Below are positions 1 to 64,000 of a DNA stretch of 64,000 nt, piece after piece (positions within the stretch are counted from its first letter, which is position 1; each line of letters begins with the position of its first letter). The stretch is from Cuniculiplasma divulgatum (GTDB taxonomy: Archaea > Thermoplasmatota > Thermoplasmata > Thermoplasmatales > Thermoplasmataceae). A program made the position numbers and the translations under genes. The notes beneath the pieces are model-generated. The model did no database searches and had not been told where the DNA came from. It was given only the letters and a program-made list of their open reading frames with translations. The stretch lies in the NCBI GenBank assembly GCA_031200235.1, contig CP133595.1, forward strand, positions 1,760,877-1,824,876, given 5' to 3'.

Positions 1-297
1 TAAGGAACATGCGGTAATTATAGCTCAAATCATAGAGTGTAGTGGAATCCCCGTTTGAAAGTTTTTCCCTACATTTACTTTGCATTTAACTATTGTTCAG
101 ATGCATATTGCAAAGACAGTACAGGCGAATGGAATGTTATGTGTGTGTCGCTTCTTCTCCTGGTAAAAGAATTTGATATTGAAAACGCTCAAATAGAGAT
201 CCCATATATTTTATACGCGTGTCAAGAGACGCCTCTCTAGCTTTGAATGTTCAGCAATTGCAGAAAATTTCCAACGAAAGTAACATTGTAAGATCAG

Positions 298-768
298 ATG
301 AGCTACGTCATATACAACTCTTCCGAAGTTACTGTTAAAGATAATAGCTTTACAAGATGGTTCAGTTCCCAACTTGACGAGTTTCCTGTGGCAATCCTAT
401 TGCTTTGGGATTTAACCAAAATTAATGTCCCATCAAAAATCTTCATTACCATGGATAGCTCAATGCCAATATGCAATGAGCATTCTGTCAATGCTAACAA
501 TATGGTTTCTGGAAACTTTTTCAATCAATCATCCGCACTCAACCGGTATAATTATGTGCCAATAGCCATATCCACATCTCTCGGAACTCTCTCACCGGCA
601 CCCAATGTTTTAAGTGTTTACGGTTCCAGAAACACAATATTCGGAAATGCGTTTGCCGTATATCTGACTGTTATAAGCCTCCCTTACTGGCTTATAACAT
701 CTGGTTACAATTTCCACCTAGATAAGCTTCCAGGGTTTGGTGCCTTGGGCCAGGACATCCTAAGATAA
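298..768 (+). pseudogene. thermopsin-type exported protein fragment
   Basis: This 156-codon frame has no signal peptide and no catalytic motif. In order it contains YNSSEVTV, SFTRWF, ITMDSSM, NNMVSGNFF and NTIFGNAF. The same order of motifs (YNSSGVVL, ITGWYTY, LSMDSSV, SVVTNNFF) occurs at about residues 600-705 of the thermopsin-sedolisin protein at 8138-12253. I infer a leftover of the turn-rich middle of a related protease gene whose ends are gone. A stop lies a few codons upstream in the same frame, so the N-terminus is not simply missed. It could also be a short expressed paralogue, but nothing supports a promoter or export signal. Confidence 0.5.
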
Positions 769-870
769 TGAAACTTCTTGGATTAGCTTGAATCTAATCT
801 TTAGTAACCATTTCCTCAATTTATTTTTGTCTTTCATGATCTCACTATTTGGTTCAAACATACACAAAGG

Positions 871-880
871 TATTTTTATA
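871..880 (+). promoter_or_regulatory. TATA box of the large GLP-repeat gene
   Basis: TATTTTTATA is centred 26 nt before a TTG codon at 902. That is the spacing expected for an archaeal leaderless transcript, and it decides the start of the following gene. Confidence 0.55.
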
Positions 881-901
881 CATCTACAATATGGAACTAG
901 A

Positions 902-3900
902 TTGAGCCATTCCAGAAAAATATTGGTATTCTTCGTCTCATTACTCATGATAGGCTCTGCCATAACAATCATAACTGCAGATGGTTTCAATAATAATCAT
1001 CAAAAGCAATATTCCAACAATTCCTCATCAACTCCAAAAGTCATTTTAAAAAACTCATCACGCTTATTTTCATCTCAGGTATCGCAAATGGTCAACTATT
1101 CTCCGGAAGCAAGCTTTCAATTCATAGAAACTGGTCTCCCTGTGGGAACTCAATGGTTGGTAACAGTGGATAACACCACTCTTAAGACCGATGGCACTTC
1201 TTTATATTTCAATTTAGAGAGCGGTGTGTATAATTATTCCGTTTCAAATGCCCTGAACTTCTTCTCGCCAGAATCAGCAGGTACTGTCAACACTTCAAAT
1301 GCAGTGCAGATAGTTCACTACTATGGTTACCTTCATACCGCAGGCTATGTGAATATTTCATCTGGAAATGTTTCACAGAATCCAGGCTCCAATTTGAACA
1401 GTTATGTTATTCCATATGGAATATTTGATAATTATTCACGTTCCATAATAGTCTCCTCCTATGGAAATGATAGTATTATATCACTGAATGCCAGTAACTA
1501 TCATGTCAACGGTTTCCTGACCGTAGACGGAAATCCGGGAGGACTGGCATTAAATCCAAATGGTACAATTTATGCGACGACATCAAATCAGCTTTTGGTA
1601 ATTTCACAGAATTTCCATGTTAGGGCTGAAATCAATATATCATGCTCAAGCGTTACGGCCGTTGCATACAATAAATTCTCGGGATTAATATTTGTTGGAA
1701 CCTACTCCAACGGTACATATATTTTCAACTCTACAACACTCAGGCAGATAGAGCATCTGAACGGGCTTGATGTACTTAGCACACAGGGATTTGCCATAGA
1801 CAACGTAAATCACATGACACTGGCCGCAGACTTTCTCAATGACAGCATATGGTTCATTAAGAATTACATCCCAGTTTCATACAGTTCATCCATTGGAATA
1901 CCAATTTCGATCCTTTTTGGTCCAAATTTCAATACCTTAATTATTTCGACCTTCCCCGTAAATGGTTACTCGCTTTTCGCTTTAGATGTTCATACTGGGT
2001 TTATCACTAAAATAGGCGGAGTATCATGGGGAATGGCAATTACGTTCGACAACGAAACAGGGAGTCTTTTCGTTTCGGAAATTGCCAGCAATGGAATTGT
2101 ATCAATCAATTACCAGCATAACTCGAGACTTGAAATCCTGAGGACTTCTTATGAACCTTATTTTGTTATATTTGATCCTCTGACAAATTCCATTGTTACT
2201 GGTGGCATATATTCCAACAGCCTTTCACTCATGAACTTCTCAATGATCCCAGTAAATGTTACTTTCAGCGAACAGGGCTTACCCAAGGGTGAAAATTGGG
2301 GTATTGAAATTAATGGATACAAAGTAAGCACATCCAACATGTCAATTACCTTACAGGTTCTGCCTGGAATGTTAAATTATACCGTTATTGCGCCGTCAGA
2401 TTACACGACAAATATTACTGGTCATGCTGCTGTAACTTCATTTAATTCCAGCGTTATCATTCATTTTCACAGGTTATATACTGTGAATTTTCTTGAAACC
2501 GGAATTCCGGCTGATACATCATGGAGTGTGAATATAAACCATGAAATTTACTCATCCACTGGAGATAAAATAGAAGTAAATCTGACTGCCGGTAATTATA
2601 CCTATATGATCAACAGCAGTAATTCATATTTGGCAGCTCTTTCTCAGGGAATAATTCATATCTTTGGGAATGCAAACTTTACCGTTTTCTTTTCAAAAGA
2701 ATTGCATATGGTTGAATTTGTTTCACACAATTTGCCCTCTGGTCACATATGGTCAGTAAATATAGACGGTAGGCTCTTCTACGCTGATAATTCCAGCATT
2801 TACCTCAATGTAACCGAAGGCCAATGGAATTACAGCATAAATCCAGTTCCAGGCTATATTCCTACTCCAATCAAATCCACATTTTCTGTATCCAGCAATG
2901 ATACAATTGTTAATATATCATGGTCACCAGTCCTGTTCAGCATAAAGATATCTGAAATTGGGCTTCCAAGGGGAATAACCTGGGGAGTATCTGTAGGAAA
3001 CTATTCAGCGGCTACAGACACTTCCATAATTGAATTTTACGAACCAAACGGAACATACACCATGCATCCATTTACCACAAATGGTGACTATTCAGCCGAT
3101 ATGATTCAGTTTACAGTTAATGGCAAAAGCATTGAAATGAATGTGGCCTTCTCTCCGGTTTTGTACAGAGTGTACTTTGTTAGGCAAAACTATTCTGGAG
3201 TGTGGTACGTAAATCTGTCCGATGGAAAATCCTCAGGGCCTATTGATGGTTCTTCGTATTTCTTTTCCTTGTTGAATGGATCCTATCAGTTTACAATTTC
3301 AGTGAGAGACAAGGTTTATAGAGCATCGCCTTCATTCGGTTCATTTTCAGTTAATGGAAATTCCCTGTCTGAATCAATTAACTTCCTGAAAGTGAAGTAT
3401 ATGGTTAAATTTTATGAATCAGGTCTGCCCGCTGACACACCGTGGTTTGTGAATCTTACGAATGGAATGAACTCTGGGTCAATAACAGGAGATTCGTATA
3501 CATTTTCGCTAATTAATGGGTCATATGCCTACACAATAGCGAGCTTCAACAAAATATACAAACCATCTGAATCTTCAGGTTCTTTAAGGATTGATGGTGT
3601 ATCCATATCCGAAACTGTAAATTTTATCGAGGTTAATTACACCGTAAGTTTCAAGGAAATCGGCCTGCCTGCAGGTGTTGCCTGGCATATTGGCCTCAGC
3701 AACGGAATGAATTCCGGAATTATATTCGGTAACTCCTACAACTTTTCTTTAACAAATGGCTCATATACTTACAATATCACGTCATCTAACAGTGAGTTCC
3801 GTCCCATAATTTCTTCAGGGGAATTCCATGTGTCAGGTATTGGAGAAATCATTACAGCAGGCTTTATGGAAGTAACTTTTGGTCTATCAGTGAAAATTTC

Positions 3901-5695
3901 TAATTTACCATACGGAACAAGCTGGTCACTGTATGTTAATGGCAAAATCTCTGGAGAGGATATAGGCACAAATAATTATTCGATTCTTCTTCCCAATGGC
4001 ACGTATTCGGTTGAAGTTCTGAGCTCCAGCCGGGATTACTATCCCGTTTACTTTACCGTAAAAATTAATGGCAACAATGTGTCAAGCACGATTCATCTAT
4101 GTCCAGTTCTTTATGAAGTTATGATAAATGAATCAGGTCTCCCCAATAACACGTTTTGGCAGGTAGCTTTTTCCAACGGGAAAGTTGCTTACACCGATTC
4201 TTCAAGCATCTATTTTAACTTGATGAATGGGACTTACAATATCACGTATTCAACAAGCAATAACATCTACAGGGGCTCTGAGCTCACAGTTAAAGTAAAT
4301 GGCGCCAATGAAATGGTAAATGTGACTTTCACCAAAGTTACCTATAGTGTATCATTCAACATTTCTGGTCAATACATTCCAAGGTCATGGTATCTTATTA
4401 TTTCTGGGAACGATACTGTTGGACCAAATAATGGGAACATAACCATTTATCTCTCAAACGGTACGTACTGGTTTAAAGCATTTCCAATGAACAACTCATG
4501 GTACGATTATAGCAGTATTCTTCATGTTGAAGGTTCAAATGTGGTTGTTTCAGTATATTTCAGGCCGGTACTTTATGATGTAAATTTTGCCATTATTTCA
4601 CCCTTAGGTTTGAAGAAATGGAATTTAGAAATATCCGGCCATAACTACACCATACAAGGGAGTTCATTTGGAATTGCCTTACAGAATGGTACTTATAATT
4701 ACGTAATTTCTGGCATAAGTGGATATGAGACTTATATTTCAAATGTGGTTGTTTCCGGAAGAAACCAGACATTGAAACTAGTAATTCCGGAACTCCAATA
4801 TTACATAACATTCATAAGCAACCTGAATTCAGGAACTCATTGGAATATTTCGATATCCAATAAATATAACTACTCATCGTCAAATAGTTCTTTGGTCATA
4901 AGTCTCCCGGATGGAAAATACAATTACTTTGCCACATCCTCAGGATACGACAATGTTCGTGGGCATTTTACTGTAAATGGCCGTTCTGTCAAAGTAAATG
5001 TTAACTTTAAGAGCAGTTTGCATAAGGTAAAATTTTTGGAAAACGGACTCCCGAAGGGTACTCTGTGGTGGGTTAACGTGACGGGAATAGCTAATCTCTC
5101 ATCATCAAATCATTTGATAGTATTTTTCCTCCACAACGGTAATTACAATTACACGGTTTCGCACGTTAGCGGCTATTCCAGTATACAATCAGAAAATTTC
5201 AACGTGAACAACAGAAATGTTGTTCTTCACATTCATTTTATTCATATGGTGACCGATGTTTATTCTGTATCCTTTGTGGAATTTTTGCCGTTAGGAGTCA
5301 GTGTAAATATAACGGTGAATGACACTGCTGTATCAGGAAGTGAAATTATGCTTCCAAATGGGACGTACAATCTGTCCTTAGATCTTACTGGAACTCCATT
5401 CAGCAATCCTATCCAGGCAATGCTAACTGTGGCGGGTGAACCAGTTCAGGTTTTCTTAATTGATACACCAATTGCATTATGGATAGTTGTTATGCCAGAT
5501 ACCACGCCATTGCCACCAATGCAATTAGCGTTTCCTTCAAATCCATTTCCTCCACCCATGCCTGGATTTATTATGTGTAGCATCAACATTCCTCAGATTC
5601 AACCCATGATTAGTCCTCCAGGTGTAGCTCCTCCACAGCTGCCTCCAAATGATTTCCTAACTTTTGCATCTTATATTATATATTCTGTAAATTAG
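902..5695 (+). CDS. giant exported GLP-repeat protein with beta-propeller
   Basis: A surface protein of about 1,597 residues; function unknown, probably an adhesive or structural envelope glycoprotein. I chose TTG 902 because of the TATA box 26 nt upstream. The protein then starts with a basic SHSR segment and a hydrophobic helix (KILVFFVSLLMIGSAITI), a classic export signal, whereas the ATG at 788 would precede it by 38 poorly matching residues. After one F-x-E-x-GLP-x-GT-x-W repeat (near nt 1120) comes a segment of YncE-like propeller blades (about nt 1390-2240, e.g. GNPGGLALNPNGTIYAT). Then about 14 more repeats of roughly 75 residues follow, each opening with YxVxFxExGLPxGxxWxV and closing with an NGSYxYxI strand. 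Many N-x-S/T sequons suggest N-glycosylation. The last 80 residues are proline-rich and contain no clear membrane anchor, unlike the relative at 40585-46772. Confidence 0.8.
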   Translation: MSHSRKILVFFVSLLMIGSAITIITADGFNNNHQKQYSNNSSSTPKVILKNSSRLFSSQVSQMVNYSPEASFQFIETGLPVGTQWLVTVDNTTLKTDGTSLYFNLESGVYNYSVSNALNFFSPESAGTVNTSNAVQIVHYYGYLHTAGYVNISSGNVSQNPGSNLNSYVIPYGIFDNYSRSIIVSSYGNDSIISLNASNYHVNGFLTVDGNPGGLALNPNGTIYATTSNQLLVISQNFHVRAEINISCSSVTAVAYNKFSGLIFVGTYSNGTYIFNSTTLRQIEHLNGLDVLSTQGFAIDNVNHMTLAADFLNDSIWFIKNYIPVSYSSSIGIPISILFGPNFNTLIISTFPVNGYSLFALDVHTGFITKIGGVSWGMAITFDNETGSLFVSEIASNGIVSINYQHNSRLEILRTSYEPYFVIFDPLTNSIVTGGIYSNSLSLMNFSMIPVNVTFSEQGLPKGENWGIEINGYKVSTSNMSITLQVLPGMLNYTVIAPSDYTTNITGHAAVTSFNSSVIIHFHRLYTVNFLETGIPADTSWSVNINHEIYSSTGDKIEVNLTAGNYTYMINSSNSYLAALSQGIIHIFGNANFTVFFSKELHMVEFVSHNLPSGHIWSVNIDGRLFYADNSSIYLNVTEGQWNYSINPVPGYIPTPIKSTFSVSSNDTIVNISWSPVLFSIKISEIGLPRGITWGVSVGNYSAATDTSIIEFYEPNGTYTMHPFTTNGDYSADMIQFTVNGKSIEMNVAFSPVLYRVYFVRQNYSGVWYVNLSDGKSSGPIDGSSYFFSLLNGSYQFTISVRDKVYRASPSFGSFSVNGNSLSESINFLKVKYMVKFYESGLPADTPWFVNLTNGMNSGSITGDSYTFSLINGSYAYTIASFNKIYKPSESSGSLRIDGVSISETVNFIEVNYTVSFKEIGLPAGVAWHIGLSNGMNSGIIFGNSYNFSLTNGSYTYNITSSNSEFRPIISSGEFHVSGIGEIITAGFMEVTFGLSVKISNLPYGTSWSLYVNGKISGEDIGTNNYSILLPNGTYSVEVLSSSRDYYPVYFTVKINGNNVSSTIHLCPVLYEVMINESGLPNNTFWQVAFSNGKVAYTDSSSIYFNLMNGTYNITYSTSNNIYRGSELTVKVNGANEMVNVTFTKVTYSVSFNISGQYIPRSWYLIISGNDTVGPNNGNITIYLSNGTYWFKAFPMNNSWYDYSSILHVEGSNVVVSVYFRPVLYDVNFAIISPLGLKKWNLEISGHNYTIQGSSFGIALQNGTYNYVISGISGYETYISNVVVSGRNQTLKLVIPELQYYITFISNLNSGTHWNISISNKYNYSSSNSSLVISLPDGKYNYFATSSGYDNVRGHFTVNGRSVKVNVNFKSSLHKVKFLENGLPKGTLWWVNVTGIANLSSSNHLIVFFLHNGNYNYTVSHVSGYSSIQSENFNVNNRNVVLHIHFIHMVTDVYSVSFVEFLPLGVSVNITVNDTAVSGSEIMLPNGTYNLSLDLTGTPFSNPIQAMLTVAGEPVQVFLIDTPIALWIVVMPDTTPLPPMQLAFPSNPFPPPMPGFIMCSINIPQIQPMISPPGVAPPQLPPNDFLTFASYIIYSVN

Positions 5696-5698
5696 AAT

Positions 5699-6544
5699 TC
5701 AAAATCGAACCAGTCTCAGAATGTTTATTATAACAACTGATAGAATAAAGAGATAGGCAATGAGTGTAAAGGCAAAGGAGGTTCTATATATTGTTATCCT
5801 TCTCCTGAGCTGTGGAATAATAATGCCAATTGCAAGAAACAGTGCCAGGAGGGTCAAATATATTATTACTTTTCCAGATGTGCTGTAAACATTGAACCAT
5901 GTCATGGAGGGGGCAAACAAGGATAAGGAGAAAATGGAAAAGATTCCCAGTTCTATTATGAGAATTGTTCTTCTTTCTGCTCCAGAAATAAAGTATAGAA
6001 GTGATATGATTGCTTCAAATATGGAAACCGAAAGAATGACTGCAACTATGATATTGCCTGTGGAATTCAAGTGTGGTAAAAAAATATAGATATCATGAAA
6101 AGGGGTGATAAGAAATAGTAATCCAGCCCAAATTATAACAGAGAAAAAGATGCGGTAAACATCAAAAAATGCCCTGTTATAATTTAAATCCATATTTTTT
6201 GAGTAAGGTGAGCTGATTTTTTGAACGTCCGGTCTGAAGGTTCCTGCCAAATAGCAGTAAAGAATAGAGAAGGATAAGGGTCTGAAATCTGAATTTTTAT
6301 GCCGGCTTGCATAACGCCCGCTTTCAGAGTGATCATCCAAAGAAAAGAATTCCATAACGCTTCTGCCATTTTCATATAATGGAGATTTGAAGAAGGATTC
6401 ATTGAGTTCGCCGTTCAACTTAAAGAACAGCGTCAACTTTGGGGCTCTCCAACCTATGTAAAAATATACCAAAAAGGCAATTATTGTTGATATAATGTAC
6501 TGAGGTATAAAATTTAGAAATTTATAAAAATTGTAAATTATCAT
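5699..6544 (-). CDS. polytopic membrane protein, unknown function
   Basis: A 281-residue protein with about six predicted membrane helices. One is near the N-terminus (IISTIIAFLVYFYIGW); after a polar loop of about 90 residues with clustered Asp, Ser, Arg and Lys there are five more (for example IFFSVIIWAGLLFLI and IIVAVILSVSIFEAII). I do not recognise a family. It is the last gene of a reverse-strand cluster, 12 nt after the stop of the gene at 6557-7174, and probably shares a transcript with the two short exported proteins upstream. A role in handling or anchoring those proteins is inference only. Its stop lies 3 nt from the stop of the convergent giant gene. Confidence 0.65.
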   Translation of the reverse strand: MIIYNFYKFLNFIPQYIISTIIAFLVYFYIGWRAPKLTLFFKLNGELNESFFKSPLYENGRSVMEFFSLDDHSESGRYASRHKNSDFRPLSFSILYCYLAGTFRPDVQKISSPYSKNMDLNYNRAFFDVYRIFFSVIIWAGLLFLITPFHDIYIFLPHLNSTGNIIVAVILSVSIFEAIISLLYFISGAERRTILIIELGIFSIFSLSLFAPSMTWFNVYSTSGKVIIYLTLLALFLAIGIIIPQLRRRITIYRTSFAFTLIAYLFILSVVIINILRLVRF

Positions 6545-6556
6545 GGCGTTTTTCCG

Positions 6557-7174
6557 TCAGTAGAATTTGCCGTATTCTGTTGAAATGGCCAGATGGTAAA
6601 TTGATCCGACATAAGAATGGGCATCAGACCCAATGTAAAATGGAATGGACATTCTGATGTGAATTATGCTACTTGCTGCATTATCATTTACCATGATGAT
6701 TCTCTCTCCAATTGATACAGTTCTTCCCAAACCCACTTTCACCCAGTAGTTATGGCTAGTAAGTAGAGTCCCGTTTTCAAATGACATGTTAATGATTGGG
6801 AAATATGAGGAATTTACAGAAATGGCGTAAACAACAATTTGACTCACATATTTATCTCCTGAGTAGTTAACCAGATTCATACTAAAAACTAGAGGGTAGG
6901 ATCCGCGATTTGAAAAATAAGCAACACCACTTTCATTAACCACATTAACGTGAGATGAAGAATATGTTACGTTGTCTGAAGTGTTGTAAGCATTTATCGA
7001 ACTGGAAATTGATGCGTTCCCGGTTTGCTGAAGTTCTATATCTGGATGAATTGGAGAGACACTTACCTGGTAGCTGTTATCCACTATAACTGCAGCAAAT
7101 GAAACAGAAGCAGCAATAGTTACCGATATAACCAATAGGACCAATAGCCGGTATCCTAGAATTTTCTTTCTCAT
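6557..7174 (-). CDS. short exported protein, paralogue of its neighbour
   Basis: A 205-residue protein with a basic start (MRKK) and one hydrophobic segment ending VSFAAVIVDNS. This is followed by a hydrophilic, Ser/Asn-rich region with sequons that looks like a beta-sandwich. The junction AAVIVDNS resembles AAVIVSNN in the protein encoded just upstream at 7185-7709, so the two are likely paralogues with the same export signal and similar folds. The 10-nt gap between them indicates one transcript. No C-terminal anchor is seen. Possible roles are a pilin-like or surface-layer subunit. No class III signal peptidase site was identified, so archaellin or pilin assignment is not supported. Confidence 0.65.
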   Translation of the reverse strand: MRKKILGYRLLVLLVISVTIAASVSFAAVIVDNSYQVSVSPIHPDIELQQTGNASISSSINAYNTSDNVTYSSSHVNVVNESGVAYFSNRGSYPLVFSMNLVNYSGDKYVSQIVVYAISVNSSYFPIINMSFENGTLLTSHNYWVKVGLGRTVSIGERIIMVNDNAASSIIHIRMSIPFYIGSDAHSYVGSIYHLAISTEYGKFY

Positions 7175-7184
7175 TTAATCCAGC

Positions 7185-7709
7185 TTACTCCTGCTGCATA
7201 TTCAGCACAAATGAACTACGTATATTTGATGTCACAATTATGGAAATGTAAAGTGCATCACCCTTACTCATTAAATGAATTGGGCCATTGGTGCCTGATG
7301 ACATTGGAGTGCCACTCACGGAACTACCGTTGAAAGTCATCAGGTTGCTGCTGTAGAATAACTGCACACCAGATGGTATCGTTCCATTGAACCATAAATA
7401 CAGAGGATTAGTCGTGCCACTGTCATTGTATACTGCAAGGACATTCGTCATCACAACATAACCACTGCCAGGTATGGTTGAAATATCCACTGTTTCATTT
7501 GTGTATTTCGAGTTATTCCCAATAATACTGATGTATCCAGATGAATTAGCGTAACTGTATCCAGGTCCCTCGGTCAGGTACACCATATTGGTATGACTAC
7601 TGGTAGAAGTAATTGTGACATTATTGCTAACAATAACCGCTGCGGTAGTTACAACCGGCACCATAAGAGCAAGTACCAGCGTTACAGCAATCATGATGTT
7701 TCTTTTCAC
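7185..7709 (-). CDS. short exported protein, first gene of the cluster
   Basis: A protein of about 174 residues with a signal-like segment (MIAVTLVLALMVPVVTTAAVIV) and a Thr/Ser/Asn-rich exported domain. The reading frame opens at TTG 7715, but GTG 7709 lies about 25 nt from the centre of the upstream TATA box, which fits a leaderless start better; this would give MKRNIMIAV at the N-terminus. It leads a three-gene cluster with 10-12 nt gaps. The family is not recognised. The fold is probably all-beta, and the GNNS and NNVT sequons suggest glycosylation. Confidence 0.65.
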   Translation of the reverse strand: MKRNIMIAVTLVLALMVPVVTTAAVIVSNNVTITSTSSHTNMVYLTEGPGYSYANSSGYISIIGNNSKYTNETVDISTIPGSGYVVMTNVLAVYNDSGTTNPLYLWFNGTIPSGVQLFYSSNLMTFNGSSVSGTPMSSGTNGPIHLMSKGDALYISIIVTSNIRSSFVLNMQQE

Positions 7710-7728
7710 GCGCAAATAATACTATTGT

Positions 7729-7738
7729 TATATATAAA
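7729..7738 (-). promoter_or_regulatory. TATA box of the exported-protein cluster
   Basis: On the reverse strand this reads TTTATATATA, centred about 25 nt before GTG 7709. It is the only strong promoter-like element ahead of the three reverse-strand genes. Confidence 0.5.
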
Positions 7739-8074
7739 TCTCATTCGCAATAATTTCCAAGCTTTCAAGGCAGCTTCTTGCAACATTGATTGGGAACACC
7801 TAAGGGATAAATACGTGATGACGACCAGGGATGGGATAAAATTGTGAATGTCCCGTTGGAATTCCTGTACTCAGTCAGTAATGTCATTCTAAATTAAATG
7901 ACTGTATTTTACCACAGTTCCAGGTCATCAGATGAAAGTAATAGGATTTGATCATTTTCATATATTCGACCGGTCATTAAATCCATAGAAAGATATCATT
8001 AGCATTTAATGAATGAAATTGATTATAATCTTAAAGTTTATGTCTCGGACATTGAGAGTCGTTGACTATCAATG

Positions 8075-8088
8075 TATTTAAATATATA
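8075..8088 (+). promoter_or_regulatory. TATA box of the thermopsin-sedolisin gene
   Basis: TATTTAAATATATA is centred about 56 nt before the ATG at 8138, predicting a 5' leader of about 30 nt. This gene would therefore not be leaderless, unlike most neighbours. Apart from this element and the divergent box at 7729-7738, nothing else is evident between 7716 and 8137. Confidence 0.4.
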
Positions 8089-8137
8089 TGAACCTTAGAT
8101 AGGGAAAAATTGTTCATCCTGATGACAATGAATTTCT

Positions 8138-11100
8138 ATGAGCAAAAAGATTGTCACAGCTCTAGTTCTGATTGTATCAATTGTAATGGTGGTTAGCGCC
8201 GTTGGTATGGCAATTTCAATTAATGGCCATTCTACAGCAAAAAACAATCCTTCCCCTGGTAATGGATCAGGAAGTCCTTCCAGTCAGCCTTCCGTACCAG
8301 CTAGCCCGGGAAGTACAGGGAATCACGCTAGCTCTGTAAACCAGGCTACGGTGAACAACGTAAACAAGCTTCTCTTTCTGCCAAATGCACACCCAAATTA
8401 TAAGCTGGAAAATGGTACTGTAACTCCACTCTATGATTTTGCTCCTGCACCAATGGGTCTTGGTTTCTTCGGACTGCAGAATGAAAGTGGCACCCTTGTG
8501 GGCCATAATTACTACAGCAACAGTTTCCAGGCAACGTTGAGGATTAACAACCTGAGTGTTTACAACCTTGGCAATGACGGACCAAGTTCCCTGACGTTCC
8601 AGCTGAACACCGTAATGGCAAATACCACTCTATTCGGTGTCGCCAATTACTCATTCTGGACCCAGAATGTTATTGTATATTCCACCAGAACGCATGTTTT
8701 GAGCTTCGAGGATAACATATGGAATTTCTCGTCCCAGACAGCAGTCATGACAAACAACGCAATACTTAATTCCACCGGCCAAGTATATCCATATCCCGGT
8801 GTCCACATAGCCATAGGGCCTTCCTACAATGTTTCTACGCCCTTTGTTGCTCATCTTTACCTGAACACTTCCCTTTTCAACGGTAACGATGCCGTTTACT
8901 TCAACTACTCCATTCCAACAATAGGCGTGAGTGGAACCTATGATCGTGTAACGTTCAACTCTACTCCAGTTCAACCGTCAGATAACAATAATAACGCTCC
9001 AGATCATCCCGTCGGTCCTGAACCCAAATCACATGTGAAGATCTCAGATTTCCTCGTCAGCGGAACAACTCCAGCACCTAACGGGCTTCTTTATGACAGT
9101 GAGATAATGCTTGGAGGCCCAGGCGGTGGGAGTACCACAAACGTGATGAACATAGATGGAACAATGAGCCTGAAATACATCCCGCAGGAAAATCCAGAAG
9201 CACAACATCACCCTGCCCCACCAGGGCCAAATCAAGGTAACCGGGGTAGCACAGGATATGTTACTGTACCTTCGGCCTTTGACTTCGGCACTGACACAGG
9301 AGAGACCTCCGTGGGTATGGCAGTTGCCTGGAATTCAGCCCATCAGGCAATTCTAACTCCCGGTCCATCACTTCTGTATGGAATGTGGAACATCAGCGGT
9401 CAGAGCCAGATGGAGCAGTTCTATGGTCAGGTTGCACCCAGCAATGCTTTTCTCTTCGTGAGCCCGGGTAATGTCATGAGCAATAACTACAATGGCTATG
9501 TGCCTCTGACATCTTCCGGAGGTTATAACTTCTGGCTTCCTGCAGGCACGTACAGTGCTGAAGCTCTCATGAGCTATCACAACCCGGAGGTAAGTATTCT
9601 TACGCCCGGTGAGAACTTTATGCTTTCCAGTAACCCTTCAACAGGCATATACACACCGCTGTATGCTGAGAACAATGCACAGCTGGCAAATATATCTGTT
9701 TCAGGTGACGGAACATTATCAAATCCGTATATTGCCTTCAACCAGGAGTATACCTATATGAGTCCGCTGTTCGGGCAGCTCAATGACTTTGCCTTCCCGC
9801 AGTTCGAGGCAGTAATGCTTTTGAACACAAACCAGTATATTGTTTTCAACAATATGCCTGCTTTCCCCATAGTATACTCCGATACATACCAGCTCTACTC
9901 CCTGTTCTACACAGGCCTGCCTGACAATTTCCTGGGATACTGGTTCTACAATTCATCTGGAGTTGTTCTTGAGAACAGCACATCCATAACTGGATGGTAC
10001 ACCTACAACCAGGCGGGTTTCCCTGAGGCTAACGTTGTATTCTGGAACAGTTCCGGAGGGATACTCAACAATGATTTCCTCTCAATGGATTCATCCGTGC
10101 TTCTTTACAACAGTCAGGTGGGTGTCTGGGGAAACCATTTCAATAACAGCCTTTATCTCACTGAGCCCTCACTCCGGTCATCATGGAATATATGGGGAGA
10201 ACCTGTTGGTATCTCAATATTCGGCAATAACAGTGTTGTGACAAATAACTTCTTCACGGTGGTTATACCAGCACAAAGCCCCGATTACAGCATATACAGC
10301 GGCAACTATGCAAGTTACCACAACCGCTGGAACCTAACCAGTAAGCTGAGTTCATCAACCACGATTTACCTGTACAGTGTGAACGGCTATGGGTACTTCC
10401 CCGGATCAGGGAGTGTTGTCGGTGGTCCTTATTATGGTGGCAATTACTGGTACAATTTCAATGGGACAATACCATACAATGACAATGGGCTCATAGCAAA
10501 CGGTGGAGATTACCTGCCTCTGAACGTGATAGACATACCTCCAGCCAATTCAGTGCAGCTTGCAGGCAATATTCCTTACGTCATGACAGATCCAGCTTTC
10601 CAGCCATACCTGCTGAATATTGGTTCCGCCAATGCCAGTGCACCAATGAGTGTGGTGATTTACCTCAACATGACGAATCTTTCAGAGCTGCAGACCTTTG
10701 ATTCGGCAGTGAACTCTCCAATGTCGCCATACTTCCATCACTTCCTGACGCCACAGCAGTTCATGAGTGCATTTTACCCAGGTCAGTCAACAGTGGCGGC
10801 TGTGGAATCTTACTACTCTTCGCTTGGCCTCAAGGTCTGGAACTATGCCTACGCCCCTCTTGCAATTGTTGTATCAGGGACAGTTGGAGAGATAGAATCA
10901 GCCTTTGGAGTTATTGAATTCAACTACTACTTCAACTATCCCGGAGCCTATCCAACTGAGTTTATGACAAACACGGCCAATCCGTATATCCCGGCACAGT
11001 TCAATGGCACCATTCTGCATGTTTACGGGCTCAGCTATTCAACAGATGTACTGCTTGGAGGAGTGAATCAGCAGCAGGTAAAGACAGGCCTGACTGCTGC

Positions 11101-12253
11101 AACACAAGTCAGCGATCCATTTGCCGGCAGCAGTGTGCTGACACCTCCAAATCTTGAGAACTATTACAATGTCACTACACTGCAGAATGCTGGTTTCACA
11201 GGACAGGGCATAAGCATAGGCATACTAGGCGTTGGCGAGGCTGTCAACATGAGCAGCGTCAGTGAGTTCTGGAACACATACGGCATACACAACCCCACAG
11301 TGAATTTTGTAAACCTTACCAGCAACGGCATGAATCCATATGGAGAGGGTTTCGAGGCCGATCTCGATGTAGAATGGTCAGGTGCAATGGCGCCAAATGC
11401 GACCATCTATGACGTGATGGTTCCCTTCAACATAACCGGTATCGGTGACAACGCGATCAACCTGGAACTGTACTACTTCCTGAATGTAATACATCCAAAT
11501 GTCATATCCGGCAGCTGGGCAGAACTCCAGTTCCATCATGACAGCGGATTCGCAGCAATATATACCCAGATTGGAATGCAGGCTGTGGCGGAGGGAACCA
11601 CAATATTCCTTGGATCTGCAGACAGTCACAGCTCTCTGTACCTGACAGTGATGGCATCCCCATACATAGTATCCGTAGGTGGGGTTTACACTCAGCTGAA
11701 CAGCACCGGTGCAATAGTGAATGAGAGCGGCTGGTACCAGCCAGAATACCAGTGGTATGGTGGCCCAGTGGGATCTGGAGGAGGAAACAGCCTGTTCTTC
11801 TCAAGGCCGCTGTACCAGTCGGCTGAGAGGATCATTGTTCCGTCAGTTTACACAAACAGGGCCCAGCCTGATATATCCATGCCTTCCACAAACCTCATAA
11901 CCACAGTGGGTGGAGGCTTCTATACAGCGGGGGGAACCAGCTATGCCACACCAATATCGGCCGGAATATTTGCTGACATTGCACAGTTCCTGAATGAATC
12001 GGGAGCCCCCGGTGGAGGGTACATGGGCTGGATACAGCCGGTGCTGTATGGGCTTGGATATGGATCACTCTTTGGTGCCCCAGGATTCCATCAGGTGAAC
12101 TATGTTGAACCCTATCCGGGCGAAACGGGAAGCGGATATCTTGGCCAGGGATGGAACGATTTCGCAGGAATAGGTACCATGAGCGCGATGAACCTCTCCA
12201 TGGATTTCTATGGGTACTACCAGGCCGGGGAATATCTTTCCCGTGGCCTCTGA
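8138..12253 (+). CDS. thermopsin + sedolisin fusion protease
   Basis: An exported acid protease of 1,371 residues with two unrelated protease modules. A signal peptide (residues 1-30) and a Pro/Ser linker precede a thermopsin (peptidase A5) domain with the hallmark APAPMGLGFFGL at about residue 104 and a turn-rich segment to about residue 800. Next are a pro-kumamolisin activation domain (from about residue 840, FHHFLTPQQF) and a C-terminal sedolisin (S53) domain. The sedolisin catalytic residues are visible: Glu1073 and Asp1077 in GFEADLDVEW, oxyanion Asp1162 in SADSHS, and Ser1268 in GGTSYATP. Both families are known for activity at low pH, so the protein probably degrades proteins outside an acidophilic cell. 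No C-terminal anchor is seen, so secretion or self-cleavage is likely. The combination is unusual, but all key S53 residues are present. Confidence 0.85.
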   Translation: MSKKIVTALVLIVSIVMVVSAVGMAISINGHSTAKNNPSPGNGSGSPSSQPSVPASPGSTGNHASSVNQATVNNVNKLLFLPNAHPNYKLENGTVTPLYDFAPAPMGLGFFGLQNESGTLVGHNYYSNSFQATLRINNLSVYNLGNDGPSSLTFQLNTVMANTTLFGVANYSFWTQNVIVYSTRTHVLSFEDNIWNFSSQTAVMTNNAILNSTGQVYPYPGVHIAIGPSYNVSTPFVAHLYLNTSLFNGNDAVYFNYSIPTIGVSGTYDRVTFNSTPVQPSDNNNNAPDHPVGPEPKSHVKISDFLVSGTTPAPNGLLYDSEIMLGGPGGGSTTNVMNIDGTMSLKYIPQENPEAQHHPAPPGPNQGNRGSTGYVTVPSAFDFGTDTGETSVGMAVAWNSAHQAILTPGPSLLYGMWNISGQSQMEQFYGQVAPSNAFLFVSPGNVMSNNYNGYVPLTSSGGYNFWLPAGTYSAEALMSYHNPEVSILTPGENFMLSSNPSTGIYTPLYAENNAQLANISVSGDGTLSNPYIAFNQEYTYMSPLFGQLNDFAFPQFEAVMLLNTNQYIVFNNMPAFPIVYSDTYQLYSLFYTGLPDNFLGYWFYNSSGVVLENSTSITGWYTYNQAGFPEANVVFWNSSGGILNNDFLSMDSSVLLYNSQVGVWGNHFNNSLYLTEPSLRSSWNIWGEPVGISIFGNNSVVTNNFFTVVIPAQSPDYSIYSGNYASYHNRWNLTSKLSSSTTIYLYSVNGYGYFPGSGSVVGGPYYGGNYWYNFNGTIPYNDNGLIANGGDYLPLNVIDIPPANSVQLAGNIPYVMTDPAFQPYLLNIGSANASAPMSVVIYLNMTNLSELQTFDSAVNSPMSPYFHHFLTPQQFMSAFYPGQSTVAAVESYYSSLGLKVWNYAYAPLAIVVSGTVGEIESAFGVIEFNYYFNYPGAYPTEFMTNTANPYIPAQFNGTILHVYGLSYSTDVLLGGVNQQQVKTGLTAATQVSDPFAGSSVLTPPNLENYYNVTTLQNAGFTGQGISIGILGVGEAVNMSSVSEFWNTYGIHNPTVNFVNLTSNGMNPYGEGFEADLDVEWSGAMAPNATIYDVMVPFNITGIGDNAINLELYYFLNVIHPNVISGSWAELQFHHDSGFAAIYTQIGMQAVAEGTTIFLGSADSHSSLYLTVMASPYIVSVGGVYTQLNSTGAIVNESGWYQPEYQWYGGPVGSGGGNSLFFSRPLYQSAERIIVPSVYTNRAQPDISMPSTNLITTVGGGFYTAGGTSYATPISAGIFADIAQFLNESGAPGGGYMGWIQPVLYGLGYGSLFGAPGFHQVNYVEPYPGETGSGYLGQGWNDFAGIGTMSAMNLSMDFYGYYQAGEYLSRGL

Positions 12254-12354
12254 CCCTGTAATTTTTTAAAACTCTCACTTTTTCTATGTAATGCTGTAAT
12301 GTTGGAGACTTACTGTCGACAAACAATATAGGGGCATAACAACCTACATACTAC

Positions 12355-12365
12355 CTTTATATATT
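12355..12365 (+). promoter_or_regulatory. TATA box of the DUF2079-like gene
   Basis: CTTTATATATT is centred 25 nt before ATG 12385, which supports that start and a leaderless transcript. Confidence 0.55.
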
Positions 12366-12384
12366 TCCTTAAACATTTTAAACA

Positions 12385-14349
12385 ATGTTAAGCAGTTCCA
12401 GCCATACCCGCACTGATCATAAGTTTTCAGATTCCCTGCAGACTGCTATTAGTGCAATTCCGTTCCTTGCGGTTGCACTGGTCCTGATCTACTGGGTACC
12501 AATAATCTGGCTGAAATATATTACACTGCACGATTATGTCTTCGATCTTGGAGTTTTCTACGGCTCTCTCCACTCCATATTCTACATCCACTCCAGCAGC
12601 ATTCTGTATCAGTATGCTGCCGGGTCAGCATTGAGGATAATACTCTCGCCTCTGTCAGTTTTTAACAGCTTCATATTACTGCTGTACATCCAGCTTGTAC
12701 TTGTGCTCGGTTCAGCCATCACAGTATATCTCATATCACGAAGAATTTTCAGGAATCCCATTGCTCCAGTGCTGATCTCAATCGCCTACCTGCTTTATTT
12801 CCCAATTAATGGATCAATATTTTTCGATGTGCATGCCCAGACATTTTTCCTGCCCTTCATGCTTCTGGCATACTATCTGGAGATCTCAGGCAGGTACAAG
12901 CTTTCATTTGTCCTGTTCATCCTGGCTGGCCTCACAAGATTTCCCATAATCGGAATTGTTGTCCTTTATTCAATGGCCGACTTCATATACAACTTCAGGA
13001 CAGGATACCGCACAACAGACAGAACCGTTATGCGCACAAGGATGAAGTTTGACATGGCGCTGTTCTTCGCAGCATTCATCATCACGTTGCTTCAGTATTA
13101 TGCCAACACATACGTGCTGGGTGTATCATCAATGGGAAACATTCACTATGTGGTAGGCGCATCATTCCTGGGCGGATCTCTTGGCACAGACCTCATAACG
13201 GTTCTCATATTCTCTGCCCCCCTTCTTCTTCTGCCCCTCTTTTACTCTGAGTTCTCGCTGATTCTATGGGCCCTGTTTGGTTTTGCCTTTTACACCAACT
13301 ACAGCGGGTATCTATACCCATCCGTGTTCACTGATCAGTACTCGGCGCTGTTTGTGCCCCTGATTTTCATCAGTGTATTTGCAGGTCTCATGGCAAAAAG
13401 GCAGAGCGATGCCGGTGAAACCACGTCACAACCACTAAATATTTCCAGGAGGGGAATTGATGCACAGTTCAGGACTGCCATCAAGATATTTGTGGCAATA
13501 GCAATATTTGCCATGCTCTTCCAGCCATACAGCCCGCTGGCGGCACACACAAACGGTGCTTTGAATATTTCGGATTACACAACTGCGGGCCAGGTTACAG
13601 AGCCCGAGCTTCAGTCAGTAATAAATCTGATTCCTGCCAGTGCCACAGGCATTGTGTTTGGAGGAAACATGCCTGAAATTATGGTGCATTCCCCAAACGT
13701 AAACGGCTCACTGGTATCAGATACAATCAACGGGTATCCGCTGTCCTGGACTCCACAGTACATGGTTACAAACAGTTCAATTCAGTATGTTTCAGGTGTT
13801 CCGGGCGATTTCACCTCAACTCCAGCTCCCACAGGCTATAACCAGTACCAGTTTACACAGAATGCCATGGCATCCGGTGCCTTTGGCATAGTTGCCGAAT
13901 ATCATGGCGCATTCCTGCTGGAACGGGGATATCACGGCTCTCCTGTGTTATTCAGCCCGATGCATTACCCCACTGTGCCATACGGAAAGATGTTCGCCCT
14001 TAATTCCTCAGCAATATCGGCAGGCGGCCTGCAAATATCCAACGCAATCAACGTGACAGTCATACCTTCAGCAGCATTCCTGCTCTATCCCGGAACATAT
14101 TCCCTTCGGCTGAATCTTTCAAACGTAAGCCTGGATGCCCCTTCATCTGTTCAGTTTAGGCTTTCCGCAGATAATGTTGCCGGCAATATAATGGTGGCAT
14201 CATCGCAGATCGACAGCGGGCAGAATTCAGTGATTGTAAATTTCACGCTGGACAACTTCTATGCCAGTGCTGACCTGTTCATGACCGGATTGAATTTGTA
14301 TGGTACAGTCACAATTCAGTCAATGAGCATTCAGGAAACGGAGGCTTGA
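12385..14349 (+). CDS. DUF2079-like polytopic membrane protein
   Basis: A 654-residue protein with about ten membrane helices in the first 400 residues and a C-terminal exported domain of about 230 residues. The first loop carries HDYVFDLGVFYGSL, which matches the conserved D-L-G-hydrophobic-F region after helix 1 of the DUF2079 family. A later FFDVHAQTFFLPF fits the second conserved region. DUF2079 proteins resemble GT-C glycosyltransferases, so a lipid-linked sugar transfer role on the outer face is plausible but not shown. ATG 12385 is supported by a TATA box 25 nt upstream. The Wzx-like flippase gene follows about 100 nt downstream with its own promoter, which fits a glycan-handling neighbourhood. 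Confidence 0.65.
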   Translation: MLSSSSHTRTDHKFSDSLQTAISAIPFLAVALVLIYWVPIIWLKYITLHDYVFDLGVFYGSLHSIFYIHSSSILYQYAAGSALRIILSPLSVFNSFILLLYIQLVLVLGSAITVYLISRRIFRNPIAPVLISIAYLLYFPINGSIFFDVHAQTFFLPFMLLAYYLEISGRYKLSFVLFILAGLTRFPIIGIVVLYSMADFIYNFRTGYRTTDRTVMRTRMKFDMALFFAAFIITLLQYYANTYVLGVSSMGNIHYVVGASFLGGSLGTDLITVLIFSAPLLLLPLFYSEFSLILWALFGFAFYTNYSGYLYPSVFTDQYSALFVPLIFISVFAGLMAKRQSDAGETTSQPLNISRRGIDAQFRTAIKIFVAIAIFAMLFQPYSPLAAHTNGALNISDYTTAGQVTEPELQSVINLIPASATGIVFGGNMPEIMVHSPNVNGSLVSDTINGYPLSWTPQYMVTNSSIQYVSGVPGDFTSTPAPTGYNQYQFTQNAMASGAFGIVAEYHGAFLLERGYHGSPVLFSPMHYPTVPYGKMFALNSSAISAGGLQISNAINVTVIPSAAFLLYPGTYSLRLNLSNVSLDAPSSVQFRLSADNVAGNIMVASSQIDSGQNSVIVNFTLDNFYASADLFMTGLNLYGTVTIQSMSIQETEA

Positions 14350-14445
14350 GCTGTGTGTGTAGAAACGCAGGTCTGAACAGATTTACACAACATTGCATCA
14401 CTGCAGATCGAATAATTTTAAAGCAAACTTTGCATGTGGGTAGAA

Positions 14446-15984
14446 ATGACTGAACTTACCTCGTCCAGATCGCTAGGACTGGATGCAATTTTCCAGTACA
14501 CCGGTTCCGGCGTTCAGTTGTTTTCCGGAGCAATTTTTTATATCATCATCGTAAGGATGTTCAGTACCACTGCGGTGGGCGCCATAGCTCTGTTCCTTGC
14601 CATAATTGGGCTTTTTAACATTGTCTTTTCCTTCGGTCTTGGGACCGCCGCCCAGCACTTCACATCATACAGCCTTGGCATAGGTGATTATGCCGCCGTA
14701 AGAAAAACCATAAGGAAGATGATAGGTTTTGGCTTTCTTCTCTCCCTTGTAGGTTTCGGCATTCTGCTGATTTCCAGTGGCGGGATATCACTCATATTCC
14801 TTCACAGTTCATCATATTCCTTCCTTGTGAGGCTGCTCAGCATTGTCCTTCTTGGAAATATCCTCTTTGGAATATTGAACGGCGCCTTGCTTGGCCTTCA
14901 GAATTTCAGGCTTTCGGCCATAATAAACATAATCATCTGGGTCTTCTATTATTTTGGGTCAATAGCTCTGGCACTGTATGCCAGAAGCCTTGACGTAATA
15001 ATCTTCGGCTGGATTATCGGTGTATTCCTTGGAGTCTCGCTGGAACTGGCCATAATACTCAGGCAGGTGAGCCGTTATCCATCCAGTGGCAAAGCCCCTG
15101 GGAGCAATTTTATCCTGAAGTATTCTCTTCCGGTACTTCTTTCCGGAATAATCGGATATGGCGCATCATACATGGATCGATTCGTTGTTGCAGGGCTGCT
15201 GAATCTCTCTTCTCTTGGAGTATACAACTTTGCACTTCTGATTGCCTCATCAATAGGATTCCTTGCAACACCATTCAATAACATACTGATGCCAAAGTTT
15301 TCTGAACTCTTCGGCGAAGGGAGGAGAGGGGAGATAGCCAGCATAGTTGACGGCTCTTCTGTTCTTCTATCATCAATATATGTGCCTGCTGCACTTGGTA
15401 TTGCAGCACTCTCACCAATGATTCTGGTACTCCTTGGTGGTTATCAATACACCGGAGGCTCCGTTGCACTGGCAATAATTATGGGTTTTTCGGCACTTTT
15501 CATCTCTGTGAATATACTCACCCAGGCAATAGCATCCGTGCGGAAGACGCATTTATTCATTTATTCAAGCGCAGCAGCCCTGGCTGCAAATGTTGTTCTT
15601 TCCATTGTGCTGATACCAAGGTTCGGTCTCATAGGCGCGGCTTTCGGCTTTTCCTCCGTCTATGCTGCAACCTTTGTGATCCAGTACTATTTTGCCCGAA
15701 AGAACGGGATAGTTCATTTCAATTATTCCGCATTTGCCAAGGTGTGGATTGCATCAATGATAATGTTTGCAGTTGTGATGTCCGCAGAGGAACCTCTGGA
15801 GGCTTTCCTGCATCACACGTTACTGCTTCTGCCGCTGTATATAGCACTGGGATTTGTCGTGTACGTCATTGCTGCAAGGATACTTCAGATTTTCAAGAGA
15901 GAGGACAAGGACCTCATCATATCACTGTTTCCGGATAAGTACAGGAAAATACGGAGGGCCATCGAGGTTCTGATACTTCACTGA
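14446..15984 (+). CDS. Wzx/MATE-like polysaccharide flippase
   Basis: A 512-residue membrane protein with 12-14 helices and the look of the MOP superfamily (oligosaccharide flippases). The N-terminal SLGLDAIFQYTGSGVQLFSG opening, paired helices and a mid-protein LPVLLSGIIGYGASYMDRFVVAG motif are typical of lipid-linked oligosaccharide flippases. It probably moves lipid-linked glycans across the membrane. I prefer ATG 14446 over ATG 14434 because the TATA-like element ATTTTAAA (14415-14422) is centred 27 nt upstream of it. The DUF2079-like gene upstream and the glycosyltransferase locus at 52-63 kb provide possible partners. Confidence 0.75.
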   Translation: MTELTSSRSLGLDAIFQYTGSGVQLFSGAIFYIIIVRMFSTTAVGAIALFLAIIGLFNIVFSFGLGTAAQHFTSYSLGIGDYAAVRKTIRKMIGFGFLLSLVGFGILLISSGGISLIFLHSSSYSFLVRLLSIVLLGNILFGILNGALLGLQNFRLSAIINIIIWVFYYFGSIALALYARSLDVIIFGWIIGVFLGVSLELAIILRQVSRYPSSGKAPGSNFILKYSLPVLLSGIIGYGASYMDRFVVAGLLNLSSLGVYNFALLIASSIGFLATPFNNILMPKFSELFGEGRRGEIASIVDGSSVLLSSIYVPAALGIAALSPMILVLLGGYQYTGGSVALAIIMGFSALFISVNILTQAIASVRKTHLFIYSSAAALAANVVLSIVLIPRFGLIGAAFGFSSVYAATFVIQYYFARKNGIVHFNYSAFAKVWIASMIMFAVVMSAEEPLEAFLHHTLLLLPLYIALGFVVYVIAARILQIFKREDKDLIISLFPDKYRKIRRAIEVLILH

Positions 15985-16151
15985 TTTACCATTACTGAAT
16001 CAGCCAACTTGTGGTCAAATGAAATCTTGAAAACATAGTTATAGATGGGTGAGATGAAGGTATCTGAAAATTCAAGCCGAAAATATGCGGATGAATCGTG
16101 CATGAAAGCAATTTTTGCTGATCATGCTTCCTGAAGTCCACCGGAATTGAA

Positions 16152-17453
16152 ATGGATGAAAGTGGAGGAATACCGTTGGCCTCAAAAATATCGGAAAGTA
16201 AAGCTGAAAATCCCTATGAATTCAAGATAAGGGGCCTTGACAAGAGAATATGGATCCTCAGTGCCACTCGCTTTATCAGGGCTTTCGGGCGAGGTTCATC
16301 CTTCATATTTGTGCCTCTTGTGTTCATAGTGGTCTACCACATGGGATTTGTTGTAACTGGCCTGTTTCTGGGCACTGCAACACTCATCATGGCTTTCATA
16401 CAGTATTTTTCCGGTATTCTAACAGATAAAATCGGAAGAAGATCGATACTGGTGTACTCGCAGATACCAGCGGTGCTGTTCTATCTGCTTATTTTTTACA
16501 GTATAGCGTTTCCCCATTATTTTCTGCTGCTGCTATTATCCTGGTATGGAACAATAGTCATAAATTCCATACAGTACCCGGCAGTGCAGGCCGCAGTGGC
16601 AGACGTAACCTCAGTCAGTGACAGGCTGTCAGGCTACACTGTCATGAGAATAATGGCAAACCTGGGCATTGCCATTGGCCCGCTCATGGGTGCGTATCTT
16701 GCTTACCATGGACTGCAGTATATATTCCTGGTTTCGGCAGCTGTGACCGTTGTCGAGATCATAATGCTGTACTACCTCTTCAGGGAATCATATGTTCCCG
16801 CTGAACATATCAGCCTGAAGAAAGGCGATCTTGGCAGGGCTTATAGAAGTGACAGGTTCTTCATACTTTTCATAATTGTTGGTATCGCTCTTGGCATTTT
16901 CATGAGGCAGAGAGGTTCAACATTCACCGTATATACAATAGTTGTGGAGCATCTTCCGTATCTGTATCTCGGCATAGTGTGGGCCCTGAACGGAGCGCTT
17001 GTTGTGGCTCTTCAGTTCCCTTTTCTCAGGCTCATGACCAGGTCAGGAAATCCAATGATGTGGAGAGGCATAGGGACGGTTTTCTATGCAATTTCATTTC
17101 TCATACTCACATCATCCCCGGTGTTCCTGATCCTTGTTGCCTTTATGACAGTTGCAACCGTTGGCGAGGATATGCTCTCGCCCACCACCCAGAGCATCAT
17201 AACGACACTGGCGCCTGAAAATATGAGGGGTTCATACATTGGAGTGTATAACCTTTACACAAGTTTCGGTGGTTTCGCAGGTGCAATAATAGGCCTTTAC
17301 CTTTTATTTGTTTTCCAGAAAGTTGCAAGCGCCTACTGGTTATATATTTCCCTGGGCACCACCATAGTGGCAGTTTCATACGTCCTGCTGGGAAGAATGT
17401 TCACAAGACGCATCTCAAGGGTTGTCATATCGCCGGTTACGTCAGCCAAGTAA
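16152..17453 (+). CDS. major facilitator superfamily transporter
   Basis: A 433-residue permease with 12 predicted helices. The MFS signature loop between helices 2 and 3 is visible as GILTDKIGRRSIL. The N-terminal 35 residues are polar and cytoplasmic. Substrate is unknown: polar residues within helices are few and no partner gene is adjacent. The flippase gene ends 168 nt upstream. The gap contains a 29-codon frame (16046-16135, ATG to TGA) that I cannot assign. The C-terminal half is as long as the N-terminal half, so the gene looks complete. Confidence 0.75.
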   Translation: MDESGGIPLASKISESKAENPYEFKIRGLDKRIWILSATRFIRAFGRGSSFIFVPLVFIVVYHMGFVVTGLFLGTATLIMAFIQYFSGILTDKIGRRSILVYSQIPAVLFYLLIFYSIAFPHYFLLLLLSWYGTIVINSIQYPAVQAAVADVTSVSDRLSGYTVMRIMANLGIAIGPLMGAYLAYHGLQYIFLVSAAVTVVEIIMLYYLFRESYVPAEHISLKKGDLGRAYRSDRFFILFIIVGIALGIFMRQRGSTFTVYTIVVEHLPYLYLGIVWALNGALVVALQFPFLRLMTRSGNPMMWRGIGTVFYAISFLILTSSPVFLILVAFMTVATVGEDMLSPTTQSIITTLAPENMRGSYIGVYNLYTSFGGFAGAIIGLYLLFVFQKVASAYWLYISLGTTIVAVSYVLLGRMFTRRISRVVISPVTSAK

Positions 17454-17559
17454 GCATTTTCATTTCAGGATCCTTGGGCCAGTAAAAATATGGCTTATGT
17501 TCCCTGAAGTGAGATAAACAGGGTATTTATGATCATTCTTCTCAATCAGTATGTTAAAT

Positions 17560-17570
17560 TTTTTATATTA
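17560..17570 (+). promoter_or_regulatory. TATA box of the gene at 17591
   Basis: TTTTTATATTA is centred 26 nt before ATG 17591, consistent with a leaderless start. Confidence 0.5.
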
Positions 17571-17590
17571 TTGGCAAATTAATGTAAGAA

Positions 17591-18121
17591 ATGACCACAA
17601 TCGAAGGTTCAATAGACAATGCGTGGAAACGCGGTAAAACTACAAATATTCATCACCTGATATTTTTGCCGGATTCACTGCTGATTTTTGATGTTCTTAA
17701 CAAGCGGGAGATTAGAAAGGATGTAATCCAATATCTCAGATCGGACCCTCTTACTCTTGCTCCAATTTCGGCCGTTCAGGACGTTGCATTTTACAGGGAC
17801 AGCAAGCAGATTCATGAGCAAATTATCAATATGGCTATTGAAGCAGGAAATCAGATAGAAAAGAACATTGATGCGGAGATTGCCAAGGTGCCCCCAGAAT
17901 TTCAACGAATTGATTACGCAGAAATAAGGTATATTTCGCTGAAGCAGGGGAAACTAATGGGATTACCATTACTGGAGATCTCAGCTTCCCAGGGTGATAC
18001 TGAATACAAGCTGATGCACAACAATTATGAGAAAATGGCACGCCTTGATGACGAAACCTTCCAAAGATATTCTGACCTGCTAACGAAAACGCTTGGAGCA
18101 CGGGCAAAAGTCGAAGAGTAA
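17591..18121 (+). CDS. hypothetical cytosolic protein
   Basis: A 176-residue soluble protein with no signal peptide or membrane helix. It opens with short beta-type segments (NIHHLIFLPDSLLIFDV), has a helical middle rich in Ile and Glu (QIINMAIEAGNQIEKNIDAE) and returns to beta-type sequence (YAEIRYISLKQGK...PLLEIS) followed by a helix. The alternating pattern could be a PH-like fold, but this is a guess. A good TATA box 26 nt upstream supports expression as a single gene. The next gene is convergent, about 240 nt away. No family was recognised. Confidence 0.6.
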   Translation: MTTIEGSIDNAWKRGKTTNIHHLIFLPDSLLIFDVLNKREIRKDVIQYLRSDPLTLAPISAVQDVAFYRDSKQIHEQIINMAIEAGNQIEKNIDAEIAKVPPEFQRIDYAEIRYISLKQGKLMGLPLLEISASQGDTEYKLMHNNYEKMARLDDETFQRYSDLLTKTLGARAKVEE

Positions 18122-18359
18122 TATCATGCCACCCTAACAAAGTGTGATTTTAGATTTCTCTGCTATCGGGTCTCAACGCCTTGATCCGTAAAAGGCAGTG
18201 ACCACCCTTAAGAAAATTAACTACATTTTTGTGCTTGTAAATCACACGATGAGCTACTATAGGATTCTACAAATAACGATACTGACTGACTCATTACAAC
18301 CGTGTAAATTTAGAAAATTTTGAAGCTAACTCAATATGTGTTATGAATAATGACGAAGT

Positions 18360-18875
18360 TCAAAGTTGCTTCAATTTCTCCAGAAAATTCTTGAATGAGT
18401 AGGAGTGTAAAGATGCTGTTTTTATATCGAAAAGCTCAAGAATTTGGCTTCTGATTAGAGTACCATCGGAAGGATTTGGAAGTATTGAAATAAATTTCTC
18501 CTTTGTACCGGTGTCGGCTCTTGGAAGCTCCCGGAGCTTAAGCGTTTTTGCTGCTGTCCTGGTAAGTCCAGAAATAGACCATCCTTCTATTTCAGGAACT
18601 GCAAGGAATATGTTTTCATCCGTCAATCTTGTATATCTTCTTTTCAGTTCGGAGATTCTGGAACTTGAAGATGCATAATTCCCTGTATCATCGTCTGCAA
18701 TGAACATGAATTGCTCTCCTTGCGATCTGATGGAGAAAATGTAGCTGTCAACCTTTTCATCCTTCTTTTGAGAGTATTTGAACATCTTTAATTGGGGCCC
18801 TATTTTTTCAAGTTCAATGATCCTGTTTATTAACAATTCATCAAAATATCCCTCTACAAAAATATACTTCGACAT
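18360..18875 (-). CDS. TOPRIM-like protein partnered with an AAA ATPase
   Basis: A 171-residue protein with TOPRIM-type landmarks: an N-terminal strand ending in an acidic residue (YIFVEGYFDELL), a second strand FMFIADDDTG giving the D-x-D pair, and a later EIEGW. TOPRIM domains bind Mg and cut or bind nucleic acid. It starts 6 nt after the stop of the ATPase gene at 18882-20066, so the two are surely co-transcribed. ATPase+TOPRIM pairs occur as split OLD-type nucleases and in defence systems such as PARIS (AriA/AriB) and RloB-like modules. The domain is short, and its assignment rests on motifs rather than a full family match. Confidence 0.65.
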   Translation of the reverse strand: MSKYIFVEGYFDELLINRIIELEKIGPQLKMFKYSQKKDEKVDSYIFSIRSQGEQFMFIADDDTGNYASSSSRISELKRRYTRLTDENIFLAVPEIEGWSISGLTRTAAKTLKLRELPRADTGTKEKFISILPNPSDGTLIRSQILELFDIKTASLHSYSFKNFLEKLKQL

Positions 18876-18881
18876 GTTGAT

Positions 18882-20066
18882 TCAATTGAGAATCCCATCA
18901 ACAAAGAGTTCATCAATACCAATCTTCTCCTTGAGAAAAGCCTTTATTTCATCGTTGTTTGAAGCACGGGAGATCTTTGATGCCCCGTATTGATCTCTAT
19001 CAATTACATACAGATTTTCAAGATCCACATATTTTATCATTTCAGGACTGTGTGTTGTGATAATAATCTGTTTCTTCTGTGAGGCCTCCTTAACAAGGCT
19101 CATTAGGTTTGAAATAAGGCGAGGATGTATGTTCCTTTCCGGTTCCTCAATGACGATGAGTTCCTTTCTCTCAAAAAATAGACTGTAAATTATAGATACT
19201 ATTTCAATGGTCCCATCAGAGATAATGGGTGCAGGGATATATGTCTTCGAATTATAGGTTTCCAGCATCTTGAATATAACAGATTTGTCTACCTGGTTCT
19301 CAATGGATACATCCTTGACAAATGGTAAACAAACTTTCAGGTATTGGATAAATTTCTTCCTTTCATCTGGATGTGCAAGCATTTTTTTCAAAACAAGTGC
19401 AGTGTTACTGCCGTCTGGTTCCAATTCAGCTTTACCTGTAATAGGAATTGCTTTTTTTGATAATTTTGGGTCAAAGTCATATACTTGAATAAGGTGGTCC
19501 ATTCCGAAGCCCAGGAAAAAGCTCAGTGGGGGAATTTGCATAAGGCTACCCATGTCTTTGCTAAAAGATGTAGGAAAGGGCATGATCTGCTTTATTATTT
19601 TCTCTTCTCCTTCGCTACTTATTTTTCCGTTTTGCAAGAAAAATTTTATGGTGCCAGTTTCATTGGTATCACCCTTTGTTCTGGAGGTCCTGAGTGATAC
19701 CTCCTCAATATATTTCTGAATCCCTTTCTTTCTTTTGAATGGATAAAGCTGAAGTTTGTAAGAAAAATCAGAAAGGCGAACGGTTTGTGGTCCATTCAGA
19801 GATATATAATGCTTAATGTCTAGTTGTATTTCTACATCCAGATGTCCCTCTGCTGAATTCCTGTAGTTCAAAAGATATTCCAGACCGCCTTGAAGTGATA
19901 TGGCATTACTTAGTCCGACAGTAGCAATGTCTCTTATAAATTGAAAAATAGATACAAAATTGGATTTACCGGCCGAGTTCTGGCCAATTATAACATTGAG
20001 ATCAGAGAGGTCAATATCTAAAGACTCAAAACTCTTAAAATTAATAGCCCGTACTTTCTTGATCAT
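18882..20066 (-). CDS. OLD/AAA15-like SMC-type ATPase
   Basis: A 394-residue ATPase with the ABC/SMC head architecture. The start KVRAINFKSFESLDIDL is typical of OLD, RecF and AAA15 proteins. Walker A is GQNSAGKSN at about residue 28, Walker B/signature region is LIVIEEPERNIHP at about residue 305, and the switch His is in ITTHSPEM. No TOPRIM domain is fused; it is encoded by the next gene 6 nt downstream. The pair probably forms an ATP-controlled nuclease acting on foreign or damaged nucleic acid. It is isolated from CRISPR or restriction genes, but transposon debris and two HEPN-MNT modules lie within 15 kb. The ATG start is consistent with the conserved N-terminal strand. Confidence 0.75.
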   Translation of the reverse strand: MIKKVRAINFKSFESLDIDLSDLNVIIGQNSAGKSNFVSIFQFIRDIATVGLSNAISLQGGLEYLLNYRNSAEGHLDVEIQLDIKHYISLNGPQTVRLSDFSYKLQLYPFKRKKGIQKYIEEVSLRTSRTKGDTNETGTIKFFLQNGKISSEGEEKIIKQIMPFPTSFSKDMGSLMQIPPLSFFLGFGMDHLIQVYDFDPKLSKKAIPITGKAELEPDGSNTALVLKKMLAHPDERKKFIQYLKVCLPFVKDVSIENQVDKSVIFKMLETYNSKTYIPAPIISDGTIEIVSIIYSLFFERKELIVIEEPERNIHPRLISNLMSLVKEASQKKQIIITTHSPEMIKYVDLENLYVIDRDQYGASKISRASNNDEIKAFLKEKIGIDELFVDGILN

Positions 20067-20155
20067 TTTCAGAACTATAAACTATTTAGGTACAAAAACA
20101 ATAACAAATACTTCATAATAAGTAATTACTGGATGCATCCTATTAAGTGTTACAA

Positions 20156-20176
20156 GACGGTGAGATGCTCACCGTC
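20156..20176. terminator. perfect 9-bp hairpin in a 470-bp gap
   Basis: GACGGTGAG and CTCACCGTC are exact inverted repeats separated by ATG. The hairpin lies between the start of the reverse-strand ATPase gene and the end of the reverse-strand gene at 20539. It could end the upstream transcript or be a binding site. The rest of the gap (20067-20538) holds only a weak 38-codon forward frame at 20303-20419 without a convincing promoter. Confidence 0.4.
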
Positions 20177-20538
20177 GATGTGAGGAGCAAAATATACACA
20201 AAAAACTTAAAGTGACGCATAAATGCTTTAATAATCCTATAACGCGATTTGGTCTCACCCTAACTCTTCTGAGCGTAAATTCTTCTCTCCGCTGGAAAAA
20301 GGATGAAAATTAACATGAATGTATCACAAAGAGCTATTTCCGTCTACCGGCTGGCGGATGCAAAAAATGGTTGGATTGCATACCACCCATGCATGCCTTT
20401 AACTCGTAAATCGATGTGACCTGGAATGATGGCCTAATTCCTTCCGAAAGATATTGGCGATTATAAATGTACATCGCAGAAATACCAGCATGCCAGAAAA
20501 TGTAGTTCATGAAAATAATATATGGGATGAATTGGAAA

Positions 20539-21735
20539 TCATAGGAGGTCAGATTCCTGCTCCATGATTGTTTTCAATTGAGATTTCATATGTCCGGAAC
20601 CAAGATCTGCCTCAAAGACAAGGTAATTCTGCTTTATTCCCACTGCAAATGTTATGTTTGGCCCGTTAGTACTCGATATGTTAAGTTCAAAGAATTTTAA
20701 GCCGTTGTATGTTTGATTCTCTATGTAAAGACCATCAGGGTTGCCCTTTAGAGACTGATTCATCAAAGTTGTGATATTCATATAGGCCTGTGAGACTACC
20801 GACAATGAGGTAGCCTGAAGATATCCCATTGCAAATGTTATATTGGAGCTTGATGAAGAGAAGGTTTCCAAAGCGAATCCAGAGACGGCAGTTCCATTGT
20901 TCGTAATATTGAAAACGGGACTGTATGTATTTCTCTCTGAATTGAATGTGCTGGTGTTCCTGGCATTATTCAGTGCAAGGTCAGGATTTATAATGTATAC
21001 ACTCATGTTGAAATCTGAACTGAATGAAGATCCAAGGACAGATGTTATGTTGGATGTGCCTACCAGTTTTTCCGCCTGAACGAAGTTTATCTTGTATGCA
21101 TTGAGAATTGAGATTTCAGTTGAGACCATTCCTGTGAATGCATCCATAGTTCTGTTTCTAAGTCCGTGGTAGAATCCCAGTATAAGGTAATTGGAATAGA
21201 CTGCATAAATGGCCGCTGAATAATTGCCATTGGTCTTGTTAAATCCGTATACGAAGAATGCACCAGAAACTTCACCATATGTAACATTTTTCAGGTGATC
21301 CTTGGTTATGTTGCTAAAGATTGTTGAATTGGTCAAATTTGCATAATTTACGGACGAAAAAGCTGCATAACCGAAAACAAGATCACTGTCATTTGCGGTT
21401 GCAAAAAGGGCAGCTTGTGCATAGCTTACATGAACGTAAGGGGCATTCACTGGAAATCCAGATGACGATGATGAGGATCCGGAAAGACCATTTACCGCAT
21501 TTCCAAGGGCAGAGAGATTTGTGACTCCCGCAGTTAGGTTCATAACCTCATACCAGCCACCGGTCATTGAAGTATTCACTTCTGAAGTTGCAAGAACGCG
21601 CATGCCTGGCGAAGTATCAGGCAAAGGAGAAGAAGTTTTAATTGACAGTAACTTAGGGTCTTTCACTGCAATAAATCCAACCGCGCCAATTACTACTACG
21701 ATTACTACAACTAAAGCTACTAATGTCGATTTCAC
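20539..21735 (-). CDS. membrane-anchored exported protein, unknown
   Basis: A 398-residue protein with an N-terminal hydrophobic helix (LVALVVVIVVVIGAVGFIAV), no basic cleavage context and no other helix, so it is probably held to the outer face by that helix. The exported part is rich in Ser, Asn and Thr with many N-x-S/T sequons and a poly-Ser stretch near residue 90. The start is GTG 21735, with a reverse-strand TATA-like TATATATAA (21754-21762) about 23 nt upstream. No family was recognised. It appears monocistronic, with a 470-nt gap behind it and an IS element in front. Confidence 0.65.
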   Translation of the reverse strand: MKSTLVALVVVIVVVIGAVGFIAVKDPKLLSIKTSSPLPDTSPGMRVLATSEVNTSMTGGWYEVMNLTAGVTNLSALGNAVNGLSGSSSSSSGFPVNAPYVHVSYAQAALFATANDSDLVFGYAAFSSVNYANLTNSTIFSNITKDHLKNVTYGEVSGAFFVYGFNKTNGNYSAAIYAVYSNYLILGFYHGLRNRTMDAFTGMVSTEISILNAYKINFVQAEKLVGTSNITSVLGSSFSSDFNMSVYIINPDLALNNARNTSTFNSERNTYSPVFNITNNGTAVSGFALETFSSSSSNITFAMGYLQATSLSVVSQAYMNITTLMNQSLKGNPDGLYIENQTYNGLKFFELNISSTNGPNITFAVGIKQNYLVFEADLGSGHMKSQLKTIMEQESDLL

Positions 21736-21864
21736 ATAGTGGATTATATTCAGTTATATATAGATATTATTGCTGTTGCATTTTTGCAATCATGTGAATA
21801 AATCAAAGTTAAATATTCAGATGAAAAAGAATCGTCATTATTTCTAATTTAAATTGAAAGGCGG

Positions 21865-22386
21865 ATAGTATCCCGAATCTTGTGTAAATAAAAGATCAGG
21901 ATCATAATCATGAGAGAAATTTCATGAAAAAGAAAAGGATGCCTCCAGGAACCAACCAGGAGGCAATAAACAATGGAAGAACTGGATAAAAAGATATCTG
22001 AAATAGTCAGAACCACAGTGAAGGGCTTCATGGAATCCCTCATGAAGGGAGAGATTCAGGCCTTCCTTGAGGAAAGAGAAGGCCAGAGGAATGGATACTA
22101 CGAGAGTGACATGGGTACAAGATATGGGAAGATAGATGATCTCAGGGTTCCAAGGGACCGCAGCAATGAATTCCAGACAGCCTTATTCGAACCATATCAG
22201 CGCAACATTGGAATAGACGATCTTGTTGTCTCCATGTATTCAAAGGGAATATCAACAAGGAAGATGGCTGAAATACTGGAGGAACTGTTCCACAATAAAT
22301 ACAGCAAATCCACCATATCAAGGATCACGGAAATAACAGTTCCAGAAGAGGTATCCTTTATAAATACACAACTTTCGGGACACTAT
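21865..22386 (+). mobile_element. internally deleted IS256-type element with both inverted repeats
   Basis: Left end ATAGTATCCCGAATCTTGTG (21865-21884) and the inverted right end ATAGTGTCCCGAAAGTTGTG (22367-22386) match at 17 of 20 positions, defining a 522-bp element. Inside are the first part of a mutator-type transposase and, directly joined, the last bases of one: AGAAGAGGTATCCTT also ends the IS256 remnant at 53166-53297. The middle, with the catalytic core, is missing. I see no clear target duplication. This is a non-autonomous deletion derivative that a full copy elsewhere could mobilise. Confidence 0.75.
21940..21965 (+). promoter_or_regulatory. hairpin covering the transposase ribosome binding site
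   Basis: TGCCTCC (21940-21946) pairs with GGAGGCA (21959-21965). The second arm contains GGAGG, the ribosome binding site 9 nt before ATG 21973. Folded RNA would hide the site and limit transposase translation, a known theme in insertion sequences. Confidence 0.5.
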
Positions 22387-22398
22387 GATTTCTGTTGA
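21973..22398 (+). pseudogene. IS256-family transposase, internal deletion
   Basis: The first 125 or so codons match the N-terminal region of mutator-type (IS256) transposases: MKGEIQAFLEEREGQRNGYY, then RDRSNEFQTALFEPYQR, then IDDLVVSMYSKGISTRKMAEIL. After SKSTISRITE the frame runs out of phase into the 3' end of the element and stops just past the right inverted repeat. All three catalytic acidic residues are lost, so it cannot act as a transposase. The N-terminal domain might still bind the ends. Confidence 0.8.
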
Positions 22399-22462
22399 AT
22401 TATAACATGCAATTCAGCAAAAATTATTGCTTTAGGGCTATTTTCAAACGCCATGAATCCAT

Positions 22463-22473
22463 AAACTATTTAT
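22463..22473 (+). promoter_or_regulatory. TATA box of the DUF427 gene
   Basis: AAACTATTTAT is centred about 27 nt before ATG 22496, just outside the right end of the IS256 derivative. Confidence 0.5.
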
Positions 22474-22495
22474 CACATAACTTGCTAATTGACTG

Positions 22496-22885
22496 ATGGA
22501 ATCAACAGACGGGAATGAAGTTGTTATAGATTACAGGCAGCACAATCATCCCATAAAGGTAGTAAAGGTCGGCAAAACATTAACTGTTAAAGCAAATGGC
22601 CATGATATCCTCAAAACAAGAAATGCATATCTTCTTGATGAACAGGGCCATAAGCCTGTGTATTACTTCCCAATCACTGATATTAACCGGGAATTTCTTA
22701 GGGAAACTTCCACAGAGTCCGTATGTCCATACAAAGGCAGGGCCCATTATTATTCACTTGTGGTTGGCGGTGTAGAACTGAAGGATTCGGTCTGGCGCTA
22801 TTCAGAGCCATCCAAAGACTTCACAGCCATCATGGATTATGTAGCATTCTATGACAATTCCATTGATAGCATAGAGGAATCATGA
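22496..22885 (+). CDS. DUF427 family protein
   Basis: A 129-residue single-domain protein matching DUF427: the opening VVKVGKTLTVKANG, the central ALLD-type strand (NAYLLDEQGHKPVYYFP), and the family core ESVCPYKGRAHYYSL with the following DSVWRYSEPS. The family forms a small beta-barrel; its biochemical role is not settled. The leaderless promoter and ATG fit. The ergothioneine gene egtB starts 100 nt downstream with its own ribosome binding site, so a functional link is possible but unproven. Confidence 0.8.
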   Translation: MESTDGNEVVIDYRQHNHPIKVVKVGKTLTVKANGHDILKTRNAYLLDEQGHKPVYYFPITDINREFLRETSTESVCPYKGRAHYYSLVVGGVELKDSVWRYSEPSKDFTAIMDYVAFYDNSIDSIEES

Positions 22886-22984
22886 TTCAATCAAGACACA
22901 TACGTGGTTTTGCATCGGAAGATTTGGCAAAATGTCCCAGCAGGGGTAAATATGGACAGTATGTTTTACACGTGGGGGTGAAGA

Positions 22985-24262
22985 ATGAAGTCGAATCAAT
23001 TCATTGATAATAGAGAGGAAAAGAAGCTTCTGTTAGCATTTCATGATACCAGATCAAAGACGCTGGAACTCTGCAGGCCACTGAACAGGGATGATTACAT
23101 GGTGCAGGCCACCCCGGAAACGAGTCCTCCAAAATGGCACCTCGGTCACACAACATGGTTCTTTGAGAATTTTATACTGAAACCTTTCCATGGGGATTAC
23201 AGGCCATTTGACGAGAAGTATATGTACCTGTTCAACTCGTATTATGAGACCGTGGGCGAGTTTCTGCCGAAACCCATGAGATCCACAATTTCCCGGCCGG
23301 ATCTCGATGATGTACTGAACTACAGGGCCCATGTTAACGAGGCCATATCAGACCTGATGGGGAATGTAAAGGGCGATGACCTCCAGGAGGTAAAAGCACG
23401 AATGGCTCTTGGAATAAACCACGAACAGCAGCATCAGGAACTGCTCATGATGGATATAAAGATGAACTATTATGTGTCGCCGTACCTGCCTGCATATACT
23501 AAGCCAGCTAAAAAAAGGAAGGATGAGATGCGGGCTTCCGGTTGGCTATCATACGACGAAGCAATTGCAACGGTAGGCTATGAAGGGCATGGATTCTGCT
23601 TTGACAACGAATTACCCAGGCACCGAGAACTGATTCCAAAATTCAGTATGAGCAACAGGCTTGTCACCAATGCAGAATATATGGAATTTATACAGGACAG
23701 AGGATACACACGGCCTGAACTGTGGCTTTCTGATGGCTGGGTTGCGAAGCGCAGAAATAACTGGACTGCCCCGCTTTACTGGGACAACCATGACGGTGAA
23801 TTTTATTACTTCACTCTCTCAGGAAGGAAAAAGGTGGATCCGGATGAACCTGTGGTGCATGTGTCATATTATGAAGCAGATGCATATGCCAGATGGGCAG
23901 GTTTCAGACTGCCAACAGAATCCCAATGGGAATACGCCATGAGGGCTGCGGATCTGAACCATCAGGGAAACACTCTTGATAGCGGGATTTACCACCCTGA
24001 TGTTCAGTCGGTTGGGAAAACGGAGATGGCAGGGCCAGGTGGCGTGTGGGAGTGGACTTCAAGTGCATATTCTCCATATCCAGGATTCAGGCCGCTTCCA
24101 GGGTCAATGGGAGAATATAATGGAAAATTCATGTCGAACCAGATGGTTCTTCGCGGAACAAGCTGCGTTACTCCAGATGGGCATTCCAGGCTTTCTTACC
24201 GCAATTTCTACCATCCGGAGGATCGCTGGCAGTTCGCAGGTTTCAGGTTATGCAGGGACTGA
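22985..24262 (+). CDS. egtB: EgtB-type sulfoxide synthase
   Basis: A 425-residue non-haem iron enzyme expected to join a cysteine thiol (cysteine or gamma-glutamylcysteine) to N-alpha-trimethylhistidine with oxygen. The N-terminal DinB-like domain supplies the iron ligands His55 (KWHLGH), His146 and His150 (HEQQHQE). The C-terminal formylglycine-generating-enzyme domain shows RLPTESQWEYA, WEWTSS and the final YRNFYHP...FAGFRL. ATG 22985 is preceded by GGGGGTGA, a good ribosome binding site. The next gene is an EgtD homologue, which argues for ergothioneine rather than ovothiol, where the methyltransferase is normally fused to the synthase. No egtC-like or lyase gene (egtE) is nearby, so the last steps must be encoded elsewhere or done by another enzyme. 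Sulfur donor cannot be told from sequence. Confidence 0.8.
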   Translation: MKSNQFIDNREEKKLLLAFHDTRSKTLELCRPLNRDDYMVQATPETSPPKWHLGHTTWFFENFILKPFHGDYRPFDEKYMYLFNSYYETVGEFLPKPMRSTISRPDLDDVLNYRAHVNEAISDLMGNVKGDDLQEVKARMALGINHEQQHQELLMMDIKMNYYVSPYLPAYTKPAKKRKDEMRASGWLSYDEAIATVGYEGHGFCFDNELPRHRELIPKFSMSNRLVTNAEYMEFIQDRGYTRPELWLSDGWVAKRRNNWTAPLYWDNHDGEFYYFTLSGRKKVDPDEPVVHVSYYEADAYARWAGFRLPTESQWEYAMRAADLNHQGNTLDSGIYHPDVQSVGKTEMAGPGGVWEWTSSAYSPYPGFRPLPGSMGEYNGKFMSNQMVLRGTSCVTPDGHSRLSYRNFYHPEDRWQFAGFRLCRD

Positions 24263-24295
24263 TGTAAGTTGCATGGAACCAATGAAATAGTGGAT

Positions 24296-25225
24296 ATGAA
24301 GCCAAAACTTTCTGACTTCAGGGAGGAGGTTGTACTGGGTCTCCTTTCCGTACCCAAGAATATCAGTCCGAAGTTCTTTTACGATGATGAAGGGTCCCGG
24401 ATATTCGATGAAATCACGCAGTTGCCTGAATACTACCTAACCAGGGCAGAACTGGAGATACTTGAGACCCGGCGCAATGATATTGGTAGGGCCATAGGGG
24501 AGGACGCCACTGTTGTTGAACTTGGAAGCGGCAACGGTAACAAAGGACTCATGCTCCTGAAGGGGCTTATCAGGCCCAGGGAACTGGTTTTTGTCGACAT
24601 ATCCATCGAGGCGCTCAGGAATGCTGTCAAGCTGGTTCACACTTATTTTCCACATATCGCCGTGAAGGGAATATGCGCAGACTACACTAGCACAGACGTC
24701 ATGGGGCAGATGAATATCCCGGGGAGAAAGGGCATAGTATTTCTTGGATCCACAATAGGCAACATGGAACCTGAGGAAGCAGAACGCTTCATTTCAGGAT
24801 GCAGGAAGCTTCTATTGGCAGGGGAAACTCTCACCATAGGAGTGGACCTTAAGAAGGATAAGGAGACCCTGGAAAGGGCATATAACGACAGTAAGGGGGT
24901 GACTGCAAGGTTCAATCTCAATTTAATTTCACGAATCAACCGGGAGCTGGATGCTGGAATTCCCAGAGACACATTCGTTCACAGGGCCTTTTACAATGAG
25001 AGCAGGGGAAGAATTGAGATGCATCTTCAGAGCACAAAAAAGCAGACATTTTACATTGCAGGCAATAAAATCAACTTTGAGAAGGGTGAAACAATACACA
25101 CAGAAAACTCTTACAAATACTCAATTGACGAGTTCTCAGGAATGCTCAGGGACAGCGGATTTAATCAGATAGAATTCTGGCAGGATTCAGAGCAAAGGTA
25201 TGCTCTCTTCACCGCAACAGTCTGA
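24296..25225 (+). CDS. egtD: histidine N-alpha-methyltransferase EgtD-like
   Basis: A SAM-dependent methyltransferase of about 309 residues that would trimethylate the amino group of histidine, the first step of ergothioneine synthesis. Family marks are SPKFFYDDEGSRIFDEI, LPEYYLTRAE, the SAM loop ELGSGNGNKG (residues 75-84), FLGSTIGN with the substrate-binding Asn, IEMHLQS, and TENSYKYS, whose Glu-x-Ser pair fits the histidine-binding residues known in mycobacterial EgtD. The frame opens at TTG 24269, but ATG 24296 gives the usual length and start. It follows egtB by 33 nt and is probably co-transcribed. Length agrees with the family (about 320). Confidence 0.8.
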   Translation: MKPKLSDFREEVVLGLLSVPKNISPKFFYDDEGSRIFDEITQLPEYYLTRAELEILETRRNDIGRAIGEDATVVELGSGNGNKGLMLLKGLIRPRELVFVDISIEALRNAVKLVHTYFPHIAVKGICADYTSTDVMGQMNIPGRKGIVFLGSTIGNMEPEEAERFISGCRKLLLAGETLTIGVDLKKDKETLERAYNDSKGVTARFNLNLISRINRELDAGIPRDTFVHRAFYNESRGRIEMHLQSTKKQTFYIAGNKINFEKGETIHTENSYKYSIDEFSGMLRDSGFNQIEFWQDSEQRYALFTATV

Positions 25226-25703
25226 GGACAACCACCTCAAATTTCACGTTTATGTCATAGAAATTTAGGATTGAATCAATACTGCAATCTATTCTCGACG
25301 AAATCGGAAATGCCATGACTGTTGCTATATTGCAGGTCGCTCTTGAAGCTCCATTAGTTGCATTCTTAATTTTTCGGAGCGATCAGGTAATGGATTATGT
25401 GTTTATATGGCATATGTACTGATTTAGAAATCAATTATGATCGGGTGTGCTTCCTGACTGAAAGGAGAATAACGTACGCTGGTGAAAATTTTAAAGCAGA
25501 TCCACTATGAATTATTGTACATATGATTATGTAATTCTCAATATTTTTACTATCAATTTCTTCTCCCGTTTATTGCTAGCAGTGTGGTCTGAGACCGCAG
25601 CGTTTTATTTTTGACGAAATTCCTTTCATGACCATGTGAGGATAATGAATCCTTTGAAGAAAATCCAGGATAGGATCAACCGAATCCATAAGTTGTACTA
25701 AAT
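25226..25703. other. intergenic region, no gene assigned
   Basis: About 480 bases between egtD and the HEPN gene. I see only an 18-codon ATG frame at 25645-25701 (MNPLKKIQDR...) ahead of the HEPN promoter, with a weak GAGGAT upstream. It is too short to claim. Confidence 0.5.
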
Positions 25704-25733
25704 GTTATATATAAAGTGTGGCTTAATCAGCCA
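25704..25733 (+). promoter_or_regulatory. TATA box and candidate operator of HEPN-MNT module
   Basis: GTTATATATAAA (25704-25715) is centred about 27 nt before ATG 25736. Between the box and the start sits the inverted repeat TGGCT-n5-AGCCA (25719-25733), directly over the expected transcription start. That is the natural place for autorepression of a toxin-antitoxin operon. Confidence 0.5.
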
Positions 25734-25735
25734 TA

Positions 25736-26161
25736 ATGCCAAATTATCTTGATGAAGAAGAATTCAATCGCTGGCAGGCCCATGCCAGATCAACACTGAG
25801 GTCAGCCTATATTGACAAGTCATCGGGCTTTTATAATTGGGCTTGCTTTAAGGCACAGCAATCTGCAGAATATTCAGTTAAGGCTTTTCTCAGGGGAGTA
25901 GGTTCTGATTCCTTTGGTCACTCTGTTTCAATGCTGCTCAAAAAGGCTGGGTTTGGAGAAAACATAATAAATCTGGCCAAGAAAATTGACAAATACTATA
26001 TACCTACAAGATACACAGATGCCTGGTCAGAAGGTCTTCCAGAGGACTACTACACAGCTGAAGAGGCTGAAGATGCCCTGGGATCTTCTGAAAAAGTTAT
26101 TTCTGAGGTGGATGAGAAGTGGAGATCATTGAAAAACGCAAAAGACAACGGGAACAGTTGA
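25736..26161 (+). CDS. HEPN domain protein (HepT-like toxin candidate)
   Basis: A 141-residue all-helical HEPN protein: WACFKAQQSAEYSVKAFL in the second helix, GHSVSMLLKKAG, then KYYIPTRYTDAW and DYYTAEEAEDAL, the usual end of the PF05168-type domain. In HEPN-MNT modules the HEPN partner is an RNase toxin and the MNT protein silences it by nucleotidylation. The canonical R-x4-6-H catalytic motif is not clear here (Arg and His in RGVGSDSFGH are eight apart), so it may be a subfamily with altered chemistry. Its 3' end overlaps the MNT gene by 43 nt. Confidence 0.75.
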   Translation: MPNYLDEEEFNRWQAHARSTLRSAYIDKSSGFYNWACFKAQQSAEYSVKAFLRGVGSDSFGHSVSMLLKKAGFGENIINLAKKIDKYYIPTRYTDAWSEGLPEDYYTAEEAEDALGSSEKVISEVDEKWRSLKNAKDNGNS

Positions 26162-26457
26162 TTGGCCAGGTTTCAGAATTCATCAAGGGATTGAATTTCA
26201 AATGTACTGCCCTGTTAATAGGTTCCTATGCAAGGGGAGACTTTAATCTGTGGAGCGATGTGGACATCTTGATTATCGGTGAATTCAGTGGATCTCCTCT
26301 GGAAAGATTGAAGAATCTTAATCTTCCGCCAGGGTACGAGGCTATTCTGTTGACCCCTGATGAAGTGGCTAAAAAGAGGAAAATGAATGATCGGTTTATT
26401 AGTGAATCATTTGAAAACGGTGTTATTCTAAGGGACGATCTACATTTAATGTCCTGA
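26119..26457 (+). CDS. MNT nucleotidyltransferase (antitoxin candidate)
   Basis: A 112-residue minimal nucleotidyltransferase with the motif GSYARGDFNLWSDVDILI: the GS pair followed by the D-x-D metal ligands. In this two-gene family the MNT protein modifies and neutralises the HEPN toxin. The frame starts at GTG 26119 inside the HEPN gene; a TTG at 26158 that overlaps the HEPN stop (TTGA) is the alternative. Translational coupling is likely either way. It ends with a helix-rich tail. A frameshifted second copy of the same gene pair lies at 31875-32509. Confidence 0.8.
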   Translation: MEIIEKRKRQREQLIGQVSEFIKGLNFKCTALLIGSYARGDFNLWSDVDILIIGEFSGSPLERLKNLNLPPGYEAILLTPDEVAKKRKMNDRFISESFENGVILRDDLHLMS

Positions 26458-26566
26458 ATCTTCTGATGCATGCCCAATGATCAATTTCCGAACCTCATTT
26501 TTCGATTCAGTGACTGAATTCCGAAATTTCATCGCTGGATACAGCCGATGATATGAAAATCGGCCG

Positions 26567-27040
26567 TTAATTGGCATCGATCTTGTCATGGGTCTTGAAA
26601 AAGCCATTTTCCATGAGAATTGACGAGATGAGCAATGACAAAAGCGATAACACGGATGAAAAAGTGAAGTCCAGAGGACTTGCAACCAAATAAGAGAAAA
26701 TTGTCAAGGCGATGGCGGGCGGGTGTGAATAGTTGGTAAACGTTATAAAGCCAGAGACAACCAGAACATCAAGTATCATTCCAGGGAGGCTATCACTGAA
26801 AATAACATGTAAAACATCTGATGAAATTATAACTAGGATATATGTTATGGCCAAGGATTTCCTGCTGGAATACTTTGTGTTTCTCTGAAAAACAATGATG
26901 TATGCAGATACTGCATACGGTGGAGCTAGAATATAGTCACCCCTTAACTCCACAAGAGAGAAAATGGCAGCAAGAATAGACAGGAACAGAAAATAGTCTC
27001 TGATCTTCGTTCGCAAGGAGGAATATTGATAGAATTTCAT
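26567..27040 (-). CDS. HPP family membrane protein
   Basis: A 157-residue protein with four to five membrane helices. It carries the HPP motif in the segment TNYSHPPAIALTI, and the preceding helix pair begins with LAPPYAVSAYIIVF and R-K-S, as in the HPP family. Some bacterial HPP proteins have been linked to nitrite transport; the function here is unknown. It ends about 110 nt from the convergent MNT gene, and the OsmC gene lies 54 nt upstream on the same strand, so those two may form a transcript. Confidence 0.65.
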   Translation of the reverse strand: MKFYQYSSLRTKIRDYFLFLSILAAIFSLVELRGDYILAPPYAVSAYIIVFQRNTKYSSRKSLAITYILVIISSDVLHVIFSDSLPGMILDVLVVSGFITFTNYSHPPAIALTIFSYLVASPLDFTFSSVLSLLSLLISSILMENGFFKTHDKIDAN

Positions 27041-27093
27041 TACTCAGTTATCCATATGGATGATTGGCTTTCTTTTAGCATGACATGCAAGAT

Positions 27094-27594
27094 TTACTCA
27101 ATCGTTCCGGAGCCCATGCCGTTTATTGTAAGCATTCCCTTGACGACACAGGCTTTTGACAAAGTGTTTGTGACATAGCAGTCTGAGGCAGCTGAAGAAG
27201 CCAGTCTAATCAGTTTTTCGGTATTTTCAGGAGACCTTAAGTCGACATGGTATATGATCTCGGAGAAGTACCTTGGTCTGCTTACACTAAATTTGCCCTC
27301 AACTGTTATGCTGAGATCATCTATTTCGATCCCCTGTGAAGCAGCATGTTCAGCATAATGTATCATCTGGCACATTCCCAGGCTTGAAACAAAGTATGCC
27401 AGTGGGCTGGGGCCAGATTCATCGGAAACCCAAGAAAGATCCAGTCCATCCTGACCTGCTTTTGAAGATAGATTGTCTCCCTTTCTTACTGTGACGCTGA
27501 TTTTGGATGACACGTTACCTCTCTCATCGAATTTTGAGAATCTTGCCATCCTCTCCTGCATTCTGGCTCTGAAATCATTGTCGAAATTAACCAT
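27094..27594 (-). CDS. OsmC/Ohr family protein
   Basis: A 166-residue OsmC-like protein. The conserved Cys-bearing helix is DESGPSPLAYFVSSLGMCQM, and the second Cys pair is in ASDCYVTNTLSKACVV. Family members reduce organic hydroperoxides through a two-cysteine site or act on related sulfur chemistry. The frame is open upstream to TTG 27699, but the extra 35 residues do not look like the family, and ATG 27594 gives the usual length. The neighbouring disulfide reductase gene at 29738 and the ergothioneine genes would fit an oxidative-stress theme; this is inference. The 456 bases from 27595 to 28050 show no gene I can support. Confidence 0.75.
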   Translation of the reverse strand: MVNFDNDFRARMQERMARFSKFDERGNVSSKISVTVRKGDNLSSKAGQDGLDLSWVSDESGPSPLAYFVSSLGMCQMIHYAEHAASQGIEIDDLSITVEGKFSVSRPRYFSEIIYHVDLRSPENTEKLIRLASSAASDCYVTNTLSKACVVKGMLTINGMGSGTIE

Positions 27595-28050
27595 ATCGCC
27601 AAATACCTGTTGCTTTCTTAAGGTCTTTCCGTCAACCGTTGTAGGTAAATTCGGGGTATTTTGCAGTTCATTAGTCAGCAACCGATACAATGAGATCAAG
27701 AGGAAAGTCTGTGAAGAACCCGGCAGTTAACCGATCAATCACATGAAAATGATTCAGATGTAACACGGCCGGTGAGCTAAATTTGTACAGACAACACCCG
27801 CTCTCGCTATGTTTTTTGCAAAATGGGCATCGGGAAGAACAGAAAAATTGATATTGTACTTAAAGAAATTCTGCCACAGATTTTAACCAAAATTGAGCGG
27901 GAAATCCCCTTTCGAAAGATATGGGAGGAGGTCACGGATCGGTAGTAGAAATGTTGATACTATATGCACCAAAATTCATCCCAAGCGATGATTTCCGGTA
28001 CAGATACGGAGACAGATACGTACCGTGGAACATTCCGGCTACAGGAAAGA

Positions 28051-28737
28051 TCAAATTGTAACAATCTTCCCTAGAGCCGTGATTTCCACTTCAGTTCTTC
28101 CTCTCGTCCCTTTGTTAACAGTAACAAGACCAAGGTCAACAAGCCCCTCTGAATCTTCAGTACCGTTCATGTGCCTGCTGATCAGGGATTTCTCAAGGCC
28201 AGTAATTTCTGAAAGTTGCTCCAGACTTTCAACCTTTCCCTTTTTCCTTACCAGGGCACCAAGGATGGAAAGTTTAGTTTCTGATAAAATCCTCTGGTAT
28301 CCTAGTTTTAGAATAGGTAACATGTGAATACCCTTGGCGTCTATCCAGAAAGCCCTTATGCCGAAAATGAAAGCTGATGATATGGCTGTGCAGGACATGA
28401 GTTTTCCGCCCTCTGTCACATTCATTAGAAATTCGTCGTAGTCTTTGCAGTGATCTCTATATACTGATTTTACAGCTTCAAGTACCTCATTCAGATCACC
28501 GGATTTTACCTTTACTTCTTCCACCTGCGTCATCAGTGCATTCGCTATCTGTTTCACAAAATCATTGAATGGCATTTCAGACTGTCTTGCAATTCTGTCA
28601 TGGACCTCCTCATGGATTATTACAATCTTATCCATAGGTAAAAGTCTTATTCCATCCCTAATGCCTTTATACGACTGACCATCAGTGAAGATGGCAATCT
28701 GCAGTGTCTTTTTCGGTTCAGGTTGTTTCTCACCCAT
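28051..28737 (-). CDS. CARF-like domain + winged-helix regulator
   Basis: A protein of about 228 residues in two parts. The N-terminal Rossmann-like domain (IAIFTDG..., DKIVIIHEEVHDR, then MNVTEGGKLMSCTAISSAF) resembles the CARF-type ligand domain of Csa3 and of the archaeal DUF6293 regulators. The C-terminal part is a winged helix: LSILGALVRKKGKVESLEQLSEITGLEKSLISRHM, with a wing ending in LVTVNKGTRGRTEVEIT. It probably controls transcription in response to a nucleotide-like ligand. No cas gene or CRISPR array is visible in the window, so its target is unknown. The frame opens at 28812; ATG 28737 (MGEKQPEP) is a likelier start because the first 25 residues are not family-like. Confidence 0.65.
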   Translation of the reverse strand: MGEKQPEPKKTLQIAIFTDGQSYKGIRDGIRLLPMDKIVIIHEEVHDRIARQSEMPFNDFVKQIANALMTQVEEVKVKSGDLNEVLEAVKSVYRDHCKDYDEFLMNVTEGGKLMSCTAISSAFIFGIRAFWIDAKGIHMLPILKLGYQRILSETKLSILGALVRKKGKVESLEQLSEITGLEKSLISRHMNGTEDSEGLVDLGLVTVNKGTRGRTEVEITALGKIVTI

Positions 28738-29110
28738 TGTTCTTATGATACATTCCGTGTTATTAGACATACTGGATGAATTCATTGCCCATCTACAAAT
28801 GTTTCCTGTCAAGGGTTGACTGCCGAAGCGAATACAATCACAACACCTGACAACTTACCGTTTGGTGGAACAGATAAATCATTCTCATCATCAAGCTATA
28901 AAGGTGCTAGAGGAAGAGGGCAAACTAAAGGAAAATAATATTGCTCCAGGATCAAGAAGTAGTTGATCAATGGCTCCAGATCAATAATATCTGCAAAATA
29001 TGCTTGGGGTTACTTCAAGAGGCACATCCAATTTTTTCAGGGGTGGCATTCATGCAACCGTTGACAGAACTCGCTTTTATACCACAGCTAAATAGAGACA
29101 TTCGATAAAC

Positions 29111-29692
29111 ATGGAAGAAGACAAGTGTGATGCATGTGGTCAGGTATTCGATTCAAAGGTTCACCTGATGGAACATGCTAAGGTGCATAATGGCAATGCA
29201 AAAATGGATGTAAAGAGCAGTAGAGTTGTGATTTCCTCCGTAATTGGCGGGATAGTTGGGGGTGTTCTGATGCTGATAGTGCTCATGGCCGGCGCAGCCG
29301 GGATGGGACTGCCTTCAGATACATTCGCACTCATAATGGGAATGGGTCTGGGCGTATCAATGGGGTCGGCTGTGATGGTGGGTGTTCTAGGGCATTTCAC
29401 CGTAAGCATAGTTGCCGGTGCCATATTTGGGGCACTGGTATCGTACGTGAAACCACTTAAGCTTGGAAAAGGGCACAGATCACTGGCTCTTGGCCTGATC
29501 TTCGGTATAGTGGTATATCTTGTATTTTTCCTGCCCATGGCCATGATAGTTTTTTCTTCAGTGATGATGGCCCTGATGGGCGCCAAAGCGGCAATGATTC
29601 TCCCTGACGTTCTTGTAGTAGGTCTCATAGGACATATTGTCTATGGGCTTACTCTCGGGGCCATAACATTCTATGTGGGGAAAATATTATAA
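29111..29692 (+). CDS. C2H2 zinc finger fused to polytopic membrane protein
   Basis: A 193-residue protein starting with one classic C2H2 finger (C-x2-C-x12-H-x4-H, in KCDACGQVFDSKVHLMEHAKVH). After a short polar linker there are five hydrophobic segments, very rich in Gly, Ala and Met (for example VISSVIGGIVGGVLMLIVLMAG). The finger would face the cytosol, where it could bind nucleic acid, protein or serve as a zinc sensor. The membrane part resembles small glycine-zipper proteins with no transporter signature. It lies 45 nt upstream of the FAD reductase gene. Confidence 0.75.
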   Translation: MEEDKCDACGQVFDSKVHLMEHAKVHNGNAKMDVKSSRVVISSVIGGIVGGVLMLIVLMAGAAGMGLPSDTFALIMGMGLGVSMGSAVMVGVLGHFTVSIVAGAIFGALVSYVKPLKLGKGHRSLALGLIFGIVVYLVFFLPMAMIVFSSVMMALMGAKAAMILPDVLVVGLIGHIVYGLTLGAITFYVGKIL

Positions 29693-29737
29693 CCCCACAA
29701 CTTAAATAATTTGACCAACTGTGAAATGGAGGAAAAA

Positions 29738-31090
29738 ATGAAATCAATGTTTGATTTAGTTATCATCGGTTCTGGTTCGGCTGCAACTACTGTGGCATTC
29801 CGTGCCTTGAAGGAGGGAAAGAAGGTGGCCGTAATCGACCAGAAACCCATTGGAGGAACCTGTGCACTGCGAGGATGCGATCCGAAGAAGATCCTGGTTG
29901 GAGTCACTGAATCACTGGAATCTGCCAGGAGGCTTCAGGGACATGGCATATCAAATCTAAGTGGAGCATTAGACTGGGGTGAACTCATGGAGTTCAAGCG
30001 CTCCTTTACCGAACCAATGTCCAAACGAATAGAGGATAGCATTATCAATGGCGGCATTCAAGTACTGCACGGAAAGGCCAGATTCCTAGGACCAAACCTG
30101 CTCGATGTTCAGGGAGAAACACTTGAGTCAGAAAAACTTCTCATTGCATCGGGTGTGAAGGCAGCAGCTCTGAATTTCCCAGGTTCAGAGTATCTCATAG
30201 ACAATGAGGGGTTTCTCAGCCTTGCAAACCTTCCTAAAAATATTGTATTTATTGGTGGAGGGTACATATCTGTGGAATTTGCCAGCATCGCTAGAAAAGC
30301 AGGGTCTCAGGTTACCATAATACAGCATCCCGAGAGACTGCTTGTTAATTTTGATCGTGAGGTCGCAGGAATACTCACGGATCTCCTCAGGGAATCCGGC
30401 ATAAAAATAATTACAGGTACATCTGTAAAGGAAGTCAAGAAGTCCGGCGGCGGATATCAAATATATCTTACGAGAAACGGTAAGGAAGATTCAATCCTCA
30501 CTGACCTGGTCGTTCACGGTGCAGGGAGGGAGTTCGATTCGGATATGGGCCTGGAGGCCGGCCAGGTGAAATGGTCTAAAAAGGGTGTTGCTGTAAATGA
30601 CTTTCTACAGAGTGTATCAAATCCAAGAGTCTATGCTGCAGGCGATTCTGCTGACACTGCGGGACCAAAATTAACGCCAATTGCAGTCATGGAGGGTAGC
30701 ATAGCAGCCGAAAACCTGCTGCACGGAAATTCTGTCAAGGCCGAATATATCGGGATTCCAACCACCGTATTCTCATCGCCGCCAATGGCAATGGTGGGAA
30801 TGACTGAAGATGAGGCTGCAAGGAAGAATATAAACATCACAGTGAAAAAGGGAGAGATGACTTCATGGTACAACTCGGCAAGAAGAATGATACCAAAATC
30901 TTTCTATAAGGTTATACTGGACAGTGAATCAAAAAGGATTTTGGGGGCCCATATTCTTGGTGAAAACTCCGAGGAGGTCATAAATATCTTTTCGCTGGCC
31001 ATTAGGCTCAACATTGATGTGAAAACTCTGATGTCAACACCATTCACCTACCCATCAGACACATATGATATCAAATACATGATAGGATAA
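29738..31090 (+). CDS. FAD-dependent pyridine nucleotide disulfide reductase
   Basis: A 450-residue flavoprotein of the glutathione/mercuric reductase family. It has the N-terminal FAD loop VIIGSGSAA, the redox-active CALRGC pair in GGTCALRGCDPKK, the NAD(P) loop FIGGGYISVEFA, and the second FAD motif VYAAGDSA. The C-terminal dimer domain is present, but where the family has the catalytic H-P-x-x-x-E, this protein reads TYPSDTYDIKY, so the general-base His is Tyr. That is seen in some divergent mercuric-reductase-like proteins and argues against glutathione reductase. Substrate unknown. ATG 29738 is chosen because GGAGG lies six bases ahead; ATG 29726 is also in frame. A role in thiol or ergothioneine redox is only a guess. 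Confidence 0.8.
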   Translation: MKSMFDLVIIGSGSAATTVAFRALKEGKKVAVIDQKPIGGTCALRGCDPKKILVGVTESLESARRLQGHGISNLSGALDWGELMEFKRSFTEPMSKRIEDSIINGGIQVLHGKARFLGPNLLDVQGETLESEKLLIASGVKAAALNFPGSEYLIDNEGFLSLANLPKNIVFIGGGYISVEFASIARKAGSQVTIIQHPERLLVNFDREVAGILTDLLRESGIKIITGTSVKEVKKSGGGYQIYLTRNGKEDSILTDLVVHGAGREFDSDMGLEAGQVKWSKKGVAVNDFLQSVSNPRVYAAGDSADTAGPKLTPIAVMEGSIAAENLLHGNSVKAEYIGIPTTVFSSPPMAMVGMTEDEAARKNINITVKKGEMTSWYNSARRMIPKSFYKVILDSESKRILGAHILGENSEEVINIFSLAIRLNIDVKTLMSTPFTYPSDTYDIKYMIG

Positions 31091-31211
31091 TCTAGCAATT
31101 CAGAATATTTGAAAAGTGTGAAGCGAAATTCATCGTCACAGGATCATCGTGTAAGCCCCTTAATTCTAATTTTTTCCCTATATTCAGGCCGACAGGTTCG
31201 TCATTTGGTGG

Positions 31212-31898
31212 TTGATTGAAAGGATATGGCAACTCAGGGATCAGGCCATGGCTGTTGAGGATCAGATGTCTAAAATGGTGGTGAACAACGGCAGCGTTAC
31301 CAGAGTCATGACAGTCTCCGGCCCGAATGTCTATTCCACCTCGACAATAATGGCAGAAATCGATAACATATCCCGGTTTGCAACAAAGGAGAAGCTTGCT
31401 TCATACGCAGGCCTTGTTCCAAGACAGGACCAGTCCGGGACTCGTGACATAAAGGGTCACATATCAAAGCATGGACCCTCCATGCTCCGATTCATAATGG
31501 TGAATGCAGCACATATTGTCATCAAGTACAGCGAACGGATGAGGAAGAAGTATCTCAGCCTTGTACGGAGATTGGGGAAGAACCGTGCAATTGTTGCAAT
31601 TGCAAGGATACTGCTTGAGACCATTTACACAATGCTGAAGACGGGAGAGCATTTCGTTGACCAGATAGATACATTGACAGAGAGGGAGATGAAATCCATG
31701 AAGGGAAGGGCAAAGAATCCTCCAATAGTAAAGGATGTTGAGGGGACCATCACATACATAAGGGAGAAAAGGATCAAAAGTACGCCTAAAGAACTTTTTC
31801 ATAGAAGTGCAAAAGCATGGTATGAACTAAATCTCCCTATACGTATCAATGAAACGAAGATACCATTCCTCAAACTATTCCAGAGTGATTATATGTAA
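31212..31898 (+). pseudogene. IS110-family transposase, C-terminal part
   Basis: The frame carries the C-terminal Transposase_20 domain of IS110 proteins: MTVSGPNVYSTSTIMAEI, DNISRFATKEKLASYAGL, SGTRDIKGHISKHGPSMLR, and the following helical region. The N-terminal RuvC-like DEDD catalytic domain is absent; upstream codons remain open for only about 20 residues. It is therefore a 5'-truncated remnant. Its 3' end overlaps the frameshifted MNT gene on the other strand. Confidence 0.8.
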
Positions 31899-32155
31899 TT
31901 CTATTGGAGCGTCAACGGATTTCCAGACTGCCAATGTTATTCTATCTTTGAACGTCATATCGCTCGGTATCACTATGATGTCGATATCACTGCTCGCGGT
32001 AAAATCTCCCCGTAAGACTGACCCAAAAAAATGATCCTGGCCTCTGGATCTATACTTTTAACCAGTGACTTAACTTCTTTGAGGACTGCTTGATAATTTC
32101 TAAGTTTATCCAGCCTTGTTAACTCATAATCCTGAGAGACATTCATCAAAAACAT
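31875..32155 (-). pseudogene. MNT nucleotidyltransferase with homopolymer frameshift
   Basis: Reading the reverse strand, the first frame gives MNVSQDYELTRLDKLRNYQ...EARIIF. The next base phase continues GSVLRGDFTASSDIDIIVI, the GS and D-x-D nucleotidyltransferase motif, to a stop at 31875. The phases join at a run of seven T (plus strand A7, 32025-32031); one more base would restore the gene. It overlaps the end of the HEPN gene, the same arrangement as the intact pair at 25736-26457. It may be truly dead, phase variable, or a sequence error. Confidence 0.7.
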
Positions 32156-32509
32156 CCTCCACGAACCTAACAAGTGGTACAACATCCTGTTCTGATGCCC
32201 TTACTGGGAAATATCTCGAACTTATATATACATCCTCTAGCCTGGCTAATTTAAGAATGTTATACTCATTATTTATCAGGTCGTTCAGTTCTTTCTTGTG
32301 CTTAACTAGCAGTCTTATTAGCTCTCTAAGCGAGTGAGTTCTTGGATAAGAGCTGTTCAGTTTTAAAGCATAATATTTCAACAACAATTCGCGGTGCTGA
32401 TGAATCGCAACCATTGCCAGGTCCCATTCCCCCCATCAACCAAACGCTTTGATTCAGCAAGATAATCTAAACTTCTCTCTTTCAATATTTCAACGTCAGA
32501 AGCAGGCAT
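32124..32509 (-). pseudogene. HEPN domain protein with homopolymer frameshift
   Basis: ATG 32509 (reverse strand) gives MPASDVEILKERSLDYLAESKRLVDGG. A one-base shift then continues as WDLAMVAIHQHRELLLKYYAL...TSLRELI-like sequence and ends ISSRYFPVRASEQDVVPLVRFVEDVF, a clear HEPN domain. The break is in a run of six G (plus strand C6, 32429-32434); seven G would restore the frame. With the MNT gene behind it, this is a second HEPN-MNT module in which both genes lack one base in a homopolymer. Confidence 0.7.
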
Positions 32510-32642
32510 CTATAAGCTGTAATAATGTAAATCACTTTATTAATCTACTCTATGAGCCATATTTTAGAATATAGCATCGAACCCAAAAATAGACTTTAAA
32601 ATCAATAGGTTCATCATTTCATTCCAGGAGCAGATTTTCAGC

Positions 32643-32855
32643 ATGATTGAAATTTGCAACAGGTCCCTGGTGAACATTATTGAGAAACTCCTTGATCCAT
32701 CATTCCTCATGGACTGGACGATACCCATTGATGAGAACAATCATGGGAAGAGGAGCCATTCATTCATAATATTCTTGGCAAAACTAAAAGCAGTGTACTC
32801 CATCTCTTCAGGTCACCCGAGGGGATTGCTAGGACGTTCTCTCGGATTATTCTAG
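32643..32855 (+). pseudogene. transposase N-terminal fragment
   Basis: A 70-codon frame: FLMDWTIPIDENNHGKRSHSFIIFLAKLKAVYSIS followed by HPRGLLGRSLGLF. The pattern of an N-terminal helix, F-x-M-D-W, and then SFIIFLAKLKA...LLGRSLGL resembles the start of IS5/ISNCY-type transposases. The rest is missing, with the next gene's promoter following directly. Family assignment is tentative. The remaining bases between 32510 and 32888 show nothing else. Confidence 0.35.
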
Positions 32856-32888
32856 GATGATTCTCTTGGCGCAATACTGATCTCATTA

Positions 32889-32932
32889 CTATTCGTATAG
32901 TGTAATATACGAATAGTTAAAGTATTCGTATA
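32889..32932 (+). promoter_or_regulatory. triple operator flanking the TATA box of an ATPase gene
   Basis: TATTCGTATA occurs at 32890-32899, inverted at 32906-32915 (TATACGAATA) and direct at 32923-32932. The first two form an 11-bp-arm inverted repeat. The likely TATA element AGTTAAAGT lies between copies two and three, about 26 nt before ATG 32946. The centre spacing is 16-17 bp. This arrangement suggests a repressor controlling the ATPase gene. Confidence 0.65.
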
Positions 32933-32945
32933 TTATGTTAGTTGT

Positions 32946-34247
32946 ATGGAAAAGCAAATCCTATACAGATTCAATGAATGGTGGCTCAACGGAATAATAA
33001 GGCCAGAACTTACCGGGAAGTTCGAAAGAGAGAATTACAAGAAAATAAAGGAAAGGATCGAGGATCGGCAAATTTTATTGTTGTATGGTCTAAGAAGAGT
33101 TGGAAAGACCACAACAATGTACAGGCTCATCTCGGATCTTATGAAAGCCGGAATTAAACCCACGAATATATTCTACTTTTCTTTCGATGAAGTTTCATGG
33201 GACATTGAAGAGGTACTCAGCCTCTATCTTGGGAACATCCTCAGAATGCCCATCTCAGAAGCCGGGCCTGTGTATATATTTCTGGATGAAATTCAGAAAG
33301 CGAAACAGTGGGAAAATGGGATAAAGATATTTTATGATCTGTATCCCAATCTGAAGTTTGTTCTATCCGGTTCGGCCTCATTGAACATCGTAAAAGGATC
33401 GACAGAAACCCTTGCCGGAAGAATATTTCGCATAAAAATCGATCCACTATCCTTTCATGAATTTGTTGTGCTCAAGGGGAGAACCGTAACGTTTGAGAAG
33501 CTGCAATTCGCCAGCGACATATTGCGTCCACTATTCACTGAATACATTGAAATGGGTGGGTTTCCTGAACTGGTTGACGAAACCGATTCATGGAAGATAA
33601 GAACATATATCCGGAGCATAGTTATAGATCGAATTATAACAGGAGATATTCCGCAGGAATTTGGAATCAGGGACATGGACCTGCTCAAGCGCCTCATGGA
33701 AATACTCTTGCAGTCGCCCGGGGTGATAGTGAATGTTGATAAACTCGCATCTTCTCTGGGAAGAAATCGTATCACGATCTCTAATTTCATATCCTATATG
33801 GAATATGCATTCCTGATAAAGTCAGTTGGCAATTACAGGCCTGGAACTTCATCGGCTTCAAGAAAGCTAAAGAAGGTTTATCCGTACCTGCCTGCATTCT
33901 ATACGTCACTTTTATCCCTAACAGAAAGACAGGATATGGATAAGGTCTTTGAAAATATTGTTCTGAATTCTGTCCAACTTGAATATTATTACAGAAGCGG
34001 GCCAACTGAGATAGATTTTGTTCTCAAGATTAACGGACGGACCGTGCCGATAGAGGTGAAAAGCGGCCAATATGATATTAAGGAAGTGGTAAAGGCATTC
34101 AACAGGATTGGGCGGAACTCTGGAATTCTGATCACCCAGGATTCTTACGATATGGTACAAACCGGCAATGCTAAGATATTTCTCTGTCCTATTGAGTTCT
34201 TTGCAATGTATCCAGATGAGCTTTTGAATCAGTTTCTCTTAGAATGA
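32946..34247 (+). CDS. AAA ATPase with DUF4143 C-terminal domain
   Basis: A 433-residue archaeal ATPase of the AAA_14/DUF4143 group. It has Walker A (LYGLRRVGKTT, about residue 46), Walker B with Asp-Glu (VYIFLDEIQKAKQW), the sensor FVLSGSASLNI, and the second half with HGG-like EMGGFPELV. The C-terminus (TEIDFVLKINGRTVPIEVKSG) has the D and E-x-K pattern of a PD-(D/E)XK nuclease fold. Family role is unresolved; defence, mobile-element or antitoxin-like functions are proposed. Its promoter carries three TATTCGTATA sites. A related, frameshifted gene lies at 37304-38609. Confidence 0.8.
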   Translation: MEKQILYRFNEWWLNGIIRPELTGKFERENYKKIKERIEDRQILLLYGLRRVGKTTTMYRLISDLMKAGIKPTNIFYFSFDEVSWDIEEVLSLYLGNILRMPISEAGPVYIFLDEIQKAKQWENGIKIFYDLYPNLKFVLSGSASLNIVKGSTETLAGRIFRIKIDPLSFHEFVVLKGRTVTFEKLQFASDILRPLFTEYIEMGGFPELVDETDSWKIRTYIRSIVIDRIITGDIPQEFGIRDMDLLKRLMEILLQSPGVIVNVDKLASSLGRNRITISNFISYMEYAFLIKSVGNYRPGTSSASRKLKKVYPYLPAFYTSLLSLTERQDMDKVFENIVLNSVQLEYYYRSGPTEIDFVLKINGRTVPIEVKSGQYDIKEVVKAFNRIGRNSGILITQDSYDMVQTGNAKIFLCPIEFFAMYPDELLNQFLLE

Positions 34248-34350
34248 AGGTGGAATACTTCACAGATGATTCATAGTGACGAACAGATGGATTAATTTGA
34301 CTTTGTCATTTTTCTCCTACTTTAGTGGTTCAATATTTGAACTCCCGTAT

Positions 34351-34360
34351 GGTTATATGT
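34351..34360 (+). promoter_or_regulatory. TATA box of the ABC exporter operon
   Basis: GGTTATATGT is centred about 27 nt before ATG 34383, predicting a leaderless first gene of the four-gene operon. Confidence 0.5.
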
Positions 34361-34382
34361 TGACTGAAACAATCCAATTTTA

Positions 34383-35171
34383 ATGATTGAACTCAAAAAC
34401 TACACCGCTGGATACGGTAGAGACCATGGAAATCAGGCAGTAAGTGACATCGATTTTGTCATGGGTCGGGAAAAGTCCATCATAGTGGGACCCAACGGAT
34501 CAGGAAAAACGACACTGTTCAGATCTATCCTGGGAATGGTGCGGCAGAGTGTTGGGACTGCCAAGGTCCTTGGAACGGACCCAGATAATATAAGGGGCAA
34601 ATTGAAGGTTTCCACAAACCTTCCAGAAGTGTACAGGTTAATCAGCGGGTCTGTGCGCGATATTATTGAGGTATATTCTGAACTGAAGGATTCCAAGTCA
34701 GATGATGTGTACCAGCTCCTTAAGGATTATGGGCTCAGTGACATACTGAAAAAGAGGATATTCAACCTCAGCACGGGACAGCAGAAGATGTTATGCAATC
34801 TGCTTGCAGTCAGTTTTCATCCAGATCTTGTTCTTTTGGATGAGCCATTCGAAAATCTCGATCAGAACAGGAGGTCCAGGTATTTCAATCTCCTGAACAC
34901 CCTTGATGCTGCGGTGTTGCTCAATACGCACGAGCTTGAAATCGTGAAGAGGCTCGCAGACTGGTATCTGTATTTCATGGTTCAGGGTAAACTGTATGGA
35001 AAATTCAAGGGTTCCCAGATTGATGACCTATACCTTAACAGAGGGGAGGTTGCAGGAAATATATCGGTATGGAGGACAGATTTTGGCACTTTTTCAATAA
35101 CTCTGGGAGAAGGAAGCGTGAAGATATTCAGCATACGGAACCTGAACTCCATTTTTGATGAGGTGGCATGA
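34383..35171 (+). CDS. ABC transporter ATP-binding protein
   Basis: A 262-residue nucleotide-binding subunit. Walker A is VGPNGSGKTTLF (about residue 38), the signature is NLSTGQQKML (about residue 131), Walker B is LVLLDEPFENLD (about residue 150), and the switch His is in LLNTHELE. It belongs to the CcmA/multidrug-exporter type, with an extra C-terminal domain of about 70 residues. It overlaps the permease gene downstream by 4 nt (ATGA), so the operon 34383-37007 is translationally coupled. Confidence 0.85.
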   Translation: MIELKNYTAGYGRDHGNQAVSDIDFVMGREKSIIVGPNGSGKTTLFRSILGMVRQSVGTAKVLGTDPDNIRGKLKVSTNLPEVYRLISGSVRDIIEVYSELKDSKSDDVYQLLKDYGLSDILKKRIFNLSTGQQKMLCNLLAVSFHPDLVLLDEPFENLDQNRRSRYFNLLNTLDAAVLLNTHELEIVKRLADWYLYFMVQGKLYGKFKGSQIDDLYLNRGEVAGNISVWRTDFGTFSITLGEGSVKIFSIRNLNSIFDEVA

Positions 35172-35971
35172 TGCTTTTTAAATATTACCTGAAATCTCTG
35201 CTATCAAACAGGCCCCTGTGGGCCTGGGGAACTGGCTTCACAGTGTTCTGGCTTTTCATGGGTGCATTTGTTTTCGGCTTCAACATGACCACTAAGCAGG
35301 AATCTCTCGGATACACCTCAGTATGGTATTCAATAATAGGCCTGATCGCTTCAGGAGTAATAGCTACAACCATATCGTATTCTGTGTACTATGCAAATGC
35401 CTCACTTGCCTATTCCTTCCGTTTCACAAAACTCCGGCCATCAACTTATGTTTTCAGCCTCATGGCAGGAACCGCAGTTGTAGCCACAATCATAGGCGCC
35501 ATACTGATGGCAGTTTCCGCCCTGATGTACAGTTATAAATCACATTACTCGCTTATTCCTGTAATGCCGCTGCAGTCACTTGGGGTCTTCTTCCTTTCGG
35601 GAATCTTCATGTTTCTGCTTGCAGTAATTCTTGTTGTGTCAGTTAATAACTACACAGGTCTGAAAAGCATATCCTTTGTGGCATTTATACCGCAGATCCT
35701 TTCATACATTTTCGCATTTTCGGCCCTTGGTCAGCCTCTTCCAGTTGACCTTGTATATGCGAGCCCCTTCTCTGACATACAGAGACTCCTCATGACAACC
35801 TACTACGGCCACAGGACACCACTCAACCTCAATGGAGGAATCGGACCTCTGCTCAACACCAATGTGTTCATTGTTTCACTGCTTTTCTGGATCGCATTAC
35901 TTTTTGCAGTATCTATTATATTGGTATCCAGGATCAGGCCAGCATCCATTGAGGAAGGAAGGCAGGTATGA
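35168..35971 (+). CDS. ABC transporter permease
   Basis: A 267-residue membrane protein with six helices and no large soluble domain, typical of ABC-2-like exporter permeases. Start and stop overlap the neighbouring genes by 4 nt each. It would form the channel with the ATP-binding protein encoded just before. Substrate unknown; possible cargoes are drugs, peptides or lipids. Confidence 0.75.
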   Translation: MMLFKYYLKSLLSNRPLWAWGTGFTVFWLFMGAFVFGFNMTTKQESLGYTSVWYSIIGLIASGVIATTISYSVYYANASLAYSFRFTKLRPSTYVFSLMAGTAVVATIIGAILMAVSALMYSYKSHYSLIPVMPLQSLGVFFLSGIFMFLLAVILVVSVNNYTGLKSISFVAFIPQILSYIFAFSALGQPLPVDLVYASPFSDIQRLLMTTYYGHRTPLNLNGGIGPLLNTNVFIVSLLFWIALLFAVSIILVSRIRPASIEEGRQV

Positions 35972-36657
35972 GTGATCAGCAAACAGAAAACGTTGCTCAG
36001 CAGCTCCTTTGCATAGGGAATCGGGCAGTGGTGATGGAACGGTACCTTTTGAGGCGGGCCTGGGGAATATATTATGCCATCTGGGCTCTCTCAATACTTC
36101 TTTTCATCTACATCCCTGAGTTCCTTAACCCAATAAAATCTGTAGTTCTGCAGGATTCTGCCTTCATTCTATCATATGGAGTTATCATAGCAGTGGCTTC
36201 ATACTTCTCAGGATTGACTTTCAGAAAGATCGCAAGAACCGCAAAGTTGCAAAGAGCTCTGTTAAATCCGCCTGAAATAAGCTTGAAAGATCGCATGCTG
36301 AAATATTCTGTGCTCATTGTCCTGTTTCTTCTTGTGGTTCTCCTTGCCACTGCATTCTTCAGATCGCTTTATGGTCTATTCCTTGAGGCCGCCATACTTG
36401 CTACAATTCCCATTTATATTTACCGCGGAGTGTCCCAGTCACTTGGAAAAGTTCCTTTTGAGGCAATACTCGCCATGGGCATATTTCTGTTCAGTGATAT
36501 AGGAAGTGCCGTTACAATTATACTGACAAAAGGTGCATATTATTACCCTGAATTCTGGGTTCCCACTGTAATTGCCTGGTTTCTTGCATCAATTTTCTCA
36601 TTCGCAAACTCCGGTGAGGAACTGCTTCATAACACAAGTCAAGAGGAGTGCAATTGA
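35968..36657 (+). CDS. second membrane subunit of the ABC exporter
   Basis: A 229-residue protein with six predicted helices, for example IWALSILLFIYIPEFLNP and MLKYSVLIVLFLLVVLLATAFF. It has no ATP site. It overlaps the permease gene by 4 nt and the regulator gene by 10 nt, so it is probably part of the same transporter or its sensor. The family was not recognised. Confidence 0.7.
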   Translation: MSDQQTENVAQQLLCIGNRAVVMERYLLRRAWGIYYAIWALSILLFIYIPEFLNPIKSVVLQDSAFILSYGVIIAVASYFSGLTFRKIARTAKLQRALLNPPEISLKDRMLKYSVLIVLFLLVVLLATAFFRSLYGLFLEAAILATIPIYIYRGVSQSLGKVPFEAILAMGIFLFSDIGSAVTIILTKGAYYYPEFWVPTVIAWFLASIFSFANSGEELLHNTSQEECN

Positions 36658-37007
36658 GATTGTATTCCTCAATGGATGCCTCCAGGGATAATTCTCAAAG
36701 TGAGCGCAACAATAAGCTGGAAGAGCTTAATACTATTTTAAATGAACCTGCCTTGAAGGCAACAGCAAGGCTGTCCATACTCATAACGCTCGCACTGAAC
36801 ACCAAACTGACATTTACCGAGCTGCTGACAATAACTTCCATCGGGAAAGGAAGCCTTAGCAATCACATTGAAAAGCTTGAATCAAACGGCCTTGTTAACG
36901 TGAGAACCGTTCTCAGAAGCTCAGGTCCACGGGTAATTGTAGAAATCACTGAGAAGGGGATGGCAGCATACAGAAAGTACTCAGAAATTCTCAGATACCT
37001 CATATAG
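36648..37007 (+). CDS. winged-helix transcriptional regulator
   Basis: A 119-residue MarR/HTH_34-like regulator. The helix-turn-helix is LTFTELLTITSIGKGSLSNHIEKLESNGLV, followed by a wing (VRTVLRSSGPRVIVEIT) and a C-terminal dimer helix. It is the last gene of the exporter operon, overlapping the membrane subunit gene by 10 nt, and probably controls the operon in response to the transported compound. The residues before the HTH form an extra helix as in YdcL-like proteins. Confidence 0.8.
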   Translation: MQLRLYSSMDASRDNSQSERNNKLEELNTILNEPALKATARLSILITLALNTKLTFTELLTITSIGKGSLSNHIEKLESNGLVNVRTVLRSSGPRVIVEITEKGMAAYRKYSEILRYLI

Positions 37008-37273
37008 ATGTTCCTGGAAGAATCCTCTTTCAGCAGTCCCTGCAATGATCTAAAATAGATGGAGACTGGCCGAAATAATTCATGTCACTGAGAAGAGACT
37101 CTATTATGCTGAATCTTGCCATAGAAGCACATAAGGAAGCTTGGAGCTGTAGGTACAATATTTTAATTATCGAGAAATTTGTACATGCGCTAAAGTTAAG
37201 ACTTTCCGTGAACCGATATCAATGTTACCCTGGTTACGGGTGATTTGTTATTGATATTACCCTGCAGAAGTAC

Positions 37274-37285
37274 GATTTATATATG
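37274..37285 (+). promoter_or_regulatory. TATA box of the second AAA/DUF4143 gene
   Basis: GATTTATATATG is centred about 25 nt before ATG 37304. The 266 bases before it show no other gene. Confidence 0.5.
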
Positions 37286-37303
37286 ATGATAAAATGACAT
37301 TTT

Positions 37304-38609
37304 ATGTCACGTGTAGAGGATTTCCGGAAGGTCATAGCTGAATGGTTTACCAGAACGTTGCCTGGAATCCATGAGCGGGACATTGACATCCCTCTTGACG
37401 TGGACGTGGTTGTATCCATTGTTGGCCCAAGAAGATCCGGGAAAACATTCATGGTGTACAGCCTTATTTCCAAACTTAGAAGATTCGTCCCCACAAGCAA
37501 TGTACTGTACATCAACATGGAACACGAAAGGCTGAGGCATCTTTCGGCTGAAGATCTTGGGGATCTGATCACAGCGTATTATGAGATAGGAAAACCAGAC
37601 CATATGAAACCCATCTATCTTTTCCTGGATGAGATCCAGGTGGTGGATGGATGGAGTCGATGGATCAACAGAATATACGAATCGAAAAATTATCATATAT
37701 ATCTTACCGGTTCCACTTCCCAACTGCTGTCCCGGGAAATAGCAACAGAGATGAGGGGACGCAGCGTGAGTTACACTGTTTTTCCATACTCATACAGGGA
37801 GATACTGAAGCTTAGAGACATAGATATTCCGGATACAGAAATTCTTGCAAGATCAGAGAAGAGGGGAGAGATCATAGCAGTTCTCGAAGAATATCTCCAA
37901 CATGGTGGTTATCCGGAAACCCTGGACAATCCTGCAATAAGAGAGAAGCTGCTTCAGTCTTACATTGATGCGATTGTTCTGAGGGACGTGGGAGAACGAT
38001 TCAATGTGGAGCCACTGCTTCTGTCCTATATGTTTGAATATCTCTCTTCCAGATACTCAAAATATTTCTCCGGTGCCAGGGCCTATCAATTCTTACGGAC
38101 AATAAAATACCCTGTTGCTAAGGATCGTCCTCTCCAGGTCCTTGGTTACTTCAATGAGGCACGGTCAGTCTTTCCGGTTGAGATATTTTCCAGAGGATCC
38201 AGAACAGGAAAACAGTACCCAAGAAAGATATATCTTGCAGATAATGGCCTGATTGCCAGTATGAACGGAGATGTTGACTTCGGAAGAGGGATGGAAAATC
38301 TTGTTTTCATAGAGCTGTGCAGGAGATCCGAACTGTTCACCAAATTCAACGTTTTCTACTGGAGAGAATATGGCAAATCTGAGGGGAGAGAAGTTGACTT
38401 TGTAACTGTCAAGGGTGGGGAGAGTGTTGGAATTGATCAACGTTTCATATATCAGGTCCAGGGAGGATGTGATGGCGAGGGAAACAGTAGGGCTTGAAAT
38501 GGCTTTCAAAGAGCTAAAGTGCAATCATAAGACCATAATAACCTGGGATTATGGAGAAAATGGAAACATTCGTTACATCCCTCTATGGAAGTGGCTTCTG
38601 GAAAAATAG
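37304..38609 (+). pseudogene. AAA ATPase/DUF4143 gene with C-terminal frameshift
   Basis: The first 370 codons encode a complete AAA_14/DUF4143 ATPase core: Walker A GPRRSGKTF (about residue 45), Walker B LFLDEIQVVDGW, LTGSTSQLLS, HGGYPETL and the domain ending REVDFVTVKGG. Frame one then drifts into unrelated residues and stops at 38497. The next phase continues RVLELINVSYIRSRED, then TIITWDYGENGN and IPLWKWLLEK, the standard family ending. One extra G near 38413-38420 would join them. The family C-terminus is needed for a normal protein, so it is disrupted as written. It is a paralogue of 32946-34247 but without that gene's operator repeats. Confidence 0.75.
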
Positions 38610-39916
38610 GATGGCCAGAATAACATAAAGATCTGCATCGAATGCGAACGGCTTTTTGACGTGCCATTTTTTGATTGATATTGATTCTATAACTAATAAA
38701 CCGCTATTTACGATATTGTATTATGCTTGACCGATATCACATTACTTCCATTAATCGACACGAATTGTCGTCTGAAAAATAATTAAGCGAAGATATCCAG
38801 ATGAGTATGTAATTAATAGGTATATGATTGTTGTGATATTACTATATACACTACTTCATTTCTATATCAGGTTATCATTTAAAAACATCTGCCGGGCCAT
38901 CAGTGTGTCCATGAATAATATTTAAAGATAATTACCATATGTTATCTATAGATTAACTGTATTGTACATATTATATTACTGCTAATAAGGATACATTAAA
39001 TCTATGAGAATAATAATTCACCCAGCAGGTACACAGTTAAAAAGGCCATTTTTGGAAAAGTGTGAATTAAGAAGGAATTATATCATAACGATTGTAAATA
39101 ATAGGAGGTGTGAAGGATTGGAACTTTGATCATCGAGGTCTTAACGCGAACCAGCCTGTGCATGACAACAGTCTGGAATAGCTCATACCGGGAAATGTCA
39201 CAAGGTGGTATATGTATCATTCAGATCACATGATGGAGCACTTACTGTCGTTGGGGAAAGTCCTAATGGTCAGACGATGAAGCATTCCGTCAGAGTATTT
39301 CTATTATGGGAGTGAAGACGAAGGGCAAGAAAAGATTAGACTTTCCCCAATCTCTCGTAAACAATTCTGCCTATGGGGTCGGTTTCTGTAAAGAATTTTA
39401 TGTTCTCTCTAAGTTCTTTCTTTGTAACTTCCATTTTAACCCAGGAACAGATCCGTGCGCATTTTATATACTTTTGCTGCTGCCAGTGCGAGCAGCAGAT
39501 TTTATGCGAATTCAGTAAAAGGGCCACCTGCAATAAAATAAGATATTGATACTTTAGATCTGCCACTGCTCGCAGGCAAAGATTACCATTACATGACCTG
39601 GTTAGATACGCGTTTCAATAATTTCATTATAAGGACATAGAGAAAGGGTGGAAGGATGTTCTGGTACGACGTATTTCCCCTACAGTTGTTTTAACCTTGC
39701 TTAAATGGTTTCTAAATTGACGCTGAATAAATTTCAATACGGTTGTTCGGACGAAACATGATAATGGAATGACAAAGCTCAAAACGCATTATTAGGATGT
39801 AAATATATACTATAGCGCATTTCTATTTACTTACCACCTACCAATTAGGATATACAATCTTCCAGATATCGGGTAATCTGTCTATTGGTATGGGCACGCA
39901 ATGCTGTATAACAATA
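38610..39916. other. gene-poor AT-rich region
   Basis: About 1.3 kb with no gene I can support. It contains a GGAGGTG followed by a 25-codon frame near 39103 and an inverted repeat CTGCTGC...GCAGCAG at 39477-39498. The short frames on either strand (such as 39306-39518) have no family-like composition. It may be decayed mobile DNA. Confidence 0.5.
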
Positions 39917-40112
39917 GTTATACGGCAAATGTTACCCTCACCTGGTAAATAGGAGCCTAATCCCGGCCAGTATATGATATTTCCTGATTGATCGTACCTT
40001 GCTTATGTGCCGTTTCCACAGATTTATACAACCTGTTGCAAGCATAAGGGTAGCATGAGTGCGACCCTTTGTATTATCTTGCCTGGTATTTTTTCATTCC
40101 ATCTTTGCAGAT
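39917..40112 (+). repeat. 196-bp direct repeat, copy 1
   Basis: It aligns without gaps to 46902-47097, about 88% identical by eye. The two copies bracket the giant surface gene in the same orientation. Neither copy has a conserved long reading frame; one reverse frame of about 55 codons (ending in TGA) stays open in both. It may be a remnant of a mobile element or a structured non-coding element. Between 40113 and 40554 nothing else is evident. Confidence 0.75.
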
Positions 40113-40554
40113 CTTTGGGATTTTTCGTTGATGTATTGGGGTGAGTCAACCCGTTTCAAAGTTAATTATTTTCGTTCTTGTGCATAACACCATTGCTGCT
40201 TAGCTTAAAGCCAGTTTAGAGTTTTGGGAGATTCTGCCTTGCACAGTTATGTAAGAATGCTCCTGAGCTTGTTTTGCTTTTTTTACGAAAGCAGGTTTGT
40301 ATTTGAATCACCCATAGCTCCTCTGTCCTGCAAATTATAAGTAATGTGTTATTAGTGTCTTGATAGCTATAGAAACGAAAATGGAGGTATTGAATTCCTA
40401 TTAATAACAACATCAACGTTCTCCATTAAGATCGCTCGACCTTTTTATAAGTCCTTTATGCTCAGCACAGGAACGGAATTCAGGCACAGCATTTGTAACT
40501 CGATGACGCACAAAAGGTATTCTTCAGGTGGCTGACAACTATTTTTACTAAATA

Positions 40555-40563
40555 GCATAAATT
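40555..40563 (+). promoter_or_regulatory. TATA box of the giant split surface gene
   Basis: CATAAATTA is centred 26 nt before GTG 40585, which supports the GTG start over ATG 40591. Confidence 0.45.
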
Positions 40564-40584
40564 ATTATGTAAGATGAAGTATCA

Positions 40585-42732
40585 GTGCTGATGAAATTGA
40601 GAGGAGTCTCAACTTTGTTTATTGTACTCTTTCTTGTAATTGCTATGTTTGTTGCAGCTGATTCACTCTTGGTATCTTCGGCTTATTCACCAGCCTTTGG
40701 GCCATCTGCTGCTTCCTTCAATGGAATAATAAATATCACTCCAGGTGGCGCTGTTTACTATAATGGGACAGGGAATACAGATATAGTCGTTGGCAGTGGC
40801 AACAATTACACTCTTGAGGGAAACGTATATGGAACAATCAATATCATGCGCAACTACACAGTGTTGAACGGCCAGAATTTTTCCATCTCGAATAGTAGCA
40901 GTAACCATTATTTTTCTTTGAACATTGCAGGCTCAAGCCATGTTTCCGTAGAGTTCCTGAAGATAAACACAGCTTACCAGCCTGGTATATTTGTGAATCT
41001 GTCTTCCAATGACACTTTCTCATACCTGAATGTTTCGTCTGCACTGGTATCTCTTTTAGTTGGTGCGCATACGGATCATCTCGCATTCCTGCACAGCAAA
41101 TTTTCGCTGAATACGTCGGAGATCGCCCAGAATTTTGAAGAAGACACCATAGTAACAGGTTCTCTCCCATCAGCAGACTTTGCTGCATCTGTTAATTCAT
41201 CAAGCAATATCCAGTTTGTCAATGACACAATCAGTAATCTGGCACTCAACTACTACGGGACAGGGGCGTTTGTTAATTCGGCAGAAACAGTTTTTGATAA
41301 CGTTACATTTAACTTATTTGCATCTTATGGAATTGTAACTGATAAAAGCAACACAGCAATAATGAACAGTCATTTCAACGGGTATGCCCAGTCCGGGATT
41401 TCTGTATCCCCTCAGTATGCTGGAATGGTTTCCAACATTGATCTCATGGACAGTACTTTCAATCTTTCAACGAAAAATTTCAATTCCGGATATCCCATTG
41501 AAGCTGTTAATACTGAATATACCAACCTCACGATGAATGGCAACTTAATGAATATTGGAAACGCGTCTCCAGGAGCCAACAGTAATGTCTACTACGGCAT
41601 AGTTTCATTCAGATCAAACCTGAAACTGATCAACAACCACATCGAGCTGAACAATACTGGATACAACATTGCCAATGGCCTGTATGCTAGCGGCGGTAAC
41701 CTGACTCTGATGGGAAATAATATTTCCATGATCAACACGGAAAATGACAACAGTTATGCAGTAGAGGGCAGTAACACAAATATTACCGCTGCCAGTAATA
41801 CCATCTTCTACCAGAGTGTTTCTTCCTCTATCACTGGATATGGTATTGACAGCAGCGGCGGCCTTCTAATTGCACATCATAATCGTATGGTCTCCTCGGG
41901 AGCATCAATTACAGGTATCTCTGCAACCGGAAACTCAAAGCTCTCAATTACGGGGAATGCATTTAACCTTTCAAATTCGCCACTGCTGGAAGCCATATCT
42001 GTAAATTCAATTGAGGCGGCTGCAAATAACAATATATCCGGCAACTCCATGTATGAAACAGGCGCATCCTCTTCTGCAGTTGGTTTCCACGTTTCCAACT
42101 TCAGGAATTTAACATTTCAGGATAATACGTTATACCAGTCCGGCAGCAACTTGTCCTATTATTACGGCCTGAAGACAGATACGTTATACAATGCTGCCTT
42201 ATCCGGTGACTCATTCACTGTGCCAAAAAACTTACCTGAACACAGTTACGGGATGTTTCTGAAGGACGAAACAAACAGCACCGTTGCAAACAGCACGGTA
42301 TCCGGTTATAATACAACCATTTATTCAGACAGATCAGGCAACCTCAGTTTTTATGGCAATTATTTAAGCAACGCCTCAGTGTTTCTTAACCTTACATCTA
42401 CCAATAACAGCGTCTTCTATCACAATGACTTCATTGCAAAGAACAACCACAGTTTCCGGACTGTATCGTCTTCAAATGATGCATTTGACCTCCCGCTTCC
42501 GGTTGGAGGCAATTACTGGAGCACTTACGCAGGGTCTGATGCCAACAGGGATGGCATAGGTGATTCCCCCTTCACAGTGAACGGCACATTCACCGATCAC
42601 TATCCGCTGATGAAGCCATGGACTCGCCCGGTGGTAGTATTTATGGCGCCATCAGAGATTAATGGGACACTCTGGTCTGTCACATTTAATGGGAAAACGC
42701 TGCAGTCGCTAATGTCAACGGAGATGCTGTAG
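40585..42732 (+). CDS. giant surface protein, N-terminal half (beta-helix)
   Basis: The first 715 codons of a gene that continues in another phase at 42690-46772. A signal peptide (TLFIVLFLVIAMFVAADSLLV) is followed by a long NosD/PbH1-type right-handed beta-helix, with repeated N-x-hydrophobic strands such as NLTLMGNNISM, LSITGNAFNLS and NNISGNSMYE. It ends in the signature NYWSTYAGSDANRDGIGDSPF and DHYPLM, the usual cap of such proteins. It probably binds or displays carbohydrate at the cell surface. After SVTFNGK the frame goes out of phase at AAAA (42694-42697), reaches TAG at 42730-42732 and would yield a truncated, unanchored protein. With one more A the frame continues NAAVANVNGDAV into the second half. 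The GTG start is chosen from the TATA box spacing. Confidence 0.75.
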   Translation: MLMKLRGVSTLFIVLFLVIAMFVAADSLLVSSAYSPAFGPSAASFNGIINITPGGAVYYNGTGNTDIVVGSGNNYTLEGNVYGTINIMRNYTVLNGQNFSISNSSSNHYFSLNIAGSSHVSVEFLKINTAYQPGIFVNLSSNDTFSYLNVSSALVSLLVGAHTDHLAFLHSKFSLNTSEIAQNFEEDTIVTGSLPSADFAASVNSSSNIQFVNDTISNLALNYYGTGAFVNSAETVFDNVTFNLFASYGIVTDKSNTAIMNSHFNGYAQSGISVSPQYAGMVSNIDLMDSTFNLSTKNFNSGYPIEAVNTEYTNLTMNGNLMNIGNASPGANSNVYYGIVSFRSNLKLINNHIELNNTGYNIANGLYASGGNLTLMGNNISMINTENDNSYAVEGSNTNITAASNTIFYQSVSSSITGYGIDSSGGLLIAHHNRMVSSGASITGISATGNSKLSITGNAFNLSNSPLLEAISVNSIEAAANNNISGNSMYETGASSSAVGFHVSNFRNLTFQDNTLYQSGSNLSYYYGLKTDTLYNAALSGDSFTVPKNLPEHSYGMFLKDETNSTVANSTVSGYNTTIYSDRSGNLSFYGNYLSNASVFLNLTSTNNSVFYHNDFIAKNNHSFRTVSSSNDAFDLPLPVGGNYWSTYAGSDANRDGIGDSPFTVNGTFTDHYPLMKPWTRPVVVFMAPSEINGTLWSVTFNGKTLQSLMSTEML

Positions 42733-42752
42733 CTTCAGCTGATCCAGCCGCC

Positions 42753-45700
42753 ATGTACAATCTAACATTCGTGGCCCAGGGGCTCACAGACATTTTCAAC
42801 GGCTCAAACAGCTGGTACATATTTGTGTTCAACAGTACTGGTGCTTTCCCCCTGTATCCAACCTCAAATACGGTTTCAAAGATGGTTCCAGGCGGGACTT
42901 ACCAGTATCAGGCTAATGATTATTTCCAGGACCTTTATGGTGACGGGTATTCGCCATCTGTCACTGTTGATTCCAACACCACAGTCTATCTGAACTTCAC
43001 TCGGCCTCTGACCATAGTTTTCAATGAGACAGGTCTGAGCTCCACATATCACTGGGGAGTTAACCTGAGTGGAAGCCATCCGGTATATACGCCCTCAGAC
43101 ATGATTTTGGGAGGGTCATCCGTAATATATTATGCAGTCGGTGGCCAGTATTCCTACAGCTGGTTGGAGAACCAGGGAGGAAGAAACGTCACCATTGGCA
43201 GTTCAAATTTCTTCCTTGACCAGTCCAATCTCACTTTTTCATTACCAATATCATCCTTCAGCAACGTAACCTTCAGTGAGACAAACCTGCCCGCAGGGAC
43301 TACATGGTTTATCAGGCAGGTATCGGGTCCTGATGCAGGTGGTTTATATAACCAGAGCTCAGGCAGAACCATTGTGGCAGAGGCAATGAATAGCATCAAC
43401 ACATTTGTTGCCGGATATCTGATGGATGGATCAAGCATCAATCTGACTTACATCTCTGTAGATTTTGGATCTGAATCGGAAGTCAGCATAAATTTCCCGC
43501 CGCTTTATTCTGCCAGTATTTCTGCGACAAATTTCCCCAGTTCCGCTGCTTTCAAAGCCTGGGGAATTAACGCAAGCTTTTACTATGGATCATTCTCAGA
43601 TAGCTTCCATGAGACTGTTTCCGGTTCGCAAACATTTTCCGTCCTGGTGCCGGCGGTTAATCTTATTGAGGATCCATTCATGGAAATGAACAGCAGTTCA
43701 GCAGGTTCCTCATCATACTTCATACAGCAGCCGCAGGATCGCTTCCAGATAAACCAGAACAATCAGTCGCAGTCAGTTCATCTTGGTACACTGTACAATG
43801 TTACAATAAGATTTGCAGGTATGCCCGCTTCAGGCTACCTCAATCTGCGGTCAGTTTCCGGTAACATCACATCCTTCAGTTCATCACAGACCTTAGATTA
43901 CCTGAGCATTCTAGCTCCAAATGGAACATATGGCTTCTATTACGGTGTGGGTAGCTCACCTCAAACTGCATCCTCCATGTCTGTTCCCTTCTCATTCAGT
44001 GTTTCAGGATCAGGGGGAATATCTAACTTTGAAATTTATAACGTGACATTTTCCAGTGATTACAGGACAAACGGCTTTGAACTGTCTCTTGAAAGTCCTT
44101 TAACCTCATCTCATTACTTTATTGGTTCTGCTTCCCCTGGTCAGTCCATCTATGTGTATCTTCTCAATGGATCCTATTCCTACGAATTTTCAAGTAACAA
44201 TTACACTTTAAATTCGCTAGCTCTGTATGTATCCGGAGAGTTTGCCGTTTCCGGTCGGTCAGAATCAGTCACTGGAGAAATTCCAACCGCTTATTACAAT
44301 ACTACCATATCCACAACAGGCCTCCCGCCAGGCAACTCGTATTCTCTGTCACTTTCCTTATTTTCAGGAAATGTAACCGGAAGCGCGAATCTTGAGTTAA
44401 CATCCGGAAGCACCGGTTATGTCTGGCTCCCCAAGGGAATGTATTTTGCAAACTACATCACATCATACATTAACGGGATCAGTTATTATTCAAATAATAC
44501 ACATTTCAATATCACCAACACCGGAAGTGAGCAGTTCAGGCTCTCCACAGATGCATATACCATGTTCAGGGAACAGGGCCTGCCTGCCGGTATGGCCTGG
44601 GGTCTCACCTATGGCGGCATATCATACAAATCAACAGGCAGTGCCATAGTGGCCAGCGGAAATGCAAGCCAGAACATTCAGTTTAACATTGGCAGGGCAG
44701 GCAATTACCTTCCTGATCCGTCATCGGGAAGCATTGTAGCAGCAAATCAGAACTTCTACGACAACAACGGCACCGTCAATTTCCAGGTGCCTGTAAAATT
44801 CAATCCTGAAACTCTCTCGGGTGAATCCGGAATTCCAGTATCCACACTGAATATCTCCAGTTTTTTGGCAAGTTCGGGTTCCCAGCTAAATTTCTCAGGC
44901 ACGGACAGCATCGATACTATCACATCTGACCCTTCCAATGGACTTACATACATAACGTACGCGCCAGATTTCTTTGATCAGTTCCAGTCGTACGTTGCAG
45001 TGTTGAATTCCTCAGATTATCGCCCGATGGCCACATTAATTCTCGGTTCCGGTGCCGTTCCGACATACTCCATGCTTGATCAGGCCAGTGGCATCCTTTA
45101 CATTGTTATGAAGCTGAATTATAATTCTGGTGACTATTATATTGTTTCTCTCAACACTGCCGACAGTAAGATGCTGATCACACCAGTAGCAATTCCGGGA
45201 CTCACGTCACTGGTAGTTGACACGCAGACCAACATGATCTACGCCGCAGGATACAACGCAGTTTATGAACTTAATCCGGAAACGCTGAATATCATCTCCA
45301 CCATCCTGGTGAACGGCACATACGCCTCATACCAGGGTGGAGAAGGGCTGAACCTAATGTATTCCACTGTGACCGGTCTCATATACGCCACCGGCTACTT
45401 GGCAAATGGCGTCGTTGCTATCAATCCTTCAGACAACAAAATACTGGGAAATTATACATTCAACATTAATGTGAACTGGGAGAATGCATATATTGGTGGT
45501 TCTTCCCTGGATCAGAAAGACGGCCTGATCTATTTCATCCTGCTGCAATACAATGATATCACAGGAACCTCTCCAACAAATCTCGTCTCTTTCAACATTA
45601 CATCCCATGTGTTCCTTATGGGACCATCAATAGGGCAGGGATTTGCAGTCAGCATTGCCTACGATCCCAACAACGGTTATGTCTACATACCCATACAGAA

Positions 45701-46772
45701 TCAGTATGACGCTTCCAGTATCCTCTACCCACTGGAACTTGGGCAGCTCAACATATACGAGCCTTCAAATGGCCTCATGGTAAATTACACCGAACTGGGG
45801 CAAAATCCCGATTGGATTTCAGTTGATCCTGCAAATAATAATATTCTTGTGGGCAACAGCTACATGGGGTCTGTTACCATAATAGGCGCAGTTTCATATG
45901 GATATATTCAGGGTACAGTCAACAGCCCTTCATCATCAGTTACAGTAGATGGGGTTTCCGTGCCGGTGATTGATGGACAGTTTGCTGCTTCTGTTCACCC
46001 CGGGACCTATTACGTCAGTGCCTTCGCAAAGGGCTTCAACCCTCTGGAACAGAATGTCAGGGTAACGAGTCTTTCCACTTCCAGCGTTGCCCTGAATCTG
46101 AATCAAACTGCCACCACATACAATATTACGGGTAAAGTTTCGCCGTCGGGAGCTTCGGTTCTCTTTAACGGCATATCTGCTTCAGTGGATGCATCTGGAA
46201 ACTACCAGATTTATGTAATGCCAGGCACGTATACAGTCTCCGCTTATCTTGATGGGTATTTTCCGCTATCTGAAAGAGTGAGCATTGGCGGAAACAGGAG
46301 CATCAACCTTACACTTTCAAAAGAACCTTCACCTGAGTCTGCAATGAGCAGGGATAACTTCAGCGTCATGGGCTTCAACGTTACAATCTCATCAGTGGCC
46401 AGTACCCCTAATTCTACATTTGAGGTGCAGTTCAGCTCTTCAGCGAATGGCACTCTGCTGGTGGAGGTTCCGTATTCCGACCTGAATAATGTGAATCTGA
46501 GCAATATACTCAACAGCAGGGTTTACATCAATAATGTGGAATACAGTAATTTCTCTGTGAGCCTGAGTTCAAACTATACCGTAATCCTCAAGGTTTCAGG
46601 TTTAAGCAAGGATCCCACAATGCTATGGCTATACGGTCCTGAAGCTGTTCCTCCAAAGGCACCAGGCAGTAATAATATGACCCTGTATTATTACGTTATA
46701 GCTGCTGTGGCCGCAATCATCATAATAGGTGCGGCCGCCGTATTTATAAAAGGGAGGGATAAGAAAAAGTAA
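42753..46772 (+). CDS. giant surface protein, C-terminal half (repeats, propeller, anchor)
   Basis: About 1,340 codons that are open from at least 42690 and continue the gene starting at 40585. The order of parts is: GLP-type repeats (FNETGLSSTYHWGVN, FSETNLPAGTTWFI, FREQGLPAGMAWGL), then a propeller of about 300 residues (ITSDPSNGLTYITYA, LVVDTQTNMIYAAGYN, SVDPANNNILVGN), then two PEGA/carboxypeptidase-regulatory-like modules (SVTVDGVSVPVIDGQFAASVHPG..., GYFPLSERVSI), a spacer, and a C-terminal membrane helix (YYYVIAAVAAIIIIGAAAVFI) followed by KGRDKKK. This is a cell-anchored surface protein, rich in sequons. ATG 42753 has no promoter or ribosome binding site, so independent translation is unlikely. 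The whole gene would be about 2,060 codons. Confidence 0.75.
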   Translation: MYNLTFVAQGLTDIFNGSNSWYIFVFNSTGAFPLYPTSNTVSKMVPGGTYQYQANDYFQDLYGDGYSPSVTVDSNTTVYLNFTRPLTIVFNETGLSSTYHWGVNLSGSHPVYTPSDMILGGSSVIYYAVGGQYSYSWLENQGGRNVTIGSSNFFLDQSNLTFSLPISSFSNVTFSETNLPAGTTWFIRQVSGPDAGGLYNQSSGRTIVAEAMNSINTFVAGYLMDGSSINLTYISVDFGSESEVSINFPPLYSASISATNFPSSAAFKAWGINASFYYGSFSDSFHETVSGSQTFSVLVPAVNLIEDPFMEMNSSSAGSSSYFIQQPQDRFQINQNNQSQSVHLGTLYNVTIRFAGMPASGYLNLRSVSGNITSFSSSQTLDYLSILAPNGTYGFYYGVGSSPQTASSMSVPFSFSVSGSGGISNFEIYNVTFSSDYRTNGFELSLESPLTSSHYFIGSASPGQSIYVYLLNGSYSYEFSSNNYTLNSLALYVSGEFAVSGRSESVTGEIPTAYYNTTISTTGLPPGNSYSLSLSLFSGNVTGSANLELTSGSTGYVWLPKGMYFANYITSYINGISYYSNNTHFNITNTGSEQFRLSTDAYTMFREQGLPAGMAWGLTYGGISYKSTGSAIVASGNASQNIQFNIGRAGNYLPDPSSGSIVAANQNFYDNNGTVNFQVPVKFNPETLSGESGIPVSTLNISSFLASSGSQLNFSGTDSIDTITSDPSNGLTYITYAPDFFDQFQSYVAVLNSSDYRPMATLILGSGAVPTYSMLDQASGILYIVMKLNYNSGDYYIVSLNTADSKMLITPVAIPGLTSLVVDTQTNMIYAAGYNAVYELNPETLNIISTILVNGTYASYQGGEGLNLMYSTVTGLIYATGYLANGVVAINPSDNKILGNYTFNINVNWENAYIGGSSLDQKDGLIYFILLQYNDITGTSPTNLVSFNITSHVFLMGPSIGQGFAVSIAYDPNNGYVYIPIQNQYDASSILYPLELGQLNIYEPSNGLMVNYTELGQNPDWISVDPANNNILVGNSYMGSVTIIGAVSYGYIQGTVNSPSSSVTVDGVSVPVIDGQFAASVHPGTYYVSAFAKGFNPLEQNVRVTSLSTSSVALNLNQTATTYNITGKVSPSGASVLFNGISASVDASGNYQIYVMPGTYTVSAYLDGYFPLSERVSIGGNRSINLTLSKEPSPESAMSRDNFSVMGFNVTISSVASTPNSTFEVQFSSSANGTLLVEVPYSDLNNVNLSNILNSRVYINNVEYSNFSVSLSSNYTVILKVSGLSKDPTMLWLYGPEAVPPKAPGSNNMTLYYYVIAAVAAIIIIGAAAVFIKGRDKKK

Positions 46773-46901
46773 CCTCTTTTATGGGTCAAGGCAACATGTT
46801 ATCGTACATTGAAGCTGTTCCTTTTTTCTTTGATTAATTTTGTCTGATTTTTAATGCAGAATAGAGAGACTGTGAAATCAACTAGCGATTTTAAAACTAC
46901 T

Positions 46902-47097
46902 GTTATACGGCGAATATTGCCCTCACCTGGTAAGTAGGACTCTAATACCGCCCAGTATATGATATTTCCTGATTAACCGTACCTTGCTTATTTGTCGTTT
47001 CCACAGATTTATACAACCTATTGTAAGCATAAGGGTAGGCCGAGTGCAGCCCTTTGTATTATTTTGCTTGGTATGTTTTCATTCCGTCCTTGCAGAT
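46902..47097 (+). repeat. 196-bp direct repeat, copy 2
   Basis: Second copy of the element at 39917-40112. It starts 130 bases after the giant gene, and its right edge (TTGCAGAT) touches the left end of the IS21 element, which shows that IS21 sits at or cut the repeat's border. Confidence 0.75.
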
Positions 47098-47174
47098 TGT
47101 AATCGCCGGTTTAATTCTGATCCATTTCCTTATGTGGAAGAGGGTCTGAATAGTACCGGCTGGAGGTGTGGAGA

Positions 47175-48344
47175 ATGATCAGGGACATGAAGGATAGGGG
47201 AATGAGCATAAAGTCCATAGCCAGGGAACTCAGCATATCAAGGAACAGCGTGAGAAAGTATCTAAAATCAGAACCGAAGAACAAGCAGAACAGGAAGAGG
47301 GGTTCAAAGCTTGATCCCTACAGGGAGAAGATCAGGGCACTCATAGATGAACACAACCTTTCGGCTGTCAGGATACTTGAGGAGATCAGAAAGATTGGAT
47401 ACAATGGCGGATACACAATACTGAAGGAATACTGCCATGAACTGCGAAAGGATCGGAGGATACAGGCAGTGTACCGCTACGAAACAGATCCGGGAAAACA
47501 GTCACAGGTGGACTTCGGCGAGTTCGGCCACATTGATATTGATGGAAAGCACAGAAAACTCTACGCCTTTTCCACGATACTTGGATATTCCCGTATGCGT
47601 TATGTGGAATTCACCACAGACATATCCACCGAGAACGTCATAAGGATGCATATCAATGCATTCTCATTCTATGGAGGATTCACCGATACAATCCTATACG
47701 ACAACATGAAGCAGGTTGTTATCGACAGAAAACTGAAAGCCTCAGAATCCAGGTTCAACCAGAAGTTCCTGGACTTCGCAGAGTACTATGGTATTGTGAT
47801 AAGGTTATGTTACCCATACAGGCCTGAAACGAAGGGGAAGATCGAGAACACAATAAAGTATGTGAGAAACAACTTCTGGGCAGGCAGGACATTTGAGTCG
47901 CTATCAGACATCAATGTGCAGTGCCGGGAATGGCTCAGAAAGGTCAATTCACAGATACATGGAACAACACATGAGGTACCTGTGGAAAGATGGAAAAAGG
48001 AATCACTCAGCCCACTTTCATCAGTACCGGCATACATGACAAGGAAGGAGGAATCCAGAAAGATATCAAGGGACTGCTATGTTTCGTATAAGGGGAACAG
48101 GTATTCCGTTCCCTGGAAATATGCAGGCAGGGAATGCAGTATCATTGAGGAACCAGCACTGGTGAAAATAGAGATCGATTCCAGCATTGTTGCTGAACAT
48201 TCCCCGATACCCGGAACAGGAAGGATATCAAGGAAGAAGGAACATTTCGAGGGCCTTCTCAAGGCAATACGCGATGAGAATTCCAATGTGTATTCCCAGG
48301 CAGTGGAAACACGTGACCTGAAGAGATACGAGGAGGTGTCATGA
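47175..48344 (+). CDS. istA: IS21 transposase IstA
   Basis: A 389-residue DDE transposase. An N-terminal helix-turn-helix (MSIKSIARELSISRNSVRKYLK) is followed by the rve core with catalytic Asp in QVDFGEFGH, the second Asp in ILYDNMKQ and Glu in KGKIENTIKYV, and a C-terminal beta-barrel. ATG 47175 is preceded by GGAGGTG six bases upstream; an in-frame GTG at 47166 is less likely. The frame is intact and overlaps istB by 4 nt. Confidence 0.9.
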   Translation: MIRDMKDRGMSIKSIARELSISRNSVRKYLKSEPKNKQNRKRGSKLDPYREKIRALIDEHNLSAVRILEEIRKIGYNGGYTILKEYCHELRKDRRIQAVYRYETDPGKQSQVDFGEFGHIDIDGKHRKLYAFSTILGYSRMRYVEFTTDISTENVIRMHINAFSFYGGFTDTILYDNMKQVVIDRKLKASESRFNQKFLDFAEYYGIVIRLCYPYRPETKGKIENTIKYVRNNFWAGRTFESLSDINVQCREWLRKVNSQIHGTTHEVPVERWKKESLSPLSSVPAYMTRKEESRKISRDCYVSYKGNRYSVPWKYAGRECSIIEEPALVKIEIDSSIVAEHSPIPGTGRISRKKEHFEGLLKAIRDENSNVYSQAVETRDLKRYEEVS

Positions 48345-49102
48345 TGGATTCATACGAGAGGGTACATGAATACCTCAGCAGGCTGGGCATGTCAACAATG
48401 GAAAGCATCATTGATTCATACCTTGAAACATCCCATGACAGGCCGGTCATGGACATACTGGATCATCTCCTCTCCGAAGAGCTGAAGCACAAGCTTTCAA
48501 GGAAGACGGAGAACATGCTGAACTGGTCCGGTTTTCCATTCCGGAAGACAGTGGATGATTTCGATTTCTCATTCCAGCCCTCCATTGACAGATCGGTGAT
48601 GGACGATCTCATGACACTGAGGTTCATGCACAACACTGAGAATGTTGTATTCCTTGGTCCACCAGGTGTGGGGAAGACTCACCTATCGGTGGCATTGGGA
48701 ATGCGTGCAATCATGTCCGATATTCCGGTATATTACACATCAGCCATGAAGCTTGTGCAGACTCTGAAGCGTGACTATGATCTCAAGAGGCTTGAATACA
48801 GGATAAAGACATATTCCAGGTTCAGGCTCATGATAGTGGACGAGATCGGTTACCTGCCATTGACAAGGGAGGAATCCAACCTGTTCTTCCAGTTCGTCTC
48901 TTCGAGGTATGAGAAAAGATCAACGATCTACACATCAAACAAGTCATTCAGCGAATGGTGTGAGATACTTGGCGATTCAGTGAGGGCTTCAGCTGTCCTT
49001 GACAGGATACTCCATCACTGCACTGTCATAAACATAAAGGGCGAGTCATACAGGCTGAAGGACAGGAAGAAGAACTCACTGCCAACAATGAGGAAGGAGT
49101 GA
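48341..49102 (+). CDS. istB: IS21 helper ATPase IstB
   Basis: A 253-residue AAA+ ATPase related to DnaC. It has Walker A GPPGVGKTHLSVALG (about residue 107), Walker B LMIVDEIGYLP, and the sensor region FFQFVSSRYEKRSTIYTSNKSFSEW. It works with IstA to choose the target and form the strand-transfer complex. Its start overlaps the istA stop (ATGATGG context), giving translational coupling. The frame is intact. Confidence 0.9.
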   Translation: MMDSYERVHEYLSRLGMSTMESIIDSYLETSHDRPVMDILDHLLSEELKHKLSRKTENMLNWSGFPFRKTVDDFDFSFQPSIDRSVMDDLMTLRFMHNTENVVFLGPPGVGKTHLSVALGMRAIMSDIPVYYTSAMKLVQTLKRDYDLKRLEYRIKTYSRFRLMIVDEIGYLPLTREESNLFFQFVSSRYEKRSTIYTSNKSFSEWCEILGDSVRASAVLDRILHHCTVINIKGESYRLKDRKKNSLPTMRKE

Positions 49103-49166
49103 AAAAGCAATGAAAGCTATATATAAGGGGGTCAATTTCAAACCGGCGATTTTGCACAAATCTTGA

Positions 49167-50345
49167 CCGGCGTTTACAGAATCCGTCAGGAAGAATGGTG
49201 GTTCCCCGGGTATCGATGGAATAACCATAAGGGAGATCATGAACGGAGGATCGGAAACACTCTTGAAAGAGATACAGTCCGAACTGAGATCAAAGACATA
49301 CACACCATCACCACTGAAGAGGGTATACATACCCAAAGCGAATGGAAAGAAACGTCCATTGAGCATCCCAACAGTCAAGGACAGAATAACACAGACAGCC
49401 ATCAAGATCATGATAGAACCGATCTTCGAAACACAGTTCGAGCCGAACTCATTCGCTTTCAGGCCGAATAAGTCTGCTCATGATGCTGTTGACGAAATCG
49501 TGAAATACCTGAATTACGGCTGTGAACACGTAATAGATGCAGACATATCGCAATGCTTCGACAACATTGACAAGCACAGGCTAATGGGACAGGTTGCAAA
49601 AAGAATATCAGACGGAACACTTCTGCACCTTATACGGCAATTCATCGACACAGGCATCATGGAGGACAGCTAGATACATTCGCAGGATCGTGGTATACCG
49701 CAGGGTTCTCCTCTCTCGCCACTATTGGTAAACATATACCTCGATCAGCTGGACAAGCAGTGGAAGGCATCGGGATTGCAGAATCGATACGGAGAGAATG
49801 CCCATCTCATAAGGTACGCGGACGACTATCTCATCATAATGAGCGGTAATCCTGCAATGGCAAAGAAGAAACTTGACGAGATCATGGACAGCATGGACCT
49901 CACAATGAATACTGAAAAGACACGGATTGTGAAGGCAGAAGATGGATTCGACTTCCTTGGCTTTCACTTCGTCAGGCACTACGCCAGACGAAGAGGGAAA
50001 TTAACAACAAGATGGTTCCCGTCGGAGAGATCGAAGTGGAGAATAAGAGAAAGAATCAGGGACCTCACAAACAGAAGAAATTTATCTATTGCCACACCTG
50101 AAGAGATCCGGGAAGTCCTCATTCCCATTCTTACCGGATGGGAAAACTACTTCGCACACAGCACAGTCTCACAGGAAATACACAATGTATGGAACTATGC
50201 ACAAAACAGGCTCATGTATATGTATTGCAGACAGCATAACATACCGCGCAGATGGAGATATGAAGACATAGAAAAGAACGGTTTCTCACTTACGAATTAT
50301 CTTCCAACAATGCTATGGGCAAAACGCCATAATACCATGTCATGA
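49167..50345 (+). pseudogene. group II intron reverse transcriptase/maturase with amber codon
   Basis: The first visible residues are PAFTESVRKNGGSPGIDG, so only the last part of the RT-0 region is left. RT motifs follow: YIPKANGKKRPLSIPTVKDR, FEPNSFAFRPNKSAHDA, DADISQCFDNI, then GIPQGSPLSPLL and the catalytic YADD in LIRYADDYLII. The X/maturase domain is FLGFHFVR...WRIRERIRDLT...GWENYF. A TAG at 49671-49673 splits it in the same frame between GIMEDS and IHSQDRGIPQG, so reading through would give one protein. The ends show a 5' truncation. It is most likely inactive; suppression of the amber codon is not supported by any other sign. Confidence 0.8.
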
Positions 50346-50356
50346 AAGCAGTCGGT

Positions 50357-50389
50357 GAGCCGGATGCGGGAAAACCGCCAGCCCGGTTC
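50357..50389 (+). ncRNA. group II intron domain V
   Basis: The sequence GAGCCGGATGCGG...CCCGGTTC folds as domain V. The lower stem GAGCCGG pairs with CCGGTTC, a two-base bulge follows (AT), and an upper GCGG/CCGC stem has a GAAAA loop. It lies 12 nt after the maturase stop, as usual. Domain VI follows at 50399-50418 (CTTCTGG/CCAGAAG). Confidence 0.8.
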
Positions 50390-50428
50390 GACGAGGGGCT
50401 TCTGGGTAACGCCAGAAGTCTACTCTAC

Positions 50429-50635
50429 CACATCAACTTCATTGCACTCATGATGCATTACCGCATATATGCCATGCTGAAGTCAAAGGGCATGCAGAGG
50501 AAATATTCCCCTGGCGATGTGCTTGTCCACCTTGAGAGGGTGAACAGGCTCAAGATAGGCGACGAATAGAAAACATCGGAGATACCAAAGAAGTCAAGGA
50601 TCATAATTGACGGGCTGGACATACCTATTATGTAA
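50429..50635 (+). pseudogene. IS4/IS1634-like transposase, 3' remnant with amber codon
   Basis: The intron 3' exon reads LYHINFIALMMHYRIYAML, then KYSPGDVLVHLERVNRLKIGDE. After a TAG (50567-50569) the same frame continues KTSEIPKKSRIIIDGLDIPI to TAA. That is the usual C-terminus of these transposases, with Trp commonly in the amber position (TGG to TAG is one step). The rest of the gene, upstream of the intron, is not in the window. The next 185 bases (50636-50820) lead to the IS5 gene and may contain its left end. Confidence 0.65.
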
Positions 50636-50820
50636 ATTAGCGGGAGTTAGAGATTAAATTTGCAAACCTGCTCTCTTGTCGGCCTTCACTTTTTGTATTT
50701 TTCATTGTTGGTTGTAGGCATGAATAAGAGGTAAAAATAATTCACGTTAGGCGTTTTCTATTAACCCCTCCACTTTGCTGTCTGTAGGTCTCTGTACAAA
50801 CCTTTATTCATGCCCTTTTC

Positions 50821-51869
50821 ATGCATATAATGATGTCCACATTCAAGGATTTCAGCCTTTCGGAAATGTATGAAGCTATCAGAAGCAAAGATATTCTCCC
50901 TGAGATAGACTGTTCAATTGATTGGGAATACATGAGGCCCATGATCAGGAGCCTGTTCCACAATAACACCGAAAAGGGTGGAAGGCCCAACTTCGATGAA
51001 ATAGTCATGATCAAGGCACTCTTCCTCCAGGACTTATCCAGCATAGTGGATGAGAAACTCGAAAAGGAACTGTATGACCGCATATCATTTCACAACTTTC
51101 TCCACTATCCGGATAAGGTGCCGGATGCACGTACGCTGTGGGCATTCCGGGAATGGACAAACATATCTGGTCGGAATTATGGAGGCAGCTTGAGTCGAAG
51201 GGGATTGTGATCAGGAAAGGAGTGATCCAGGATGCCTCCTTCATCACATCTAATCATGGAAAGCATGGGAGAAAGAAGCCTCCAGCACCGGATATGCCTG
51301 AACCCTCTGAGACACAATCGCCGGTGGACATGAAGGAGGCTGAAGGACAGGCCATGACAGCCATGGAAGAGAAGAAACGCCTCAGGAAGGATATGCGCAG
51401 GGAATCAACGACGAGAAGATCCAGGGATGGCACATTCACAAAGAAGGATGGAAAGAACTTCTTCGGATACAAGCAGCACTCATCCCATGGTGCGGACATC
51501 CCCCTGATCCGTGAATTTGTCATCACCACTGCCTCAGTGCATGATTCCCGGGTCGATCTCTCCGTTTCTGGGATGCCGTGCTATCGTGACAGGGGATATC
51601 AGGGAGAACCATGCAGGGGTTTCAACGCCACAATGGATCGTGCATCCAGAAACACTCCCCTGACCATGAAACAGGTCCGCAGGAATCTCAGGATCTCAAG
51701 GAAGCGGACACCGGGAGAGCGGCCATATTCAGTGATCAAGAGAGTGCAGAATGGTGGTCACACCCTTGTCACCATGGTGAGAAGGGTGAGGGTGAAGATG
51801 ACATTTGTCAATATGGCATACAATCTATCCACGGTGGTTCACCTGAAGAGAAGGGGGATGATAGCGTAA
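50821..51869 (+). pseudogene. IS5-family transposase, frameshifted
   Basis: The first frame has the DUF772 N-terminal domain: RPMIRSLFHNNTEKGGRPNFDEIVMIKALFLQ, RISFHNFLHYPDKVPDARTLWAFRE. The second phase (from 51138) continues DKHIWSELWRQLESKGI, QDASFITSNHGKHGRKK with the first catalytic Asp, VHDSRVD, DRGYQG and RPYSVIKRVQNGGHT. One extra base around GG 51155-51156 would join them. A programmed frameshift exists in some IS5 relatives, so it might still be active. Terminal repeats were not identified with certainty. 51870-52042 is the element's right flank and holds no gene. Confidence 0.75.
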
Positions 51870-52042
51870 GCGTTGGCGGATGGGAGAAAAAACCAGGAAA
51901 AGAGATGCAGAAAGAGGGAATAGCGGAGAGTTTTTTGTCGAAAACTGACTGAATTTGCAGGAATTCTCCACAACATCAATGGAACCTTGGAAAACTAACA
52001 GTTAAAAGAAAACGTCTAAAGTAAAGGTTTTAGGAAAATATC

Positions 52043-53146
52043 TTATTTGACTAAATTTTCTAATTCATAAAAATTCTTTAACTGATTGAATTCATTCTCA
52101 AGAGAAAAATTATTAGCTCTCTCAACACCTAATAAGGAAAAATAATTGTATTTCTCCAAATCAGAAAGGCTTAAAATGGCGTCTATCCACTGATCAAATT
52201 TTTCAATGTCTAAGAGTATTCCGCAATTTCCCACAATTTCCTTCATTAGAGGTATATCAGATGTAATTACAGGTAATCCAGATGCCATAGCTTCCACATT
52301 GCCATAACCGAATCCATCAAAAAAGGAAGGATAAACAAAAATGTCTGAGTTCTGGTAGTATTTTATTAGTTCGCAATCATTCAAATTTTCGATAAATTTG
52401 ATCCTACTATAAACATCGATCTTTTTAGTATATTCTACATTTTCCTTAGTATTCTTACCTATTCTAACAAGTTTGTAATTTGCAGGAAGAGATGATAAGA
52501 TTTTGTATAAGAACTTTAAATTTTTATTTGGATTATCGTATGCAACATTAAGCAGCACTATGTCACTGTCAGTAAACCCTATAAGCTTCTTATTTTTTAT
52601 ATTTTTATTTTTAAATGCGTTGATATCAATTCCAGGATAAACTAAGAATATCTTGTCATAGCTGGTCTTTAGCTCTTTTATCAACGATTTTTTAGTGAAA
52701 TCCGAATCAACAAGTATGTACTCAAAGGAATTAATTTGTCGATATGACTCCTTCATCATAAGCGATGTTATTCTCGAATTACATTTATTATTTACATAAT
52801 ATAAATCATGTACTGTTAATACTGCACTGGGGAATATTTTTACTAGATTCGATATAGATGGATCTGAAATATGGATTATGTTTCCTTTAACTACATGTTT
52901 TATCTTTCGCTGATATAAACTCAAAAATGCTGTATTTAAAAAATTGGAATATTTGCCCAGGTTAATTCCATATATATCTTCTTGTTTAGTTACCCTGTAG
53001 TGATTGTGTGTGAATAGCTGATATAGAGTTGAATTAATACCATGCTTCAGGAGGGTTTTGTGCATGTTGAGAGAATATCTTCCTATACCAGTTTCATATT
53101 CCTTGTTGTTTAATATTGCTATATTTGTTAGCCTGAAGTTATTCAC
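52043..53146 (-). CDS. glycosyltransferase family 4
   Basis: A 367-residue GT-B fold glycosyltransferase. The N-terminal nucleotide-binding half (GIGRYSLNMHKTLLKHGI) and the C-terminal donor site IFVYPSFFDGFGYGNVEAMASGLPVI, with the E-x7-E pattern typical of GT4, are both present. It likely transfers a sugar from an NDP-sugar onto a lipid-linked or protein glycan. The frame extends to ATG 53167, but those bases belong to the IS256 end; GTG 53146, seven bases after GGAGG, is the better start. The gene is clearly AT-rich compared with the 8-25 kb region, suggesting a different origin for the glycan locus. Confidence 0.75.
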   Translation of the reverse strand: MNNFRLTNIAILNNKEYETGIGRYSLNMHKTLLKHGINSTLYQLFTHNHYRVTKQEDIYGINLGKYSNFLNTAFLSLYQRKIKHVVKGNIIHISDPSISNLVKIFPSAVLTVHDLYYVNNKCNSRITSLMMKESYRQINSFEYILVDSDFTKKSLIKELKTSYDKIFLVYPGIDINAFKNKNIKNKKLIGFTDSDIVLLNVAYDNPNKNLKFLYKILSSLPANYKLVRIGKNTKENVEYTKKIDVYSRIKFIENLNDCELIKYYQNSDIFVYPSFFDGFGYGNVEAMASGLPVITSDIPLMKEIVGNCGILLDIEKFDQWIDAILSLSDLEKYNYFSLLGVERANNFSLENEFNQLKNFYELENLVK

Positions 53147-53165
53147 GATTTGATCCTCCTTTCGC

Positions 53166-53297
53166 ATAGCGTCCCAAAAGTTGTGTTATCATGAAGGATA
53201 CCTCTTCTGGAACATTTCCCTGATCTCGTCAATGCATTTATAGAATCCCCTTAGTGATCCGAGAGACCATCTCGAATTGGTTCACGCATCTCTGGAC
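53166..53297 (-). mobile_element. IS256-type 3' remnant
   Basis: ATAGCGTCCCAAAAGTTGTGTTAT at 53166 resembles the terminal repeats of the element at 21865-22386. On the reverse strand the bases before it read SRWSLGSLRGFYKCIDEIRE-MFQKRYPS and a stop, the C-terminus of a mutator-type transposase. The rest is gone. The terminal repeat reaches into the first codons of the neighbouring glycosyltransferase frame, so the insertion landed just ahead of that gene's start. Confidence 0.7.
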
Positions 53298-53355
53298 AAT
53301 ATACGAAATTATAGTTAATTACTAATATTATTATACTTATTAACATTAGATTTTC

Positions 53356-54372
53356 ATGGTCAAAACGGAGATGTATCACATCGAGAGGAAGATGGATGAA
53401 GATAATCTGAATCGGTTGATAAAAAGCCTTAAAAGAAGCACAAAGGTTCTGAAAAGACTCCTTTTTGTTAAGTACAGATACAATGGTGATTCTGTCCGGG
53501 AAGCTGCAAAGAGAATCGGAATAACGAAGATGATGGGATACGCATGGCAGAGGAGATGGAATCAGGATGGATACAGAGGCCTTATGCCGAGATACGCAAG
53601 GAAGGGGCCATCAAAGATGTCTGATGAACAGAAAGAAATGCTGAAGGAGAAGCTTAAAAACTGGGAGTACACAACCTCTCAGGTTAGGGATATGATAAGG
53701 GATGAATTCGGGATAGAATATACAATGAAGCAGATATGGGTCATATTGAAGAAGATGGGCGTGAGGTATGCAAAGCCATACCCTCATGACAAACGCAGGC
53801 CAAGAGATGCGGAAAACGTTCTAAAAAAAACTTAGGCAAAATATCCCTGAAGGAATATGTAATCGGATTCCTGGAGGAATCTGCACCACAGACTACGGCG
53901 AACACGGTTAGATTATGGTCTTTCAGTAAACCTGAGATCATCAGGGATACTTCAAAATATAAGGCTTACACATTGGGTTTCTACGCAATGAACGGTAAAA
54001 GCGCCATTGATTTTCAGGATCGCTCCCGGAAGGTAAACGTAACTTCTTTCATAAGGGGGATAAGGGAAAGGAATCCTGAAAAACCTGTAGCCATAATACT
54101 GGACAATTTCAGATCACATCATTCAAAGATCGTCCCAGAGGCTGCTGAGCTGCTGAATATCAAGCTGATATCCCTTCCACCGTATTCTCCCGATCTGAAT
54201 CCAATAGAATTCATATGGAAAAGCATCAAGAGAACCGTATCCATAGCGCCAATAGATTCAGAAGGCGATCTCAAAGATGCCATAAAGAAAAGCTTCATTT
54301 AATTTTTTAGAAAGTCTAACATTTGCAAAAAGCTGGGTAGAGAAATTCCTCAACAAAAGTATAATTATATAG
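53356..54372 (+). pseudogene. IS630-family transposase, two frameshifts
   Basis: The N-terminal part carries a helix-turn-helix (VREAAKRIGITKMMGYAWQRRW) and the winged linker up to RRPRDAENVLKK. A run of eight A (53823-53830) breaks the frame; nine would continue NLGKISLKEYVIGFLEESAPQ, with the catalytic core ILDNFRSHHSKIVPEA and SLPPYSPDLNPIEFIWKSIK, the D34E/D motif of IS630/Tc1. A second shift near 54288-54291 (AAAA) would restore the ending FLESLTFAKSWVEKFL. A-run slippage is known in IS630 relatives, so the first break could be functional, but the second makes decay likely. No clear terminal repeat was found. Confidence 0.8.
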
Positions 54373-54443
54373 GTAATTGGCTATAAATTCAAAGGAAAAA
54401 ACTAAAAATAGTTTTTAAATCTAGAAAATGATTGAGAAAAGCG

Positions 54444-55571
54444 ATGAAAGACAGTGGTGAACTAGATTTTCTTTTTATAAATGCGGGTATTACTCTAAGG
54501 CCCAGCGGCGGTTTTGAAATTACATATAAGCTAGCTTCTGCACTGAGGGACAAAGGCTACAGTGTCGGAATACTGTTCATAAGGGACATTTTCAGGAATT
54601 TAAGTCGCATTTATCCAGATGAGAGTTTAAAAAACTACGTGAGGAAGAATTTGGCTTATTCTGTCTTCAGTAATATTGTAAATCACAGGGCCGGTATAAT
54701 TCCACTGATCTTAATGAGAAAATTTCTGAAAATAAATTACAATGAGGAATTTAATGGAATTAAATTATTCTTTTCCAACGGGGAGAAACCTATACACGCA
54801 CACTATTTAATTGCTAATGGCTGGCATACTTCTCTAGTTATGAGTGAATGGAAAACAAATGGGAAGAAATACATTTTTTTGCAACAGGATGATTCAGACG
54901 AACGGTGGAACCCGTCTTTGTCCAGTATCGCACATACAGCACTCACTTTCGGCATCCCTATTATATCTACCAATAACTCTGTCACGAACACATATAGGAA
55001 CTATGTTGTAGGTCAGATACCTTTGTCGATAGACAATAACTTTTTTAAGTGCTATATATCCCCAGAAAAAAGAGATGATAAAAACATACTACTACCTTTG
55101 AGACGACAGGCGTACAAGGGAGCACGTTTGGGTCTAGAAATAATAAGTAGTATACATAAGGAAGACCCAACAATCACCATTCACTCTTTTGGAGACCTTC
55201 CTCAATCCACTGTGCCAGATTATGTTCACCATCATGGGATTGTGAACAATGAACATTTATCGGAATTATATAATCAAGCCGCAATATTTATTCTTCCATC
55301 TCTTGTTGAGGGATACGGTCTAACTGCGCTTGAGGCCATGGCATGCGGCGCAGCGCTTGTAACAACAGACAATGAGGGCATCAGGGAATTTGTGAAAAAT
55401 GGCATAAATGGCATCGTTTCGAAACAATTTGATCCCATTGAAATTGCAGGTCTGGTAGAGGAACTTATAAGTAATAAGCAATATCGTTATAAATTAGTAA
55501 AGGAAGGAATTAAGACCGGGGCGCGTCATAATTTAGATTTCATGGTAAATAGCTTTTTGGGGATGTTTTGA
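54444..55571 (+). CDS. glycosyltransferase family 4
   Basis: A 375-residue GT-B glycosyltransferase. The opening is LDFLFINAGITLRPSGGFEITYKLASALRDKGYSV, and the C-terminal donor site is AIFILPSLVEGYGLTALEAMACGAALVTTDNEGIREFV. The middle segment with LPLRRQAYKG and HHHGIVNNEHLSELY resembles rhamnosyltransferase-type GT4 enzymes. The frame opens at TTG 54432, but ATG 54444 sits 28 nt from the TATA element GTTTTTAAAT (54411-54420). It is followed 22 nt later by another glycosyltransferase gene and probably shares its transcript. Confidence 0.75.
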   Translation: MKDSGELDFLFINAGITLRPSGGFEITYKLASALRDKGYSVGILFIRDIFRNLSRIYPDESLKNYVRKNLAYSVFSNIVNHRAGIIPLILMRKFLKINYNEEFNGIKLFFSNGEKPIHAHYLIANGWHTSLVMSEWKTNGKKYIFLQQDDSDERWNPSLSSIAHTALTFGIPIISTNNSVTNTYRNYVVGQIPLSIDNNFFKCYISPEKRDDKNILLPLRRQAYKGARLGLEIISSIHKEDPTITIHSFGDLPQSTVPDYVHHHGIVNNEHLSELYNQAAIFILPSLVEGYGLTALEAMACGAALVTTDNEGIREFVKNGINGIVSKQFDPIEIAGLVEELISNKQYRYKLVKEGIKTGARHNLDFMVNSFLGMF

Positions 55572-55593
55572 TATTACTATAAAGGGTATTTTT

Positions 55594-56484
55594 ATGCAGT
55601 CCGATTCTGGCAAGATAAATAATGGAATTACTTGTGTTATAATCACAAATCACCAGATTTCTGAAATAAAGTCGCTCAAGACCATACTTGAAATCACAGA
55701 CAAGGTAATTATAGTCACAAATCGCCGAGAAAATCCATCAACTTCAAACAGTATTCGGATTATTTACTCATCATCACAAAATTATGCCTATCTACGTAAT
55801 TTAGGGGCATATTGTGCGGAAACAACGCACATACTTGTAATCGACTCGGATGAAATATTGGATGATACTTTTTTAAAAGAGGTCAAACAGATCAGTTATG
55901 AAGCGAAAATGTACTGTGTCAATATCAAAACATTTGTGGGAGTCAAGGAGGTCTCAATGGCTCAAAGATACAATCCACGAATATATGACAATAGAGAATT
56001 TGTTTATATTGGCCGCGTACACGAAGCTCTTACCGGAAATAGAAATGATTGCATAAAACTCAAAGGCAGTATCTTCAATTTCAGCCAAGAGAATTGGAAG
56101 GGCTGGTACGAGAAAGCCAAAAGATATACTTCACAGGAACGTATTGAGGGCAGACTGATATTGAGGTCTATCTATCCTTTCTTCAATTTTTTCAAGATGG
56201 AGGGATGGAGGGATGGCCTTACGGGAATGAAATGGACCTTGAAAGCATTCCAGTACATGGCTATGGTTTTTCTATATGGAAAGAGAGGACACGTCACGTT
56301 GAAACCAGAGGAGGTTAAGCAGCTTATTCTTACGGAGACGGTATCAAAAGAAGAAAGAGAGTATATTTCTGCGGTTCTATCTAAATACTTCCGTAGCCCA
56401 GGGGAACAACATAGCTCAGAGAAGGATATAATATCCTTAGATATGCTTGAACAGATTTCCAGTCCGTTTGTTAGATATTATTGA
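55594..56484 (+). CDS. glycosyltransferase family 2
   Basis: A 296-residue GT-A fold transferase. The strand ITCVIITNHQISEIKS, the NYAYLRNLGAYCAETTHILVIDSDEIL segment with the D-x-D metal site, and the acceptor part GRVHEALTGN (with the H/E pair) resemble the LPS core GT2 type WaaE. A C-terminal helix pair (FFNFFKMEGWRDGLTG, FQYMAMVFLYG) probably associates with the membrane. ATG 55594 lies 22 nt after the preceding stop. Confidence 0.75.
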   Translation: MQSDSGKINNGITCVIITNHQISEIKSLKTILEITDKVIIVTNRRENPSTSNSIRIIYSSSQNYAYLRNLGAYCAETTHILVIDSDEILDDTFLKEVKQISYEAKMYCVNIKTFVGVKEVSMAQRYNPRIYDNREFVYIGRVHEALTGNRNDCIKLKGSIFNFSQENWKGWYEKAKRYTSQERIEGRLILRSIYPFFNFFKMEGWRDGLTGMKWTLKAFQYMAMVFLYGKRGHVTLKPEEVKQLILTETVSKEEREYISAVLSKYFRSPGEQHSSEKDIISLDMLEQISSPFVRYY

Positions 56485-56520
56485 GGTGAGAATTTCACTG
56501 GTGTTTTAAGCAGACTCAGG

Positions 56521-57261
56521 TTAAACCTTTGTAATTTCAACAATAATACCGCTTGCGATGGATGGGAATTTAGAGAATAATCTGTCAAATTTGACATCTC
56601 CCCGTTCATATCCAATTATATGGAAATGGTAAATTCCCTTCTTTTGAAGAAATTCCACCATTGCTCTTTCAGTGAATAACCGGATATGCCCGACCGGTGG
56701 AGAGCCGTTCCCAAGAAATTTAAATTTTCTACCAACAACCTCTTCTGTACTTACCTCAATGTTGATGGGAGCCATACCAGCAAGTAATAAAATTCGGTTG
56801 TACCAAGAGGCGAGGTTGGGTGTAGTTATTATAATCTTTCCGCCACTCTTGGTAACACGGTATATCTCGCGTATTGAAAAGTCAGGGTTTAGTAGATGTT
56901 CGATCAGCTCACCCATGTATACAAGGTCAAAGTGATTGTCAGAAAAAGGCAAAATTTCATGGGATAGGTCTAGGGAAATGGACTTGAACCCAGCATCCTT
57001 TGCCTTTGTAACCGACATTCTGTCGATGTCAACAAGAATATAATTCTCAGGATGTAACTCAATTTCCGAGGTCAAAAAACGCGCCACTTCCACTGATTCA
57101 AATCCTAAGTTTAACATCTTTCTTGGCTTGACTTTCTCAATTAAGGTCTTACATTTCAAAAGTCTAGGTAGAGAAACCAATGCTATCTCATCAGAATTAC
57201 CATAGTTTCCCCAAAATTTTTCATGAATGTTCTCGTAAAATTTCTGTTCTTCCTGTTTCAT
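56521..57261 (-). CDS. SAM-dependent class I methyltransferase
   Basis: A 246-residue methyltransferase. The region MLNLGFESVEVARFL stands in the place of the glycine-rich SAM motif, which is not canonical here. Later motifs are strong: ILVDIDRMSVTKAK, FDLVYMGELIEHLLNPDFSIREIYRVTKSGGKIIITTPN. These match methyltransferases of glycan and lipid pathways. It overlaps the upstream giant membrane protein gene by 4 nt and may methylate its glycan product. Substrate not evident. Confidence 0.7.
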   Translation of the reverse strand: MKQEEQKFYENIHEKFWGNYGNSDEIALVSLPRLLKCKTLIEKVKPRKMLNLGFESVEVARFLTSEIELHPENYILVDIDRMSVTKAKDAGFKSISLDLSHEILPFSDNHFDLVYMGELIEHLLNPDFSIREIYRVTKSGGKIIITTPNLASWYNRILLLAGMAPINIEVSTEEVVGRKFKFLGNGSPPVGHIRLFTERAMVEFLQKKGIYHFHIIGYERGDVKFDRLFSKFPSIASGIIVEITKV

Positions 57262-60200
57262 ATCCTTTCCCTCCGAAGCAATACAACAAATATCATAATT
57301 ATAAATAGATAAAGAATTATTACATAATATGCATATTGTATGTACACTAGAGATGGTGCGGAGATAGAATAATTGGATCCAGTTACATTTGAAAAAAGAG
57401 CAAGGCCATCAGTAGTAACGATAGCTTGATAGGACCCATTGGAGGTTGTTAGAATAAATGATTTAACTGCACCCACGTTATAAACGACATAATTTCCTTC
57501 TAATGATTTAATTGTTGAGTTCTTCACTACAATCAAGTAAGCAATGGATATATTTCCCGTAACTATGAGTGAGTGGTTTATATTAAGAGCCACTGTTCTA
57601 AACTCTCCTGTAGCACCTGAAATATTTATACCGTTCAGTGAACCGATGCCAGAGACGGAAGCATAAGCAGTCCCGTTGATTTTTTGAAAACCGAAGAATG
57701 TGCCAGTTGAATTAGTTACATTTAGAAAATTACCTAACGGAAGGTTGGGAAAGAAAGGCGAAATAGATGGATAAACACTAAATGTCATATTTATATTAGA
57801 AATAGTAAATTCACCAGAAAAAACGCCTTCTATCATGAAAGTAAAATACTTTGTTCCTGGGGGAGGGCTCACAGTGAAATTTTCATGCGTTAGGTTGTTC
57901 GGTGCAACGATTGGGAATAGCTGATCCATGACAGCCTTCTGTGTAGCATTTAATCCAATGGCAGCTACATACAATACAGACCCTTTATCAGTGCTATTTA
58001 ATATATTAAATGAGATACTTGACAAAAAAGGTAGATTTCCAGTGAATACTCCATTTGTCAATCCTTCTGCTGGTGGACCGCCATATTCGACTGAGGCCTC
58101 TGAAACGTTTTTTGATGAGAGACCAAAACTACCTCCGGAAATATTGGTAGTAAAATTACCAAACCAGTCAGTGGTCACATATCCTCCGTCGTTTTCATTA
58201 TTGCCAGGAGTCTCATTGAATATTGCACTATGGGTATCAATGAAACTGTTGGAATAATATTTTCCTATGCCATTTAATTTCAGATTGCTTACGTTTTGTG
58301 GTGTTCCCATGAATTTAACATTTCGTATAAGATAAGAAGGAGAAATAACGTTTATTGCATTGTTCACTGAATTGACACCAAATCCAACCCCATATCCAGG
58401 TTGGTTAGTGGTCGAAACGTTGATTCCCACATTCCTAAATAAATTATATATGTATGGGAAGTCCTGTAGACTTGAATTCCTCAACAGTAGTGACGATTTG
58501 TAAAATAGGCCATCGACTTCGTTAACCTCGTAAATGTATACGCTTGAATCATGAAATGCAATACTTAGGCCCGAAGATTTGTTAAGAAAGTTAAGTGTAC
58601 TATTGAAGGTATATTGTCCAAAATACATGTAGTAGAGTTCGGGTACATTGTTTGCAGGGTAGAAAAGTGGCTGGGTAAAATTTGTTATGTGGTATACTAC
58701 AACAAACTTAACGCTATGAGAAATGAGATATGGAGACAAATCCGAAGTCAGGAAATGGCTACCTAGGTAGGAAAAACCGGGAAGAGAAATGGGGTGCATT
58801 GTCGGTGGATTGCTTAAACCTATTGGCCAATATACGTTAAAAGAGCCGTTCTGACTCATAATATAATCGTATCCTCTCATATATGAATTGGGCACCATGT
58901 ATGGTGAAAATGATCCAGCGTTTGGCACTCCATTATATATCCGGTACGAATTGTCTGCTCTAGCGGGATAGAACGAACCGTTAAAAGCCTGCCAGTCCGC
59001 AAATATCATTAGAACTATAATAATAACTACAATAATAGCTAGGAATTGATGCTTACTAGACCTGTTCCTGATTCTGAAAGTGATCTTTTTTGCTCGAACA
59101 CTCTTAAGTATTATCCCATGTAAGATATCACCTCCATATTTAATCCGAGTTGAGGTGCTCTTATCCTTTTCCTCTTGCACTAGCAGCACATTATATAGTG
59201 TCAATGGAAAAAGGATGAGGTATCCGGATGCGATTATCATAAGAAAGTGACCTGGAAGTGAAAAAGATGTGGCAATACTTTCACCTACATATGGTAATAA
59301 GGTAAGATCGGATACAACGTTGAAAAGAATAGGAATTGTTCCATAAACTGATAAAATTATACCAACTATGATCAACACAAATAGCGGTATTGAAAATCTG
59401 ATGGTGCGTCTAAAGATTAAAGACGCAATGGCGACTAACGGAATGAAAAATACTGCAAACAGCCACAATGCTGTAATAAAACCACTTGGCAAAAGTATTT
59501 GTGTCGGGAATAAAACCCCAGGACTTCTGGATATAAGATTCCCTAGTAGCATTATGGAGGGGGGGCCGAACGTCATTATTGACCAGGCATGCCCAAGGAG
59601 AGCCAATGAGAGCCACCATATGTGGTTACCTCCATTGAAATAAACCGAGCCTAAGCTTCTGTAAAACACTATTGACGATCCTGGCAATGCCAAATCCGAC
59701 AATGAATATTGCACCAATATGAGGGCAGGTAATGAAATAACAACTGCAATCATTAAGCGTTTCATAGTTTGAAGTATTGATTTACGACCCATTGAAATGA
59801 ACAAAACGATTACGATTGAAATTATTGACATAATATAATAATCCGGGTCAAGAAATATTGTGAGAGACAATAAAACACCAGTCAGCAAGGAATATTTTAT
59901 GTCGCTTTTGAATGTCCATACAGCAAGAATCTCAATTGAGATAAAAAGCATGATAAGATCATCAGAGAAAAAACCACCATCGACGAGGTAATTAATGGCA
60001 ACAAGATTTGAAAATGCAAAAATTGCAGCAGAATGCTTTATAATCTCAGAATTCAATCTATTTAATTTTCTTCCTGTATTATTAGTGATTGTCTTTAAAA
60101 AGAACTTTGCAAAAATATAACATCCAATACCGAACAAATATAAACCATAAAAAAGATAGATACGCTCGATGGTCTGCATATTTTTTGTAAACGCTATAAT

Positions 60201-60479
60201 AATTAAATATGGCCACGAAATAAAGTCTCGAGTCAAGCTGAATAAGGAAACAGCAGTACCCTCTACAGACAAAGAAGGGACATAAACAATGTTACCATAT
60301 AAATTAGGAGAGAGGGGCCAGCCAACATCCGCATAACCCAAATAACCCGGAGTAAAGAGTGTAACTCTTAAAGCCAGAACAACCATTAAAAAAAGTATCA
60401 CTAAATCAAGTGGAGACGGGAAATACTCCTTTAGTATTCTTTTGCTGACATTCCAGATACTAAGGTCTCTTTTAATCAC
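57258..60479 (-). CDS. GT-C-like giant membrane protein with exported domain
   Basis: A 1,073-residue protein. Residues 25-490 hold about 12-13 membrane helices; the first outer loop has TPGYLGYADVGWPLSP, where acidic residues at a conserved loop are expected in GT-C glycosyltransferases. Residues about 500-1040 are an exported region rich in sequons (NGSYQ, NVTGS, NISIAY) that could bind glycan. A final helix (YAYYVIILYLFIIMIFVVLL) ends with RRERI. The family is not certain; related architectures include YfhO-like and arabinofuranosyltransferase-like proteins. It probably transfers sugars from a lipid carrier outside the cell. Its stop overlaps the methyltransferase start (4 nt). The gene is AT-rich, like its neighbours. 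Confidence 0.6.
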   Translation of the reverse strand: MIKRDLSIWNVSKRILKEYFPSPLDLVILFLMVVLALRVTLFTPGYLGYADVGWPLSPNLYGNIVYVPSLSVEGTAVSLFSLTRDFISWPYLIIIAFTKNMQTIERIYLFYGLYLFGIGCYIFAKFFLKTITNNTGRKLNRLNSEIIKHSAAIFAFSNLVAINYLVDGGFFSDDLIMLFISIEILAVWTFKSDIKYSLLTGVLLSLTIFLDPDYYIMSIISIVIVLFISMGRKSILQTMKRLMIAVVISLPALILVQYSLSDLALPGSSIVFYRSLGSVYFNGGNHIWWLSLALLGHAWSIMTFGPPSIMLLGNLISRSPGVLFPTQILLPSGFITALWLFAVFFIPLVAIASLIFRRTIRFSIPLFVLIIVGIILSVYGTIPILFNVVSDLTLLPYVGESIATSFSLPGHFLMIIASGYLILFPLTLYNVLLVQEEKDKSTSTRIKYGGDILHGIILKSVRAKKITFRIRNRSSKHQFLAIIVVIIIVLMIFADWQAFNGSFYPARADNSYRIYNGVPNAGSFSPYMVPNSYMRGYDYIMSQNGSFNVYWPIGLSNPPTMHPISLPGFSYLGSHFLTSDLSPYLISHSVKFVVVYHITNFTQPLFYPANNVPELYYMYFGQYTFNSTLNFLNKSSGLSIAFHDSSVYIYEVNEVDGLFYKSSLLLRNSSLQDFPYIYNLFRNVGINVSTTNQPGYGVGFGVNSVNNAINVISPSYLIRNVKFMGTPQNVSNLKLNGIGKYYSNSFIDTHSAIFNETPGNNENDGGYVTTDWFGNFTTNISGGSFGLSSKNVSEASVEYGGPPAEGLTNGVFTGNLPFLSSISFNILNSTDKGSVLYVAAIGLNATQKAVMDQLFPIVAPNNLTHENFTVSPPPGTKYFTFMIEGVFSGEFTISNINMTFSVYPSISPFFPNLPLGNFLNVTNSTGTFFGFQKINGTAYASVSGIGSLNGINISGATGEFRTVALNINHSLIVTGNISIAYLIVVKNSTIKSLEGNYVVYNVGAVKSFILTTSNGSYQAIVTTDGLALFSNVTGSNYSISAPSLVYIQYAYYVIILYLFIIMIFVVLLRRERI

Positions 60480-60600
60480 CTAATTCTCATTGATTAAATA
60501 TTAATAAATGTTACTGATCTGCACCATAACAGAACTGGAACGAATTACTCGTAATTATTTTGAATACTTGGCAATTCATATACTTGTACCGTATAAGGTT

Positions 60601-61449
60601 ATGGTCAACATGGGCCCGAAGTTTTCAATTTGTATACCTGTGATCAGTAATAAATATATCGAGGAATGTTTAAGTTATATTTTTAGGAGTAATTTTCAGG
60701 ACTTTGAGGTGATAGTAAATGATTCATCTAAAGATTATTATGTTAGTGATATTATATCTGAGTATGATATTAGAATAATTAAAAAACACACCAAAAGTTT
60801 CGAGAGCAGGATGATTTCGGTTTTGGCTTCGTCTGGTAACAGGATCTTGATACTTGATGATACCAGGCTTGTCTCTGATACTCTTTTCGAGAGACTAGAT
60901 ACTATGTCCGAAGATATAATAGCCATTGGGGAGAAAGATATTGGAAGTGGTCTTCTGATAAGGCTTTCAAACCTTGATAAAAAGGCAATTGTAGTGAATA
61001 AAAATAAGCTGAATCCGGTTAAAAACAAAAGTGTAATACCCAGGCTTTACAAAAGAGATATTATTGTCGAGTCTCTCAATAGAATAAAGGCAAGTCTGAA
61101 TCCAGAAATCCTTAACAATATAGTTGGACTTGATCTTGAAATTATTTATTTCGAGGCATTCAGAATTTCACAGAGCATCGGATATATCTCATCCCCGGAA
61201 ATCTTACATTATGGAGATGAAACTGTGAAATCAGTCTTTCGCAAATACTACAGATATGGATACACGCAAAAAATGCTGAGAAAAACTGTTTATTCCCAAT
61301 TAGCAAATATTTCTGGTCGAACAAGATATGGATACGCTATTGGCGATAGAATTCTAAGTATTCCTCTACAAGCGATAAGAGGTTTTCCATTCATTTTGGG
61401 CTATATTTCAGGAAGTAACACGGTTACAAAAGACACGGTTAAGAAATGA
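60601..61449 (+). CDS. glycosyltransferase family 2-like
   Basis: A protein of about 282 residues with the GT2 opening KFSICIPVISNKYIEECLSYIFRSNFQDFEVIVNDSS. The equivalent of the D-x-D motif is RILILDDTRL. The rest is diverged but keeps the acceptor-domain helices and a late PLQAIRGFPFILGYISG membrane-associated segment. The frame opens at 60508, which would add 31 residues without family likeness. ATG 60601 or 60610 is the likely start (MVNMGPKF). It is divergent from the giant membrane protein gene, with a short shared promoter gap. Confidence 0.65.
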   Translation: MVNMGPKFSICIPVISNKYIEECLSYIFRSNFQDFEVIVNDSSKDYYVSDIISEYDIRIIKKHTKSFESRMISVLASSGNRILILDDTRLVSDTLFERLDTMSEDIIAIGEKDIGSGLLIRLSNLDKKAIVVNKNKLNPVKNKSVIPRLYKRDIIVESLNRIKASLNPEILNNIVGLDLEIIYFEAFRISQSIGYISSPEILHYGDETVKSVFRKYYRYGYTQKMLRKTVYSQLANISGRTRYGYAIGDRILSIPLQAIRGFPFILGYISGSNTVTKDTVKK

Positions 61450-61549
61450 AATTGGTAAACATCATTATTCAGTTCTTACAAAACAATTGTTCAGCCTAAA
61501 GTATCACACCAAAAGTTATTTACCTTTAACACTACCAAAGGAAGGTTAC

Positions 61550-62644
61550 ATGAAGATCCTTTGGCTTGCACACCGTGATCCACTGAACCCAAGGGCTGGT
61601 GGTGCCGAACGAATAATCTATGAGGTTGGGATGCGCCTTATAAAAAGTGGTCATCAGGTCTCAGTTCTGGCAGGCGGCTGGAAAAACTGTAAAAGAGCTG
61701 AAATTCTGAATGGAATCCACGTAATGAGATATGGCTACCGCGTTGGGCCCCATATAGCCCTGCTCGTGCACCTTTTGAAGCACAGATATGATGTCATTAT
61801 TGCTGATTTGGGTCATGCTGTGCCTTGGATATCCCCAGTCCTGTTGAGGAACAAGACCATAGTTTCATTTTTGCATCTACACGCGAGGTCACTTCCAGGA
61901 CAGGTTGGAAGGTTACTTGCGTATTTTATAACTGCTTTGGAGAAATTGTACTTCATAATTTACCATAATTCACATTTTGTAACCATTTCAAATACATCAT
62001 TTGCTGATCTAGAAATTCTGGGGATAAAATCAAAAAATATCTCCATAATACGCCCGGGTGTGAATAGTGAACTGTTCCACCCTGCAATAAAAACCGGATA
62101 TCCTTCAGTTGTTTATTTTGGCGGTATGCGTCCGTATAAAAGACCCGAAGAGTCACTGTATCTACTGAGAGAACTTAGAAGTCAAATTACTGATCTTAAG
62201 CTCACAATGATAGGCGACGGATTTTCCAGGCGAGGCCTTGAAATGTTGTGCGAGAAACTGAACTTAAAAGAAAATGTAACATTTACAGGTAAAATCTCCG
62301 ATAGTGAAGTAGCGGAGATTGTCGCCTCCTCTTGGTTAAATATCCACTCATCGATTACAGAGGGCTGGGGCATCTCCATAATTGAAGCCGCATCGGCCGG
62401 CACACCTACCGTTGCGTTTAAAGTACCAGGGGTTTCTGATAGCGTGGAAAACGGTTTAAATGGCATAACCGTTGAGAATGGCAACAGGCAATCACTGACT
62501 GAAGCTGCACTGGAGATCCTGAGAAATCCCGAAAAATGGTGGTCTTCCTCTGTTGAAGTCGCAAAGAAGTATTCATGGGACAAAACCGCGGAATTGTGGG
62601 AAAAGCTGATCAAAGAAATAACTGATGATCGCAGCAACAAATAA
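61550..62644 (+). CDS. glycosyltransferase family 4
   Basis: A 364-residue GT4 enzyme. It begins MKILWLAHRDPLNPRAGGAERIIYEV, with the glycine-rich acceptor loop. The C-terminal half has VVYFGGMRPYKRPEESL, the donor motif LNIHSSITEGWGISIIEAASAGTPTVAFKVPG and the typical E-x7-E. It resembles mannosyl- or glucosyltransferases of envelope glycans. The frame is open from 61487, but ATG 61550 starts at the conserved first strand. Gmd follows 43 nt downstream with its own promoter. Confidence 0.8.
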   Translation: MKILWLAHRDPLNPRAGGAERIIYEVGMRLIKSGHQVSVLAGGWKNCKRAEILNGIHVMRYGYRVGPHIALLVHLLKHRYDVIIADLGHAVPWISPVLLRNKTIVSFLHLHARSLPGQVGRLLAYFITALEKLYFIIYHNSHFVTISNTSFADLEILGIKSKNISIIRPGVNSELFHPAIKTGYPSVVYFGGMRPYKRPEESLYLLRELRSQITDLKLTMIGDGFSRRGLEMLCEKLNLKENVTFTGKISDSEVAEIVASSWLNIHSSITEGWGISIIEAASAGTPTVAFKVPGVSDSVENGLNGITVENGNRQSLTEAALEILRNPEKWWSSSVEVAKKYSWDKTAELWEKLIKEITDDRSNK

Positions 62645-62660
62645 GTTCCCGGGAAATCAT

Positions 62661-62670
62661 AATATATAAT
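62661..62670 (+). promoter_or_regulatory. TATA box of gmd
   Basis: AATATATAAT is centred about 23 nt before ATG 62688, inside the 43-nt gap after the glycosyltransferase gene. Confidence 0.5.
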
Positions 62671-62687
62671 ATTTTCAATCCCCTTAG

Positions 62688-63698
62688 ATGAAAGCGGTAA
62701 TCACTGGCATATCAGGTCAGGACGGGTATTTTCTTTCGCAGTTACTCCTGTCGAAGGGATACGAGGTGCACGGCATTTTGCGCCGGAATAGCTCAATGAC
62801 ACAGGGGACTGTAGATCTTCTGCCTGAGAGTTTCAGAAAACAGATCATCATTCACTACGGTGATATAACGGATGGAAATTTTCTCTCAAATCTTCTTTTG
62901 AAGGAGAAACCTGAAGAACTGTATCATCTGGCTGCACAGAGTTTTGTTGGATACAGCTTTCAGAACGCTCTTTCCACATACGATGCCAATATCGGAGGCA
63001 CCCTTAATGTCTGCAATGCTGTGAAGGATTCATCTCCCGATACAAGGATGTATTTTGCTGCCACATCAGAACTGTTCGGGCAGCCAAAGGAGGCTCCACA
63101 GAACGAAATGACGCCATTCTTTCCTAGGAGTCCGTATGCAGTATCGAAACTTGCAGGCATCTGGACAGTGAGAACATACAGGGAGGCATACAAATTGTTC
63201 ATGTCGAACGGCATACTATTCAACCATGAATCAGAAGTTCGCGGACCCGAGTTTGTGACCAGGAAGATATCAAAATCAGTTGCCAAGATATATAACGGCT
63301 CAAAGGAACCGGTCGTACTAGGAAATCTCTCCGCGGTGAAGGACTGGGGATATGCCAGGGATTATGTGGAAGGCATGTGGATGATGCTCCAGCAGGACTA
63401 CCCAGATGATTTCGTTCTGGGTACTGGAGAATCGCATACAGTCAGGGAATTTGCCGAGGCTGCATTCAAGGAGATTGACATGGATATTGAATGGATTGGC
63501 AGCGGGATGAATGAGGTCGGGTTATCAGAAGGTATGACAAGAGTTAAGGTCAGCAGGGAATTTTATAGGCCTTTGGAATCTGATAACTATCGCGCAGACT
63601 ATTCAAAGGCTAAACAAACCCTTGGGTGGAAGCCAAAAACCAACTTCAGGGATCTGGTAAAAATAATGGTGAAGAACGATATAGACCTCACGGGATGA
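62688..63698 (+). CDS. gmd: GDP-mannose 4,6-dehydratase
   Basis: A 336-residue extended short-chain dehydrogenase making GDP-4-keto-6-deoxymannose, the precursor of GDP-fucose, GDP-rhamnose and GDP-perosamine. The NADP site is ITGISGQDGYFLSQLL, followed by VHGILRRNS. The catalytic set is Ser/Thr in AATSELFG and Y-x3-K in SPYAVSK. FNHESEVRGPEFVTRKI fits the family signature FNHESPRRG, with Glu-Val for the usual Pro-Arg. Length matches the family (about 340). No reductase, epimerase or perosamine synthase gene follows in the window, so the final sugar is unknown. It probably feeds the glycosyltransferases upstream. Confidence 0.85.
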   Translation: MKAVITGISGQDGYFLSQLLLSKGYEVHGILRRNSSMTQGTVDLLPESFRKQIIIHYGDITDGNFLSNLLLKEKPEELYHLAAQSFVGYSFQNALSTYDANIGGTLNVCNAVKDSSPDTRMYFAATSELFGQPKEAPQNEMTPFFPRSPYAVSKLAGIWTVRTYREAYKLFMSNGILFNHESEVRGPEFVTRKISKSVAKIYNGSKEPVVLGNLSAVKDWGYARDYVEGMWMMLQQDYPDDFVLGTGESHTVREFAEAAFKEIDMDIEWIGSGMNEVGLSEGMTRVKVSREFYRPLESDNYRADYSKAKQTLGWKPKTNFRDLVKIMVKNDIDLTG

Positions 63699-63741
63699 CA
63701 TCGGGACCTTTTAAGCATATAAACTGAGACTATCATTCACT

Positions 63742-63906
63742 ATGCCGGCATCCTTCTGGAATGCACAACTTCAGTGCTTTCATTTCACACGATTGTTTTA
63801 TTGCCCCGTACGGCCGGTATACGGGACACCGTATGGGCAGATATACGGAGCGGTGTACGGACATACCGGCGGCGGTACCAGTCAGCGTACGGAAAAGGAC
63901 ACATGA
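63742..63906 (+). CDS. small Tyr-Gly tetrapeptide-repeat protein
   Basis: A 54-codon ATG-to-TGA frame. After an N-terminal part rich in Phe, Cys and Arg (MPASFWNAQLQCFHFTRLFY) come CPVRPV and then YGTP, YGQI, YGAV, YGHT, GGGT, followed by a basic/acidic tail. The 12-base period is visible in the DNA as TAC/TAT every 12 bases. A TATA-like CATATAAAC (63716-63724) lies 22 nt upstream. The composition is GC-richer than the flanks. The repeat resembles glycine-tyrosine structural peptides, but no homologue is recalled. Chance is possible for a gene this short. The last 94 bases of the window hold no assigned feature. Confidence 0.4.
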   Translation: MPASFWNAQLQCFHFTRLFYCPVRPVYGTPYGQIYGAVYGHTGGGTSQRTEKDT

Positions 63907-64000
63907 CGGTGAACCTATTATAGGGGAGGTATTCCCTGCCACATCAGCGGCTGAGAATTTCCAGAAACTGCAAATTCACGCCGACTCGCCAACGGGAATT

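Follow-up and report, generated by a model that had tools for sequence, protein, structure and literature searches.

What is a gene of the DUF427 family doing at the head of a pair of ergothioneine genes in an acidophilic archaeon? The question arises from a 64,000-nucleotide stretch of the Cuniculiplasma divulgatum genome (hereafter, the window; contig CP133595.1), in which DUF427, egtB and egtD follow one another on the same strand. Ergothioneine is a widely studied antioxidant, and its bacterial pathway is usually drawn as complete; the DUF427 family, found in bacteria, fungi and a few archaea, has had a crystal structure since 2008 but no role. We consider it probable that the three genes form an ergothioneine operon in which DUF427 serves as a dedicated ergothioneine accessory (Table 1).

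Table 1 Features of the window, in window coordinates.
Feature	Position	Strand	Evidence or remark
AAA_21 ATPase	18360–20066	−	Resembles the defence proteins HEC-01A and AriA
Decayed IS256-family transposase remnant, outside the cassette	21973–22398	+	NF033543 positions 14–121 of 338
TATA-like box CTATTTAT, possible cassette promoter	22466–22473	+	DUF427 start codon follows after about 22 nt
DUF427 protein (PF04248), 129 aa, beta-tent fold	22496–22885	+	Pfam, AlphaFold2, PDB 3djm
egtB, type II hercynine sulfoxide synthase (predicted), 425 aa, 3-His iron site	22985–24262	+	TIGR03440, PDB matches
egtD, L-histidine N-alpha-methyltransferase	24269–25225 (TTG 24269; alternative ATG 24296)	+	TIGR03438, PDB 4uy6/4pim
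HEPN and nucleotidyltransferase pair	25736–26457	+	PF05168, PF01909
OsmC-like protein	27094–27699	−	PF02566, 65.7 bits
HFX_2341/Csa3-CARF-like N-terminal domain, possible regulator	28051–28812	−	
FAD disulfide oxidoreductase (MerA/glutathione-reductase-like), possible thiol-disulfide reductase	29711–31090	+	Profile matches

By profile and alignment, EgtB and EgtD are genuine. In NCBIfam profile searches, EgtB scored 542.5 bits against TIGR03440 (curated equivalog cut-off, 360) and EgtD 352.8 bits against TIGR03438 (cut-off, 290.9); EgtB carries the Pfam DinB and FGE-sulfatase domains, EgtD matches Pfam Methyltransf_33 (333.6 bits), and their genes are spaced 6 nt apart. The iron-ligand histidines H55, H146 and H150 of EgtB align with H51, H134 and H138 of the mycobacterial enzyme and show no variation across 27 sequences from the window's order and 6 bacterial sequences, and the motifs LPEYY, STIGN and TEnS are retained in EgtD. 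The initial annotation, which had described adjacent egtB and egtD genes with conserved ligands and binding residues, is borne out on this point.

The closest solved relatives of the window EgtB are Chloracidobacterium enzymes (PDB 6qki, 6o6l and 8qf6; 426 bits, versus 136 for mycobacterial 4x8b), which assigns it by homology to type II, with predicted use of cysteine. Enzymes of this type are reported to take cysteine instead of gamma-glutamylcysteine (PMC11993508), and both EgtB activities have been described (PMC9103826). Because EgtB belongs by homology to the cysteine-using type, neither EgtA nor EgtC is expected. The initial annotation had listed EgtC and the final lyase as missing nearby: no EgtC was seen near the cassette, as expected for a type II EgtB, and for the lyase the gap extends to the whole genome, in which a search of the class-V pyridoxal-phosphate (PLP) enzymes recognised no EgtE (the best TIGR04343 match, SufS, reached 90 bits versus a cut-off of 400). 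The genome's PF00266 matches include SufS, two class V aminotransferases, a decarboxylase, glycine-dehydrogenase-type proteins and an aspartate-aminotransferase-like protein, none of them EgtE, and two further strong matches fall in the Cys/Met-metabolism PLP family PF01053. Across the order, no conserved lyase gene lies beside egtBD, and one SufS gene adjoins locus L051. SufS or another PF00266 or PF01053 enzyme of the genome could serve in the C–S lyase step.

In the pathway that we propose, EgtD would trimethylate histidine to hercynine, EgtB would use iron and O2 to combine cysteine with hercynine into hercynylcysteine sulfoxide (with EgtA and EgtC unneeded), and a general PLP enzyme, either SufS or one of the two Cys/Met-metabolism-type enzymes, would supply the missing C–S cleavage. 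According to published work, EgtE acting on the sulfoxide sets free a labile sulfenic acid (PMC9103826). DUF427 would most likely act on an oxidised form, binding or reducing either this lyase-released sulfenic acid or the disulfide by means of a nearly invariant cysteine.

That Thermoplasmatales carry ergothioneine genes has been reported before: egt genes were noted in a few members in 2020 (PMC7554672), and the EgtB and L-histidine N-methyltransferase of Oxyplasma meridianum (OXIME_001566–001567) were described in 2024 (PMC11349054). EgtB occurs in 29 of the 117 genomes of the window's order, all of one family and spanning at least 10 genera, and every one of the 29 also has an EgtD match. 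When 27 archaeal (Thermoplasmatales) type II EgtBs were placed in a tree with 42 bacterial ones, a supported branch (SH-aLRT, 96) separated the two sets, and because the archaeal sequences make up a single supported clade, the acquisition is taken to be old. No archaea appeared among the listed matches of a scan of a wider EgtB collection, and the tree includes archaeal EgtBs from this order only; the sister group of the archaeal clade, which would point to a bacterial donor, was not resolved (support, 62). The window EgtB is more similar to copies from two other genera (89% identity in G071 and 81% in G055) than to that of a same-genus genome (67%, G105), a possible sign of exchange between members of the family, although the 89% copy, at locus L034, comes from a binned genome, on a contig of 8 kb, and could be contamination. 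These sequence patterns fit a single ancient acquisition, after which the genes were kept unevenly or exchanged. GC content, considered as a sign of foreign origin, was 0.41 to 0.48 in the cassette versus 0.417 in the window, which was uninformative on this point. The lateral transfer suggested by the initial annotation therefore stands as one bacterial-type ancestry backed by the tree, but as an old event in genes already reported for Thermoplasmatales; the accompanying idea of thiol-based defence in acid may be entertained as a possibility.

What is new is the link between DUF427 and the ergothioneine genes. The two are associated beyond chance in independent groups of genomes (all counts ignore shared ancestry). 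In a Bacteroidota order (299 genomes; DUF427 matches of 90 bits or more), EgtD was present in 46 of the 46 DUF427 genomes versus 20 of the 253 others (Fisher P about 1e-38, kinship ignored), and the two genes lay within 8 kb of each other in 26 of the 46, with under one such pair expected by chance. Most of these close pairs (19 of the 26) had the order DUF427–(egtB)–egtD with an egtB-sized gap, as in the window; four others had a longer gap, which, where read, held a betaine-type ABC transporter, and among the other arrangements DUF427 once followed egtD on the same strand and once faced it. The transporter between DUF427 and egtB is an EgtU-like fusion of permease and binding domains, twice accompanied by a flavoprotein reductase; such a fusion has been described for EgtU (PMC9732360). 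For the Acidobacteriota, DUF427 was found in 47 of the 69 EgtB genomes versus 13 of the 228 others (odds ratio 35, kinship ignored), most of the genes being distant from egtB; 7 of those 13 have an EgtB-like match below the cut-off (240 bits or more) and six have no comparable match. GFA, a fold-related control family, was not enriched in the same Acidobacteriota genomes (5 of the 69 with EgtB versus 33 of the 228 others). Within the window's order, DUF427 was matched in 19 of the 29 EgtB genomes versus 4 of the 88 others (odds ratio 40, kinship ignored), lying immediately 5′ of egtB in five of them; the 10 EgtB genomes with no DUF427 match include several incomplete ones. Among the matches listed, which held 80 bacterial EgtB loci, DUF427 adjoined egtB or egtD in four loci from four phyla, and the complete DUF427–egtB–egtD series is found on plasmid pAQ7 of Picosynechococcus sp. 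PCC 7002 (SYNPCC7002_RS15985–RS15975). DUF427 is thus statistically associated with the egt genes, and not the mere neighbour that the initial annotation had made of it. Our literature search, which reached few subscription journals and preprints, found no paper pairing DUF427 with ergothioneine, and an earlier report is possible.

The window DUF427 gene ends 99 nt upstream of egtB, and its product is a clear family member (PF04248, 107.8 bits versus a gathering cut-off of 22.1). Ahead of DUF427, the window and three related loci (L033, L034 and L035) share the TATA-like sequence CTATTTAT or TATTTAT, a resemblance that fits one transcript running from DUF427 onward; scans for sigma-70 promoters and terminators, which are ill-suited to archaea, returned chance-level results. 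Nine residues are nearly invariant in 86 DUF427 sequences (Y57, P59, C77, K80, G81, Y85, W100, Y102 and F118), among them the motif C77-x-x-K80-G81 (CxxKG). The AlphaFold2 model (pLDDT, 89.9) matches PDB 3djm (TM, 0.9) and, weakly, yippee domains, and DUF427 has been placed in the beta-tent fold together with MsrB (PMC4287342). Reduction or shielding of a sulfenic acid or disulfide by way of the cysteine would fit the fold, the motif and the neighbouring genes; we infer such chemistry from one conserved cysteine and a fold resemblance, and DUF427 might equally well act as a binding protein or carrier.

Several other readings were weighed. It is scarcely credible that the EgtB homologue yields some other product, of the ovothiol, selenoneine or formylglycine type: its SenA score is sizeable and an FGE-sulfatase domain is present, but it falls below the SenA (355 versus 420 bits) and OvoA (117 versus 400 bits) cut-offs while far exceeding that for EgtB, the adjoining histidine methyltransferase is itself over its cut-off, and the nearest structures are EgtBs. 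The initial annotation had named a formylglycine-type or ovothiol enzyme as what would overturn its EgtB assignment, and that assignment withstands the comparison. Recent import of the operon by an IS256 element, for which one could cite the remnant directly upstream and the closer EgtBs of other genera, is also very improbable. The remnant encodes 141 aa and scores 104 bits with NF033543, below the full-length transposase threshold of 150; it is truncated and lies on one side of the cassette only, ending about 110 nt 5′ of DUF427. In the closest relative (L034, with the reservation that it may be a contaminant), homology begins at position 22387, just past the IS-derived sequence, and the cassette is present with the IS absent; the Thermoplasmatales EgtBs moreover form one supported group of 27. 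We therefore rejected the proposal that the remnant marks the transfer. Some 60 kb downstream, the genome holds another piece of this IS256-like element (L063, 17630–18028).

For DUF427 itself, one alternative is that it is the missing C–S lyase, or a lyase partner replacing EgtE, as its tight linkage to egtBD and the failure to recognise EgtE in the genome might suggest. We hold this to be very unlikely, given that DUF427 has no PLP-binding domain, that a DUF427-containing Bacteroidota operon (L210) includes, next to egtD, a class-V PLP enzyme resembling EgtE (TIGR04343, 149 bits), that a class-V PLP enzyme also adjoins DUF427 at L221, and that about a third of the order's EgtB genomes (10 of 29) gave no DUF427 match; with EgtE-like enzymes standing beside it, DUF427 was judged an unlikely EgtE substitute. 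The main rival is a wider thiol-redox role, because DUF427 is also found where egt genes are not, as in a plasmid family of Klebsiella, Acinetobacter and Pseudomonas, of which the one locus read lies beside glutaredoxin. DUF427 would then be a general aerobic or redox-stress protein, linked to egt genes by shared lifestyle and chance neighbours, and its other neighbours, which include glutaredoxin, MsrA-like (L226 and L232) and metal-transporter-like (L228–L230) genes, lend this some substance. It is nevertheless unlikely in view of the complete co-occurrence and close pairing in the Bacteroidota order, a gene order shared by archaea, Bacteroidota and cyanobacteria, and the lack of enrichment of GFA; lifestyle is hard to hold as the cause because adjacency recurs in several arrangements across phyla. 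On the plasmid locus that was read (L268, Klebsiella conjugative plasmid NZ_CP072951), DUF427 lies by glutaredoxin, ferredoxin reductase and sulfite-oxidase-like genes, and many plasmids of Klebsiella, Acinetobacter and Pseudomonas carry the same DUF427 match.

Around the cassette, the OsmC-like gene has an orthologue directly before DUF427–egtB–egtD in a same-genus locus (L035), and the FAD disulfide oxidoreductase has stayed close by in both L033 and L035; OsmC and the oxidoreductase remain close to the cassette in two relatives, and a related flavoprotein is found inside the Bacteroidota egt operons L210 and L213. In L033 and L035, the possible regulator of Table 1 likewise keeps its place close to the cassette. 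Directly 3′ of egtD is a HEPN and nucleotidyltransferase pair, a typical toxin–antitoxin arrangement, and the L034 cassette is followed by a pair that looks alike. On the other side of the cassette, the AAA_21 ATPase is followed by a 171-aa protein with no family match, possibly as a defence pair.

Together, these results single out DUF427 as a strong candidate for a part of the ergothioneine pathway that has been overlooked. That the family is an unrecognised component of ergothioneine systems in general, for example by reducing or carrying the sulfenic acid or disulfide of ergothioneine, is a more tentative proposition, to which we give somewhat less than even weight. If true, a family that tracks ergothioneine across domains and inside operons would represent an overlooked step in, or user of, this molecule, and DUF427 would gain a function long after its structure.

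Among known systems, Oxyplasma meridianum, of the same order, has the same two egt genes, and DUF427 is not mentioned in the portion of its description available to us (PMC11349054). The egtB–egtD pairs of Chloracidobacterium thermophilum and Methylobacterium share the EgtB type, with cysteine use expected and EgtC unneeded; unlike them, the window cassette has an archaeal host, DUF427 as its first gene and no recognisable EgtE. The Rhodobacter sphaeroides DUF427 protein of PDB 3djm, to which no function is assigned, shares the fold of the window protein and has a CPxKG motif. The pAQ7 cassette is identical to that of the window in gene order and strand, and differs in being carried on a cyanobacterial plasmid and in its DUF427 protein of 164 aa.
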